Positions 1-64,000 of a stretch of 64,000 nucleotides of DNA are shown here, in pieces. Numbering within the stretch: the first letter of the stretch is position 1; the number at the start of each line of letters is the position of its first letter. Where the stretch lies: positions 2,157,001 through 2,221,000 of the forward strand of contig NZ_CP060096.1 in NCBI RefSeq assembly GCF_017357865.1, given 5' to 3'. A program made the position numbers and the translations under genes. This DNA comes from Aceticella autotrophica (GTDB lineage: Bacteria; Bacillota; Thermoanaerobacteria; Thermoanaerobacterales; Thermoanaerobacteraceae). The notes under the pieces are model-generated. The model was not told where the DNA came from. It saw only the letters and a program-made list of their open reading frames with translations, and made no database searches.

Positions 1-367
1 CAATGGCAACGGGTACCGAACATGCTTGTTTAAGAGCTTTTTCAAGGGTTTCTTCCTTAATCTTTTTGTCTTCCTCAGTAGCTGTACTCATCCCATATGC
101 CTTGGAAAGCGGTAAGAAATTCTCTGCATCATCATCAATCATTTTTAGAAGTTCTTTTTCAAGAACCCCGGCTCTCTTAAGTATATCTTTTACGTGAGGT
201 TCATACTCAGCATATTTTTTTTTGCCTATCGTAAGATTGCATACCATACTGCCAAGTGCTGTTCCAATTGCTCCTACTAATGCCGCTGCTCCTCCTCCAC
301 CGGGAACCGCTGCCTTTGATGCCAATACCTCAACAAATCCTGTGCATGTTTTTTCTGCTAACGACAT
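1..367 (-). CDS. fchA: Cyclodeaminase/cyclohydrolase family protein (partial)
   Basis: The N-terminal 122 codons of a methenyl-THF cyclohydrolase / formimido-THF cyclodeaminase family protein read leftward; the C-terminus lies outside the window. The protein begins MSLAEKTCTGFVEVLASKAA and continues with a glycine-rich VPGGGGAAALVGAIGTALG segment, the folate-binding signature of the FTCD C-terminal/FchA family. Start ATG at 365-367 follows a strong AGGAGGGG site. It lies 87 nt downstream of fhs on the same strand, so in acetogen-type folate metabolism it probably converts 5,10-methenyl-THF to or from formyl-THF, the step after formyl-THF synthetase. The family also contains formiminotransferase-linked cyclodeaminases; the fhs neighbour favours the cyclohydrolase role. 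Confidence 0.85.
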   Translation of the reverse strand, partial: MSLAEKTCTGFVEVLASKAAVPGGGGAAALVGAIGTALGSMVCNLTIGKKKYAEYEPHVKDILKRAGVLEKELLKMIDDDAENFLPLSKAYGMSTATEEDKKIKEETLEKALKQACSVPVAI

Positions 368-406
368 AGCAGCCCCTCCTTATTAAATATTGAAAATTTG
401 TATTCT

Positions 407-431
407 GGCTGGAAATTATCAATCTCCAGCC
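407..431 (-). other. Hairpin between fhs and fchA
   Basis: A 7-bp inverted repeat (GGCTGGA / TCCAGCC, 11-nt loop) sits in the 87-nt gap between fhs and fchA. There is no T-run after it in the direction of transcription, so it looks more like an RNA processing or stability hairpin than a terminator. Confidence 0.35.
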
Positions 432-454
432 AAATACATTTTTTCATATCCTCC

Positions 455-2134
455 TTAGAACAACCCGCTGATTCTGCCTGTTTCATCAACATCTATCTTC
501 TCAGCGGCAGGTACCTTCGGCAAGCCCGGCATTGTCATTATTTCTCCTGTCAATGCTACCAGGAATCCTGCTCCTGCTGATACCTTGATGTTTCTTATTG
601 TAATCTTGAATCCTTCCGGACGACCTAACAGCTTTGGATCATCACTTAATGAATACTGTGTCTTTGCCATGCATATAGGTAATTTCCCAAATCCAAGGTC
701 TTCTAACTGCTTTATCTGTTTGTCTGCTACTGCTGTGTATAATACTCCATCTGCTCCGTATACCTTTGTTGCTATTGCATTTATCTTGTCTTTTATAGAC
801 ATCTCAACATCATAGGAGAATTTGAAATCATTTTTGCCTTCATCGATTAATCTCAATACTTCTTTCGCCAGCTCTATACCGCCTTCTCCTCCTTTTGCCC
901 AAACCTCTGAAAGTGCTACATTCGCTCCCAGTTTCTTGCATTCATCTTCTACAAGCTTAAGCTCTGCTTCTGTATCCAGCGGGAATCTGTTTATTGCTAC
1001 TACCGCAGGTATTCCAAATACCTTTGTTATGTTTTCGATATGTTTTAACAGGTTTGGCAAGCCTTTCTTCAGGGCTTCTAAATTCTCTTCTCCTGTCTTG
1101 TCTTTCGGTACTCCTCCATGATATTTGAGAGCTCTTACGGTTGCTACTATGACTACTGCATCTGGTTTCAATCCTGCCATCCTGCACTTTATGTCTATGA
1201 ATTTTTCTGCTCCAAGGTCTGCTCCAAATCCTGCCTCTGTAACTACGTAATCGGCAAGTTTTAATGCCATCTTCGTTGCAAGTATGCTGTTGCATCCATG
1301 AGCTATATTGGCAAATGGTCCTCCATGTATAAATGCCGGTGTATGTTCAAGTGTCTGTACAAGATTCGGCTTTAATGCATCTTTCAAGAGTGCTGTCATG
1401 GCTCCTTGTGCATTTAAATCTCCTGCTGTTACTGGTTTATCGTCATAGGTATATCCTACTATTATTCTGGAAAGTCTTTCTTTTAAATCTTTTAGGTCGT
1501 TTGCAAGGCAGAAAGCAGCCATGACTTCTGATGCAACGGTTATATCGTAGCCGTCTTCCCTTGGTGTGCCGTTGGCTTTGCCTCCAAGTCCGTCTACTAT
1601 AAACCTGAGCTGTCTGTCATTCATGTCAACGCATCTTCTCCATGTTATTCTCCTTGGGTCAATACACAGTTTGTTTCCCTGATATATATGGTTGTCAAGC
1701 ATTGCTGCCAAAAGATTGTTTGCTGCTCCAATTGCATGAAAATCTCCGGTAAAATGCAGGTTTATATCCTCCATGGGAACTACCTGTGCATATCCGCCTC
1801 CCGCAGCACCTCCTTTTACTCCAAATACAGGTCCTAATGATGGTTCTCTTAATGCTATCATTGTTTTTTTGCCAATCTTTGATAGTGCATCACCCAGTCC
1901 TACAGTCGTTGTTGTTTTACCTTCACCGGCAGGTGTAGGTGTTATGGCTGTGGTAAGTATGAGCTTGCCATTGGGTTTGTCTGCTGATTTCCTTAACAGG
2001 TTGTAATCTACCTTTGCTTTGTACTTACCATATAATTCAATCTCATCCTCTGTAAGACCGATTTTTTGGGCAATCTCCCTTATGTCTGCAACTTTAGCTT
2101 CTTGAGCAATTTCAATGTCACTTTTGAAACCCAT
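455..2134 (-). CDS. fhs: Formate-tetrahydrofolate ligase (formyl-THF synthetase)
   Basis: Full-length 559-residue formyl-THF synthetase, the usual family length. It ligates formate to THF using ATP, the entry reaction of the Wood-Ljungdahl methyl branch, in the cytoplasm. The P-loop-like [18 protein letters not shown] lies near residues 67-84, followed by the conserved [20 protein letters not shown] segment near 96-115. It has its own promoter at 2369-2397, ATG with AAAGGGG upstream, and is followed by fchA. The protein looks intact. With the selenocysteine formate dehydrogenase and CODH nearby, a role in acetogenic or C1-assimilating metabolism is likely, though purine synthesis alone would also explain it. 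Confidence 0.97.
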
Positions 2135-2368
2135 TTTATTGACCCCTTTCTAATAATTGTTTTTTTATTTTTATCCCCTTAAAAATTTATAAGGAGATGG
2201 GTAAGCATAACTTATTCCTGCATTTGGTTTGATGGTATTACAAATAAAAATATCGTTTACCTTATGTAGCATAAAAAAATCTTTCAAAAAACATTTCCTT
2301 TTCTGTCAATACTTCTTTTGATATCTTTTTCTAGGAAGGTAATCTTAAAAATAATTCTCTATGTCTAT

Positions 2369-2397
2369 ATTATATAAACTTATTTTAAAATAGTCAA
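2369..2397 (-). promoter_or_regulatory. Promoter of fhs
   Basis: On the minus strand TTGACT (2392-2397) and TATAAT (2369-2374) are separated by exactly 17 nt, a near-consensus vegetative promoter about 230 nt upstream of the fhs start. The long leader between them and fhs shows no riboswitch that I recognise. Confidence 0.75.
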
Positions 2398-2406
2398 TAC
2401 TCTTTA

Positions 2407-3066
2407 TTAATTTTTTCTCAAATTTAACCGACTGTCATATGGCAATATCAAGCCATTATACTCCCCTTCATCTTTTGCTATTGAATTTAATTTCATAATA
2501 TCTTCAGGTCTGTTTAAATTTGAGAATATTTCAAATTTGGGGGAAAATTCCTTTAATTTTTCTTCTCCTATTTTTATTACCTTTAAATTCTTCAATACCT
2601 CTTTAATCATTAAATTCCCTTTTTTATAAGATTCCTCAATATTTTCAATAATATCTTTAGAATAAAACGCTTGAAAAGGCTCAATATAACCTTCTTTTTC
2701 TGACACCGCCGCATCTGCTTTGAATTCCTTTAAAAGATTCATCATGTATTTTATATATGGTATTGATAGAAAAGGCATATCACAGGCAATAAAAAATGTA
2801 TAATAGCTTAAAGAAGCCTTTAATCCCGCATGAAAGCCATTTAAAGGTCCTCCTCCTGTAAGTTGGTCACTTACAATTCTAACATCAAATTTTTGATAAA
2901 ATTTTTTGTTATTAGTAACAACCACTATATCATCAAAAATCTTCTTAAGATTACTAATCAGTACCTCACTTAAAAAAACCCCTTCAATCTTCAGCATGGA
3001 TTTGTCAAAACCCATTCTTGTGCTTTTCCCCCCAGCCAGTATTGCAGCAGTTTTAAACCATTCCAA
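2407..3066 (-). CDS. mobA: Molybdenum cofactor guanylyltransferase MobA
   Basis: NTP-transferase fold protein with the diagnostic N-terminal motif ILAGGKSTRMGFDKSML, which binds GTP and recognises molybdopterin. MobA attaches GMP to Mo- or W-molybdopterin to make the bis-MGD form used by formate dehydrogenases. I place the start at the TTG at 3066, about 5 nt after a GGGGG ribosome site; a further TTG at 3087 would add seven residues. It ends the minus-strand moco run (moeA-moaA-moaC-MOSC-mogA-mobA). The target enzyme is probably the FdhA encoded at 37-39 kb. Confidence 0.88.
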   Translation of the reverse strand: MEWFKTAAILAGGKSTRMGFDKSMLKIEGVFLSEVLISNLKKIFDDIVVVTNNKKFYQKFDVRIVSDQLTGGGPLNGFHAGLKASLSYYTFFIACDMPFLSIPYIKYMMNLLKEFKADAAVSEKEGYIEPFQAFYSKDIIENIEESYKKGNLMIKEVLKNLKVIKIGEEKLKEFSPKFEIFSNLNRPEDIMKLNSIAKDEGEYNGLILPYDSRLNLRKN

Positions 3067-3099
3067 TTGGTTAACCCCCAACAGCAAAAAGATTTTGCT

Positions 3100-3591
3100 T
3101 TAGTTTTTCCCGCACTCCCTTATTTCTCCCTTTAAAATGCCTATGCCATGAGGAAGTGCAGGTAAAATAAATTCTAAACATTCTTTAACAGCTTTTTCAC
3201 TTCCGGGAAGATTTATTATAAGGGATTTTTTTCTTATTCCAGCCACGGCTCTTGACAGCATGGCTTTCGGCGTTATCTGGAGTGATTTAAACCGCATTGC
3301 TTCAGCTATGCCTAAAGCCTCCTTTTCAATCACCTTCAAGGTCGCCTCTGGTGTTACATCTCTAACAGAAAAACCTGTCCCACCTGTTGTAAAAATCAGG
3401 TCAAGCTGATATACATCACTCATTTCTATAAGTTCCTTTGAAATCATGTCCTCTTCATCAGGCACAATAGTATATCTTTCAACCTTTCCGTCTATTCCTT
3501 CAACCATTTCTTCTATCAATGCCCCGGATGTATCTTTTCTTTCACCTCTGAAGCCCTTATCACTAACGGTTAATATCCCAACCTTTATCAT
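3100..3591 (-). CDS. mogA: Molybdopterin adenylyltransferase MogA/MoaB family
   Basis: 163-residue protein of the MogA/MoaB family, which adenylates molybdopterin before metal insertion by MoeA. It begins MIKVGILTVSDKGFRGERKD (typical TVSDK start) and carries the TTGGTGFSVRDVTPEA motif near residues 69-84 and the INLPGSEKAV motif near residue 126. Start ATG at 3591, five bases after the MOSC gene, within the same operon. Bacterial MogA and MoaB are close paralogues and cannot be told apart here with certainty. Confidence 0.92.
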   Translation of the reverse strand: MIKVGILTVSDKGFRGERKDTSGALIEEMVEGIDGKVERYTIVPDEEDMISKELIEMSDVYQLDLIFTTGGTGFSVRDVTPEATLKVIEKEALGIAEAMRFKSLQITPKAMLSRAVAGIRKKSLIINLPGSEKAVKECLEFILPALPHGIGILKGEIRECGKN

Positions 3592-3596
3592 ACTAT

Positions 3597-4049
3597 TTAC
3601 TCCTCCTCAATTACTTTAATTTTATCTCCCAGCTTGATATTACCACCTTCAATAACCTTTACAAAAACTATCCGTTCCTTTGCTATACATTTTTTTACAT
3701 CTATATGCAAAGAACAGTTTTCGGGCTTTTCACACTCTTTTCCTATCATTGAAATCTCCATTATTGCTTCGCCAATTTTAAGTCTTGTACCGATGGGCAA
3801 CTTATAAATCTCTATCCCCTTAGTCGTAATATTTTCGGCAATCATACCGGGTTTTAAACCTTGAATTCCTAAAGCTGACATCTCCTCAATGGTTTCTACA
3901 CTTAGCAATGTTACCTGACGGACAGGATTCCCTCCTGCATGACCATCACCTTCAAGCCCAAAGTCTTTTTTGAAAAAACCTTCTGATATAGGTGTCTTAG
4001 GTACACCCTTTTTTTCACTTATGTTTACTGATAAAACTACTCCATTCAT
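3597..4049 (-). CDS. MOSC domain protein
   Basis: 150-residue stand-alone MOSC (Mo cofactor sulfurase C-terminal) domain. It shows the family features HAGGNPVRQVTLLSVETI and a conserved cysteine (in GKECEKPENCSLH) expected to carry a persulfide or bind the cofactor. Such small proteins occur within molybdopterin operons beside moaC and mogA, as here; one base separates it from moaC. The exact reaction of free-standing MOSC proteins is not settled; a role in cofactor sulfuration or handling is inferred. Confidence 0.88.
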   Translation of the reverse strand: MNGVVLSVNISEKKGVPKTPISEGFFKKDFGLEGDGHAGGNPVRQVTLLSVETIEEMSALGIQGLKPGMIAENITTKGIEIYKLPIGTRLKIGEAIMEISMIGKECEKPENCSLHIDVKKCIAKERIVFVKVIEGGNIKLGDKIKVIEEE

Positions 4050-4050
4050 T

Positions 4051-4530
4051 TTATAGCACCTCTCTCATAAAAGTTCCGGATCTGCCGCCTGATTTCTTTA
4101 TAAGACGGATATTATCAATTGTCATGGTTTTATCAACGGCTTTACACATGTCATATATTGTTAGGGCAGCTACACTGACAGCCGTCAATGCCTCCATCTC
4201 AACCCCAGTCTTTCCTGTTATATGTACTTCTGCCTCTATATTGATTCTGGAGTTATTTTTATCAATACTGAATCTAATATCTGCTCCTTCTATTATAATG
4301 TTGTGACACATTGGTATCAAGTCACCGGTCTTTTTAACGCCCATAATTCCGCCAATCTGCGCAACAGCCAATACATCACCTTTTTTTATTCTGTTTGTTA
4401 AAATAAATTCCAGTGTTTCCGGCTTCATCGAAATACTCCCACGCGCAACCGCCACTCTTTCTGTAATCCCCTTGTCTCCCACGTTTACCATCTTGGCTCT
4501 TCCTTCATCATCGAAATGGGTCAATTCCAT
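4051..4530 (-). CDS. moaC: Cyclic pyranopterin monophosphate synthase MoaC
   Basis: 159-residue MoaC, which with MoaA converts GTP to cyclic pyranopterin monophosphate. The start MELTHFDDEGRAKMVNVGDK is typical; PMCHNI near residue 74 and the conserved KTGVEMEALTAVSVAALTIYD segment are both present, including the active-site lysine region near the C-terminus (LIKKSGGRSG). It is packed three bases from moaA in the same operon. Confidence 0.96.
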   Translation of the reverse strand: MELTHFDDEGRAKMVNVGDKGITERVAVARGSISMKPETLEFILTNRIKKGDVLAVAQIGGIMGVKKTGDLIPMCHNIIIEGADIRFSIDKNNSRINIEAEVHITGKTGVEMEALTAVSVAALTIYDMCKAVDKTMTIDNIRLIKKSGGRSGTFMREVL

Positions 4531-4533
4531 TTT

Positions 4534-5508
4534 CTATCCTCCTATCTGATACATATTCCTCTGGCTTTTATTCATGTCTTTGCTGTAAAATCCATGTCTT
4601 TCAGGCTTAGATAATATGGCTTCTTCTAATATCCTTCCCAAAAGTTCAGGATGGTTTCTTACAACAATTTTTATATCAAATTCTTTTTGTGAATAAAGAC
4701 ATGGTTTTAATTTGCCATCAGCAGTTAGTCTGATACGATTACATTGAGAACAGAATGCATGACTTATAGGATTAATAAAACCGATTGTTCCCTTTGCATT
4801 TTTAAATCTGTAGGTTACAGCAGGTCCATTATTTTTGACATCTTTTGAAGGATATAACTCACCTATTCTTTCAACCTTTGCTCTTATCTCATCACTTTCC
4901 ACAACAGATTCACTGCCAAGTTTTGCTCCTTCACCTATAGGCATAAGCTCAATGAATCTTACATGAAAAGGTCTTTCTATAGTAAGTTTTGCAAATTCTT
5001 CAATTTCATCATCATTTATTCCCCTTATGACAACCATATTTATCTTGACAGGGTTCAATCCTGCCTTTAGAGATGTATCCAAAGCTGCAAAAACCTTATC
5101 TATATCACCGCCCCTTGTTATCATTTTGTATCTTTTAGGATTCAATGTATCCAGACTTATGTTAACCCTATTCAAACCCGCTGCTTTTAAAGCAAAAGCC
5201 TTATCCGCAAGTAAAATCCCGTTTGTTGTAATACTTATATCTTCTATCCCTTTAATTTCTTTAACCATGCTTATAAAATCAACTATCCCTTTTCTTACCA
5301 GAGGCTCACCACCTGTTATCCTTATCTTATTTATACCAAGTTTAACACATTCTTTTAGAATGGTAATTATTTCTTCATATCTCAAAATATCTTTATGTTC
5401 TCTTTTTGCGATACCTTCTTTGGGCATGCAATATATACAGCGAAGATTACAGAAATCTGTAACAGAAATCCTTATATAATCAATTTTTCTTCCAATTTTA
5501 TCCTTCAT
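4534..5508 (-). CDS. moaA: GTP 3',8-cyclase MoaA
   Basis: Radical SAM enzyme that starts molybdopterin synthesis. It has the CxxxCxxC cluster motif (CNLRCIYCMPKEG) near residue 20, the TGGEP motif, and the C-terminal second cluster motif CSQCNRIRLTADGKLKPCL. I start it at ATG 5508 (MKDKIGRKIDYIRISVTDFC), which matches the family N-terminus and overlaps the end of the upstream moeA by 11 nt; the frame stays open upstream but that stretch is not MoaA-like. The C-terminal GG that carries the MoaA activation motif is present (QIGG). Confidence 0.95.
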   Translation of the reverse strand: MKDKIGRKIDYIRISVTDFCNLRCIYCMPKEGIAKREHKDILRYEEIITILKECVKLGINKIRITGGEPLVRKGIVDFISMVKEIKGIEDISITTNGILLADKAFALKAAGLNRVNISLDTLNPKRYKMITRGGDIDKVFAALDTSLKAGLNPVKINMVVIRGINDDEIEEFAKLTIERPFHVRFIELMPIGEGAKLGSESVVESDEIRAKVERIGELYPSKDVKNNGPAVTYRFKNAKGTIGFINPISHAFCSQCNRIRLTADGKLKPCLYSQKEFDIKIVVRNHPELLGRILEEAILSKPERHGFYSKDMNKSQRNMYQIGG

Positions 5509-7414
5509 AATATAATATACCTGCTTTCTCGGTATTGTATCCTCCAAGTCCTTCAGCCTTTTCTTTAAATTCCCTGCTCCTAATAATCTCAATAAAAGCT
5601 TTAACAGATTCTAAATTCATATATTCCTTCAATATAGCAATATCATAATGCTCACTGCATACCGGAACAAAATCAAGTCCCATAGCTTTTGCCGCCGACA
5701 TAATACCCAGTCCGGTTGCAGCAGAACCTGCTTTAACCTCTGCTGCCACCGCCAAATGTGTAAATTCTTCCCTATTATACCCAATAATCTTTTTAGAATC
5801 AATACCTGACTCTTTAAGCTTATAATCTAAAAGCAATCTTGTGCCTGAACCTTTTTGTCTGTTAATAAAAGTAACTTCCGGACGTATAAGGTCAGCAAAA
5901 TTTTTTATATTCAGGGGATTCCCTTTTTGCACCAAAAATCCCTGTATCCTCTCTACAAGATGAAATAAAAGAACCTCATTATCTTTTAAATAACGTTTAA
6001 TATATGGTATATTATATTGACCTGTTTCTGCATCAAGAAGATGAATACCTGCCGCATGACATTCGCCTCTTTTCAATGCCATAATTCCACCCATACTTCC
6101 TACATGTGCGGAGGAAAGACTAAACAAGGAATAATGAGAAGAAAGCAAATCCCCAATTATATCAATAAGTGGATCATGGCTTCCTATGCACACAACCGTA
6201 TTTTCAATAGACTCAAGGGACTTCCACAATTCTACTTTTATCTTTTCTCCCGCCTCTATCCCTTCAATATGCTGTGGAATACACATAACCCCGTCAGCCC
6301 GAACCAATGACATAATAACGCCGGCACCCTTATTTATAGGTGTTGCAACAATCTTTTCCTTTACTTTACCCAATTTAACAGGTATAAAATCTTCGCTTTT
6401 CAGTGAAGAAACCACCCTTCTGGATATAACAGCTTCTATTTTCTTTGCATAAGGTAGTTGTTGAAAGTTTAATTTTGCAATAAGGGGCTTTACAAAAAAA
6501 TCCATGACAAAATATGCAGAAACCGGATAACCCGGCACCCCAATCACAGGCTTATTTTGTATAAATCCAAGTATTGCAGGTTTTCCCGGTTTGGTGGCAA
6601 TACCATGTATTAAAAGCTCTCCCATTTCGGAAATAAGTTTTGAGGTATAATCCTTTCTACCTGCTGAAGAACCTGCATTTATAATTACAAAATCATTTTC
6701 CGAAAGAGCTTTTTCTACTGTTTTCTTCAAAACTTCATATTCATCTGGAACAATATCATAAGAATGTGGTATACCACCCCATTCTTTTACCAGTGCTGCA
6801 AAAAAATGAGAATTAAACTCGATTATCTGTCCTATTTCCGGTACGGTACCGGCAGGCACCAATTCAACCCCTGTAGGTATAATGCCAACTTCAACCTTTT
6901 TATAGACCTCCAAAAAATCTATACCGGCTGCCAAAAGAGCCGCCAAATCCCATGGTCTTATTTTATGATTTGTAGGAAGTATAAGTTCCGTAGCAACGAT
7001 ATCTTCCCCTATAGGTCTCACATGCTGATAGGGAACAGCCGGCTGAATAATCTCCACAGTCTCATTATCCACACTAACCACATCTTCTATCATAATAACT
7101 GCATTAAATCCTTCCGGAAGCGGATTGCCTGTGTCTACCTCCACATAGTCTACACCTTTTTTAAGCCTTACTGGATTTAATTCTGTTGCTTTAAAGGTTT
7201 TTTCGGCTTTTACAGCTATTCCATCCATAGCAGCTGCATGAAAATGTGGTGAAGATAGATGCGCAAAAACCGGAGAAGCTGTCATCCTTCCCAACGAATC
7301 TTGTGAATTTATTTTTTCCGTTTTTCTATATTTTATATACCCTTCAGCTTTTTCGAAAAACATGTTTATGGCTTTTTCCAAAGGAGTATTTTCAAGATAT
7401 ATTTTTCTTTCCAT
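5498..7414 (-). CDS. moeA: MoeA molybdotransferase fused to a substrate-binding-like domain
   Basis: About 638 residues, much longer than the usual 400-residue MoeA. Residues 1-400 are MoeA, which inserts molybdate or tungstate into adenylated molybdopterin: it shows AAMDGIAV, the INAGSSAGRKDYTSKLI region, and the GVPGYPVSAYFVMDFFVKP motif. The last ~220 residues form a PBP-like domain (VCIGSHDPLIDIIGDLL start, then NRQKGSGTRLLLD), a known fusion in clostridia and archaea that may sense or bind the oxyanion. Start ATG at 7414 follows AGAGGTGA. A second, single-domain moeA lies at 35.7 kb, so the two may divide Mo and W or different targets (inference). Confidence 0.93.
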   Translation of the reverse strand: MERKIYLENTPLEKAINMFFEKAEGYIKYRKTEKINSQDSLGRMTASPVFAHLSSPHFHAAAMDGIAVKAEKTFKATELNPVRLKKGVDYVEVDTGNPLPEGFNAVIMIEDVVSVDNETVEIIQPAVPYQHVRPIGEDIVATELILPTNHKIRPWDLAALLAAGIDFLEVYKKVEVGIIPTGVELVPAGTVPEIGQIIEFNSHFFAALVKEWGGIPHSYDIVPDEYEVLKKTVEKALSENDFVIINAGSSAGRKDYTSKLISEMGELLIHGIATKPGKPAILGFIQNKPVIGVPGYPVSAYFVMDFFVKPLIAKLNFQQLPYAKKIEAVISRRVVSSLKSEDFIPVKLGKVKEKIVATPINKGAGVIMSLVRADGVMCIPQHIEGIEAGEKIKVELWKSLESIENTVVCIGSHDPLIDIIGDLLSSHYSLFSLSSAHVGSMGGIMALKRGECHAAGIHLLDAETGQYNIPYIKRYLKDNEVLLFHLVERIQGFLVQKGNPLNIKNFADLIRPEVTFINRQKGSGTRLLLDYKLKESGIDSKKIIGYNREEFTHLAVAAEVKAGSAATGLGIMSAAKAMGLDFVPVCSEHYDIAILKEYMNLESVKAFIEIIRSREFKEKAEGLGGYNTEKAGILYYEG

Positions 7415-7427
7415 TTGTTTCACCTCT

Positions 7428-8417
7428 TTAGCATATACGCGGCAAAAGTTCCCCTGATGGTCTATCAAGGATTCTTGATGTTCCATATGCTGTCTTTATA
7501 GTAACTAGCCCTGAATCATTGATTTCCCCAATAACAGCTGCGTTTTCCCCATATTTATTTTTTTTCATCAATTCAACGGCTTTATCTGCCGATTCTCTCT
7601 TTACCACAGCGATCAACTTCCCTTCGTTAGCTAAATGGAGATAATCAAGCCCGAGTATATCGCACATACCTTTCACGCCTGAAGCTACAGGTAGCTTCTC
7701 TTCATAAATCTCCACTCCCACACCACTCATATTTGCAATCTCATAGAGGGTTTCCGAAACTCCTCCTCTTGTGGGGTCTCGCAAAACTCTTATATCTCCC
7801 CCCAATGCTAAAATATCTTTTACAAGATTATTTAATGGAGCTATATCCGACAAAATCTTTCCTTTAAAATCAAATTCTTCCCTTGCCATCATTACAGCCA
7901 TACCATGATCGCCAATATTTCCTGAAACTATTACCATATCTCCCGGCTTTGCATTCTTTATTGAAATATCTATTCCATCAGCAATAACACCGATTCCTGC
8001 TGTATTTATAAATATTTTATCGACGCTTCCTTTTTCCACAACTTTTGTATCACCTGTTACAATTATAATATTGGCTTCTTTTAATGCTTCAGCCATCGAG
8101 GCTGCAATCCTGTCAAGTTCCTCCATGGGAAAACCTTCCTCGATGATAAAGGCAGAACTCATATATAAAGGCTTCGCCCCTCTCATAGAAAGGTCATTCA
8201 CTGTACCGCAGACAGCTAATCTGCCTATATCTCCCCCCGGAAAAAATATAGGCTTTACAGTAAAACTATCTGTTGTAAATGCAAGATTACCAGAAAGCTT
8301 TGCCGCATCCTCCATGGCATTTAAAATTTCATTTCCAAAATTTCGTACAAAAATGTCATTTATTAAATTTTGCATCTTACTTCCACCGCCGCCATGGGCT
8401 AATTTGATACAGTCCAA
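7428..8417 (-). CDS. hypE: Hydrogenase maturation protein HypE
   Basis: 329-residue HypE, an AIR-synthase-like enzyme that dehydrates the carbamoyl group on its own C-terminal cysteine to thiocyanate, the source of the CN ligands of [NiFe] sites. It opens with LAHGGGGSKMQNLI and ends in PRIC, the canonical modified cysteine. It is separated from the other hyp genes (hypBADC at 15-17 kb, hypF at 25-27 kb) and sits between fdhD and moeA in the cofactor operon. All six Hyp proteins are encoded in this window. Confidence 0.96.
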   Translation of the reverse strand: MDCIKLAHGGGGSKMQNLINDIFVRNFGNEILNAMEDAAKLSGNLAFTTDSFTVKPIFFPGGDIGRLAVCGTVNDLSMRGAKPLYMSSAFIIEEGFPMEELDRIAASMAEALKEANIIIVTGDTKVVEKGSVDKIFINTAGIGVIADGIDISIKNAKPGDMVIVSGNIGDHGMAVMMAREEFDFKGKILSDIAPLNNLVKDILALGGDIRVLRDPTRGGVSETLYEIANMSGVGVEIYEEKLPVASGVKGMCDILGLDYLHLANEGKLIAVVKRESADKAVELMKKNKYGENAAVIGEINDSGLVTIKTAYGTSRILDRPSGELLPRIC

Positions 8418-8449
8418 TTTTATTCCTCCAATATCTTATAAATTCTTAT

Positions 8450-9217
8450 TTACCATATTAATCTTTCAGAACAGGAATATAAATTCATTCTATCACCTCT
8501 TGCAAAACCTGCAAGGGTTATATTTAATTTTCTTGCAAGTTCAACAGATAAGGCTGTTGGGGCTGAAACTGATACAACCATAGGCACTTCTCTTTTAGCG
8601 GCTTTTAACAACATCTCAGAGGATATCCTTCCGCTTGTAAAAATAATTTTATCCTTAAGGTCTATACCTTCCAAAAGAGCCTGTCCTAAAACCTTATCAA
8701 CAGCATTGTGCCTGCCGATATCTTCTTGAAAGATTATAAAATTCTTGCCATCAGCAGCAGCACAACTATGTACTCCACCTGTTATGTTAAATAAATTCGA
8801 CCCATTATTGAATTTTTCTACCAATTTAATTACATCTTTTAAGCTGTACTTAATATCATTTTTTAATTGTCTTATTTTAAAGGGCTCATGCATACAAATG
8901 TTTTTTTCACCACTGCTCATTATAGCTATATTTTGAAAAGCAGAAATATTTATTTCTTTTGAAATTTCTGCCTCCGCTTTTCCCTCGTTTTCATTAATGG
9001 AAATTTTTTTTATATCTTCTTTTCTTTCAATAATAGATTGAGATTGAAGATATCCTGCCACTAAATACTTTAAAGCTGACGGGGTACAGAAAAAAGATGT
9101 TGTTTCAACATTGTTTATAAAAAGTTTTAATATGTATTCTATAATGATATTATCAGACACCTTATCAATAAACCCATTTTTATATTTTTCAATATCAATG
9201 TTTTTAAATAAATTCAT
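8450..9217 (-). CDS. fdhD: Formate dehydrogenase accessory sulfurtransferase FdhD
   Basis: 255-residue FdhD-family protein. In E. coli FdhD passes sulfur from IscS to the Mo-bisPGD of formate dehydrogenase. Family features visible here: FFCTPSALKYLVAGYL, the NITGGVHSCA stretch, QEDIGRHNAVDKVLGQAL, FTSGRISSEMLLKAA and ARGDRMNLYS near the end. I choose ATG 9217 because it is correctly spaced from GGAAGGA. The loop that normally carries two cysteines (CxxC) reads SSGEKNICMHEPF near residues 101-113, with a single Cys108. The role with the Sec-FdhA at 37 kb is inferred from family and from the lack of any other FdhD in view. Confidence 0.9.
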   Translation of the reverse strand: MNLFKNIDIEKYKNGFIDKVSDNIIIEYILKLFINNVETTSFFCTPSALKYLVAGYLQSQSIIERKEDIKKISINENEGKAEAEISKEINISAFQNIAIMSSGEKNICMHEPFKIRQLKNDIKYSLKDVIKLVEKFNNGSNLFNITGGVHSCAAADGKNFIIFQEDIGRHNAVDKVLGQALLEGIDLKDKIIFTSGRISSEMLLKAAKREVPMVVSVSAPTALSVELARKLNITLAGFARGDRMNLYSCSERLIW

Positions 9218-9241
9218 TTGTATTCCTTCCATATGGTTTTT

Positions 9242-10051
9242 TTATCTTTTCTTATTCCATGTATCAGATTCATATTTTTCTGTAAGCTGCTCAGCAATCT
9301 TACGTTCATAATCAGTAATATTTTCAACTTTCAAAGATATTTCAAATTCTTCTTCAAAGCCTCTTTTTATATTATCTGCTAATAAATTTATATCTATATC
9401 TTTATTTAAGATATTTTTGATTGTTGTGGATTTTTTCATAAGATTTTCTTTCAAAAAGTTTTTTGTCTTTTCAGATTTTAATCTTAACAATTCAATAAAC
9501 ATATCGAGATTCCAATCAATAACTATAGAACCATGTTGAAGCAACATCCCCTCATTCCTTGTTTGAGCACTTCCTACAAGCTTTTTCCCCTCTACTACTA
9601 TCTCATACCATGAAGGTGCATCAAAACAAGCTGCTGACAAAGACTTACCTTGCTCTGCCTTATGGACATTGTTTGCATCAATTCCTGTATGCTTCAATCC
9701 TCTTATTAAGGCTTCACTAATCTTTTTATATGAACCCATTATGGTTTTGTCCAAATAATCATTCACTTCTGGAATTACAAAACTGTATGTCAGCTCTGCA
9801 TCATGAAGAACAGCTCTTCCACCGGTTGGTCTTCTGACAATATCTACGCCGAATTTTTTACACATAGCTTCATTTACTTCTTTATCATATTTTTGAAAAT
9901 ATCCTAAGCTCAAACCGGGAGGATCCCATGTGTAAAATCTAAGAGTCGGAGGAACTTTTCCTTCTCTACATGCAGTCATAATAGCTTCGTCTATTGCCAT
10001 GTTTTTAAAGGCATTATGTTTTTCTATATGAATAAGACGCCATTCTTTCAT
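9242..10051 (-). CDS. lplA: Lipoate-protein ligase A family
   Basis: 269-residue biotin/lipoate ligase-fold protein. It carries RRPTGGRAVLHDAELTYSFV near residues 71-90 and GKKLVGSAQTRNEGMLLQHG near residues 150-170, containing the catalytic lysine. It would attach lipoate or octanoate to carrier proteins such as the GcvH at 10.1 kb and possibly the DGC-GcvH fusion at 51.9 kb. Start ATG 10051 follows GAGGGTGA; the open frame upstream runs into the gcvH terminator and is not coding. Octanoyltransferases (LipM/LipL) look similar, so a LipM-like octanoyl transfer together with LipA is possible. Confidence 0.88.
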   Translation of the reverse strand: MKEWRLIHIEKHNAFKNMAIDEAIMTACREGKVPPTLRFYTWDPPGLSLGYFQKYDKEVNEAMCKKFGVDIVRRPTGGRAVLHDAELTYSFVIPEVNDYLDKTIMGSYKKISEALIRGLKHTGIDANNVHKAEQGKSLSAACFDAPSWYEIVVEGKKLVGSAQTRNEGMLLQHGSIVIDWNLDMFIELLRLKSEKTKNFLKENLMKKSTTIKNILNKDIDINLLADNIKRGFEEEFEISLKVENITDYERKIAEQLTEKYESDTWNKKR

Positions 10052-10085
10052 TATTTCACCCTCATACTTTTTATAAAAATATTTT

Positions 10086-10116
10086 AAACAAGCCACTTTA
10101 AAAAGTGGCTTGTTTT
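10086..10116 (-). terminator. Terminator after gcvH
   Basis: Near-perfect hairpin made of AAACAAGCCACTT and AAGTGGCTTGTTT around a short A-rich loop, with T-runs on either side, 9 nt after the gcvH stop. It separates gcvH from lplA; some read-through may feed lplA and the cofactor genes. Confidence 0.85.
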
Positions 10117-10124
10117 TAGATTCC

Positions 10125-10502
10125 TTATTTTATACTGTTTTCATATTCTGTATTTGACATAAGATTATCTAATTCGGAAGAATCAGTCATCTTTACTTTA
10201 ATCATCCACCCATCACCATATGGGGACTCATTAACCTTTTCGGGAGAATCCTCCAATTCCGGATTAACCTCTATAACTTTACCGCTTACAGGCGCATAAA
10301 GGTCTGAAGCAACTTTAGCTGATTCAACTGTTCCAAAGGTTTCATCCTGTTTGATTTCATCTCCAACACCTGGAAGTTCGACATATAATATATCCCCAAG
10401 CTGATCCTGTGCATGGTCTGTAATCCCTATAACTGCAGTGTCACCTTCAGCTTTAGCCCAGGTGTGTTCTTTGTGATACTTGATATCTGACGGAAAATTC
10501 AT
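10125..10502 (-). CDS. gcvH: Lipoyl carrier protein GcvH (glycine cleavage H-type)
   Basis: 125-residue H protein. MNFPSDIKYHKEHTWAKAEG is the standard start, and the lipoyl lysine is K63 in GTVESAKVAS, followed by the APVSGKVIEVNPEL hinge. No gcvT or gcvP genes lie in the window: its neighbours are lplA and lipA, so either the other glycine cleavage genes are elsewhere or it serves another lipoate pathway. ATG 10502 follows AAGGAGGA. It is transcribed from its own promoter with a striking 13-bp inverted repeat just upstream and ends at a strong hairpin. Confidence 0.95.
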   Translation of the reverse strand: MNFPSDIKYHKEHTWAKAEGDTAVIGITDHAQDQLGDILYVELPGVGDEIKQDETFGTVESAKVASDLYAPVSGKVIEVNPELEDSPEKVNESPYGDGWMIKVKMTDSSELDNLMSNTEYENSIK

Positions 10503-10530
10503 TTTATATTCCTCCTTAAATATTTTATTT

Positions 10531-10573
10531 ATAAACATGAACATGTTTTTTAATAATACCTGTTCATGTTTAT
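10531..10573 (-). promoter_or_regulatory. 13-bp inverted repeat in the gcvH leader
   Basis: ATAAACATGAACA (10531-10543) and TGTTCATGTTTAT (10561-10573) are perfect complements around a 17-nt loop, ending about 28 nt before the gcvH start codon and just before its ribosome site. It could be an operator or an RNA hairpin that controls translation; no trailing T-run argues against a terminator. Confidence 0.6.
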
Positions 10574-10673
10574 TACAAAATTGTATTTATTATTTTTCGA
10601 TTCTATAAAACTTATACCATTTATGTATATACATAGCTTAATCTTTATATAGGATATTTAACCTGATGATTAT

Positions 10674-10702
10674 ATTATACTATCTATCCCATACAATAGC
10701 AA
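10674..10702 (-). promoter_or_regulatory. Promoter of gcvH
   Basis: Minus-strand TTGCTA (10697-10702) and TATAAT (10674-10679) spaced by 17 nt, about 170 nt before gcvH. Confidence 0.6.
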
Positions 10703-10753
10703 GCCTTCCGGAGGTTAAGTTTTTATTTTTGTCCTATTATTAAGAAAGGATTA

Positions 10754-11614
10754 CTATCCTTTTGCTATTTCTTTAAAAAATTCTTCTGCATTATAGGAAC
10801 TCCTTACAAAAGGAGATGATGATACATATTTAAATCCCATTTTCAGTGCTTCATCTTTATATTCCTCAAACATTTCAGGAGTAACAAATTCTTTTACTTC
10901 CAATTGTTCCTTAGAGGGTTTAAGATATTGCCCTAATGTAATCATATCACAATTATTTTCAAGAAGATCTTTCATAACCAGCAGTACTTCATCTTTCGTT
11001 TCTCCTAATCCCAGCATCATGCCAGATTTTGTATATATAGAGGGTTCCATCTCTTTAACAGTTTTTAATACTTCAAGTGAACGCCTATAAACCGCCTGCG
11101 GTCTAGCAATAGAGTAAAGCCGCGGTACGGTTTCAACATTATGCCCAATTACTTCCGGATGTGTTTTTACAACCATCTCTATTGCTTCATATGAAGCCTT
11201 AAAATCCGGTATAAGTAATTCAATAGTAGAATTAGGGCACTCTTTTCGTATGGCTTTTACTGTTTCCGCAAAAATTAATGCTCCTCCATCCTTCAAGTCA
11301 TCTCTTGTAACAGACGTTATTACCGCATGCTTAATCCTCAGCTCCTTAACTGCCTCAGCAACCCTTTCAGGTTCATCTGGATCTACAGGCAAAGGTTTTC
11401 CATTCATTACTGAACAAAACCGGCAATTTCTTGTACATGTATCCCCTAAAATCATGAAGGTAGCCGTTCTTTTTGCAAAACATTCACCAATATTAGGGCA
11501 TCGTGCACTTTCACAAACAGTATGCAATTTATGCTCCTTTGAGAATTCCTTTAGTTCTTTTAACAAAATGGCTTTGGGAGGCCTTTTCGTTAACCATTCA
11601 GGCAGTCTTTTCAT
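10754..11614 (-). CDS. lipA: Lipoyl synthase LipA
   Basis: 286-residue radical SAM enzyme that inserts two sulfurs into protein-bound octanoate. Both clusters are visible: the auxiliary CESARCPNIGECF motif near residue 34 and the radical SAM CTRNCRFC motif near residue 60; the C-terminal RSSY motif contains the serine ligand of the auxiliary cluster. It follows cooC on the same strand. A small hairpin (AAAGGAT / ATCCTTT) overlaps its stop codon. Confidence 0.96.
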   Translation of the reverse strand: MKRLPEWLTKRPPKAILLKELKEFSKEHKLHTVCESARCPNIGECFAKRTATFMILGDTCTRNCRFCSVMNGKPLPVDPDEPERVAEAVKELRIKHAVITSVTRDDLKDGGALIFAETVKAIRKECPNSTIELLIPDFKASYEAIEMVVKTHPEVIGHNVETVPRLYSIARPQAVYRRSLEVLKTVKEMEPSIYTKSGMMLGLGETKDEVLLVMKDLLENNCDMITLGQYLKPSKEQLEVKEFVTPEMFEEYKDEALKMGFKYVSSSPFVRSSYNAEEFFKEIAKG

Positions 11615-11691
11615 ATCTTCCCTTCTCCTTTTATACTTTTATCAATTAATATTCTAATCCAGTTTTATCTTATTTACAACAACTTATATAT

Positions 11692-12477
11692 TTAATTTAT
11701 TTTAGATAACAGTTTCTTTTCCAGTGAATCTCTTATTTCTTTGATTTCTTCAACGGTTTTAGGACTTGTATCAAAAGGAGAAACGCCTTCTAAATCTGCT
11801 TTTATTATATTTTGGTCATAAGAAATAAAGCCAAGAAATTCATCTTTTATATTGGATTTAAGAAATTCAATATCTTCTTTATTCCTTACCTTATTAAAAA
11901 CAACAAATATATTTTTAATCTTAATATCTGACGCAAGCTGTTTTATTTTATAATAGGTTTGAAGGCTTCTTGCACCCGGTTCAACAACTACTATAAGAGC
12001 ATCCATTGCATCAGCAGTTCCCCTACCCAGATGTTCTATGCCTGCTTCCATATCCATAATAACTACTTCATCCCTAAATATAATAAGGTGTTTCATAAGG
12101 CTTCTAATTAATGCACTCTCGGGGCAAACACACCCATTGCCTCCTTTTTCTACTGTCCCCATTATAAGAAGTTTTACGCCTTTATGTTCTCTCGAATACT
12201 TATCAGGAATATCATCAACCCTTGGATTTAATTTAAACATCTGACCAAAAACACCGGGTTTTGCGCTGGTCCTTTCAGCTACTAACTTTTTTAACTCAGA
12301 TATAGGAGTAATCTTTGCAGCCTCTTCCGATGAAAAACCGACAGACAATGCCAAATTTGCGTCAGGATCAGCATCAACAGCTAAAACCTTTTTTCCCTCT
12401 GATGCATAAAGCCTTGCAAGAACACCGGCAAGAGTAGTTTTACCAACGCCGCCTTTTCCAGTTATAGCTATTTTCAT
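11692..12477 (-). CDS. cooC: CO dehydrogenase maturation ATPase CooC
   Basis: 261-residue MinD/NifH-like P-loop ATPase that helps insert nickel into the CODH C-cluster. It has the deviant Walker A GKGGVGKTTLAG at residues 6-17, DADPDANLA, and the CVC pair (GGNGCVCPESALI) that bridges the dimer and binds metal in CooC. I use ATG 12477, six bases after GGAAG. It lies directly downstream of cooS, separated by a strong terminator hairpin, which suggests it is made at a lower level than CooS. Confidence 0.93.
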   Translation of the reverse strand: MKIAITGKGGVGKTTLAGVLARLYASEGKKVLAVDADPDANLALSVGFSSEEAAKITPISELKKLVAERTSAKPGVFGQMFKLNPRVDDIPDKYSREHKGVKLLIMGTVEKGGNGCVCPESALIRSLMKHLIIFRDEVVIMDMEAGIEHLGRGTADAMDALIVVVEPGARSLQTYYKIKQLASDIKIKNIFVVFNKVRNKEDIEFLKSNIKDEFLGFISYDQNIIKADLEGVSPFDTSPKTVEEIKEIRDSLEKKLLSKIN

Positions 12478-12536
12478 ACCTTTCACTTCCTTTTGTTTAT
12501 CTATTTTCGATGAATACCCGTTATTCTTTGCTATAT

Positions 12537-12575
12537 AATGTTTAAAAAGGGCACATAGTGCCCTTTTTAAACATT
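12537..12575 (-). terminator. Terminator after cooS
   Basis: Long perfect hairpin: AATGTTTAAAAAGGGCAC pairs with its complement around a 3-nt loop, immediately after the cooS stop. It lies between cooS and cooC. Confidence 0.85.
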
Positions 12576-12577
12576 CA

Positions 12578-14464
12578 TTAGATCCCCAGAGCCTTCCTCT
12601 TAGCCTCGATATGATCTATCATAAGCTGTGCAGCTTTATGAGGATCAGGTTCAACAGCAAACTTACCTCCATATATACCTTCAACATCTTCTGTAAGCAG
12701 TTTTGTTACGTTCTTAGAACCAAGTACAGGTGGGCACACACCAAGAACCGTATAAACCCCTGATGTTACAAAGTAGGTTCCTATTGAAACCGCTTTTTCT
12801 GACATCCATTCCGGTGCAGCACCTGCAGCAGGAAGATCGCTTATATCAAGATTGAGATACTTGGCAACTTCATTCAATAAAATCAATATTCTGCTGCAAT
12901 CAACACATGAACCCATATGAAGTACCGGAGGAATACCTACAAGTTCACAAACTGTCTTAAGTCCAGGTCCGCATAATTCCTTTGCCTCAGGTTTCATAAG
13001 ACCTGCTTCGGCACAGGCATAAGCTGTACAACCTGTTACAACAACTATTACATCATGCTTTATAAGGTCTTTTATCAGTTCAACGTGTCCATAATTATGC
13101 TGCACTTTATGGTTGTTGCAACCAACAACACCGGCTGCTCCTCTTAAAACACCTGAAACAATACAATCTACAAGAGGCTTTACTGTTCCTGTAGGCTGTG
13201 CCGATGCAATAACAACCTTGTCAAGTCCCTTTATTATGCTCTCTACGCTGAAACCAACAATTGCTTGGCTTTTTTCTTCAGGAATATGCACCTTTTCAGG
13301 TATTCTATTCTTAAAGTTTTCAACACCTTCAAGGATTATCTTTTTTGCAATCTCATATGCATGCTTTTCATCAAACTGAATATGAATTGCCCCAGGTATC
13401 TTTGCCTTCGGTGATGTGGAAATAACCTTTGTATGATAGCATGATGCAACCTGTGTAACTGAGGGCATTATACACTGTACATCAACAATCATAGCATCAA
13501 CTGCTCCCGTTACAATAGCAGCTTCCTGCTGTAGGAAATTTCCTGCCATTCTTGTGCCATGCCTCATGACAATCTCATTACCTGTGCAGCACATTCCAAC
13601 TACATTAATGCCTTCTGCTCCAACCGCTTTTGCCCTTTCCAAAAGTTCATTGTCTTGAGAAGCCTGTACAATCATATCTGAAAGTGTCGGCTCATGTCCA
13701 TGTGCAACAATATTTACCATATTTTTTTCCAGAACACCAAGATTTGCCTCTGTTTCAATCGGTTTAGGCAGACCAAAAAGCACGTCGCTTAGTTCAGTTG
13801 CTATCATTGAACCGCCCCAGCCATCACCAATGGAGGCTCTTACACCTTGCTGTATAAGGTTTACATAATCTGCATCAACACCCATATGTGTCTGGTGCAT
13901 TATCTGTACAATCTCTCTATCAATTGAACGTGGCCATACATCGTTTTTCTCCCAGATCTTTTTTCTTTTCTCATTCGCTGTATAAGGATATAACGTCAAT
14001 CCCTCATATCTTCCAAAATCTTCTAATGCCTTTATGGCTGTTTCTTTTGCAATCTCTTTAATGTCTTTACCCTCTGTTTCAACACCAAAAACCTTTGCCA
14101 CAGCAATTAACTTTTCAGGTTCCTTAACCTCATAGTCTGAACCTTCTGCAGCCATTAAAAGTGTATGGGAAATATCCCTTCCATGGTCTGAGTGCGCAGC
14201 AGCTCCTCCAGCAATCATTCTTATGAGATTCCTTGCGACTATAGTATCAGCATCAGCACCGCATACACCCCTTTTCGGTCCATCTCCAACAAGGTCAATC
14301 CTGCAGGGTCCCATTGTACAAATACGGCAGCATACACCTGTTTCCCCAAATCCACACTGGGGTTTCATTTTCTCTGCCCTGTCCCATGCAGTTTCTACAT
14401 TATCTTTCTTGGCTTTTTCAATCATTTTCATTGTTGCAGTTTCAATAGTTCTGCTATCTTCCAT
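12578..14464 (-). CDS. cooS: Ni-containing anaerobic CO dehydrogenase catalytic subunit
   Basis: 628-residue monofunctional CODH (CooS class). It interconverts CO and CO2 in the cytoplasm and passes electrons to a ferredoxin-like partner. The N-terminal cysteines C37 and C45 (D-cluster) and C46, C49, C54, C68 (B-cluster) are all in place in CGFGETGVCCRICTMGPC. Later motifs VGMCCTGNEIVMRHG, GCNNHKVQHNYGH, VVTGCTAYACAEAG and HMGSCVDCSR supply the C-cluster ligands. Immediately upstream is a CooF-type ferredoxin, then hypBADC and the energy-converting hydrogenase, the layout expected for CO-dependent H2 formation. No acetyl-CoA synthase genes are in the window. Confidence 0.97.
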   Translation of the reverse strand: MEDSRTIETATMKMIEKAKKDNVETAWDRAEKMKPQCGFGETGVCCRICTMGPCRIDLVGDGPKRGVCGADADTIVARNLIRMIAGGAAAHSDHGRDISHTLLMAAEGSDYEVKEPEKLIAVAKVFGVETEGKDIKEIAKETAIKALEDFGRYEGLTLYPYTANEKRKKIWEKNDVWPRSIDREIVQIMHQTHMGVDADYVNLIQQGVRASIGDGWGGSMIATELSDVLFGLPKPIETEANLGVLEKNMVNIVAHGHEPTLSDMIVQASQDNELLERAKAVGAEGINVVGMCCTGNEIVMRHGTRMAGNFLQQEAAIVTGAVDAMIVDVQCIMPSVTQVASCYHTKVISTSPKAKIPGAIHIQFDEKHAYEIAKKIILEGVENFKNRIPEKVHIPEEKSQAIVGFSVESIIKGLDKVVIASAQPTGTVKPLVDCIVSGVLRGAAGVVGCNNHKVQHNYGHVELIKDLIKHDVIVVVTGCTAYACAEAGLMKPEAKELCGPGLKTVCELVGIPPVLHMGSCVDCSRILILLNEVAKYLNLDISDLPAAGAAPEWMSEKAVSIGTYFVTSGVYTVLGVCPPVLGSKNVTKLLTEDVEGIYGGKFAVEPDPHKAAQLMIDHIEAKRKALGI

Positions 14465-14491
14465 AATTGACTCTCCTCCTTTTAATAATTT

Positions 14492-14917
14492 TCAAGATTC
14501 TTTATATGTCAAAGCACCAGCAGGACAATACATAACACATGCAGGTATGTCAGAAACACCTTCACAAAGGTCACATTTTATACACTTCTCCCTAATTCTG
14601 ATTGCATTAAAGGGACAAGCCTTCTCACACTCTCCACACCCAGTACATTTTTCAAAATCAACCACTATCATTCCTTCTTCATTTTGTGAAAGGGCTCCAA
14701 CGGGGCACGCTTCAACACACTTGGGCTTTTTACACTGCTTGCACTGTTCAGCTACAATAGAACTCTTTTTTTCATTGTAAATAATATGGATCCTTGGCAT
14801 AACATTTTCTTCCATAGCTGAAATCAATGATTTGCCTTTTGAGTGTACAGTAGCGCATCCCAGCTCACAGTTGTGGCATGCCATACAAAGCTCTTTTTTA
14901 AAGTTAATCTTTTTCAC
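14492..14917 (-). CDS. cooF: CooF-like polyferredoxin, electron partner of CooS
   Basis: 141-residue ferredoxin of the HycB/CooF type with four cysteine groups: CMACHNCELGC at the N-terminus, CKQCKKPKCVEACPVGAL, CTGCGECEKACPFNA, and CIKCDLCEGVSDIPACVMYCPAGAL. These fit four [4Fe-4S] clusters. It starts at GTG 14917 after AAAGGAGG. Encoded directly before cooS, it should carry electrons from CODH to the hydrogenase. Its transcription unit begins at the promoter at 15022-15050. Confidence 0.93.
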   Translation of the reverse strand: MKKINFKKELCMACHNCELGCATVHSKGKSLISAMEENVMPRIHIIYNEKKSSIVAEQCKQCKKPKCVEACPVGALSQNEEGMIVVDFEKCTGCGECEKACPFNAIRIREKCIKCDLCEGVSDIPACVMYCPAGALTYKES

Positions 14918-14977
14918 TGCATATCCCTCCTTTAAAATGATTCTTCATACTCAATTATGCTTATCATATTATTGAAA

Positions 14978-15050
14978 ATGTTTTTAATGCTTAAAACATG
15001 TAGTCACTTTACCTTATACTTATTTTAACATATGTTTTAATAAAATTCAA
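14978..15050 (-). promoter_or_regulatory. cooF-cooS promoter with dyad sequences
   Basis: Minus-strand TTGAAT (15045-15050) and TAAAAT (15022-15027) with a 17-nt spacer that contains the palindrome AACATATGTT. Downstream of the start site is a second dyad, ATGTTTT (14978-14984) and AAAACAT (14993-14999). Both share the sequence ATGTTTTAA, as expected for two sites of one regulator. They do not match the CooA consensus that I know (TGTCA-N6-TGACA). Confidence 0.5.
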
Positions 15051-15706
15051 CTTAATTTTTTTTCAAATATCTTATCTTTTATGAATTTTGAAAGCTTATC
15101 AATACCGTAACCTGTCGTACACGATACCGGAAAAACCTCCATTTTGGGATTGACCCGCTGGACATCTGTTAAAACCCTTTGCATATTATAATTAAAATAG
15201 TCTTTAACATCAAACTTGCTGATAACCATAACATCACATGTGTAAAACATTTTGGGATATTTTGCAACCTTATCGTCCCCCTCAGGTATACTTAAAACCA
15301 CCATACGAAGGTCTTCACCAATTTCAAAATCGGAAGGGCAGACAAGATTGCCGATGTTCTCTATTAAGATTAAATCAAATGCCCAGTTTTCAAAATTATT
15401 CATTGCTTTATCTACGGAAGCGGCTTCAATATGGCATGCGCCACCTGAATTAAGTTGAACAACAGGTATACCGAGGCTATTTATTTTTTCGGCATCTATT
15501 TTCCCCTCACAATCTGCCTCTATAACTCCTATTTTTAATTCGTCTTTCAGCTTTTTTATGAGTTCTACTATTACGCTGGTTTTCCCTGCACCCGGCGAAC
15601 CCATTATATTTACAACATATGTTCCTTTATTTTTAAAAATCTTCTTCAATTCATCACTTTGTTTGATATTGCTTTCAAAAATATTTCTAAGTACTTTGAT
15701 TTCCAT
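15047..15706 (-). CDS. hypB: Hydrogenase nickel incorporation GTPase HypB
   Basis: 219-residue SIMIBI GTPase that delivers Ni to the hydrogenase with HypA. P-loop GSPGAGKTSVI near residue 33, metal-binding GGACHIEAA and SKFDVKDYF (specificity region) are visible. Start ATG 15706 is one base after the hypA stop with GGAGGCGG upstream; the frame extends further upstream but through hypA. It lacks the N-terminal CxxCGC and His-rich stretches found in some HypB proteins. It could also help nickel loading of CooS. Confidence 0.94.
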   Translation of the reverse strand: MEIKVLRNIFESNIKQSDELKKIFKNKGTYVVNIMGSPGAGKTSVIVELIKKLKDELKIGVIEADCEGKIDAEKINSLGIPVVQLNSGGACHIEAASVDKAMNNFENWAFDLILIENIGNLVCPSDFEIGEDLRMVVLSIPEGDDKVAKYPKMFYTCDVMVISKFDVKDYFNYNMQRVLTDVQRVNPKMEVFPVSCTTGYGIDKLSKFIKDKIFEKKLS

Positions 15707-15707
15707 C

Positions 15708-16049
15708 CTATTCCGCCTCCATACTTTCAATAAAAAATTCGTTTCCCCCGATAATTTTAAGGTTTTTACTGTTGCATTCAGGACATTGTAAGTTTTTTTT
15801 CTTAATTGTAAATTCCTTTCCACAATCAAGGCACAAAATCTTTATAGGCAGTTTTTCAACAATAATTTTAGCCCCTTCTGCAACAGTACCTTTGCTAATT
15901 ATCTCAAAACAGTATTCAAGATTTTCCGGTATTATATCAGAAATTTCCCCCGTTTTTATTTTGATTTCTTTTATTCTTTTTAAATTGTGCTTATGCGCTT
16001 CATTTTCAACAATATATAATATGTTTTCACTTATACTTAATTCATGCAT
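15708..16049 (-). CDS. hypA: Hydrogenase maturation nickel metallochaperone HypA
   Basis: 113-residue HypA. N-terminal MHELSISENILYIVENEA has the Ni-binding His2; the zinc site is two pairs, CLDCGKEF and CPECNSKN. It precedes hypB without a gap and follows hypD after 65 nt, so the four hyp genes read as one group downstream of the hydrogenase operon. Confidence 0.95.
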   Translation of the reverse strand: MHELSISENILYIVENEAHKHNLKRIKEIKIKTGEISDIIPENLEYCFEIISKGTVAEGAKIIVEKLPIKILCLDCGKEFTIKKKNLQCPECNSKNLKIIGGNEFFIESMEAE

Positions 16050-16114
16050 TAAAATTATCCCCTAAGTATTTTCTTCCTTAAAATAAATTTTATACCATAT
16101 ATCCAAAATTATCT

Positions 16115-17194
16115 TCACTTATATTTGTATGCTGCAGCACAACTGCCTTCTGATGAAACCATACAGGGTCCAACCGGATTATCAGGATTGCAAATCTTTT
16201 TAAACAATGGACACTGATATGGAGATATCTTACCCTTCAACACCTCTCCACACTTACATGCTGTCGATTTTTCCTCTTCATAAGTTAAATCAAACTTAGC
16301 TGCCGCATCCCAATTTCTATATTCTTCTCTAATCTTAAGTCCGCTATTTGTTATGTTGCCTATTCCACGCCATACATCATCACAGGGCTCAAAGACTTCT
16401 TTTATTACATTAACAGCAGCCTTATTGCCTAAATAATTCACACATCTTGCATACTGATTTTCTATACTGCTTTCACCTTTTTTCAATTTTGTCAATATCA
16501 TATACAGTGCTTCAATTATGTCAAGAGGTTCAAAGCCTGTTATAATTCCAACTTTACCATAATCCCTTGATATAAAGTCAAAACCCTTAGCCCCGATTAT
16601 TGTTGCTACATGACCGGGACATAAAAAGCCGTCAAGCTTTATATCTGGCTGTTCAAGAAGAAAACGCATTACCGGTTCTACAACCTTATGGAGAGAAAGA
16701 ATGGAAATATTTTTTATATTTTCTCTCTTTGCATCCTTGATTATCAATGCTGCAGTAGGTGACGTTGTCTCAAAACCTATTCCAATAAAGACTACTTCTT
16801 CATCAGGATATTTCTTGGCGTAATCCAAAGCATCTTCAGCAGAATATACAATTTTAATCCTTGCTCCGAAACTTTTTGCATTTCTTAAAGAAATATCCGG
16901 ACTGCTGCCGGGAACCCTTATCATATCTCCATAGGTAGCAATAACAACTTTTTTCCTCATCGCAAGACGATATATGGCATCTATCCTGCTTGAAGCAGTC
17001 ACACAAACTGGGCAGCCCGGTCCTGACAGCAGTTTTACTTCTTCCGGAAGTATTCCCTTTAATCCATACTTTGCGATAGCCATTGTATGACTTCCACAGA
17101 CTTCCATTATATTGATCTTTCTATCAAATTTCATATTTTTAATGTTCTTTATTAACCTCTCTGAAAGTTCTTGATTATCAAGAGCATTATTCAT
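16115..17194 (-). CDS. hypD: Hydrogenase maturation factor HypD
   Basis: 359-residue HypD, scaffold for Fe(CN)2CO assembly. It carries EVCGSHTMAIAKYG near residue 30, the GPGCPVCVT motif, the GFETTSP loop and the cysteine-rich C-terminus (CKCGEVLKGKISPYQCPLF) that binds the [4Fe-4S] cluster. Its start overlaps hypC by 8 nt. Confidence 0.96.
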   Translation of the reverse strand: MNNALDNQELSERLIKNIKNMKFDRKINIMEVCGSHTMAIAKYGLKGILPEEVKLLSGPGCPVCVTASSRIDAIYRLAMRKKVVIATYGDMIRVPGSSPDISLRNAKSFGARIKIVYSAEDALDYAKKYPDEEVVFIGIGFETTSPTAALIIKDAKRENIKNISILSLHKVVEPVMRFLLEQPDIKLDGFLCPGHVATIIGAKGFDFISRDYGKVGIITGFEPLDIIEALYMILTKLKKGESSIENQYARCVNYLGNKAAVNVIKEVFEPCDDVWRGIGNITNSGLKIREEYRNWDAAAKFDLTYEEEKSTACKCGEVLKGKISPYQCPLFKKICNPDNPVGPCMVSSEGSCAAAYKYK

Positions 17195-17405
17195 ATTCCT
17201 CTATCTCCCTAAAAACTTCCTGTACCTCTTTTGCCATCTTTTCATCAATTTTTTCAATTGCAAAACCTGCATGAACAATTACATAATCTCCAACCTTCAG
17301 GTCAGGTATTAAATCAACCCTTGCTTTTCTTGTTATACCTTCTAATTCTACAACAGCCTTGTTATTTTCTATCTTTAAAACCTTCATTGGAACAGCAAGA
17401 CACAT
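17187..17405 (-). CDS. hypC: Hydrogenase assembly chaperone HypC
   Basis: 72-residue HypC/HupF. The mature N-terminus MCLAVPMKVLKIE with the essential Cys2 sets the start at ATG 17405, following AAGGTGA. It is encoded 12 nt after the hydrogenase large subunit, which it would chaperone during delivery of the Fe(CN)2CO unit, and overlaps hypD. Confidence 0.95.
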   Translation of the reverse strand: MCLAVPMKVLKIENNKAVVELEGITRKARVDLIPDLKVGDYVIVHAGFAIEKIDEKMAKEVQEVFREIEEYE

Positions 17406-17417
17406 TTTCTTCACCTT

Positions 17418-18500
17418 CTATCGTTCAGTACATGAAAGACACGGGTCAATTCCTGCAACTATAACAGGTATATCTGCCACCTTTGCTCCTTTAAACATTT
17501 CTACCAGCGAAGGTAAGTTTACAAGGGAAGGTGTTCTCCATTTTACAAGTACCGGTTTTTCAGTACCATTTGTCCTCCCATAATATACTATTTCACCTCT
17601 TGGGGCTTCAGACCTTACAATGGCTTCTCCCGCCGGTATCCTGGAATAAAATCCTGAATTAATATCCCCTGGCGGCATTTTTTTAATACACTGCTGAATT
17701 ATTTTAATACTTTCCATAAGTTCCCTAATTCTAACAAATACCCTTGAATAAACATCTCCGCCGGTTTCTGTTATCAAATTAAAATCCAATTCTCCATAGG
17801 CTGCATAAGGCTCCTGTTTCCTTATATCAACAGCCACACCCGAACCTCTTACTACGGGTCCGGCCACACCGTATTCAATAGCCTTTTCTTTTGTAAGTAT
17901 GCCAACACCTTTTATTCTTTCTAAAATACTTTGATCTGTCGCATATATTTCACCTATTTTTTCCCAAACCGGCTTAAATGCTTCCAACTCATCGTACATT
18001 TTTTTAGCAAGGTCATCTGATAAATCTCTTTTTACACCTCCAATGAGATTTATACTTGTGTGAAAGCGGTTGCCAACAAAGGCTTCAAGTAAATCCATCA
18101 TTTTCTCTCTTTCTTGGAAGGCGTATAAAAATACCGTATCAAATCCTATTACATGTGCAATAAGGGCAACAGCAAATGCATGGGAAGTTATTCTTTTTAA
18201 TTCATCATTTATAACCCTCAAATATTGTGCCCTCTCCGGCACCTTTATATTTCCTATGGCTTCCATAACTCTGCAATATGATAAAGCATGATTGCTTGAA
18301 CAGAGACCACAGGTTCTTTCACAGAGTATAACATTCTGTGAAAGTGTATTTGTTAAGGCGATTTTCTCCATGCCTCTATGAACATGCCCAAACATAAGTT
18401 CAGTATTTTTGATCGTCTCCCCTTCCATCTCAAATCGAAAATACAGGGGCTCATCTAAGGCTGGGTGAATCGGTCCTATAGGTAATGCATATCTTGCCAT
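17418..18500 (-). CDS. Group 4 energy-converting [NiFe] hydrogenase large subunit
   Basis: 360-residue large subunit of the NuoD/CooH/EchE class. The two cysteine pairs that hold the Ni-Fe site are present: RTCGLC with C64 and C67, and DPCLSC with C354 and C357, only three residues from the C-terminus. As in CooH, no cleaved tail is needed, so no maturation protease would be required. It starts at ATG 18500 (MARYALPIGPIHPALDEPLY) after GAAGGTGA. As the penultimate step of the operon, just before hypC, it is the catalytic H2-forming subunit; the CODH next door suggests CO-derived electrons. Confidence 0.95.
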   Translation of the reverse strand: MARYALPIGPIHPALDEPLYFRFEMEGETIKNTELMFGHVHRGMEKIALTNTLSQNVILCERTCGLCSSNHALSYCRVMEAIGNIKVPERAQYLRVINDELKRITSHAFAVALIAHVIGFDTVFLYAFQEREKMMDLLEAFVGNRFHTSINLIGGVKRDLSDDLAKKMYDELEAFKPVWEKIGEIYATDQSILERIKGVGILTKEKAIEYGVAGPVVRGSGVAVDIRKQEPYAAYGELDFNLITETGGDVYSRVFVRIRELMESIKIIQQCIKKMPPGDINSGFYSRIPAGEAIVRSEAPRGEIVYYGRTNGTEKPVLVKWRTPSLVNLPSLVEMFKGAKVADIPVIVAGIDPCLSCTER

Positions 18501-18527
18501 TGATTTCACCTTCTTTCTTTATCTTTT

Positions 18528-19013
18528 TCAACTTTCTTTAATATTCTTTCTTATTTTTTCCCACATTTTTGTTTCAGTTTCAGGACTCATAGTCTCGGAT
18601 AATCCGGCATATAATATCCCCTTTTCAATGTCGTCATCAACGATCCATCTTCCCCAGCGCATCTCAGGCAAGTTCTTGAAAGGAACCTCCCATGTTTCTG
18701 ATAATTCCATTTCTGTAAAAAATGCACTTTTTAATATATCATTAATCGAATCGATTCCATCTTCTTTTAATTTTACCTTCAGATTAAATATCGGTCCTTC
18801 ATAAAAATCAAAACTGTATACAAGTTCTTTTTCTTCGCCCCTCATCAAAGGAGCAATCGTCATACACCGACCCGGTACCGATTTAATCCATTTTGCAACA
18901 TCACGTATTTTTGAAGCATCTTCTAAAATCGCCCAATTGCTGCCTTTATTTTCAATTACATCGACTTCTTTTCCCAGAATCCTTGATAGTCCTTCTTTAA
19001 TATTCGGATACAT
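18528..19013 (-). CDS. Energy-converting hydrogenase subunit, NuoC/EchD-like
   Basis: 161-residue protein of the 30-kDa NADH-dehydrogenase subunit family (NuoC, EchD, CooU). The PEMRWGRWIVDDDIEKG stretch near residues 115-131 and the FDFYEGPIFNLKVKL segment fit the family. It is encoded immediately before the large subunit, as in other Ech/Coo hydrogenases, and would sit beside the catalytic subunit in the peripheral arm. Confidence 0.82.
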   Translation of the reverse strand: MYPNIKEGLSRILGKEVDVIENKGSNWAILEDASKIRDVAKWIKSVPGRCMTIAPLMRGEEKELVYSFDFYEGPIFNLKVKLKEDGIDSINDILKSAFFTEMELSETWEVPFKNLPEMRWGRWIVDDDIEKGILYAGLSETMSPETETKMWEKIRKNIKES

Positions 19014-19052
19014 TTAATCACCTCTTTTATTGAAGACTTTTTTTATCTTCCT

Positions 19053-19556
19053 TTAAAACCCTCCTGTATAATAGCCAAGCTTTTGAGCTGCATCCTTTAT
19101 TAGTATCCCATCATCACCGATGCCAAGCTTTTCTATAAGACTTGCATCAAAGGGCACCTCTAATTTTACTCCTTCTTTTAGAGAAATAGATCCAACACCC
19201 AAAGACTTATATCCATGGAATATTCTTTTATCATTAAAAACATGTTCAACATTTTCGATTCCATCGTGACACGCTATAGGAATTATTGCTGTTGCTTCAT
19301 CAAAATATTTTTTCGTAACAGGACTCGTTTTCATATCTTCCAGAATATCCCTGTTGCATGTAAATCCTGCCAATTCACTGAAAATTACCTTATATCCGTC
19401 TTTCTCTAATTTTTTCTGCAGCCTTTCAAGTATTCTTTTACCACCGAGTCCACAGCCTTTAACACAAACATTACAGCTCATAAGAACTATTTTGTCATCG
19501 GGTTTTAACCACTCCTTTAGCTCTTCATAGGTTTTCGTTCTAACAACAATCTCCAT
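19053..19556 (-). CDS. MetV-like cysteine protein in the hydrogenase operon (1)
   Basis: 167-residue protein starting at ATG 19556 after AAAGGAGG. Its opening DDKIVLMSCNVCVKGCGLGG, with C28, C31 and C35, followed by later Cys residues (FTCNRD, PIACHDG), resembles MetV, the zinc/iron-cluster partner of acetogen methylene-THF reductase, and the C-terminal domain of MTHFR. I see no MetF gene in the window. It lies between the NuoC-like gene and a second MetV-like gene within the hydrogenase operon, an unusual place; a link between hydrogenase electrons and a soluble reductase is a possibility, not a demonstrated role. Confidence 0.7.
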   Translation of the reverse strand: MEIVVRTKTYEELKEWLKPDDKIVLMSCNVCVKGCGLGGKRILERLQKKLEKDGYKVIFSELAGFTCNRDILEDMKTSPVTKKYFDEATAIIPIACHDGIENVEHVFNDKRIFHGYKSLGVGSISLKEGVKLEVPFDASLIEKLGIGDDGILIKDAAQKLGYYTGGF

Positions 19557-19569
19557 ATCTCTTCCTCCT

Positions 19570-20031
19570 TTATAACTTTGTATCTTTAAATGCAGTATCT
19601 GTATAATATTTATATTCTTTACCCTCAAAATCTTCTTTTCCAGTAAAAGCACCTACTAATTTATATCTTCCCGTTGACGGTGATACAATTATGCCGCTTA
19701 TTAATTCTGTAGCTGTTACAACTTTTTTATCCTTAAACAATCTCCTTGCAAGTCTTTCACCGGAAGCACAACTTAACATGATAATGGTATTTGCGGCAGG
19801 ATTAATATTTGCATCTGCAAAATACGCATCATTGCAGGCAACTACTAAGTCGCATATACTTACAACATTGTATCCTTCACTTCTTAATTTTTCTTCCATC
19901 TCCTCAGCTTTTTCTCTTCCTCCGACGCCGCTGACTCTGGCGCAATCGTTACAGGCAATAATTGCTATCCTGTCACTTTTATCCAGCTGAGAAAGTATTT
20001 TATCCATAGGTAAAAGTCTTGATTTTATCAT
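19570..20031 (-). CDS. MetV-like cysteine protein in the hydrogenase operon (2)
   Basis: 153-residue paralogue of the preceding protein, with RIAIIACNDCARVSGVGG (C27, C30), a later VACND and LSCASGE. The order of the pieces matches that of the first copy and MetV proteins, but the sequences differ widely, so this is an old duplication. It starts at ATG 20031; its ribosome site overlaps the last codons of the upstream ferredoxin gene. The function is unknown. Its conserved cysteines suggest a metal or cluster site. Confidence 0.65.
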   Translation of the reverse strand: MIKSRLLPMDKILSQLDKSDRIAIIACNDCARVSGVGGREKAEEMEEKLRSEGYNVVSICDLVVACNDAYFADANINPAANTIIMLSCASGERLARRLFKDKKVVTATELISGIIVSPSTGRYKLVGAFTGKEDFEGKEYKYYTDTAFKDTKL

Positions 20032-20033
20032 TG

Positions 20034-20525
20034 TTATTTCACCTCCCTTATAATGTTAGCTTGATTTTGAAGCTCATTTAGCTTTAAAGCAGCTCTTTCT
20101 CTTCTTTTCTTTTCAACCTCTTCCGGGTCAACAAATTTTAATGCACCTACGCTACAAAACTGTACGCAGGCAGGTTCCATACCATCTTTTGCCCTGTCGA
20201 TACATAGGTCACATTTTCTCATTATCTTTGCAGATGCATCAATCCTAGGTATACCAAAAGGACAAACCAATAGGCAGCTTCCACAGCCTATACATTTACT
20301 CTTATCAACAAGTACAACACCATCTTCATTGATTGAAATTGCTTTGACCGGGCAAATCGCTACACACGGCGCATCAGCGCAGTGCATACACCTCATAGGA
20401 ATATTGTAGATTCCCATCTGCTCAACATAAGCATTTGTTTCTCCTTCATGCCATCTTGCACATGCTCTTACACATTCTTCACAGCCTACACAAATATTAG
20501 GCTCAAATAATACTTTTTTTGACAT
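20034..20525 (-). CDS. HycB/CooF-like ferredoxin in the hydrogenase operon
   Basis: 163-residue four-cluster ferredoxin: CVGCEECVRACARWHEG, CMHCADAPCVAICPVKAI, CIGCGSCLLVCPFGIP and CDLCIDRAKDGMEPACVQFC. It resembles the CooF encoded with cooS and the HycB subunit encoded next to fdhA. Placed inside the hydrogenase operon, it may be the port where electrons from CooF, formate dehydrogenase or the MetV-like proteins enter. Start ATG 20525 after AAAGGGGG. Confidence 0.88.
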   Translation of the reverse strand: MSKKVLFEPNICVGCEECVRACARWHEGETNAYVEQMGIYNIPMRCMHCADAPCVAICPVKAISINEDGVVLVDKSKCIGCGSCLLVCPFGIPRIDASAKIMRKCDLCIDRAKDGMEPACVQFCSVGALKFVDPEEVEKKRRERAALKLNELQNQANIIREVK

Positions 20526-20543
20526 TTAATTTACCCCCTTTGA

Positions 20544-21071
20544 TTATTTATACGCTAAATTGTTCATATCTTTAAATAATTTTCCTGCCTGAAGTTTTCT
20601 CCTGCAGTCAGGGCAGATATGAGAATTTTCTTTAAAGGCATCATTATTGCCTTTTAATACCTCCTGATATACAACTCCAGGAAGAGGTTTAATGTATTTC
20701 TTACATATTTCGCAGCGTTCATAAGGTATATTACTGTAAAAAATTCTTTTTATAATATCTTCACCTGAAATAGCATTATGAAGATTTTCCGTCATAGTTA
20801 AAGCCCCTGTCGGGCAAAACTCGACACACATTCCGCATCTGGTACAAGCTGCATCCCATAATATATAGTCAAAATGGTCTTTGTATTCATCAATCTTTAT
20901 AGCTTTACCTCCGCAGACAAATTTACAGGTGCCACAACCAATACATTTTGTAAAATCATATTCCACTTTACCCCTGTAATCTTTCGGTGCCTCAACAGAT
21001 TCAAAGGGATAATTTACCGTGGCTCTTCCTTTTTTTAAAGCTGCCAAAACTGCTCCAAGTGTCTTTAACAT
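20544..21071 (-). CDS. Energy-converting hydrogenase ferredoxin subunit, NuoI/EchF-like
   Basis: 175-residue protein with two canonical ferredoxin motifs (CIGCGTCKFVCGGKAI and CTRCGMCVEFCPTGAL) near residues 45-90, the NuoI/EchF/CooX arrangement that bridges the peripheral arm and small subunit. The C-terminus adds two more Cys pairs (CEICKKY, CPDCRRKL) that look like a rubredoxin- or zinc-type knuckle, as in several HycF/Ech relatives. Start ATG 21071 follows AGAGGGGTG. Confidence 0.88.
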   Translation of the reverse strand: MLKTLGAVLAALKKGRATVNYPFESVEAPKDYRGKVEYDFTKCIGCGTCKFVCGGKAIKIDEYKDHFDYILWDAACTRCGMCVEFCPTGALTMTENLHNAISGEDIIKRIFYSNIPYERCEICKKYIKPLPGVVYQEVLKGNNDAFKENSHICPDCRRKLQAGKLFKDMNNLAYK

Positions 21072-21093
21072 TTTCACCCCTCTTTTCTATAAC

Positions 21094-21552
21094 TTATTTG
21101 TTTACAATCTCCCCAAGCTTTTTCTTCCATATTTCTTTTGCCTTAACCACACCGTCTATTATAGCCCAAGGACTTGGCGGACAGCCAAGAACACTTACAT
21201 CAACAGGAATTATCTCACTAACAGGTCCTGCTAAGGAATAACTGCCTTGATAAACATTGCCTGAGGCAGGACAGTTTCCTATCGTTAAGATAACCCTTGG
21301 TTCAGGAACCTGCTCAAGTATTCTTAAAACGGCTCCTTTGCATCTTTCAGTAACAGGTCCTGTGATTACGACGATATCAGCATGTTTGGGGCTTCCGGCT
21401 ATTCTTACCCCAAACCTTGACAGGTCATATCTAGGACACAAAACTGTCGTAGCCACTTCAACATCGCAAGCATTACATGAGCCTGTGTTTATTCGATAAA
21501 CCCAGGGAGAACCTGCTGCAAGATTTGCTAACTTCTCCTTAATAATACTCAA
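21094..21552 (-). CDS. Energy-converting [NiFe] hydrogenase small subunit, NuoB/EchC-like
   Basis: 152-residue small subunit with the proximal-cluster cysteines TGSCNACDVEV, TIGNCPASG and LGCPPSPW. This is the NuoB/EchC/CooL family and would pair with the large subunit. I choose the TTG at 21552, eight bases after AAGGAGG; a GTG three codons upstream is too close to that site. The preceding gene is the membrane NuoH-like subunit. Confidence 0.93.
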   Translation of the reverse strand: MSIIKEKLANLAAGSPWVYRINTGSCNACDVEVATTVLCPRYDLSRFGVRIAGSPKHADIVVITGPVTERCKGAVLRILEQVPEPRVILTIGNCPASGNVYQGSYSLAGPVSEIIPVDVSVLGCPPSPWAIIDGVVKAKEIWKKKLGEIVNK

Positions 21553-21566
21553 TATACACACCTCCT

Positions 21567-22532
21567 TTAAAAACCTGCTAAAACAAGTATAAAGCTTAAA
21601 AGAGAAAGACTAAGAGGAACTGTCAAATAAAATCTTACAGCTTGATCAATCCTTCTTCTTCCCGTTACAGCAGCAACGAGTGTCCCACCGATGAAATACA
21701 CAAGCCATGCTTTAATTGTAAAAGAAAGTACATTTATATAAACATTTCCAGTAATTGGTGAAGGTATAAACAATGCAACAATTACTGATGTTAATACCAC
21801 TATTTTCATTGTATTTGCCAGATAAAAATATCCAAGATTTTTCCCTGAATATTCAACCATTGGTCCCCCTGCAATCTCCGTTTCAGCCTCTACCACATCA
21901 AACGGCGGCAATCCAAGATTCGCAGGTATTATCATCATTATTGCAAGGAAAGCAGGTATCATAACCCAATTGGTAATAAAAGCACCATGTGCCAATTGAT
22001 ATTTAACTATATCATCAAAGGAAAATGCAACGGTTGTATTTAAAGCTATTCCTGTTTTTAGAGCAACCGTAATAAAAACAATAATCAGGGATATATCATA
22101 AGAAAGCATCAAAGCAAGCTCTCTGGAAGCCCCAACGACTGAATAAGGCGACGATGAAGCAGAACCCCCAAGTATAACTCCTATCGCTGAAGCAGCAATT
22201 AAATAGAGCAATACTATAATTCCACCGGCTCCTGCTAAAGCCGCAGGCATACCGACAGGAATGAACATCATTGATGCAACAATTGCAGCAATCATAATAA
22301 AAGGTGCTAACTTGAAAAGCCAGTCTGTTGCTCCCTCTATTTCTAAGGTATTCTTTAGCATTAATTTGGCAAAATCTTTATACGGCTGCGATACCGGAGG
22401 ACCAATCCTTCTTTGAATTTTTGCCATAATTTTCATATGAATCCCGTAAAACAATAAACCAACCAATGCTGTATACAGGAATCCGGGAAAAATCAGCACA
22501 TTTAATAATTTAGTTAAGATTTCCATTAACAT
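21567..22532 (-). CDS. Energy-converting hydrogenase membrane subunit, NuoH/EchB-like
   Basis: 321-residue, strongly hydrophobic protein with about eight membrane segments. The cytoplasmic loop motifs KIQRRIGPPVSQPYKDFAKL and PFDVVEAETEIAGGPMVEYS are signatures of NuoH/CooK/EchB, which carries the quinone-site-like E channel in complex I relatives and here anchors the hydrogenase. Start ATG 22532 follows GGAGGGA. Confidence 0.94.
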   Translation of the reverse strand: MLMEILTKLLNVLIFPGFLYTALVGLLFYGIHMKIMAKIQRRIGPPVSQPYKDFAKLMLKNTLEIEGATDWLFKLAPFIMIAAIVASMMFIPVGMPAALAGAGGIIVLLYLIAASAIGVILGGSASSSPYSVVGASRELALMLSYDISLIIVFITVALKTGIALNTTVAFSFDDIVKYQLAHGAFITNWVMIPAFLAIMMIIPANLGLPPFDVVEAETEIAGGPMVEYSGKNLGYFYLANTMKIVVLTSVIVALFIPSPITGNVYINVLSFTIKAWLVYFIGGTLVAAVTGRRRIDQAVRFYLTVPLSLSLLSFILVLAGF

Positions 22533-22545
22533 CCGAATCCCTCCT

Positions 22546-24894
22546 TCAATTTTCACCACTATTTAATAATTTGCCTATAGGTGAAAAAATCCTTTTAATA
22601 AATGACCATGCATTAAAGAATTCTTTCATTATATAAACTATACTGTCAAATATATTCACACCTGAAATCTGCATTTCACTATTTGTTATATTATTGTATT
22701 TTGCTTCATCTCCCCCAGCAAAAACCGGAACAGTTTTTCTTGGAATACCTCTTTTGGGTGTTATAGCGATAAAGAAAAGCGCAACTGCCCCCAACACCAC
22801 AAGTACAAAGATAAGCCAGTTTGTTTTATAGGTTTCAAGTACCCCTGTTATACTGAATATGCTTTCAGAAACACCCTTAAGACCAACCTCAGCCATTCCG
22901 TCAGATATAGGTTTTAAAATAACCCCGGGTACCACGCCAAGTACAATATTAACAAGTGATAATATAAGCATTGTACACTGCATCAACCATCCAATTTCTT
23001 TTACATCCTGCAAATTTTCAGGTAATCTTCCAAAGAATATTGAATGAATAAATTTTAGCATATAAAGTATTGTGCCTGTACTGGCAATCATTGATATTAC
23101 ACCTATAACCACATAGTTGATATTATGCTCTGAAATAAGTGCTTGGTAAATCATCCATTTAGAGGCAAATCCAGAGAAAAGAGGTATACCTGCTGCTGAA
23201 AAAGCACCTATCACTACAGCTCCTGTCGTTACAGGCATTTTTTTCGCTAAACCTCCGAGTTTATTCATGTCAGATGTTCCTGTTCTTATAACTACAGCTC
23301 CAATACAAAGGAATAACAATGTTTTAAACATCATATGGTTTACTGCATGGTACATACCGGCTGCAAATCCAAGTGAGCTTCCGATAGCCAAGCCTGTAAT
23401 CACATATCCCATCTGACTGATCGAACAGTATGCCAGAAGTCTTTTAGCATCATCCTCCATCAAGGCTCTCATTGTTCCAAAAAGCATCGTTAGAGCACCA
23501 AGCCAAGCTACAATCATGTAAATATCGTTAGCTCCTGCAAAGCCTTTTAAAAGAACATACAGGACTATTATCAAGCCTATAACGCCGGCTTTACTCATTA
23601 CACCTGCAAAAAGCGCAGAGACTGAAGAATCAGCACTTTTATACAATCCAGGAACCCATCCATAAAGTGGGAAAAGTTCTGCTTTTAAGCCAAGTCCCAC
23701 AATTATAGCAAGAACCGCAGCTATTCCTACAGAAATAGGAATTGTTCCTGTAAATTCCCTTATTTTATCGAATTCAAAACTTCCTGCGTTACTGCTTAAA
23801 ATTGCAAACCCAATAAACATTGCATAACCGGCAGAAACCGCCGCTAACAAATATGTTAATGCCGCTTTCCTTGCCTCTTTTGTTGAAACTATCACCGCCA
23901 TAAAATATGATGATATTGTCAGCAATTCCCAGAATTCATAAAATTCCATTGAACTTGCCGCAGTAATAAGCCCAACTATTGATGCACTTAAATAAATAGT
24001 AAAAAAGAATAACCCTGCAATCTTATCTTTTTCTATCGAATCAATCATGTAAACAACAACAAGAACTATTAGCCAAAGCATTAAAGTTCCTATAAGATGT
24101 ATTATTGAGGAAGTATTCGATAGATACGCCGTTGTGGCATAAAATGCAGCATATGCTGTTGCTGCAACAGCTAAAATTCCGCCAGATATCTTATTGAGTT
24201 TCGTCGCTGCATATACTACAAAAGCAGAAACTGCCAAGATAACAATAACCATAGGCCATGTACCTGATATGGATTCTGCCTTTGTCCCAATAATATTTGC
24301 AATATAGCTTTGCACATCTGCATTAAAAACGCAGACAGCCACAGCCACAAGTCCCACCAAATAGCTTAAAAAATTATTTTTAAGCTTAATATTTTTATCT
24401 TCATTTGGAGCAAACATGATTTTTTGCACACTTCTTAATAAATAACAGAACTCCATAATCACCGCTAAAAATCCTATCACTGCCGCTACCAAACCACCAT
24501 CTTTTATCATGCTGTAAAATATGTCAGGTCTTACTGTCAAACTTTTAATAGGTGAAACTCCAAGTACAGCTAAAACAGCAAGGGTATATAAAATTCCCTG
24601 ACCTTTTAATACCGTACCTCTCCCCTTTAAATCATCAATATACTTTGATGAGCCTGCCATACTTCCAATTGTCAAAAACATCAAGCTACGCATAATAATA
24701 TAATTGACCAATTCCTGTGTTCCCAGAAATCTACCGGCATCTTTAAGAAAATAACCTGCTGCAATAAAGCCAAAACCCGCAATAGCTGAAAAAACCAGCA
24801 TTTTCCTTATGTTTTTTTGGAATAATGCAACTAAGTCGAATAAAAAAGCCCATAGCATACACAATATCAATATTGCCGGAGAGAATATTGCCAT
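22546..24894 (-). CDS. Energy-converting hydrogenase ion-pumping subunit, NuoL/M/N-like, enlarged
   Basis: 782-residue polytopic membrane protein. Residues from about 290 on form a full antiporter-like unit with the conserved pieces KAELFPLYGWVPGLYKSAD, LAYCSISQMGYVITGLA and AVNHMMFKTLLFLCIGAV, where channel lysines and histidines lie. The first ~230 residues contain extra membrane helices and a short KMLVFSAIAGFGFIAAG that recall the second half of another antiporter subunit, so the protein looks like one and a half units. CooM and HyfB relatives are also enlarged. It is the first gene of the hydrogenase operon and should pump protons or sodium; I cannot tell which. Confidence 0.9.
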   Translation of the reverse strand: MAIFSPAILILCMLWAFLFDLVALFQKNIRKMLVFSAIAGFGFIAAGYFLKDAGRFLGTQELVNYIIMRSLMFLTIGSMAGSSKYIDDLKGRGTVLKGQGILYTLAVLAVLGVSPIKSLTVRPDIFYSMIKDGGLVAAVIGFLAVIMEFCYLLRSVQKIMFAPNEDKNIKLKNNFLSYLVGLVAVAVCVFNADVQSYIANIIGTKAESISGTWPMVIVILAVSAFVVYAATKLNKISGGILAVAATAYAAFYATTAYLSNTSSIIHLIGTLMLWLIVLVVVYMIDSIEKDKIAGLFFFTIYLSASIVGLITAASSMEFYEFWELLTISSYFMAVIVSTKEARKAALTYLLAAVSAGYAMFIGFAILSSNAGSFEFDKIREFTGTIPISVGIAAVLAIIVGLGLKAELFPLYGWVPGLYKSADSSVSALFAGVMSKAGVIGLIIVLYVLLKGFAGANDIYMIVAWLGALTMLFGTMRALMEDDAKRLLAYCSISQMGYVITGLAIGSSLGFAAGMYHAVNHMMFKTLLFLCIGAVVIRTGTSDMNKLGGLAKKMPVTTGAVVIGAFSAAGIPLFSGFASKWMIYQALISEHNINYVVIGVISMIASTGTILYMLKFIHSIFFGRLPENLQDVKEIGWLMQCTMLILSLVNIVLGVVPGVILKPISDGMAEVGLKGVSESIFSITGVLETYKTNWLIFVLVVLGAVALFFIAITPKRGIPRKTVPVFAGGDEAKYNNITNSEMQISGVNIFDSIVYIMKEFFNAWSFIKRIFSPIGKLLNSGEN

Positions 24895-24920
24895 CTAATT
24901 ACCCCCTTACGATTTAAATT

Positions 24921-24974
24921 TTAGAAAGACTTGCAATCCTTTACTTTAAAATTTAAAAAAATATTACCGCCCAT
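24921..24974 (-). CDS. Possible 17-residue leader peptide before the hydrogenase operon
   Basis: ATG at 24974 follows a very strong GGAAGGAGG site by 5 nt and opens a frame MGGNIFLNFKVKDCKSF ending at 24921. It lies between the operon promoter and the first structural gene. The ribosome site is in the loop of an 8-bp inverted repeat (ATAAATAC at 24973-24980, GTATTTAT at 24994-25001), so access could be controlled. It may be a leader peptide or chance. Confidence 0.4.
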   Translation of the reverse strand: MGGNIFLNFKVKDCKSF

Positions 24975-25011
24975 AAATACCTCCTTCCAATTAGTATTTA
25001 TCATTTTTTTC

Positions 25012-25058
25012 AATACTAAGTACATTCGTATTATAGTATTTTTATATATCAATGTCAA
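25012..25058 (-). promoter_or_regulatory. Hydrogenase operon promoter with operator-like dyad
   Basis: Minus-strand consensus TTGACA (25053-25058) and TATAAT (25030-25035) separated by 17 nt. A 7-bp inverted repeat, AATACTA (25012-25018) and TAGTATT (25034-25040), spans the -10 box and start site, where a repressor would block. This promoter probably drives the whole hydrogenase-hypCD unit. Confidence 0.75.
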
Positions 25059-25095
25059 TGAAAGATTATTTTTTCACAAGGAGTATTTATGAAAA

Positions 25096-27345
25096 TCATT
25101 TCTCAATTTGGCTTATTTCATTTGCAATAAAAGCCTGTCCTAAGGAAATTCCTCCATCATTGCAAGGAACTAAACTATTTGAAAATACTTCAAAGCCTAA
25201 ACCTGACAGTATATTTATAATGTTCTCTAATAAATAAACATTTTGAAAACTCCCACCGCTTAATACGACCTTGTTTATCTTATATTTATAATGCAGCTTT
25301 TTTACCATTTCGATTGTAAACTTTATTACAGAATTATGAAATCTCGCAGCAATAATCCCTTTCCTTACCTTCCTTCTATAATCTTCAAAAAGCCCATGAA
25401 AAATACCCTCTGTATTAATTATATAACTGCCCTCTTCAGAAATAATTTCAAAATCATAATAACTCTTATCTTCTTCTATTATGCTTTCCATCTCCATAGC
25501 TGCCTGTCCTTCATAAAGCACTTCATCTTCTATATCTATTAAAGATGCCGCGGCATCAAAAAGCCTTCCCATACTTGAAGCTTTTGGAGTATTTATACCC
25601 CTTTCAATCTGTTTTAAAATCAAATCAATTTCATATTTGTCAAATCTACTTAAAAACTCCTTATAATTCTTGATATCCTTATATATATATCCAAGAGCAA
25701 CCCTGTAAATCTTTTTAATCGCCAATTCACCACCGGGCAAAGATACATAATTCAAATGACCGACTCGTTTATACCCTTTAAAATCTGCAATCATAAACTC
25801 TGCTCCCCAAAGTTTGCCATCTTCTCCATAACCTGTTCCATCATAAGCCACACCTATAACTTTTTCATCTATACCATACTCTGCCATACAACTTGCAATA
25901 TGTGCATGATGGTGCTGAACAGCTATATGGGGAAGATTAAGATTTTTCCCATACAAGGTTGAAACATACCCGGGATGCATGTCATATGCAACAATCTTAG
26001 GTTCAATTTTAAAAAGTTTTTTATACTTCTCTATCTCCTCTTTGTAATAATTGTAAGTTTTATCATTATCAAGGTCTCCAATATGATGACTTAAAAAAGC
26101 GTAATTTTCTCTTGTTAAGCAAAATGTATTTTTATAAAAAGAACCGCAAGCCAAAATACTTTCCATAGTTTTATGGCAAATCAAAGGCTGTGGCGCATAC
26201 CCCCTTGCTCTTCTAATTATTCTTTCTCTTCCTCCAACAAAGGATGTAACAGTATCATCAATTCTGTTCACAATATCCCTATCATGCAGCAAAAACCCAT
26301 CTGCAATTGAAGAAAGCTTATTCAACGCATCCTCATTGTCCTTACACAAAGGCTCTTCACTAAAATTGCCGCTTGTCATCACAACAGGAAAATCAATCAT
26401 ATCCATAAGAAGATAATGCAGTGGGGTATAAGGAAGCAGAACACCTACCCGATTCAAATTATCGGATATGCTTTTTGCAAGATTGAAGTTTTTTTTCCTC
26501 AAAAGTACAATAGGCTTCTTAGGGCTTTCAAGAAGTTTTTTTTCTTCTTCATTTATAAAGCAATATTCATTTATCTGTTCTATATCTTTCATCATAACAG
26601 CAAGAGGTTTACCATATCTATTCTTTCGTTTTCTTAGAAGCCTTACAGCTTCCTCATTTAAGGCATTAACTGATAAATGAAAGCCTCCCAATCCTTTTAT
26701 TGCAAGGATTTTTCCCTTTTTCAAGAGTTTGGCAGCCTTTTCTATCTCATCCTTTCCCATCTCCTCCCCAATAAAAGCAAGGGATGGACCACATTGAAAA
26801 CATGCTACAGGCTGAGCATGAAATCTCCTGTCTAAGGGATCTTCATACTCTTTTTTACATTCACTGCACATAGGGAAAATCGACATAGAGGTCTTATCCC
26901 TGTCGTAAGGAATATCCTTAATGATTGTAAATCTTGGACCACAATTAGTGCAATTAATAAAGGGATAACCGTATCTTCTATCCTTTTTATCTCTCATTTC
27001 TCTCAAACAGTCCTCACAGGTACCCATATCAGGCGATACTGAGATAACTCCATCATCCTCTTTGCTCATTACTATGCTGAATTTATCATAGCCTTTATAA
27101 TCCAATTTCTGGATTTCTATTTTATCAATCTTTGCAAGAATAGGAGGTTCATTCTTTAAAACCTTAATAAAAGCTGCAATATCCTTTTCTTTACCCTCCA
27201 GTTCAATATAGACACCAGATGAACTATTTAACACAAGCCCATTTAAATTGTATTTAACGGCTTTGCTAAAAACAAAAGGGCGAAAACCCACCCCTTGAAC
27301 TATACCCTTCACCTTTATTGCTACTCTTTTTATATCATCCCTCAT
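25096..27345 (-). CDS. hypF: Carbamoyltransferase HypF
   Basis: 749-residue HypF, full length. Domains in order: acylphosphatase (KGIVQGVGFRPFVF, residues ~10-25), two zinc fingers (CEDCLREM / CTNCG, CSECKKEY / CFQCG, residues ~105-190), a YrdC-like domain, and the Kae1-like C-terminal domain with QHHHAHIASCMAEYG. It makes carbamoyl-AMP and transfers the carbamoyl group to HypE. I start at ATG 27345, five bases after GGAAG; a GTG seven codons upstream is possible. It is downstream of a cation efflux gene and upstream of the hydrogenase promoter. Confidence 0.95.
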   Translation of the reverse strand: MRDDIKRVAIKVKGIVQGVGFRPFVFSKAVKYNLNGLVLNSSSGVYIELEGKEKDIAAFIKVLKNEPPILAKIDKIEIQKLDYKGYDKFSIVMSKEDDGVISVSPDMGTCEDCLREMRDKKDRRYGYPFINCTNCGPRFTIIKDIPYDRDKTSMSIFPMCSECKKEYEDPLDRRFHAQPVACFQCGPSLAFIGEEMGKDEIEKAAKLLKKGKILAIKGLGGFHLSVNALNEEAVRLLRKRKNRYGKPLAVMMKDIEQINEYCFINEEEKKLLESPKKPIVLLRKKNFNLAKSISDNLNRVGVLLPYTPLHYLLMDMIDFPVVMTSGNFSEEPLCKDNEDALNKLSSIADGFLLHDRDIVNRIDDTVTSFVGGRERIIRRARGYAPQPLICHKTMESILACGSFYKNTFCLTRENYAFLSHHIGDLDNDKTYNYYKEEIEKYKKLFKIEPKIVAYDMHPGYVSTLYGKNLNLPHIAVQHHHAHIASCMAEYGIDEKVIGVAYDGTGYGEDGKLWGAEFMIADFKGYKRVGHLNYVSLPGGELAIKKIYRVALGYIYKDIKNYKEFLSRFDKYEIDLILKQIERGINTPKASSMGRLFDAAASLIDIEDEVLYEGQAAMEMESIIEEDKSYYDFEIISEEGSYIINTEGIFHGLFEDYRRKVRKGIIAARFHNSVIKFTIEMVKKLHYKYKINKVVLSGGSFQNVYLLENIINILSGLGFEVFSNSLVPCNDGGISLGQAFIANEISQIEK

Positions 27346-27379
27346 CGTTTCTTCCAATTTTATCACCCTTTAAATTCTA

Positions 27380-28396
27380 TCAAAAATGTGAATGTTCTGA
27401 CAATCCATCATGAGTATGATTAATAAAACTATGGCTTTCCTCCCCTGATTCACCTACAGGATCAATGTGTATCATCGCATTTGAAAGATATTTCAGGTGA
27501 TGTAAAAGTTGGTGTCTAACCTCTTTCGCAATCTCATGACCTTCTTTTACAGAAATATCAGGCTCGACTGTTATATTTACCTCAGCATGGAGCCTATGAC
27601 CAAGCCAGCGGACACGTACCTCAGTAACATCTTTAACCCCTTCAACATGCTTAACCCCGTGAAGAATCTCATCAGTTATTTTTACATCCACTCCATCTAT
27701 CATGCGAACAAAGACGGATTTGCCTGATTCCCATACAATCCTTAAAATAACAAGAGAAATAATAAAACCAACTAAGGAATCCACTATAGGATAACCCATC
27801 CATACACCTACTACACCCAGAAGCACTGACAAACTTGTAAGTCCATCTATACGAGCATGGTAACCGTCTGCAATAAGAGCAGCGCTTCCAATCTCTCTGC
27901 CAACCTTCATACGAAATATTGCTACTATCTCATTGCCAAGAAAACCTATAAGCGCCGCCGCTATAACAGCCCAAAGATGTTCTATAGGACGAGGATGAAA
28001 AAACCTGTCTACAGATTCATAAATTGCTACAACAGCACTGGCTAAAATCACCAGCACTACAGCAACTCCAGCCAAATCTTCAACCTTCCCATAACCATAG
28101 GTAAACCTTCTGTTAGGTTTCCATTGGGCAACCGTAAAAGCTATCCATAATGGAAGAGCTGTTGCCGCATCACCTATATTATGAACTGTATCTGCCAGTA
28201 ATGCAACACTGCCCGATATGTAAGCAACAACAATCTGAAATAAAGCTGTGATAATCAATATCACAAAAGACCATTTTACAGCCCATATACCCCTTTGGGA
28301 TGTAAAAACCCAAGGATCAACAACCCCGTGTGTATGACTGTGGCCATTATTATGATGATGAACCTCGGACTCATGATTTGCATGCTTATTATCCAT
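27380..28396 (-). CDS. Cation diffusion facilitator family efflux transporter
   Basis: 338-residue CDF transporter, with a His-rich N-terminus (HHHNNGHSHTHG) and tail, six membrane helices, and the HxxxD-type metal sites ADTVHNIGDAATAL and ADGYHARIDGLTSL. The C-terminal cytoplasmic domain has the ferredoxin-like RWLGHRLHAEVNI stretch. It would export divalent metal, perhaps Ni, Co, Zn or Fe. It is a different branch from the CzcD-like gene at 53.6 kb. It lies just upstream of hypF in the same direction, so nickel or iron balance is a possible link (inference). Confidence 0.9.
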   Translation of the reverse strand: MDNKHANHESEVHHHNNGHSHTHGVVDPWVFTSQRGIWAVKWSFVILIITALFQIVVAYISGSVALLADTVHNIGDAATALPLWIAFTVAQWKPNRRFTYGYGKVEDLAGVAVVLVILASAVVAIYESVDRFFHPRPIEHLWAVIAAALIGFLGNEIVAIFRMKVGREIGSAALIADGYHARIDGLTSLSVLLGVVGVWMGYPIVDSLVGFIISLVILRIVWESGKSVFVRMIDGVDVKITDEILHGVKHVEGVKDVTEVRVRWLGHRLHAEVNITVEPDISVKEGHEIAKEVRHQLLHHLKYLSNAMIHIDPVGESGEESHSFINHTHDGLSEHSHF

Positions 28397-28513
28397 TTAT
28401 ACCATCTCCTTTTTAAATTTATTTATACAAATAAAGCATATGAAACCATATTTTTTCATATTTTAATTATATCATTAAGAAAGTAATTATTAAACAAAAT
28501 ATTAAATTTTATA

Positions 28514-28546
28514 AAAAAAGTACTCAATAAATTGAGTACTTTTTTA
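28514..28546 (-). terminator. Terminator of the ATP synthase operon
   Basis: Symmetric hairpin AGTACTCAAT / ATTGAGTACT with A- and T-runs on both sides, starting at the atpC stop. It could work in both directions. Confidence 0.85.
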
Positions 28547-28954
28547 AATTTCTTTATTTTTCTCTGCTATATTCATTCTTACAAGGGCACGCCGTAATGC
28601 TGCTCTTGCTAATATATATTCACGACGGCTCAGTTTCTCTTTTATTTTTTTCTGTGCCCTTTCCTTTGCTCTTTTAGCACGTAGTATGTCTATCTCTTCT
28701 GGCCATTCGGCTGATTCTACAAAAACTGTAACCTTATCGCGCTGTACTTCCATAAATCCGCTTGAAACAAACGCTTCTTTCCATTCGTCATCTACTTTTA
28801 TCTTTATTGTACCGATGGCAACATCCGCTACCATCGGTATATGACCCGCAAGAATACCGATTTTACCGACACTTGTTGAAATAATTATTTCATCAACTTC
28901 CCCATCATAAAACTTCCTATACAGCGTTAATATCTCGAGGTGAAATTTCTTCAT
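28544..28954 (-). CDS. atpC: ATP synthase epsilon subunit
   Basis: 136-residue F1 epsilon. N-terminal beta barrel (MKKFHLEILTLYRKFYDGE, GILAGHIPMVADVAIG) and C-terminal two-helix region (AKRAKERAQKKIKEKLS). Start ATG 28954 follows GAGGTGG; a GTG three codons earlier is too close to it. Last gene of the atpBEFHAGDC operon. Confidence 0.95.
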   Translation of the reverse strand: MKKFHLEILTLYRKFYDGEVDEIIISTSVGKIGILAGHIPMVADVAIGTIKIKVDDEWKEAFVSSGFMEVQRDKVTVFVESAEWPEEIDILRAKRAKERAQKKIKEKLSRREYILARAALRRALVRMNIAEKNKEI

Positions 28955-28964
28955 AACTGCCACC

Positions 28965-31226
<2,262 letters not shown>

Positions 31227-31227
<1 letters not shown>

Positions 31228-32747
31228 TATTCAACACCCTTTGATGCGAATTTTTGGAAATATTCTTCAATAGCAGCTTTTAATTTGCCGGTCAATTCAT
31301 CATCCATTTTATCATTTTCTCTAATCATTTTCTTTATTTCTGGATGATTTAAATCGATAAATTCTAAAAGCTCCTTTAAATATCCTTTTATTTTTTCAAC
31401 AGGCACATCTGTCATATATTTATTCATAACAGTAAAAATCGTTATTATTTGATCTTCAACAGCCATAGGCATATATTGCGCCTGTTTTGTCATCTCAATT
31501 ATTCTCTTGCCTTGCTCCAATAAATCCAGTGTTGCCTTGTCAAGGTCTGAACCAAACTGTGCAAATACCTCAAGTTCTCTGTACTGGGAAAGTTCCAGCC
31601 TTAATCTCCCTGATACTTTTTTCATTGCTTTCCTTTGTGCAGCACCACCAACACGGGAAACTGATAATCCGACATTAATAGCCGGCCTAATACCTGAATA
31701 GAATAACTCAGATTCTAAGTATATCTGTCCATCTGTAATCGATATTACATTTGTAGGTATATATGCCGAAATATCTCCAGCAAGGGTTTCTATGATGGGA
31801 AGCGCCGTTATAGAACCTCCGCCAAAATCATCTGATAACCTTGCAGCACGCTCAAGAAGCCTTGAATGAAGGTAAAAAACATCACCCGGAAATGCTTCCC
31901 TGCCCGGCGGTCTTCTCAACAAGAGCGAAAGGGTTCTGTATGCTATAGCGTGTTTTGAAAGGTCATCATAAATAATAAGCACATCTTTATGGTCATACAT
32001 AAAATGCTCTGCCATAGCGCATCCCGCATATGGTGCAATATATTGCAATGCAGCAGAATCACTTGCGGTTGATGCAACAACAGTCGTATATTCCATAGCC
32101 CCATGTTTCTCAAGTATATTTACAATACCTGCAATTGTTGATGCCTTCTGTCCAATTGCAACATATATACAGTATACATTTTCTTTCTTTTGATTGAGTA
32201 TTGTATCAATTGCTATAGCTGTTTTACCTGTCTGCCTGTCACCAATTATAAGTTCCCTCTGTCCCCTGCCTATCGGAATCATTGCATCAATTGCAAGTAT
32301 TCCAGTCTGTAAAGGCGTATCAACAGGCTGCCTCTTTATAATTGCTGGAGCAGGATATTCTATAGGTCTTGTAACTTCACCGTTTATTGGTCCTTTGCCA
32401 TCTATTGGTTGACCTAAGGAATTTACAACCCTCCCAAGCATCTCATTACCTACAGGTACTTCAACAACCCTTCCAGTCCTTTTCACAACAGTTCCTTCTT
32501 TGATATCTGAGGGGTCACCAAGTATAACAACACCAACAGTATCTTCCTCAAGGTTCAACACCATTCCGTAAACCCCATTTTCAAATTCTACCATTTCTCC
32601 GTATATGGCATTATCAAGTCCATATACCTTTGCAATACCGTCACCGGATAATATAACATGCCCAATGTCTTGAGTCTCAAGCTTATACTCAAACTTTTTT
32701 ATTTTTTCTTCCAATACAGAACTTATTTCTTCCGGTTTTAATATCAT
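31227..32747 (-). CDS. atpA: ATP synthase alpha subunit
   Basis: 506-residue F1 alpha. P-loop [13 protein letters not shown], the [20 protein letters not shown] stretch and the [13 protein letters not shown] segment with the arginine finger region are all visible. Begins [20 protein letters not shown] at ATG 32747. Confidence 0.97.
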
Positions 32748-32771
32748 ATATTCACCCTCTATGAATCAAAA

Positions 32772-33308
32772 TTACATTGCTTCTTCTAAATACTTCATAA
32801 GATTATTTAACCTTCCTTTAACTGAACCGTCAATAACCCTGTTGCCGATAATAATTTTTAAGCCCCCGATTATGGAAGGATCCAATTTACAATGTATATT
32901 TACTTTTTTACCAAGATTTAATTCAAGATTATTTTTAATTTTTTCAATTACAGCATCATTCAATTCATGTACCGATACCAGTTCCACATCTACTATTCCA
33001 TAATATTCCTTACACATGGCTATAAATTCATAAATTATTTCGTCTAAAATAGACTCCCTGTGTTTTGAAATTACTAATTTGATAAAATTTACAACATTTG
33101 CGTCAAACCTGTTACCTATTAATGCATCTATTAAATCCATTTTCTGTTTAATTGAAATGCTTCTATTCGCTACTATCCTGTACACTTCCTTATAGTGCAA
33201 TATTTTACCCAGGTTTTTTAATTCTTCGACATATTTTTCAAAAGCATCATTTTCTTTTGCGATATTAAAAAGAGCTCGTGCATACCTTTTTGCAACTACC
33301 TGTGCCAT
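32772..33308 (-). CDS. atpH: ATP synthase delta subunit
   Basis: 178-residue delta subunit linking F1 to the peripheral stalk: QVVAKRYARALFNIAKENDA at the N-terminus and DPSIIGGLKIIIGNRVIDGS near the end. Overlaps atpF by 13 nt. Confidence 0.95.
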   Translation of the reverse strand: MAQVVAKRYARALFNIAKENDAFEKYVEELKNLGKILHYKEVYRIVANRSISIKQKMDLIDALIGNRFDANVVNFIKLVISKHRESILDEIIYEFIAMCKEYYGIVDVELVSVHELNDAVIEKIKNNLELNLGKKVNIHCKLDPSIIGGLKIIIGNRVIDGSVKGRLNNLMKYLEEAM

Positions 33309-33787
33309 GATGCACCTGCCTCCTTAATAACTTCATTTATTATCTTATCATCATCTATATTTACATTGCTTTCAAGTGCACGTGATGCAGCTGCCACGAT
33401 AAGGTGAGACAATTCTACCCTTAGGTCATGCATTGCCTTGATCTTCTCAAGCTCTGCTTCTTCTTTCGCTTTTTCAATTATTGTGTTTGCTTCAATATTT
33501 GCATTTTCAATGATTTTATCTGCTTTCTCATTTGCAAACTTTTCTAATTTTGCTATTATCTCCTTGCCTTCCATATCAGCATTTTTAAGAATATCTTCAT
33601 ATTTTGATTTTAAATCATATGCTTCATGTAATTTCATATCTGCTTCTTCAAGAGAATTTTTTATTTTTTCCGACCTTGCCTCCATAAAATCTGTAGCAGG
33701 TTTAAATAAATATTTCCTTAATATCAGGTAAAGTATTACCAGATTTATAATAGTAAATAAAAAGGTCTTATCATTGATAATGCTCAA
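33296..33787 (-). CDS. atpF: ATP synthase b subunit
   Basis: 163-residue b subunit: a single N-terminal membrane helix (TIINLVILYLILRKYLF) followed by a long charged helix (EKIKNSLEEADMKLHEAYDL onwards) that dimerises. The start is a TTG at 33787 after AGAAGGGT; no better ATG exists in frame. Confidence 0.94.
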   Translation of the reverse strand: MSIINDKTFLFTIINLVILYLILRKYLFKPATDFMEARSEKIKNSLEEADMKLHEAYDLKSKYEDILKNADMEGKEIIAKLEKFANEKADKIIENANIEANTIIEKAKEEAELEKIKAMHDLRVELSHLIVAAASRALESNVNIDDDKIINEVIKEAGASWHR

Positions 33788-33814
33788 GCTTTACCCTTCT
33801 TTCTTAAAAATTTA

Positions 33815-34036
33815 TTATTTCATAAAGAAGATCATTAAAAATGCAATAAGTAACCCATATATTGCAGTTGCCTCACATAATGCACCACCTAAAAGCAATA
33901 ACTGCATAATGCTGCCATGTGCCTCCGGCTGCCGCGATACCGCCTCAACCGCTCTTGCTGTTGCATAACCTAATCCAAGACCTGCACCTAAACATGAAAA
34001 TGCTACCATTCCAATTCCTATAGCCATTAAATTCAT
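33815..34036 (-). CDS. atpE: ATP synthase c subunit (rotor ring)
   Basis: 73-residue hairpin c subunit. The ion-binding carboxylate lies in ALCEATAIYG of helix 2. Na+-type c subunits that I know have a Gln in helix 1 (VGQG) and Glu-Ser in helix 2; here helix 1 reads GLGLGYA and helix 2 Glu-Ala, so both sodium ligands are missing and proton coupling is more likely. The polar loop SRQPEAHGS is standard. Confidence 0.95.
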   Translation of the reverse strand: MNLMAIGIGMVAFSCLGAGLGLGYATARAVEAVSRQPEAHGSIMQLLLLGGALCEATAIYGLLIAFLMIFFMK

Positions 34037-34080
34037 AAGTAAATCTCTCCTTTTCTAAGTTTTATAATATCCTAAATTTT

Positions 34081-34737
34081 TTATTCTACTGCTTCTTGTA
34101 TATACAGCATAGTTAAAAACACAAAAATTATCATTTGTAGAAGACCATCAAATAAATCAAAATACAAACTGCATACAGCCGGCAATATGATAGGAACCAT
34201 TTTGCTTATAATTTCCATTATCAAAAATGCTGCAATTATATTACCAAACAACCGTGCAGCAAGTGACAACGGTCTTATAAAAAGTTCAAGTATCTTCATA
34301 GGAAAAATAACAGGCATTGGTTTAAAGAAGGATTTGACGTAACCTTTGACGCCTTTTGCTTTTATCGAAGCTATAATAACTACGATAATTGACATAACCG
34401 CCATTGCTGCTGTCATACTTAAATCACTTGTCGGTGGTTTTATCCCAAAAATACCAATGATATTCGCAATAATAAGAAAAATTGCAATAGTACCAAGGTA
34501 CGGGGTAAATGTTTTCCAATGACTCCCCAAAGCAGTTTTTGTAAAAGAATTAAGCCCGTCAATAACCATTTCAACAAAATTCTGTATTCCTTTAGGGACA
34601 GTTTTCCAATTCCTCGTTGAAATCAAAGATAAAAGTATGATTACAGCCATAATAATCCATGTCACAACAACCGTCCTTGATACAGGTATACCGGAAAACA
34701 ATGGTATCGTAAACAATACCGGCTGGCTTATTTCCAC
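34081..34737 (-). CDS. atpB: ATP synthase a subunit
   Basis: 218-residue membrane a subunit. The helix with the essential arginine reads FIRPLSLAARLFGNIIAAFL. GTG at 34737 is the start, after GAAAGGGGTGA; upstream open frame is not AtpB-like. First gene of the operon; there is no atpI. Confidence 0.93.
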   Translation of the reverse strand: MEISQPVLFTIPLFSGIPVSRTVVVTWIIMAVIILLSLISTRNWKTVPKGIQNFVEMVIDGLNSFTKTALGSHWKTFTPYLGTIAIFLIIANIIGIFGIKPPTSDLSMTAAMAVMSIIVVIIASIKAKGVKGYVKSFFKPMPVIFPMKILELFIRPLSLAARLFGNIIAAFLIMEIISKMVPIILPAVCSLYFDLFDGLLQMIIFVFLTMLYIQEAVE

Positions 34738-34774
34738 ATATATCACCCCTTTCTCTATTACTCCGGCAGTATAT

Positions 34775-34803
34775 ATTATAACATTGAAAAATTCAAAATG
34801 CAA
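34775..34803 (-). promoter_or_regulatory. Promoter of the ATP synthase operon
   Basis: Minus-strand TTGCAT (34798-34803) and TATAAT (34775-34780) with a 17-nt spacer in the 125-nt gap between mobB and atpB. Confidence 0.65.
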
Positions 34804-34862
34804 ATGATTTTTTTATTTTTAATTTTGCTAATAATATAACAATTTCCGTTAAATATCCCCTT

Positions 34863-35519
34863 TTATCGCCTTATTTTTATCATAATATCCCCTTTTTGTG
34901 TATATCCTTTTAGCTGAGATAACATACCTGTTATGCCGTGAAGCAAAATATTTTGTACAAATGGAAGCATAGCTATATCCTTTCCTCCAATAGATAAGGT
35001 TAATTGATAATCCGACATATCTTTGCTCCAATCTCCAACCTTATCTTTAATCAGTTGTACAAGTTTTTCAACATCATCTATAGAATTTATTACAGGACAG
35101 CCCTTATATTCTTCTATCTTTTCTGCAATAAGCCCTGAAACAGCAAAAACGTCTTTATCCATCAATTCGTCAATCTCTTCAAGGCTTTTCGCACATAATA
35201 TCTTTGGCAGTGAAAAACTTTTAAAACCTTCAAGAACCACATAATCATAACTGTAAAAATTCAAAATTTCATCGAGTTCAAGCCTTCTTTGAAACATTAA
35301 GTCTGTTTCCACAACACCTCTGGCAGTTACCAACTGGGCTCCGGCTTTTTTATGTCGATCTGTATCGCTCCCTTCTTTATCAAATTCCACATTATCATGA
35401 ATATCTTTTACAGAGCCTACTGTATAATTTTGATTCCTAAGTTCTTTAATTATGTTCTCAACCGTTGTCGTCTTCCCTGAATTCTTTTTGCCTGATACCG
35501 CAAACGCTTTCAAGTTCAT
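34863..35519 (-). CDS. mobB: Molybdopterin-guanine dinucleotide biosynthesis protein MobB
   Basis: 218-residue P-loop protein beginning MNLKAFAVSGKKNSGKTTTV (Walker A near residues 10-17), with GSDTDRHKKAGAQLV and LEGFKSFSLPKIL typical of MobB. MobB binds GTP and helps MobA. An extra ~60-residue tail (LTLSIGGKDIAMLPFVQ) is seen in some clostridial MobB proteins. It is divergent from the second moeA, with about 215 nt between; the ATP synthase operon follows it. Confidence 0.9.
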   Translation of the reverse strand: MNLKAFAVSGKKNSGKTTTVENIIKELRNQNYTVGSVKDIHDNVEFDKEGSDTDRHKKAGAQLVTARGVVETDLMFQRRLELDEILNFYSYDYVVLEGFKSFSLPKILCAKSLEEIDELMDKDVFAVSGLIAEKIEEYKGCPVINSIDDVEKLVQLIKDKVGDWSKDMSDYQLTLSIGGKDIAMLPFVQNILLHGITGMLSQLKGYTQKGDIMIKIRR

Positions 35520-35654
35520 CACCCATTTCTTCTATATTTTTTCATATTTTTTTACTTCATTTATATTATAAATATAGAAAGAAGAAAACTCAATAATTTT
35601 TTATGTAGAGTTTTTTCTTTGTCATGACAATTGCTGTAAAATATCCGTTAGCGT

Positions 35655-35682
35655 TTAACAGCCAAAAAAAATATGTTATAAT
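35655..35682 (+). promoter_or_regulatory. Promoter of the second moeA
   Basis: TTAACA (35655-35660), 16-nt spacer, TATAAT (35677-35682), about 55 nt before the ATG. Imperfect dyad GCTGTAAA / TTTAACAGC overlaps the -35 box and might be an operator. Confidence 0.6.
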
Positions 35683-35737
35683 TAAATATAATAGTTGATT
35701 TGAAAAAACGTCTATTACAGTTAAAGGATGTGGTTAA

Positions 35738-36967
35738 ATGGAAATGTTTAAGGTTAAACCGGTTGATAAGGTTTTAGAACTTTTAAAAGAACATTTTGAT
35801 GGGTTTAAACTAAGCACAGAAAACCTTCTTCTTGATGCAGCAGAAGGAAGGGTTTTGGCTTCTGATATAAAATCAAAAATCGATGTCCCCCAATTCAATC
35901 GCTCAACGGTTGACGGATATGCCTTAAAAGCAGTTGATACCTTCGGCTGTTCCGAATCTCTTCCTGCTTTTCTTGAAATAATCGGTGAAGTAAATATGGG
36001 GGAAGAAACAAAACTTTTTATTGAAAACGGGCAATGTGCATATGTCCCTACAGGCGGAATGTTGCCTTCAGGTTCTGATGCCGTTGTTATGTTGGAATAC
36101 ACAGAGAAATTAGATGATATAACACTTAATGTATTAAAACCCGTTTCGCCAAATCAAAACGTTATTTTAAAGGGTGATGATATAAAAAAGAATGATATCC
36201 TTTTTAAAAAAGGTCATCTTTTGAAGCCTCAGGATATTGGCGCTTTAGCAGCCATTGGGAAAAGTTCAGTTGAAGTTTTCAGAAAACCAAGGGGTTATAT
36301 AATATCAACAGGCGATGAAATAGTATCTCCTACAGAAAACCTCCGTATAGGACAGGTCAATGATATAAATACATATACAATGTTGTCTGAACTAAAAAAA
36401 GCAGGCGCAAATATTATAGGGCATAGCCATGCAAAAGATAGGTTTGAAGATTTAAAACATAAAATAACAAAAATTTTGCCGGATGTTGATTTTGTAATTA
36501 TATCCGGCGGCAGTTCTGTAGGCACAAAGGATGTAACCGTTGATGTCATCAATTCTCTCGGTAAACCCGGAATCATAACGCATGGTCTATCTGTTAAACC
36601 CGGCAAGCCAACAATTGTTGCAAAGATTGGAGATAAGGCTATTTGGGGTATGCCGGGTCATCCTGTTTCAGCCCTTGTTATATTAAAACGCCTTGTATTG
36701 CCTTTCTTAGATATAATCTTAAAAAAAGAAAAACAGATGATTTATAAGATAAAAGCTGTATGGGGACAAAATTATCCATCAAATCATGGAAAAGAAGAAT
36801 ATGTTATGGTCAGTCTGACTCCTTCTGAAGAAATCCTTATAGCCAATCCATTGCTCGGAAAATCCGGACTTATATCATTAATGTCTAAGGCTGATGGATT
36901 TGTAAAAATCCCTGCAAACAAAGAAGGACTGTTAAGCGGTGAAGAAGTAGAAATTGAGCTTTTATAA
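35738..36967 (+). CDS. moeA: Molybdopterin molybdotransferase MoeA (second copy)
   Basis: 409-residue single-domain MoeA. FNRSTVDGYALKAVD, VPTGGMLPSGSDAVVMLEYT, ISGGSSVGTKDVT and WGMPGHPVSALVILKRLV are canonical. It differs widely from the moeA at 5.5-7.4 kb and lacks the C-terminal extra domain. It precedes the terminator and converges with the fdhA-hycB operon, so it could be dedicated to metal insertion into FdhA, perhaps tungsten versus molybdenum; that is inference. Confidence 0.95.
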   Translation: MEMFKVKPVDKVLELLKEHFDGFKLSTENLLLDAAEGRVLASDIKSKIDVPQFNRSTVDGYALKAVDTFGCSESLPAFLEIIGEVNMGEETKLFIENGQCAYVPTGGMLPSGSDAVVMLEYTEKLDDITLNVLKPVSPNQNVILKGDDIKKNDILFKKGHLLKPQDIGALAAIGKSSVEVFRKPRGYIISTGDEIVSPTENLRIGQVNDINTYTMLSELKKAGANIIGHSHAKDRFEDLKHKITKILPDVDFVIISGGSSVGTKDVTVDVINSLGKPGIITHGLSVKPGKPTIVAKIGDKAIWGMPGHPVSALVILKRLVLPFLDIILKKEKQMIYKIKAVWGQNYPSNHGKEEYVMVSLTPSEEILIANPLLGKSGLISLMSKADGFVKIPANKEGLLSGEEVEIELL

Positions 36968-37000
36968 AGATTATCCTGCCTTTAAGGCAGGATAATCTTT
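36966..37000. terminator. Bidirectional terminator between moeA and fdhA
   Basis: Perfect 15-bp hairpin AAAGATTATCCTGCC / GGCAGGATAATCTTT around TTTAA, between two converging genes. Confidence 0.9.
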
Positions 37001-37002
37001 AT

Positions 37003-46891: not shown

Positions 46892-47712
46892 AATAAGCCC
46901 CCTATAAATACAGTTAAAAATAAGATAAAAGCAATGTTAAATATTATCCATATCCAGTCATATAACCTAATTTTAAATGTATCTATTGTTATAAAATTGC
47001 CGGTGTAACCCCGAGATACCATTGCACTGTATACCTCATCACCAAGGGTGTTTGACTTTATCATAAGATGTCCTATGGTTCCTGCTACAAACTTTCTTCC
47101 TTCACTACTGGTGATCTTTCCAACATTCCTGCTTTTACGGGCAAGAAACATATCTGTGGCTGCCTCCAAAAGTAGGAATATATACCTTTGCGCCATCTCA
47201 AGGGTTGCCGTAAAAATCTGAGGTAATCTAAATATTCTAAGGGACCTCATTACATTCGCCCATTTCGTTGACAAACCCAGAATATATACTAATGATATAG
47301 ACATAAAAGTCCTCATCATCATCATAACAGCACTGTAAAGCCCTTGCTTTGTTATATATATACTTTTAGTAATATAGAAAAGAGGTTCACCTTTTCTTAT
47401 TATATTAAACAGAGAGGGTATCAAAATAATACCCGTAAACACTATTGAAATAACTGATACCCTCAAAAAATATTCTTTCATTGGTATTCTTGAAAATATA
47501 GCTAAAAAAAGCACATATACAAGCAGCACCACCATAAATTGTATAGTCTTTCCGCTATTAACTAAAATAATAAATATCAAAGTTGAAATCAGTTTTACCC
47601 TTGGGTCAATCATCTGCATTATACCCTTTTTATCTGCGATCTCGTCAGAGTAAAACATATCCTCAAAAATGTTTTGTATACCGTTAATTGTTTTTTCAAT
47701 AAAATTATTCAT
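46888..47712 (-). CDS. cbiQ: Cobalt/nickel ECF transporter T component CbiQ
   Basis: 274 residues; hydrophobic, with coupling motif region TLEMAQRYIFLLLEAATDMF. Overlaps the PDGLE gene start by 8 nt. Couples CbiO to CbiM. Confidence 0.9.
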   Translation of the reverse strand: MNNFIEKTINGIQNIFEDMFYSDEIADKKGIMQMIDPRVKLISTLIFIILVNSGKTIQFMVVLLVYVLFLAIFSRIPMKEYFLRVSVISIVFTGIILIPSLFNIIRKGEPLFYITKSIYITKQGLYSAVMMMMRTFMSISLVYILGLSTKWANVMRSLRIFRLPQIFTATLEMAQRYIFLLLEAATDMFLARKSRNVGKITSSEGRKFVAGTIGHLMIKSNTLGDEVYSAMVSRGYTGNFITIDTFKIRLYDWIWIIFNIAFILFLTVFIGGLF

Positions 47713-48034
47713 TTTTCTCAGAGGGTTTACCCATAACCATCTTCAAAATAGCAAATACAATCAGGATAACTGCAATACCCACAACTGCTGAAAATATATA
47801 ACCTATTGCCTGCTGCAAAAAGCTTTGATCAAATCCTGGTATGCCATAATCTTGTAGAATTGCCTTATGAATATCAGATAGTCGTTCCATACCTGCAGGA
47901 ACATAACCTACCATCTTTTTTATTTCATCGGTTCCCCATTCAGCCCAAGCTCCACCTGGTGCTAAAAGACCTAATGGTGTCAGCAGTATAATAATAGCAA
48001 AGAAAATGTATAAATTTTTCATTTTGCTTTTCAT
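47705..48034 (-). CDS. PDGLE-type accessory subunit of the Co/Ni transporter
   Basis: 109 residues with two membrane helices. The outside loop APGGAWAEWGTDEIKKMVGY is typical of PDGLE (CbiN-like) proteins. Overlaps cbiM by 4 nt. Confidence 0.82.
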   Translation of the reverse strand: MKSKMKNLYIFFAIIILLTPLGLLAPGGAWAEWGTDEIKKMVGYVPAGMERLSDIHKAILQDYGIPGFDQSFLQQAIGYIFSAVVGIAVILIVFAILKMVMGKPSEKNE

Positions 48035-48723
48035 TTTGCTTCACCCCTTAACTTGTGCGAAAATTGATACAATATGATATCCTCACCTGTCTTTTGAAGG
48101 TAATATACAACAAGTCCTGTGATAAGCGCCTCTACAAGACCTGCTACTGTGAGGTGTGCAAGCATCATTGGCGGTATTGATTCCTTTAAACCATATGGGA
48201 AATAAAGAGCTCTGCCATTTGCCGTATGGAATAAAATGGGCTGAATACCCAGTTCAATCGCTGCACAAAAAGCCGCAGCATTTATACCAACATAAGCTCC
48301 AACGGCTGATGAAATAACCTTGTTTGTTTTTAATGAAAGCAAGAGTTTGTATATCCCATATCCGATAAATGGCGCAACAAAAGCCATATTAAAGGTATTT
48401 GCTCCTAATGCTAAAATTCCTCCATCACCAAAAAATAATGCCTGTATCAATAAAGCTATTGTAACCGAAATAGTTGCAGACCACGGTCCTAATGCTATTG
48501 CAAGAAGTGTTGCTCCTATCGCATGAGCTGTAGTACCTCCCGGTATTGGGACATTAAACATCATTACAGTAAATGAAAATGCAGAACCTATTGCCATAGC
48601 CGGTATATCTTTCTTCTCAAATGTTTCATTCACTTTTTTTGTAGCAACCGCCAGTACAGGAATCATAACAGCTCCCATAACTGCACAAGTTTGGGGACTT
48701 AAATAACCGTCTGGAATGTGCAT
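48031..48723 (-). CDS. cbiM: Cobalt/nickel ECF transporter S component CbiM
   Basis: 230 residues. The N-terminal MHIPDGYLSP loop carries the metal-binding His2. Other conserved parts: PIPGGTTAHAIGATL and GDGGILALGANTFNMA. Starts after AAAGGAGG. Nickel would serve hydrogenase and CODH; cobalt would serve corrinoids. Confidence 0.95.
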   Translation of the reverse strand: MHIPDGYLSPQTCAVMGAVMIPVLAVATKKVNETFEKKDIPAMAIGSAFSFTVMMFNVPIPGGTTAHAIGATLLAIALGPWSATISVTIALLIQALFFGDGGILALGANTFNMAFVAPFIGYGIYKLLLSLKTNKVISSAVGAYVGINAAAFCAAIELGIQPILFHTANGRALYFPYGLKESIPPMMLAHLTVAGLVEALITGLVVYYLQKTGEDIILYQFSHKLRGEAK

Positions 48724-48751
48724 TAATATTCCTCCTTTAATTTTTTGGATT

Positions 48752-48865
48752 CTATTCTGTTGTAGTCATTATAAGCATTACATCTATTACCACTTTTATT
48801 TTTATAATTTTACCTCCATCACAAGATATATCTTTTAATTTTTTATAATAATTACTACAGAATAG
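48752..48865 (-). promoter_or_regulatory. Structured leader of cbiM
   Basis: A ~270-nt leader separates the promoter from cbiM. Two 23-nt stretches, 48752-48774 and 48843-48865, are nearly complementary and would enclose about 70 nt. Upstream in the leader GTATGC (48930-48935) and GCATAC (48958-48963) form another stem. Lacks a B12 box; does not match the NiCo riboswitch as I know it. Confidence 0.5.
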
Positions 48866-49001
48866 TTATGCCCATCAGAGTATACATCATTGTTGCAAAT
48901 AATACATTTGCTAATCCTGTCAGATATCTGTATGCTTATCGTTTAACTTTATCTTTGGCATACCCCCTCAGCGATTATTTTGCAGTGCTACTTGCATTAT
49001 T

Positions 49002-49030
49002 ATGATAACATTATATTGTAAAGTTGTCAA
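49002..49030 (-). promoter_or_regulatory. Promoter of the cbiM operon
   Basis: Minus-strand TTGACA (49025-49030) and TATCAT (49002-49007) with a 17-nt spacer. Confidence 0.65.
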
Positions 49031-49153
49031 TAGCTATAATAAAAAAATAACGAAATAAAAATTGCAGCATTAAAAAATTAAATAAGCATTAACAGCAAAA
49101 AAAAGAATACAAAGGCTATATGTATCCCCATTTACATTATCATTTTATATGGT

Positions 49154-49504
49154 TCATTCAACTTCAATGCAATTCTCCCATATTCCATGTATATTACAAT
49201 ATGCTAAAGCACAAAATGCTTTAAATTCTTTTACATTAACTTGAAATCTAATATTAGGATTTGTATAAACAGGAGCAAAAGCCGCTCTTCCAAGTTGAAT
49301 TACTTGACCGTCCTTTTTTACACCAAAAAGTTCTATCCATGATATATGATGCTCTGCCGTATTTGGATGTGGAACTTCTTTTCCTACTATAACCCTTACA
49401 ATATCCACATCTTCTTTCCCATGTCCTTTACCTATTTCAATGATTGGAACATGTTTTTCTTTTCCTTCTGCTGTTTTACCTTTTAAAATTTCTTCAAACT
49501 TCAT
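49154..49504 (-). CDS. Superoxide reductase (neelaredoxin class)
   Basis: 116 residues. Iron ligands are visible in KHVPIIE (first His), PHPNTAEHHISWIELF (two His) and CNIHGIW (Cys and His). It lacks the N-terminal desulforedoxin domain, so it is the small class II type. It reduces superoxide to peroxide in anaerobes. Confidence 0.94.
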   Translation of the reverse strand: MKFEEILKGKTAEGKEKHVPIIEIGKGHGKEDVDIVRVIVGKEVPHPNTAEHHISWIELFGVKKDGQVIQLGRAAFAPVYTNPNIRFQVNVKEFKAFCALAYCNIHGIWENCIEVE

Positions 49505-49545
49505 CTTCTCATCACCCTTTCATTATTCTCTTCATGACCTTTAAA

Positions 49546-49573
49546 AACCCTTGAAGCTTCTATATCAAGGATT
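49546..49573 (-). promoter_or_regulatory. Inverted repeat upstream of superoxide reductase
   Basis: AACCCTTGA (49546-49554) and TCAAGGATT (49565-49573), 10-nt spacer, one mismatch. About 40 nt before the gene; may be an operator. Confidence 0.4.
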
Positions 49574-49751
49574 CTTTATAAATATAATCTGTACGTCCTG
49601 CATTTCTATATTCTACTGCTTTTTGATTTTAATAAGAATACATATAGCCATATATTATTATTCGACAAAAATAATATATATCCTTCTTAAATTAAGATTC
49701 TTAAAGAAAAAAATATTTCTTTTAACATATCTTACAATAAAATTTTTCTTT

Positions 49752-50591
49752 TTATTCTGATAAAAGTATACTTGATGCATTTAACCCATTGATTTTTAAC
49801 TTTTCTTCCTCTGTAAGATTTGTTTGACTCCATTCCTTGTAATATCTGGAGGGGGACAGCAAAGGGAAATCGCTCCCGAGTAAAACCTTATTTAATACTC
49901 CTGCAGTTCTTGCTGCTTCATATACCTGTGGCTTATATAAATATGGAGATGCCGCAGTATCATAATATACATTTTTTAAATCCTTTTGTAATTCAGGCAT
50001 TAATTCATAAAAGAAAAGCCCTCCGCCCCAATGAGCATATATAATTATATTATCAGGATTATTTATGGCGAAAAGATATGCCTCATCAGGACCTGTCTTA
50101 CCTTTTCCCGGATAATAATGTCCAACGGTTTCATTGCTATGCATAAGAATCGGAAATTTAAGTTCTCGGCATAAAGAGGCAAATTTTCCAATCTCCTCTT
50201 GTTTACTTATATCAACATGGACAGCATCTGGTATTATCTCACCTACACCTTTTAACCCAGCCTCATAACAGCGAACAAGCTCTTTCTCCATCCCAGGATC
50301 CTTTGGAGGAACAATAGCAAAGCCAATAAATCTGTCAGGATAACGTTTTACAACATCAATGATATAATCATTTGCTTCTCTGCACATTCCCATTTCTAAA
50401 GCGGAGAAACCAAAAACTACGGACTTATCTATACCTGTTTTGTCCATATCTTTAAGAACATCTTCTGCAACAGCAAATTTGGCTTTTGGATTTGAATGAA
50501 GCAGTTTAAAATGTTGATCCCTTTCTATATTCTTTTTGATATCCTTTATAAAATCTGGAGACAGAATATGTACATGTGCATCAATTTTCAT
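49752..50591 (-). CDS. Amidohydrolase-2 family metal-dependent hydrolase
   Basis: 279 residues starting MKIDAHVHIL, the HxH metal motif, with VHVDISKQ, ILMHSNETVGHY, YAHWGGGLFF and LLGSDFPLLS. TIM-barrel ACMSD/Amidohydro_2 type. Substrate cannot be read from sequence. Confidence 0.85.
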   Translation of the reverse strand: MKIDAHVHILSPDFIKDIKKNIERDQHFKLLHSNPKAKFAVAEDVLKDMDKTGIDKSVVFGFSALEMGMCREANDYIIDVVKRYPDRFIGFAIVPPKDPGMEKELVRCYEAGLKGVGEIIPDAVHVDISKQEEIGKFASLCRELKFPILMHSNETVGHYYPGKGKTGPDEAYLFAINNPDNIIIYAHWGGGLFFYELMPELQKDLKNVYYDTAASPYLYKPQVYEAARTAGVLNKVLLGSDFPLLSPSRYYKEWSQTNLTEEEKLKINGLNASSILLSE

Positions 50592-50708
50592 TTATTATCC
50601 ACACCTTTCTTATTTATTTAACAATTTATAATTTGATTTTATCAGCATAGACATCAAATGTAAAGGAATATCGATTAGTGAAATTTATATCTATGTTTTC
50701 TTCAATTT

Positions 50709-51017
50709 TTAATCCGGTGGATTATCTTTTAAACTATTTACATAATCCAGCACATATCCTCTAACACATTTTATAATTTTTTTAACATTCTCATTATACA
50801 GCCTGTAGTGCATTTCAAGACCTACCTTTTCACTTTTAACTAATCCTGCATCTTTTAAAATTCTCAAATGCTGTGATAAATTTGCTTGACTGTATTCAAA
50901 CCTTTCATTTAACTTGCATACACATTTAGGTCCATCACATAAAAATTTCATTATTTTAAATCTCACCGGATGCCCAAGTGCTTTAAATATTTTTACTATT
51001 AAATCATCTTGATTCAA
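50709..51017 (-). CDS. ArsR-family transcriptional regulator with CxC motif
   Basis: 102-residue winged-helix repressor. FLCDGPKCVCKLNERF carries C27, C32 and C34; a further C84 lies near the C-terminus. C32-Val-C34 sits where As(III)-sensing ArsR has ELCVCDL. The recognition helix is SQANLSQHLRILKDAGLV. It starts at TTG 51017 after GGGAGGG. Divergent from the DGC/lipoyl operon, which it may control. Confidence 0.9.
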   Translation of the reverse strand: MNQDDLIVKIFKALGHPVRFKIMKFLCDGPKCVCKLNERFEYSQANLSQHLRILKDAGLVKSEKVGLEMHYRLYNENVKKIIKCVRGYVLDYVNSLKDNPPD

Positions 51018-51134
51018 TTTTATCCCTCCCGAGGTTTTTTCACCTATATTATATATTATACTACAAAAAATGTTTTTTTAATTAAATACTTATATTTTAT
51101 ACCACACTATATATCTTGTTTATAAAAATTAAGA

Positions 51135-51203
51135 TTGACTTTAAAAAATAAACGTGTATAATTATATATAAGCATTTAATTATGTATTTATGAAGATGCT
51201 TAT
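51135..51203 (+). promoter_or_regulatory. Promoter and operator of the DGC-lipoyl operon
   Basis: TTGACT (51135-51140), 16-nt spacer, TATAAT (51157-51162). Downstream, ATAAGCAT (51168-51175) and ATGCTTAT (51196-51203) form an 8-bp inverted repeat, a plausible ArsR binding site over the transcript start. Confidence 0.65.
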
Positions 51204-51261
51204 GAACATACTAAAGTATAAAGCACAAATCTATTAAATAATAACTTAGGAGGGTTTCATT

Positions 51262-51639
51262 ATGGAAGAAAAACAATTACCCGGTTTTATTATGTGTGTA
51301 TGTACAGGAAAGTGTCCAGGATTTCAGGCAATGGATATCTGGGATTTTATCAATCAGGTTAGAGTAGAACTACCTGTAGAATATGCTTTTATTCACCCAC
51401 AACTATGTGAAGAAGATGGTGACAGATTCCTTGCTGATTTCTTAAAGGCTCGCAGAAAAGTGATAATTGGTGCCTGTGCTCCAAATATGCAAAGAAAAAT
51501 GTTTAAACAGGCTTTTAAAGATGCGGGTCTTGATATAGAAAAGGACGCTGTTATGCTGGACATAAGAGATATGACTAAAGAAAAAGCCATTGAAGTAGTT
51601 AAAAATGCTTTAAAAGATTTAGGACTTAAGGAGGAGTAG
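51262..51639 (+). CDS. Stand-alone HdrA N-terminal-like domain protein
   Basis: 125 residues with MCVCTGKCPGFQAMDIW, HPQLCEEDGDRFL and VIIGACAPNMQRKMFKQAF. The order of cysteine motifs matches the N-terminal domain of heterodisulfide reductase HdrA, but the flavin domain is absent. It leads the five-gene operon and might carry an Fe-S cluster. Similar domains exist in HdrA-associated proteins. Function unknown. Confidence 0.75.
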   Translation: MEEKQLPGFIMCVCTGKCPGFQAMDIWDFINQVRVELPVEYAFIHPQLCEEDGDRFLADFLKARRKVIIGACAPNMQRKMFKQAFKDAGLDIEKDAVMLDIRDMTKEKAIEVVKNALKDLGLKEE

Positions 51640-51641
51640 AT

Positions 51642-51935
51642 ATGAGTGAATCAACTTTTATGGGCGTTCCAAGGGAAAAAATAGATTGGAGTCCAAGAAT
51701 AGATTACGATAAATGCAACTACTGCATGGAATGCGTAAAATTCTGTCCTCATGATGTTTATGAAGTCAGAGAAAATGAAGAAAAGAAACTTATTGTAAAG
51801 AATCCTAACAACTGCGTTGTGTTCTGCCGTGCCTGTGGTAAAACCTGTGGCGTTGATGCAATATCCTTCCCAAATAAAAACGAAACAACAAAAATGATTA
51901 AAGAAATAAGGAAGGAGATGGAAGGTAATGAGTAA
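51642..51935 (+). CDS. Ferredoxin-like protein, two-cluster
   Basis: 97 residues. CNYCMECVKFCPHDVYE and a looser CVVFCRACGKTCGVDAISF. The opening GVPREKIDWSPRID is shared with the ferredoxin at 55.2 kb (YPREKVNWFPTID). It sits inside the DGC-lipoyl operon and is a likely electron carrier there. Confidence 0.88.
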   Translation: MSESTFMGVPREKIDWSPRIDYDKCNYCMECVKFCPHDVYEVRENEEKKLIVKNPNNCVVFCRACGKTCGVDAISFPNKNETTKMIKEIRKEMEGNE

Positions 51936-52779
51936 ATCTTATGCTATCCTTCCATGCAATGGACTTGATAAATGTGCTGGTTGTATTACAAGAGAAGTTG
52001 CTATAAAACTCACCGAAATTACAGATAGTGAAATTGTTTGTCCGGTTTTATATAGAATAGCTGATGCAAGATATAATAAAGTAGTTTCCGAAAAACCTCT
52101 TCTTGTAATTGATGGCTGTGCCACAAGATGTGCCAGCAAACTTGCCTCTGAAAAAGGGCTCAAAATTACTCAAAAAATTAACATAAGTGATGAAGCAAAA
52201 GCAAATAACTTAACTATAGGAAGCAGTTTAAGGATTGGAGCCAATGAATTAAAACTTGCTGATATTATAACTGATAAACTTACTAAAAAAGAAGAAAAAT
52301 CAGAAACCATCAACTCTTGTGTATTTCCTGAAAGTTTTGAATATGAGATTTATGCAAAAGACAAGTTTATATTCAGGATACCAAAGAAAGGCTTTTACTT
52401 TAATGAAAATGACTGCTGGGTTTATGTTTTAGGTAATAAAGCAAGAATAGGTGTGACAGATTACGTTCAACAGAGTTTATCAGATATAATATTCTTTGAG
52501 CCGCCAGTGGTAGGAAGCAACATAGAACAGTTTGGAGAAGCAGGTTCTATAGAATCAGGTAAGGCTGTTTTTGAAATAGTATGTCCTGTAAGCGGTACAA
52601 TTACCGCAGTAAATGAAAAACTGGTAGAATCACCTGAACTTATAAATGAAAATCCATATGAAAAAGGCTGGATTGCAGAAATAGAGTTATCTGACTTTGA
52701 AAGTGATAAAGAGTTTCTTTATGACTTTGATAAATACTTTGAAATAATAAAAAGAAAGGCGGATGAATTTCATGTCTAA
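51928..52779 (+). CDS. DGC-domain and GcvH lipoyl-domain fusion protein
   Basis: 283 residues. Residues 1-115: putative zinc-binding DGC domain, with ILPCNGLDKCAGC, then IDGCATRCASKLA (Cys64 and Cys68). Residues ~135-255: an H-protein lipoyl domain, NDCWVYVLGNKARIGVTDYV, with the lipoyl lysine K212 in SIESGKAVFEI and the CPVSGTITAVNEKL hinge; then PYEKGWIAEIEL. No glycine decarboxylase genes are nearby. It would carry a lipoamide arm next to a metal/thiol site. Two more DGC proteins follow. No known function for such a fusion. Confidence 0.85.
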   Translation: MSKSYAILPCNGLDKCAGCITREVAIKLTEITDSEIVCPVLYRIADARYNKVVSEKPLLVIDGCATRCASKLASEKGLKITQKINISDEAKANNLTIGSSLRIGANELKLADIITDKLTKKEEKSETINSCVFPESFEYEIYAKDKFIFRIPKKGFYFNENDCWVYVLGNKARIGVTDYVQQSLSDIIFFEPPVVGSNIEQFGEAGSIESGKAVFEIVCPVSGTITAVNEKLVESPELINENPYEKGWIAEIELSDFESDKEFLYDFDKYFEIIKRKADEFHV

Positions 52780-53173
52780 AGTAAAAGTTATACCATGTAG
52801 TGGTATTGGTAAAGTATTTGGTCTTATGGCAAGGGAAACAGTTTTTAAGGTTGTAAATGACTTGAGACCTAATGATACTGAAACTGTTTGCCTTGGCCAT
52901 ATAGTAACAGGAGATGCAGATGCTACAGAAAAAATCAAGGGATATTCCTGTATAACCTTAGATGGCTGTCCTAAATTATGTGCTTCCAAAAATGTTTCTC
53001 TTGCTGGTGGAATAGTAAAACAAGAATTAAGAACAGTCGATGAAATGAAAACCCATAAAGGCGTAGATGCTGGTACTGCAACAATGCTTACAGAGGATGG
53101 GTGGAAAATAGTAAATGAACTCGCAGAAAAAGTTTGTGCAAAAGTTGATGAGATATTAAAGGAGGCTGAATAG
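52772..53173 (+). CDS. DGC-domain putative zinc-binding protein (2)
   Basis: 133 residues. VIPCSGIGKVFG at the start and LDGCPKLCASKN in the middle; C in TVCLGHIV. Same fold as residues 1-115 of the fusion. ATG 52772 preferred over 52763 because of spacing from AAGGCGG. Operon member 4. Confidence 0.82.
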   Translation: MSKVKVIPCSGIGKVFGLMARETVFKVVNDLRPNDTETVCLGHIVTGDADATEKIKGYSCITLDGCPKLCASKNVSLAGGIVKQELRTVDEMKTHKGVDAGTATMLTEDGWKIVNELAEKVCAKVDEILKEAE

Positions 53174-53174
53174 T

Positions 53175-53570
53175 ATGACTAATTCAAAAATTGGAGTGTT
53201 ATCCTGTAGTGGTGAAGAATGTCTTGGTGGTACTATTTCAAGACTGGCTACAAGAAAAATGCTTGAAGAACTCCGTCCGGGTAAAACCGTTACTCTCTGC
53301 CTTCCATTGTATCTTGCAGGCGGAGAAGAAGAAAGATTTTTTGCAAAGGCCTATCCTGTTATTACAGTAGATGGATGCAGTAAATGCTGTGCTAAAAGAG
53401 CAACAGAAAAATACAGCGGAAAAGTAAGTGATACTGTGGTTGTATCAGATATATTAGGAGAAGATGTTGCTTTAAATAAAACTGTTTCTATAAAAGATTT
53501 AACAGAAGAACACTACAAAATGATAGATAAAGTTGCAGAAGAAATATGCAAAAAATTTGATAAAATATAA
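53175..53570 (+). CDS. DGC-domain putative zinc-binding protein (3)
   Basis: 131 residues. VLSCSGEECLGG, TLCLPLYLAGG, and VDGCSKCCAKRA. Last gene of the operon, one base after gene 4, ended by the hairpin-repeat at 53569-53597. Probable metal or sulfur site; function unknown. Confidence 0.82.
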   Translation: MTNSKIGVLSCSGEECLGGTISRLATRKMLEELRPGKTVTLCLPLYLAGGEEERFFAKAYPVITVDGCSKCCAKRATEKYSGKVSDTVVVSDILGEDVALNKTVSIKDLTEEHYKMIDKVAEEICKKFDKI

Positions 53571-53597
53571 AGACAAGGGGACGGTTCTCTTGTCTTT
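53569..53597. repeat. REP-like 23-nt palindrome, copy 1 (also terminator)
   Basis: The 23-nt core at 53572-53594 reads GACAA then GGGGACGGTTC then TCTTGTC; AAAGACAAG (53569-53577) pairs with CTTGTCTTT (53589-53597). It lies right after the operon. Three diverged copies occur at 55222, 55610 and 57182. Confidence 0.8.
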
Positions 53598-53610
53598 AGT
53601 CCCCATATCT

Positions 53611-54507
53611 TTATTGCTTTATGAGACCTACACCAGTACAACATTCATACTCAATTTGCAGTGTAACATGATGTATATTAAAAGCTTCTTTGAGAATACT
53701 TTCAACCTGTTTTATTATCTCTCTTACCTGACTCAATTTAATATCTTCTTTTACATTAATATGACATTCAAAATATACATCTTTATCATTAGTCTGCCAT
53801 ACATGTACATGATGTATATCCTTAATTTCTGGAAGTTTCTCAATTTCTGTCTTTATTTTATCAAGATTTATACAATCCGGTACCCCTTGCATCAGTATTT
53901 TTAATGTTTCATTTATAATGTCAAAACTTTCTTTAATAATATAGATACCTATCAATATTGTTAATAATGGATCAATCCAATAAATTTTATATTCATATAT
54001 CAATATTCCTGCAACAATAACTCCAAATGAGGACATAGCATCTGCCAACATATGAATGTATGCAGATTTTACATTTAAATTATCTACTGCATTTTTCCTT
54101 AAAATAAGAGCCGAAAATATATTGGCTGCAAGACATATAACTGCAGTTGTAATCATTAATACACCCTTTACCGGTTCCGGTCTTAAAAATTTAAAATATG
54201 CTTCTTTAAAAAGATAAATTGAAACAATTACAAGCACTGAAGCATTAAACAAAGCTGCCAGAATTTCTGCTCTTTTATATCCAAAGGTCATTCTTTCATT
54301 GTTTTTCTTTTTTGATATCTTAAAAGCAAAATAGCTTATTATGACTGATATGCCATCACTGAAATTATGGAGAGCATCAGATATAAGCGAAAGACTTCCA
54401 GCCAAGATACCTCCTACAATTTCCGCAATTGTTATTGCAAAATTTAAAAACACTGTTATAATCAGATTCTTACCACTTATTTCCTCATGGTCATGGTGAT
54501 GCCCCAT
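53611..54507 (-). CDS. czcD: CzcD-like cation diffusion facilitator (zinc/cobalt efflux)
   Basis: 298 residues. Begins MGHHHDHEE, with metal-site helices SLISDALHNFSDGISVI and HMLADAMSSFGVI, six membrane segments, and a C-terminal domain with DIHHVHVWQTND. Exports Zn2+ or Co2+ against protons. A second CDF gene at 27.4 kb is only distantly similar. Confidence 0.93.
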   Translation of the reverse strand: MGHHHDHEEISGKNLIITVFLNFAITIAEIVGGILAGSLSLISDALHNFSDGISVIISYFAFKISKKKNNERMTFGYKRAEILAALFNASVLVIVSIYLFKEAYFKFLRPEPVKGVLMITTAVICLAANIFSALILRKNAVDNLNVKSAYIHMLADAMSSFGVIVAGILIYEYKIYWIDPLLTILIGIYIIKESFDIINETLKILMQGVPDCINLDKIKTEIEKLPEIKDIHHVHVWQTNDKDVYFECHINVKEDIKLSQVREIIKQVESILKEAFNIHHVTLQIEYECCTGVGLIKQ

Positions 54508-54815
54508 AATTTATTCCTCCTATCAGCCATTTTATTGAATTTAATCTACGGTACATCTCCTTCATTTTACATTGTATCACATTCCTAAACAATATTTTCA
54601 CTTTGTTAACATAAATACATCAATATCAACTCCTATCTCAAAAAATATATAATATTTAATTAAATAATTATATTATTGTATTAATATTATACTACTAAAA
54701 TATTAATAGTCAATATTGAAATCTTTATTAATATATGCTGTTATAAGGTTATTATCTTCATTTTATTATTGATATATCCCAATATCTCAAATTTACCAAT
54801 AGCTTAATAGAAAGT

Positions 54816-54833
54816 CTCGCCACTTGTGACGGG
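54816..54833 (+). repeat. Hairpin resembling an IS605-type right-end / omega-RNA end
   Basis: CTCGCCAC / GTGACGGG hairpin with a CUUG-type tetraloop and one C/A mismatch, followed by GGATGAATGC. The same style hairpin closes the HEARO RNA at 55108-55127. It may be a remnant of an IS200/IS605-type element. Confidence 0.5.
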
Positions 54834-54854
54834 GATGAATGCTTATATTAGCAT

Positions 54855-54883
54855 TTGATTTTCACAAGTTATAATGATATAAT
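54855..54883 (+). promoter_or_regulatory. Promoter of the orphan HEARO RNA
   Basis: TTGATT (54855-54860), 17-nt spacer, TATAAT (54878-54883). Transcription would start near 54890, at the 5' end of the RNA. Confidence 0.6.
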
Positions 54884-54889
54884 AATATT

Positions 54890-55145
54890 AAAGAAAACAA
54901 AGAAATTGATAAGCAGTATGGTGATATAAAGTTAATCCTAGGGAATTAGACTCATTACCTTATGCTATCGCTAATATCTCGTAAGAGGTATAGATAGTAA
55001 AGTCTGTTGAAACAGGTTAGTGCCTGTATGTTGTAGAAGATGCAATAGACAGATTAATCCTACAACGCATCTTGAGAGTGCAGAAGAAACCTGCAAGTAA
55101 ACAGAACCTCCGTTACTTGTGGCGGAGAGCAGTCAGGCCACTTGC
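54890..55145 (+). ncRNA. Orphan HEARO / IscB-type omega RNA
   Basis: About 256 nt. Segments that recall the HEARO RNAs: GGGAATTAGACTCATTACC near 54940-54958, the ATGTTGTAGAAGATGCAAT segment near 55028-55046, the GAGAGTGCAGAAGAAACCTG region near 55074-55093, and the terminal hairpin CTCCGTTAC / GTGGCGGAG (55108-55127) followed by GAGCAGTCAGGCCACTTGC. No IscB gene lies near it: a ferredoxin gene follows on the other strand. The family call is from memory of the RNA. Confidence 0.75.
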
Positions 55146-55177
55146 TTAAAATTATCATCACTTTAGTGTAAAGTACA

Positions 55178-55220
55178 AAAAAATTGCCCTAAACATTATA
55201 TAATGTTCAGGGCAATTTTT
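55178..55220. terminator. Terminator between HEARO RNA and ferredoxin gene
   Basis: AAATTGCCCT / AGGGCAATTT with inner palindrome AACATTATATAATGTT, one A/C mismatch, and A- and T-runs at the ends. It would end both the HEARO RNA and the converging ferredoxin transcript. Confidence 0.8.
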
Positions 55221-55221
55221 A

Positions 55222-55244
55222 GACAACAGAATCGTCCCAGTGTC
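55222..55244 (-). repeat. REP-like 23-nt palindrome, copy 2
   Basis: On the minus strand: GACACTGGGACGATTCTG then TTGTC. Shares GGGACG and the GACA..TTGTC ends with copy 1. Confidence 0.7.
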
Positions 55245-55247
55245 TTT

Positions 55248-55550
55248 TTATTTAATTTTGCCTTCTTCTTTTAATTGTTTTTTAACCTTTGCCCACATAC
55301 CTTCCTTTTTATAAAATTCACGTAATTCATTCAAGTCCGGAAACGAAATAGCTTTCCCAAGACAAAGGTTGGCACAAGTCATACAACCTACTAAACAATT
55401 ATATGGTCTTGCAACAACAGGTCCGTTTTCCGTCCAATCATAAACATTTTTACCGCAATTCATACAAATCCCACATTTGACGCATTTTTCAGGATCAATT
55501 GTAGGAAACCAATTAACCTTTTCCCTTGGATAATCAACTAACCAAGCCAT
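55248..55550 (-). CDS. Ferredoxin-like protein downstream of the permease
   Basis: 100 residues. CVKCGICMNCGKNVYDW, then CLVGCMTCANLCLGKAISF. Shares its opening with the operon ferredoxin at 51.6 kb. It follows the TauE-like permease on the same strand. Flanked by a 15-nt direct repeat TTCAGGGCAATTTTT (55206 and 55575). Likely a partner in sulfur or thiol redox metabolism (inference). Confidence 0.88.
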   Translation of the reverse strand: MAWLVDYPREKVNWFPTIDPEKCVKCGICMNCGKNVYDWTENGPVVARPYNCLVGCMTCANLCLGKAISFPDLNELREFYKKEGMWAKVKKQLKEEGKIK

Positions 55551-55609
55551 ACTAATTCCTCCTTTAATTCGATATTCAGGGCAATTTTTTATATAGTGTA
55601 CCCCTGCAT

Positions 55610-55632
55610 GGCAAACAAAACGTCCCCTTGCC
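55610..55632 (-). repeat. REP-like 23-nt palindrome, copy 3
   Basis: On the minus strand: GGCAAGGGGACGTTTTGT then TTGCC. Lies between ferredoxin and permease genes. Confidence 0.75.
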
Positions 55633-55638
55633 TAAGTC

Positions 55639-56466
55639 CTATATAGGCAAATGCAGCCATGCAAATACACCCATCATTTTTAATCCCATATACAAGAATA
55701 CAATAACGAAAATTGTTTTTAGCTGCTTTGCAGGAACTTTGTGGGCAATTAGTGACCCAACCACTGCCAATGGAATACTTGTACCTGCCAAAGCCAAGAA
55801 CTGTACCCAATTGACATAACCTGTGGAATATAGAGGCAACCCAGCAACTCCTAAGCCATTTATCAAGTAGGATATTGCACCACCTAAAGCGGAAAATGCC
55901 ATCATAAGCATAGATGTCCCAATGGCTTCATGCATTTTAAATCTTAAAGCAAGAACCATAACAGGTACCATCAATACTCCGCCACCGATTCCAATAATTC
56001 CCGATACAATACCCAATAATATGCCGCATATTACATATATCCATACGCTATCTACAGGCTCTTCATCTTGTTTTATAGGTTTTGCAGTTGCCATCCTTAT
56101 AGCACCTAAAACTACAGCAATACCAAATGCCTCTGTAAGAACTGCACCTGGTGTCTTAGAAGCAATATACGCACCTAAAAAAGAACCTGCAAAAGCTGAT
56201 ATTCCAAGAAGCATTCCCTGTTTCCATCTGACGGCTCCCTTATAATGATGTGTAATCGCACCGCTGATGGATGTAGGAAGCACAACCATCAAGTTAGTAC
56301 CAAAAGCAACCCTAATAGCAATAGTAGGATCCACACCTAAGCTTTTTAAAAGCCAGAACTGAACCGGAACCATAATAAAGCATCCGCCAACGCCAAGCAT
56401 ACCTGAAGCAAAGCCTACCGCCGCACCGGTTATGAGTAAAATTATAATCTCTGTCGTTAAACTCAT
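55639..56466 (-). CDS. TauE/SafE family sulfite/anion permease
   Basis: 275 residues with about eight membrane helices and two GMLGVGGCFIMVP / GIIGIGGGVLMVPVM repeats, the hallmark of the DUF81 family. Members export sulfite, sulfoacetate or other organosulfur anions. It is preceded by a 15-residue Cys/Trp peptide and an Fes-domain protein, and followed by a ferredoxin, so it is grouped with redox proteins here. The substrate is unknown. Confidence 0.92.
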   Translation of the reverse strand: MSLTTEIIILLITGAAVGFASGMLGVGGCFIMVPVQFWLLKSLGVDPTIAIRVAFGTNLMVVLPTSISGAITHHYKGAVRWKQGMLLGISAFAGSFLGAYIASKTPGAVLTEAFGIAVVLGAIRMATAKPIKQDEEPVDSVWIYVICGILLGIVSGIIGIGGGVLMVPVMVLALRFKMHEAIGTSMLMMAFSALGGAISYLINGLGVAGLPLYSTGYVNWVQFLALAGTSIPLAVVGSLIAHKVPAKQLKTIFVIVFLYMGLKMMGVFAWLHLPI

Positions 56467-56519
56467 GTTAAATCTCCTCCTTATTTAATATTTTAGTAGA
56501 GCAAATTAAAAAAGGAAAA

Positions 56520-56567
56520 TTAATAACCATCCCACCAGCATGTACAAACGGTATATCCATACTTCAT
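56520..56567 (-). CDS. 15-residue Cys/Trp-rich peptide MKYGYTVCTCWWDGY
   Basis: ATG 56567 lies nine bases after AAGGAGG; ends with TAA at 56520-56522. CxCWW core with tyrosines. Between the Fes protein and the permease, in an operon-like minus-strand run. Too short for usual annotation. A metal- or thiol-binding or leader peptide is possible; no known family. Confidence 0.5.
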   Translation of the reverse strand: MKYGYTVCTCWWDGY

Positions 56568-56602
56568 AATAAAAGCCTCCTTATATGCTTATGAATAAAT
56601 TC

Positions 56603-57151
56603 TCAGAGCATCTCTGATATCTTTATATAATTTTCCGAGTCCAGCACCAGTTCCGAACAATCCGCAAGCGATACCTCATCTAATGCCAGTTTAGCAGCAA
56701 AAGCCATACAGGTCGAAAAACCACATTTTTTACAATTACTCTTAGGCAAATATTTAAAGATATCAATTGCCTTTGGCTGTTTCCATTCCTTGTAACTCGG
56801 TTCAATTTGTTCTCTCTGGAGAATGATATCATTGATGTATTTAATACACTCCTCGCTAATCTTATTAGCCGTATCTTTCTCTACAAAAGACCTTATAGAC
56901 ACTGTTTCCCCTTGAATTGCAACAGTCCATGGTTTGCCTTTATATTTTTCCGGGAATCCTCTAAAGTTAAATTTTATCCAATTCAGCTTGGAAATATATT
57001 TTGCTTTCTCGGCTGTAGCATTGATATACGGAAGTAAGTCTGTAAGGTCGCGGTCTACAGTTAATGTTGCAACAAGATTCTCGCTTCCGGCATGACAAGC
57101 TGTATAATCAAGTTTCATCTTATAATCCTTAATTATCGATAATTCTTCCAT
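56603..57151 (-). CDS. (Fe-S)-binding protein with Fes (corrinoid-protein-like) C-terminal domain
   Basis: 182 residues. The last ~55 residues, LPKSNCKKCGFSTCMAFAAKLALDEVSLADC, carry the four-Cys Fes motif found in the CODH/ACS gamma subunit and RACo-type proteins. The N-terminal ~125 residues have no family that I recognise. First gene of the permease run. Start ATG after GGAGG. Confidence 0.85.
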   Translation of the reverse strand: MEELSIIKDYKMKLDYTACHAGSENLVATLTVDRDLTDLLPYINATAEKAKYISKLNWIKFNFRGFPEKYKGKPWTVAIQGETVSIRSFVEKDTANKISEECIKYINDIILQREQIEPSYKEWKQPKAIDIFKYLPKSNCKKCGFSTCMAFAAKLALDEVSLADCSELVLDSENYIKISEML

Positions 57152-57181
57152 TTTTATCCTCCATTTCTAAGTTAAGTATGT

Positions 57182-57204
57182 GGCAAACAAAACGTCCCTT
57201 TGCC
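57182..57204 (-). repeat. REP-like 23-nt palindrome, copy 4
   Basis: On the minus strand: GGCAAAGGGACGTTTTGT then TTGCC; one base from copy 3. Confidence 0.75.
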
Positions 57205-57298
57205 CTCTTATCTCTTCAATCAAATTTTTTTGATTTGTTTATTTTATTATAAACCCAAATTATATTATAGTCAATATAACTTTTGCAAAATAAATAAA

Positions 57299-57338
57299 AA
57301 AACCATCCCCTGTCTGAATGTATCAAAAGAGGATGGTT
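57299..57338 (-). terminator. Terminator of the PAP2 gene
   Basis: AACCATCC / GGATGGTT hairpin overlapping the PAP2 stop, then a T-run on the minus strand. Confidence 0.75.
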
Positions 57339-57862
57339 GCAACATAAATATGTGTTATATATGAAAATATAATCCCTATACTTGAACCTATTAAAACATC
57401 TGAGGGATAGTGTAAACCCATATAAATCCTTGATATGCTTATAACAACTGCTAAAATAATAAATAGAGCGGCAAACCATGGGAAGAAAAATGAAAATGAT
57501 ACAGCTAATGAAAAACTTGCCGTTGCATGACCCGATGGAAAAGAATAATCTCTTAATAAATATTTAAATGTATTTGCCTCTGGTAAAATCATATATGGTC
57601 GCGGTCTTGTACAGAGTCTTTTTAATATCTGTACAAATAAATGACTGCTGGTTAAGGTTGTTAGTGCTTCAATAGCCGATATCTTTAAGCTGTCCTTACC
57701 TAACAAAATAAATAATAAACATGAAAGAACAGAAAAGTATGGACCTCCTATATGAGTTATTTTCGGCATAATCTTATCTAAGGTATTACATTTAATTTTT
57801 TTATTTAATATATAGAAAATATTCCTGTCCTCCGTTATTAACAATCTTTTAACTGCTGTCAC
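57323..57862 (-). CDS. PAP2-superfamily phosphatase
   Basis: 179 residues, several membrane helices. Motifs CTRPRPYMI, FPSGHATASFSLA and RIYMGLHYPSDVLIG are the three PAP2 signatures. Starts at GTG after AAGGAGG. Probably an undecaprenyl- or lipid-phosphate phosphatase. Confidence 0.92.
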   Translation of the reverse strand: MTAVKRLLITEDRNIFYILNKKIKCNTLDKIMPKITHIGGPYFSVLSCLLFILLGKDSLKISAIEALTTLTSSHLFVQILKRLCTRPRPYMILPEANTFKYLLRDYSFPSGHATASFSLAVSFSFFFPWFAALFIILAVVISISRIYMGLHYPSDVLIGSSIGIIFSYITHIYVATILF

Positions 57863-57875
57863 GGGGGATACCTCC

Positions 57876-58991
57876 TTAAAGATTAATTATATTTTTTTGA
57901 CTTTTTTTTATGATAATTTCACATACCTTATCAGCTGAATACATAATCGTCAATTCTGCCATACGTTCACTTATTTTCTCAAGTTTAGTTTTATCATTAA
58001 TAAGAGTAAATATTTTCTTGTCCAATGTATCTATATCTTTAATCCTTAATGCTATTCTTTTTTTGAGAAGGAATTTAAGATTTCTTTCCTCCTGACCGGG
58101 AATTGGATCAAACACAACTATGGGAAGCCTTTTTGTAATTGCTTCGGTTATTGTTAACCCACCGCTTTTAGTTATCAAAATATCCGATGCATCCATAAAT
58201 TCATGTACATTATCTACATGACCATATACTGATACATTTTTTCCTGTATTTTCTAATAGCGTATTTTTAAGATTATTATTATATCCGCAAATAACCGCTA
58301 ATTGTAAATCTTCATTCTTCTGCAACACCTTAACTGCTTTTTTTATATTTCCAAGTCCTAATCCCCCTCCCATTATAAGTATAAGGGTTTTATTCAAATC
58401 AAAGTTCAGCTTTTTTTTCATTTCTGTTTTGTCATTTTTTTTATAAAAAGCCTCATCAATTGGAATTCCTGTTACATAAATTTTATCCTCTTTAATACCC
58501 ATTTCCATCATTTGATTTTTCATTTCTTCACTGCCTACAAAATAACCATCTATATACCAATGTATCCAGTATGCATGAACATCATAATCTGTTAATATTG
58601 CATATACTGGTATATCAAGATTTTTTTTCATATGTGACAATATTGAACAAGAAAAGGGATGTGTACATATTATAGCATCTGGTGCATAATCCAGTACATA
58701 ATCTTTTATAAATTTATATACGGAAATTCCAACTAATTTATTTATTTTCCTTTCAATTTTATCCCTTTCCATCTCATACAAATAACCATATAAATCAGGT
58801 GTCAGTTTAATTGTTTTTAAATATATCTGTGCTGTTAAATTCGAAAGACCAGGAAATTTTTCGCCAAATGGATTCGCCACAAAAGCCTCAATATTGTCAT
58901 ATTTCTCAAAAGCCTTTTTCAAAGCAAGCGCTGTCCTTTTATGACCAGTCCCTATATCCTCATATAAAATCAGTATCTTTTTTTTATTCAT
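57876..58991 (-). CDS. UgtP/MGDG synthase-like glycosyltransferase
   Basis: 371 residues. LYEDIGTGHKRTALALKKAF at the start; MGGGLGLGNIKKAV and SGGLTITEAITKRLPIVVFD near the end, the MurG/MGDG synthase (GT28) fold. Would transfer sugar to diacylglycerol or similar lipids. Sits 13 nt before PAP2. Confidence 0.88.
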   Translation of the reverse strand: MNKKKILILYEDIGTGHKRTALALKKAFEKYDNIEAFVANPFGEKFPGLSNLTAQIYLKTIKLTPDLYGYLYEMERDKIERKINKLVGISVYKFIKDYVLDYAPDAIICTHPFSCSILSHMKKNLDIPVYAILTDYDVHAYWIHWYIDGYFVGSEEMKNQMMEMGIKEDKIYVTGIPIDEAFYKKNDKTEMKKKLNFDLNKTLILIMGGGLGLGNIKKAVKVLQKNEDLQLAVICGYNNNLKNTLLENTGKNVSVYGHVDNVHEFMDASDILITKSGGLTITEAITKRLPIVVFDPIPGQEERNLKFLLKKRIALRIKDIDTLDKKIFTLINDKTKLEKISERMAELTIMYSADKVCEIIIKKSQKNIINL

Positions 58992-59212
58992 TTCCAGTCC
59001 CTCTCATTCTCACTATATAAATTATTCTATTGAATTATTAAAATTTAATTAAAATTATATTATAATTGTGTTAAATTTAATTTGATTAATAATTATTCAA
59101 TTAATATTATACCATTAACAAGATTTTTTGTAATCAATAAATTTTACAAAATAACAATGAAAAAACAAGAAATCTCCCTTGTACAAACAAAGAAGACTTC
59201 TTTTACTTTTAA

Positions 59213-59686
59213 TCAAACTGACTGTTTCACACCTTCATGCCTTAGTAAATATTCTTTAAGCTTCAATCCCCATTTAAAGCCTGTAAGTCTGCCATTTTTT
59301 GCTATTACCCTATGACAAGGGATTATAATCGGGATCGGATTTTTATTCAATACACCGCCGACTGCTCTTGAAGCACCCGGCTTACCTATATTTTTTGCAA
59401 TATCACTATATGTTGCAATCTCACCATAAGGTATTTTTTTTACTTCATTCCATATCATCATCTGAAACTCAGTGGCTTGTATATCAAGTTTTAAATCAAA
59501 CTCTTTAAGTTGTCCATCAAAATACTGTAATAATTGGCTTTTACATTCATCAATCCGACTATTTTCACCCTTTTTATTAAATATATGGTCATCATTTACT
59601 TTCGCAATATCTATATGACATATCCCCTTACTTGATAAGTATATTTTCAATATGCCTATCGGTGTTTCAAGATAATCACAAATCAT
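59213..59686 (-). CDS. ogt: Methylated-DNA-protein-cysteine methyltransferase
   Basis: 157 residues. The active-site IIPCHRVIAKNGRLTGFKWG is intact, with the helix-turn-helix segment GEIATYSDIAKNIGKPGASR. Repairs O6-methylguanine. Start ATG 59686 (a TTG two codons upstream is possible). Confidence 0.94.
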   Translation of the reverse strand: MICDYLETPIGILKIYLSSKGICHIDIAKVNDDHIFNKKGENSRIDECKSQLLQYFDGQLKEFDLKLDIQATEFQMMIWNEVKKIPYGEIATYSDIAKNIGKPGASRAVGGVLNKNPIPIIIPCHRVIAKNGRLTGFKWGLKLKEYLLRHEGVKQSV

Positions 59687-59748
59687 ATTCAATCCACATC
59701 CTGATAAATATTGCTATTTGGTATCATTATTATTTATCTTCTTCGTCT

Positions 59749-59970
59749 TTATTTTAAGTCTTTTTCAAAATCAGTTTGTGCTGTTTCATCTTTTACAGGT
59801 GATATGCCTGATATCTTATAAACGCTTTTTTCGATTGAAGCAAGCATTTTCATTTTTTTGTTATTTATTATTATATAATAAGTAACAAATACTATTGCTG
59901 CTATAGGCGTAGCAAGGGCTGCAAAAAAATTCAAAAAGGTCATAAAATAATAACTGAATGTTGGTGTCAT
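59749..59970 (-). CDS. Small membrane protein of unknown function
   Basis: 73 residues with a single hydrophobic segment (NFFAALATPIAAIVFVTYYIIIN) and a charged tail. ATG 59970 preferred over GTG 59979 for spacing from AAAGGA. No family recognised. Confidence 0.55.
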   Translation of the reverse strand: MTPTFSYYFMTFLNFFAALATPIAAIVFVTYYIIINNKKMKMLASIEKSVYKISGISPVKDETAQTDFEKDLK

Positions 59971-60144
59971 TATGTACACATCCTTTCTTTTTTATTTTAA
60001 TCCTCCTGTTATATTATGTCACATATAAGATATAAAAACAATATAATTGCTGTTATTTTAGCCATCAATTAAATCTAATTTTAAATTCCTGTCGATTTGT
60101 TATAAAATAAAAATAAACATATCTTAGGTTTAGGGGGCAAAACA

Positions 60145-61038
60145 ATGAAACTAAATAAAATAAATAGAAATACTTATTACATTGATAATTCTACTAATAT
60201 CGGAGTATATATATTTAAAAATAAAAATTGCCTGTTGATTGATACAGGGATAAATAACGGACAGGCAAGAAAAGTTGATAATATTTTAATCGAAAATAAT
60301 TTACATCCTAAATATATTATCAATACTCATAATCACCTTGACCACTGTGGGGGAAATATATATTTTCAAAATAATTATAAAGGATGCGAAGTATATGCTT
60401 CTAAGAAAGAAGGTGTTTTCATGGAAAATCCTGAACTTAGAAATATAATTTTCTTTTCCGCAAATCCAATAAAGGATTTCTGTAATGTAAACAAGGCATT
60501 TATTGTAAATCATGTTCTTGATTATAACATGAACAAAATTGGTGATATAAAATTCAAAATAATTCCTTTGCCGGGGCATACCATTGAACAAATAGGTATA
60601 ATTACACCTGATAGGGTTTGCTTTCTAAGCGACAGCATATTTAGCGAAAATATCCTTAGGAAATATTCGCTGCCATTTTTATTTGACATAGAAAAAAGTA
60701 TTGCAACACTAAAAAACTTAAAAGAAATCGATGCAGACTATTTTGTAATAAGCCATATAAAAAAAATACTTAATAAAAATGAAATTGATGACCTTACAGA
60801 TAAAAATATTGCGAATATCAATAACAATATAGAAACCATGCTTGAAATTTTAGAACAGCCTCAAACAAGAGAAGACCTACTGCAAAATATGATATTGTTA
60901 AATAATCTTCCTATAAACTTCCCGCAATATTATTTTTATTTATCATCAGTTTCCGCATTTCTAACATATATGAGAGACAAAAACCTTATTAATTACTTTA
61001 TAGAAAATGGAAAAATATATTTTTATAAAGACCGTTAA
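60145..61038 (+). CDS. Metallo-beta-lactamase fold hydrolase
   Basis: 297 residues. NTHNHLDHCGGN (HxHxDH), PLPGHTIEQIG and DSIF are the metal-site motifs. The C-terminal ~80 residues are extra. Preceded by AGGGGG. Substrate unknown. Confidence 0.88.
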   Translation: MKLNKINRNTYYIDNSTNIGVYIFKNKNCLLIDTGINNGQARKVDNILIENNLHPKYIINTHNHLDHCGGNIYFQNNYKGCEVYASKKEGVFMENPELRNIIFFSANPIKDFCNVNKAFIVNHVLDYNMNKIGDIKFKIIPLPGHTIEQIGIITPDRVCFLSDSIFSENILRKYSLPFLFDIEKSIATLKNLKEIDADYFVISHIKKILNKNEIDDLTDKNIANINNNIETMLEILEQPQTREDLLQNMILLNNLPINFPQYYFYLSSVSAFLTYMRDKNLINYFIENGKIYFYKDR

Positions 61039-61058
61039 TGGATAATTCGACGGTCTTT
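61027..61058 (+). terminator. Terminator overlapping the MBL gene stop
   Basis: AAAGACCGT / ACGGTCTTT with the stop codon in the loop, T-rich after. Confidence 0.65.
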
Positions 61059-61078
61059 ATACTTGTAGAATCAACTCG

Positions 61079-61367
61079 TTATGAATTGCAGCTAACCGGT
61101 ATATCTTTGACATTTTCATTGTTAATGACATTCAAACACTGACTCAAATCATTTAAATCTTTTGGCAGTTTATCCCCTCTTACTATCCCCTTTTCTATTT
61201 CTAGCCTATCTTATTACAACTTGTCTGGGTAAAATAAGATTCATTGATCTAAAGGAAATCTCTTGATATACGCTTGTAGAAAAATTACTATAAAAAATGG
61301 GGATAGACATTAATTTTAGATAAACCTTTGTCAGTATCCCCGCTACTGCTATTACCAAAAAAGCCAT
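61079..61367 (-). pseudogene. Possible frameshifted small membrane-protein gene
   Basis: This 379-nt gap has no intact gene. On the minus strand MAFLVIAVAGILTKVYLKL starts at ATG 61367 and runs to a stop at 61206-61208; a second frame then gives LEIEKGIVRGDKLPKDLNDL and ends at 61079. Together they would make a ~95-residue protein broken by one shift near 61206. May be chance. Confidence 0.35.
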
Positions 61368-61417
61368 TAAAAATATAATTAATAAATCTATATAAATATT
61401 GGCTTTGATAAACTAAC

Positions 61418-62251
61418 TTATTTGTATTTCCACGAATATAACCATTTTTTTGCTTTTCCAACAGTTAATGGTAATCTATCTATCTCTAAGGCTTCATCAT
61501 GTGCAATAAGTTCTATTAAATGAGCTACTCTTGGCAATCGTAATCCAATCTTACGTAAAATTTCTTTTCGATAAAATACTTCTTCTGTTGTACCTCCACA
61601 TATGATCTCGCCTTTACTTAAAAGATATACTCTATCAGCTAACAATGGAACGATATCAACATCATGAGTAGCAAATATCATAGTAATCCCAAGTTCTTTA
61701 TTGATAGAATTAAGTAATTCAATAAGATTGCTTACTCCATGCGGATCCAAAGATGCAGTTGGCTCATCTAAAACTATAACCTTTGGTTTCATTGCTAAAA
61801 CACTTGCTAAAGCAACTTTTTTTTTCTCGCCACCACTTAAATTATGAGGACTTCTTTTCTCATATCCTTTTAATCCAACTATTTCCAATGCCCATGCTAT
61901 AGTTTCATATAATTTTTCACCTGTTATATGCATATTCAGCAAACCATATGCAACTTCTTGGAATACAGTAGAATTAAAAAGTTGATCATCTGAATCTTGA
62001 AAAACCATTCCTACCTTACAGCGAATTTTTGATAGGTTTTTCTTACAAACTTGTAAACCTTCAACTGTAACAGTACCAGATGTAGGTTGCAAAAGTCCGT
62101 TAAAAAGTTGGAATAAGGTAGATTTACCTGCACCATTTGGTCCAATTATAGCAACTTTATCTCCTTTACTTATAGTTATATTAATATTTTTAAGTGCTAA
62201 ATTTCCATCATTATATACATAATTTACTTCTGATACCTTAATAAGCTCCAT
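61418..62251 (-). CDS. cbiO: Second cobalt/nickel ECF ATPase CbiO
   Basis: 277 residues. GPNGAGKSTLFQLFNG, LSGGEKKKVALASVL, VIVLDEPTASLDPHG. Resembles the cbiO at 46 kb but with a longer C-terminus. 155 nt after cbiQ. Confidence 0.92.
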   Translation of the reverse strand: MELIKVSEVNYVYNDGNLALKNINITISKGDKVAIIGPNGAGKSTLFQLFNGLLQPTSGTVTVEGLQVCKKNLSKIRCKVGMVFQDSDDQLFNSTVFQEVAYGLLNMHITGEKLYETIAWALEIVGLKGYEKRSPHNLSGGEKKKVALASVLAMKPKVIVLDEPTASLDPHGVSNLIELLNSINKELGITMIFATHDVDIVPLLADRVYLLSKGEIICGGTTEEVFYRKEILRKIGLRLPRVAHLIELIAHDEALEIDRLPLTVGKAKKWLYSWKYK

Positions 62252-62406
62252 ATTTTAAAAACATTCCCTTCAATTCACTCAAAACAGAAAAGCATTTGAA
62301 ATAATAAAAGTATAAACAAAATCTTATGTTAACATAATCATATTTATATATTAAATAGTTTTTACTAAATGCATTATAAAAATATTATCTGTGTAAGTTT
62401 TCTCTT

Positions 62407-63192
62407 CTAAACAATTATATCTACAATGGTTAAAACAATAAGTAAAGCAATAACTATTACTCCAAAATATAAATTTGATTTTGGTATTGTATTAGTAAAG
62501 TATCCTGCAATAGTACTTTCTTCATTATACCCTCTGGATAACATAGCATTATAAATTTTAAAACTTCGATCCATGGATTTAATTAGAACATAAGCTCCAA
62601 TTTTACCTGTATCATAAGCCTGTTGCAACAAAGATGTTTTGTCTCCCATACGACTAATTTGAGCATTGCGCATATTGTGGGCAGTTTCCATAATTATAAA
62701 TAGATATCGGTACATCATAGCAGCTATATCTATAATTATATTAGGAACTTTACATAATCTAAGCGTTTCAATAATCTCAATCATAGGTGTACAAAACGAA
62801 AGAACTGTTCCTAATGTAACTGCTGCCATTATTTTAAACATAATCAAAATACCAAGATGCAAACCTTCCATATATGCAGTAAGATGAATTACTCCTATAT
62901 GAACAACCCATAAAGGATGACTCCCATGTGTAAATAAAACATTTAGCAAAACTAACCAAGCTATTTCAAATGGAATAAATAAACGCTTCAATAAGTTATA
63001 CCAAGGCATATTTAATATAGCAAAGGAAATAATACTAATCATCCAGATACCGGCTACAAAATACCAGTGATGAAAAACAGTAACTAATACAATACCTAAT
63101 ATAAAGATTACCGTCTTTACTCGTCCATCCATACGTTGTAATACATTATTTTTATGTTCGTTAGATTCTTCATTATAATGATACATTTCCAT
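62407..63192 (-). CDS. cbiQ: Second cobalt/nickel ECF T component CbiQ
   Basis: 261 residues, six hydrophobic segments, coupling-region motif MMYRYLFIIMETAHNMRNAQ and MLSRGYNEES. Follows the CbiN-like gene by 3 nt. Confidence 0.9.
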   Translation of the reverse strand: MEMYHYNEESNEHKNNVLQRMDGRVKTVIFILGIVLVTVFHHWYFVAGIWMISIISFAILNMPWYNLLKRLFIPFEIAWLVLLNVLFTHGSHPLWVVHIGVIHLTAYMEGLHLGILIMFKIMAAVTLGTVLSFCTPMIEIIETLRLCKVPNIIIDIAAMMYRYLFIIMETAHNMRNAQISRMGDKTSLLQQAYDTGKIGAYVLIKSMDRSFKIYNAMLSRGYNEESTIAGYFTNTIPKSNLYFGVIVIALLIVLTIVDIIV

Positions 63193-63195
63193 AAT

Positions 63196-63525
63196 CTACT
63201 TTACCTCTGACGATTCTTCCTCTTTTCTTTTAGATTTACCAAAAAGCTTTTCCCATTCATGACCGATAACCAACCCTACAAAAAGATTTGCTACAGAAAA
63301 AGCACCAACTTGTGCATCACCTGGCAAGTCTATAAATGGATGATGATCACCTTTTGTAACTTGTGTAGCCAAATTATTAACTTTGTCATCAGTCCCACCT
63401 GCCTCCATTTTATGAGCATCCATATATTTACCAGCTGCAAATATACACATCAATATACCTATCATTATACAAAGCATAGTTTTACTAAAATTATCAAGCC
63501 ATTGAATTTTTGTATTTGATTTCAT
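63196..63525 (-). CDS. CbiN-like accessory subunit
   Basis: 109 residues, N-terminal membrane helix, a polar loop with DHHPFIDLPGDAQVGAF, and a second hydrophobic stretch. Placed between cbiM and cbiQ as CbiN/PDGLE proteins are, but its sequence differs from both. Confidence 0.6.
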   Translation of the reverse strand: MKSNTKIQWLDNFSKTMLCIMIGILMCIFAAGKYMDAHKMEAGGTDDKVNNLATQVTKGDHHPFIDLPGDAQVGAFSVANLFVGLVIGHEWEKLFGKSKRKEEESSEVK

Positions 63526-63526
63526 A

Positions 63527-64000
63527 CTATTTCACTCCTTTCGCATTTCCACTTATAATAATGCCAGGCAATAAATCGGGACGACGGTTAACCATAACTT
63601 GAATAACTGCTGCAGTAAATATCGCTTCAAATATTGCCAAAGGAAGTTGTGTTGGACCATATCCCATGAAAAATATCATCCATTGTTTAACTAAAGAAAC
63701 ATTACCGTGAAGACTAAGTGCAAGTTCAAAAGCACTAGTTAAGTATGTCATCACATCACCAACAAAACCAGCTATACCAGCAGCCAACCAAATAGGACTA
63801 CCAAATTTTCTAAAGATTTTCCAACTTAAATAACCAGACATACCTCCTACAATTCCCATAGAAAAGTTATTAGCACCTATAGTAGTAATTCCTCCATGTC
63901 CCAAAAAAATTGCTTGAAAAAAAAGTGCAATAGCTGAAATTACTGTAGTAGCCCATGGACCAACAACTATCGCTGCTAAAGGTGTTCCACAAGGGTGAGA
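63527..64000 (-). CDS. cbiM: Second CbiM S component (N-terminus outside window)
   Basis: Readable from SHPCGTPLAAIVVGPWATTV through FLGHGGITTIGANNFSMGIV to the C-terminus; the N-terminal metal loop is beyond the window edge. A TTG at 63904 is not the true start since the frame continues to 64000. Belongs to a CbiM branch distinct from the copy at 48 kb. Confidence 0.9.
   Translation of the reverse strand, partial: SHPCGTPLAAIVVGPWATTVISAIALFFQAIFLGHGGITTIGANNFSMGIVGGMSGYLSWKIFRKFGSPIWLAAGIAGFVGDVMTYLTSAFELALSLHGNVSLVKQWMIFFMGYGPTQLPLAIFEAIFTAAVIQVMVNRRPDLLPGIIISGNAKGVK

Follow-up and report, generated by a model that had tools for sequence, protein, structure and literature searches.

Five co-directional open reading frames at 51262-53570 (+) of the window, the 64,000-nucleotide stretch of the Aceticella autotrophica genome analysed here, encode an HdrA N-terminal-domain-like (HdrA-N-like) protein, a 2[4Fe-4S] ferredoxin, a DGC–H-protein fusion and two free DGC proteins (DGC2 and DGC3). 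We propose, with a probability only just above one half (~ 0.52), that these genes constitute an anaerobic, ArsR-controlled thiol relay for trivalent arsenic that uses a lipoyl swinging arm. The gene neighbourhoods of this module suggest an undescribed, lipoate-based handling of arsenic by anaerobes. A broader reading is put forward more tentatively, at somewhat less than even odds: a ferredoxin-powered, lipoate-dependent arsenic machine, common to anaerobic bacteria and Asgard archaea, in which the lipoyl dithiol would be the arsenic carrier. Protein-bound lipoate, known from carbon (2-oxoacid/glycine) and sulfur (LbpA) metabolism, would thereby gain a third role.

The genes are closely packed, with junctions, in operon order, of a 2 nt gap, an 8 nt overlap, a 17 nt overlap and a 1 nt gap. 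The first (51262-51639, +) was recognised as an open reading frame with profile and PDB matches and encodes a 125-aa protein that resembles the HdrA N-terminus over residues 8-93 (NCBIfam, 6.6e-5; PDB 7bkb, E = 0.0012). In the 7bkb alignment its C12, C14, C49 and C72 line up with HdrA cysteines, a likeness to the N-terminal domain of heterodisulfide reductase HdrA (PDB 7bkb, 5odc) from which the module protein departs in being free-standing, in having a fifth invariant cysteine (C18) and in lacking an FAD domain. The 97-aa ferredoxin (51642-51935, +) has eight conserved cysteines and matches Pfam dicluster ferredoxin models. The 283-aa fusion (51928-52779, +) joins a Pfam DGC domain at residues 6-92 (E = 1.2e-18), with Cys10, Cys38, Cys64 and Cys68, to a GCV_H domain at residues 157-275 (E = 1.2e-32), with K212 in a lipoyl-acceptor motif, ESGK. 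The GCV_H score of 112.8 bits (cut-off 22.2) and the presence of the acceptor lysine identify a lipoyl-carrier fold (PF01597). DGC2 (52763-53173, +; 136 aa; Cys12/43/69/73) and DGC3 (53175-53570, +; 131 aa; Cys11/42/68/72) complete the operon. Its three DGC domains score 67.5, 48.5 and 68.5 bits against a gathering score of 27 and carry the motif of the putative zinc-binding DGC family (PF08859), from which at large the operon differs in holding three members, one of them lipoyl-fused. The original prediction had described this 283-residue fusion with Cys64, Cys68 and K212, together with two free DGC proteins, an HdrA-N-like protein and a ferredoxin, co-directional and with touching or overlapping ends. 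The reading frames and Pfam/NCBIfam matches agree, and the residue positions are correct and invariant in complete homologues.

AlphaFold2 predicts confident domains for the fusion (mean pLDDT 89.6) with no fixed inter-domain orientation (pTM 0.54) and a low-confidence linker at residues 122-130, as expected of a swinging carrier. The model of DGC3 is a compact alpha/beta domain (pLDDT 95). Foldseek with the DGC model returned no match at E ≤ 0.001, the best VIA Z for the fold is 8.0, to unrelated proteins, and no fold match suggests a function. The likeness of the fold to pI258 ArsC (Z 6.5) is level with that to many unrelated folds, and nothing is concluded from it. A sequence search found no solved DGC structure, and we found no characterised DGC member in the literature searched.

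Searching GTDB species genomes for the fusion yielded 65 loci, nearly all of which hold a complete copy. These come from Clostridia, Eubacteriaceae (Acetobacterium, Eubacterium), Bacteroidota, a few other phyla and Asgard archaea. All five genes occur in one order and on one strand in 61 of 65 loci analysed by tblastn, a set that includes the window and one genome of the same family, and the remaining four loci are contig ends or masked sequence. This recurrence excludes the worry, raised with the original prediction, that the fused gene is an assembly artefact, and the search for the fusion and its neighbours in other genomes that had been proposed finds the five-gene unit kept across Bacillota, Bacteroidota and Asgard archaea. 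Conservation extends to the residues that would do the chemistry: K212 is kept in all 63 complete fusion copies, Cys12/14/18/49/72 of the HdrA-N-like protein are invariant (64/64), the eight ferredoxin cysteines are kept in 98-100% of homologues, and the four cysteines of each DGC domain, in the fusion, DGC2 and DGC3 alike, are present in 100%. The module cysteines and K212 are conserved down to the Asgard archaea, whose fusion copies form one clade in a maximum-likelihood tree. In the same tree the window fusion groups with Clostridium species (96/87), and the fusion of the same-family genome (G018) groups with that of Caloramator fervidus (100/100). This placement fits horizontal transfer, as expected of resistance genes. 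The module on one contig labelled as an Alphaproteobacteria MAG (L060) is nested in Bacteroidota and is probably misbinned. No plasmid record covers the fusion; plasmid matches are to the H domain only, and mostly to gcvH.

Is the H domain lipoylated, and for what? The source genome is a single, complete contig of 2.27 Mb in which we found no GcvP over the cut-off (one match of 20.8 bits lies below it), no GcvT over the cut-off anywhere and no 2-oxoacid dehydrogenase E2. The same searches recovered each of these families in 10-11 of 14 control genomes. The original statement that no gcvT or gcvP is nearby was thus an understatement. Genomics gives good, though indirect, support for lipoylation of K212: this genome, lacking GcvP, GcvT and E2, keeps the lipoyl synthase LipA (10754-11614, -; 388 bits, cut-off 310) and an LplA/LipM-family lipoyl (octanoyl) transferase (9242-10096, -), the candidate modifier of K212. 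Clustered with them at 9242-11614 is a canonical H-protein gene, gcvH (10125-10544, -), separate from the fusion, whose product may be a lipoyl/octanoyl relay or a second carrier.

Among 50 other genomes that bear the fusion, true GcvP (E < 1e-100) is present in 36 and absent from 14, so homologues are not always found beside gcvP or gcvT, an arrangement that would have spoken against the original prediction; E2 is also absent from 7 of the 14. LplA lies beside the module in all seven genomes without GcvP and E2 and in 5 of the 43 others (Fisher p = 8e-6, an optimistic value since related species are not independent). Over 64 loci, LplA occurs in 12, and where it is downstream-adjacent it is always on the same strand (10/10), at a median of 103 nt from the module; in the window it is not beside the module. 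This is the pattern expected if the fusion is a lipoate client. Use of the H domain in glycine cleavage, or as a lipoyl relay in maturation, is disfavoured and seems very improbable. The fusion shares with GcvH (PF01597) the H-protein domain and the lipoyl lysine motif, with ~ 33-47% identity to matched H-proteins, and its H domain reaches 119.6 bits with PRK01202, just over the threshold of 117. However, it scores 109.5 bits with the gcvH equivalog TIGR00527, below the cut-off of 115.85, it has an N-terminal DGC domain and no P or T partners in the genome, and a separate standard gcvH is available for any relay. With GcvP and GcvT missing from the complete genome and true GcvP from 14 of the 50, we reject glycine cleavage. 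By contrast, conservation and the association with lipoate ligase lend good support to a lipoamide arm that would serve the cysteine-rich DGC domains independently of glycine cleavage.

A carrier of this kind has a precedent in LbpA, a GcvH-like lipoate-binding protein of Hdr-like (sHdr) sulfur oxidation that has its own LplA (PMC6067878). Both are GcvH-like lipoyl carriers that stand apart from carbon metabolism and have an Hdr homologue in their gene cluster; a dedicated LplA is a frequent companion, for the module in 12 of the 64 loci and not in the window. They differ in that the module carrier is fused to DGC and accompanied only by an HdrA N-terminal domain and a ferredoxin, with no HdrB/C set, and in their hosts, which are sulfur oxidisers for LbpA and anaerobes with arsenic genes for the module. 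The analogy with Hdr-like sulfur oxidation drawn in the original prediction is loose: only 125 residues of the HdrA N-terminus and a small ferredoxin are present, and no hdrC1B1AC2B2-type cluster, HdrB or HdrC occurs among the recurrent neighbours of the 64 loci. A full Hdr-like sulfur oxidation system is rejected on this ground.

The same precedent underlies the main rival to an arsenic relay, a sulfur (persulfide) carrier, which we consider rather unlikely. As proposed for LbpA, sulfane sulfur from a CoA-disulfide reductase/rhodanese or a cysteine desulfurase would pass to the lipoyl arm and on to DGC cysteines; arsenic genes would lie nearby since persulfide thiolates or detoxifies arsenic, or through shared stress islands. 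CoA-disulfide reductase, rhodanese or cysteine-desulfurase-like genes do occur in 47 of the 64 loci. CoA-disulfide reductase, whose representative also has a rhodanese-like C-terminus, is present in 34 and, where upstream, is always on the same strand (25/25), at a median of 48 nt from the first gene; for rhodanese the median is 86 nt from the module. Set against this, DsrE and TusA are, like HdrB/HdrC, missing from the recurrent neighbour clusters of the 64 loci, and the ferredoxin/HdrA-N pair is arsenic-linked even in settings without CoA-disulfide reductase, rhodanese or cysteine desulfurase, as described below. The two readings would merge if the product is a thioarsenical. Matches to Sao/Tso selenoprotein systems are distant only. 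Elsewhere in the neighbourhood, a protein at 56603-57151 of the window ends in an FeS domain resembling the one in the acetyl-CoA decarbonylase/synthase gamma subunit, and proteins with this domain occur close to the module in 11 loci, frequently next to a cysteine-desulfurase-like gene. A second ferredoxin (39% identity to that of the operon) and a TauE/SafE-type permease adjoin at 55248-56466; similar second ferredoxins occur near the module in four other loci (L031, L035, L038, L048), and the permease recurs in two (L074, L082).

Some 245 nt upstream of the operon, a divergent gene (50709-51017, -) encodes an ArsR/SmtB-family protein (Pfam/NCBIfam match) with a CxC motif, KCVCKL, and is likely to regulate the operon. 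Between the two lie a candidate sigma-70 promoter, TTGACT-16-TATAAT (51135-51162, +; 11/12 consensus positions), whose position and quality are suggestive only, as such matches are no more numerous in the region than chance would give, and, directly after the -10 element, a candidate ArsR operator (51168-51203), a perfect 8-nt inverted repeat, ATAAGCAT-N20-ATGCTTAT. No terminator-like site was found 3' of the operon. Beyond the ArsR gene is a superoxide reductase gene with a desulfoferrodoxin iron-binding domain (49154-49504, -).

Flanking proteins of the module were clustered, their representatives named with NCBIfam and the 64 loci surveyed by tblastn. ArsR is found in 51 loci, mostly with the CxC metalloid-binding motif, and at least one of ACR3, ArsA, ArsD, ArsM, ArsP and ArsC within ~ 6 kb in 35. 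ACR3 (16 loci), ArsA (12), ArsM (7) and ArsD (6) have representatives that pass NCBIfam cut-offs (445 bits for ACR3, 855 bits for ArsA). ArsC-like proteins (17 loci; representative below the NCBIfam arsenate-reductase cut-offs) and ArsP-like proteins (8 loci; representative below its own cut-offs) are less securely named, and ArsE-family thioredoxin and CcdA occur in 25 loci each. Of 50 genomes, 14 have ACR3 inside the locus, where copy number and genome size would predict 0.15. ACR3 lies ~ 2.7 kb from the module, farther than the sulfur and disulfide enzymes. In the window, ArsR is the sole ars-like gene, so that we infer the arsenic link from relatives, and the window is one of 13 of the 64 loci, Asgard loci among them, with none of the listed arsenic enzymes and transporters or sulfur enzymes; most of these still have ArsR. 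Asgard loci have ArsR at most, with one of them also holding a TauE-type permease. The source genome lacks ACR3, ArsB and ArsP altogether, so that its module stands with ArsR only, which counts against the arsenic reading. In the same-family genome, the ACR3 gene that adjoins the module (L089:6829-7600) appears interrupted, with two frames and a best single match of 214 bits against a cut-off of 283.

The module resembles the ars operons of anaerobes (ACR3, ArsA, ArsD, ArsM, ArsE-type thioredoxin, ArsP-like) in its type of regulator and, in relatives, in its neighbourhood. It differs from them in that no NCBIfam ars-protein model names the HdrA-N-like protein, the fusion, DGC2 or DGC3, and in that the source genome has the module and ArsR without ACR3, ArsB or ArsP. 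ArsR-family sensors respond to other metals too, and the CxC type binds several; in the window, as in a few relatives, a CDF exporter adjoins the operon. The same relay might then serve another thiophilic element (antimony, selenium, tellurium, cadmium or mercury), but we hold this to be quite improbable: ACR3, ArsA, ArsD and ArsM are specific to arsenic (or arsenic/antimony), and we saw neither mercury nor tellurite genes in the recurrent neighbour clusters. The original prediction had a lipoamide arm passing sulfur, selenium or a metalloid between DGC thiols. The arm is well supported by the conservation and the lipoate ligase; as to cargo, the neighbourhoods point to the metalloid arsenic, with persulfide enzymes also close.

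A separate line of evidence comes from the redox half of the module. In an HdrA-N profile search of 398 genomes of the phylum, full modules score 220+ bits, and a second tier at ~ 115 bits consists of ferredoxin/HdrA-N pairs standing without DGC or H genes in other thermophiles. Within 1.5 kb of the stand-alone pair, 10 of the 14 loci have ArsR and four have ACR3 or fragments of this gene, and the wider regions of several pairs hold ArsR-ACR3-ArsC or ArsA-ArsD sets. Since these DGC-less pairs adjoin ArsR and ACR3, the redox half appears, from its gene context, to be arsenic-linked by itself. Examples of the free pair beside ArsR and ACR3 come from relatives of the same family and the same class in which the full module is missing (L103-L113, L114-L120).

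The redox half also invites a more general explanation, in which ferredoxin, the HdrA-N-like protein and the lipoyl-H domain act as a ferredoxin:lipoamide reductase for recycling thiols that arsenic, oxygen or metals have damaged. The DGC proteins would then be zinc or Fe-S thiol partners, and arsenic would not be handled directly. Thioredoxin, CcdA or ArsE-type thioredoxin neighbours in 30 of the 64 loci, and the superoxide reductase gene close to the window's operon, would suit such a role. It leaves unexplained three four-cysteine DGC proteins and the specific enrichment of arsenic genes, and we regard it as improbable.

For the arsenic relay, we infer the chemistry of the module as follows. 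Dihydrolipoyl dithiol is a classical high-affinity ligand of As(III), and lipoate is the textbook target of arsenite poisoning. K212 would be lipoylated by LplA, and in the source genome by the LplA/LipM-type transferase with LipA. Reduced ferredoxin would feed electrons into a [4Fe-4S] cluster of the HdrA-N-like protein, a cluster that the HdrA N-terminal domain presumably holds, going by Hdr structures. The HdrA-N-like protein would hold the lipoyl disulfide and the cysteines of the DGC domains in reduced form, aided by CoA-disulfide reductase/rhodanese where present. The dihydrolipoyl dithiol would then capture arsenite or an organoarsenical, and the lipoyl arm would move the arsenic from one four-cysteine site to another, among those in the fused DGC domain, DGC2 and DGC3. 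The affinity of dithiols for arsenite is established chemistry (PMC7072575). The fate of the arsenic is the least certain step, and may be reduction, thiolation or hand-over to ACR3/ArsA.

Among open-licence papers we found no published description of the module and no link of DGC or lipoyl proteins to arsenic, which is weak evidence of absence. We class the module as a variant among lipoyl-carrier systems, one found in an arsenic setting; it would represent a new role for lipoate if the arsenic reading is confirmed. Should that reading be true, lipoate, the classical victim of arsenite, becomes an arsenic-handling tool, the uncharacterised DGC family gains a function, and there is an explanation for why lipoate is made or salvaged by some anaerobes in which no lipoyl enzyme is known. 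The module is found in acetogens used in the laboratory and in industry (Clostridium ljungdahlii, Acetobacterium and Eubacterium callanderi), which makes it genetically testable, and it bears on the mobility of arsenic in anoxic sediments.
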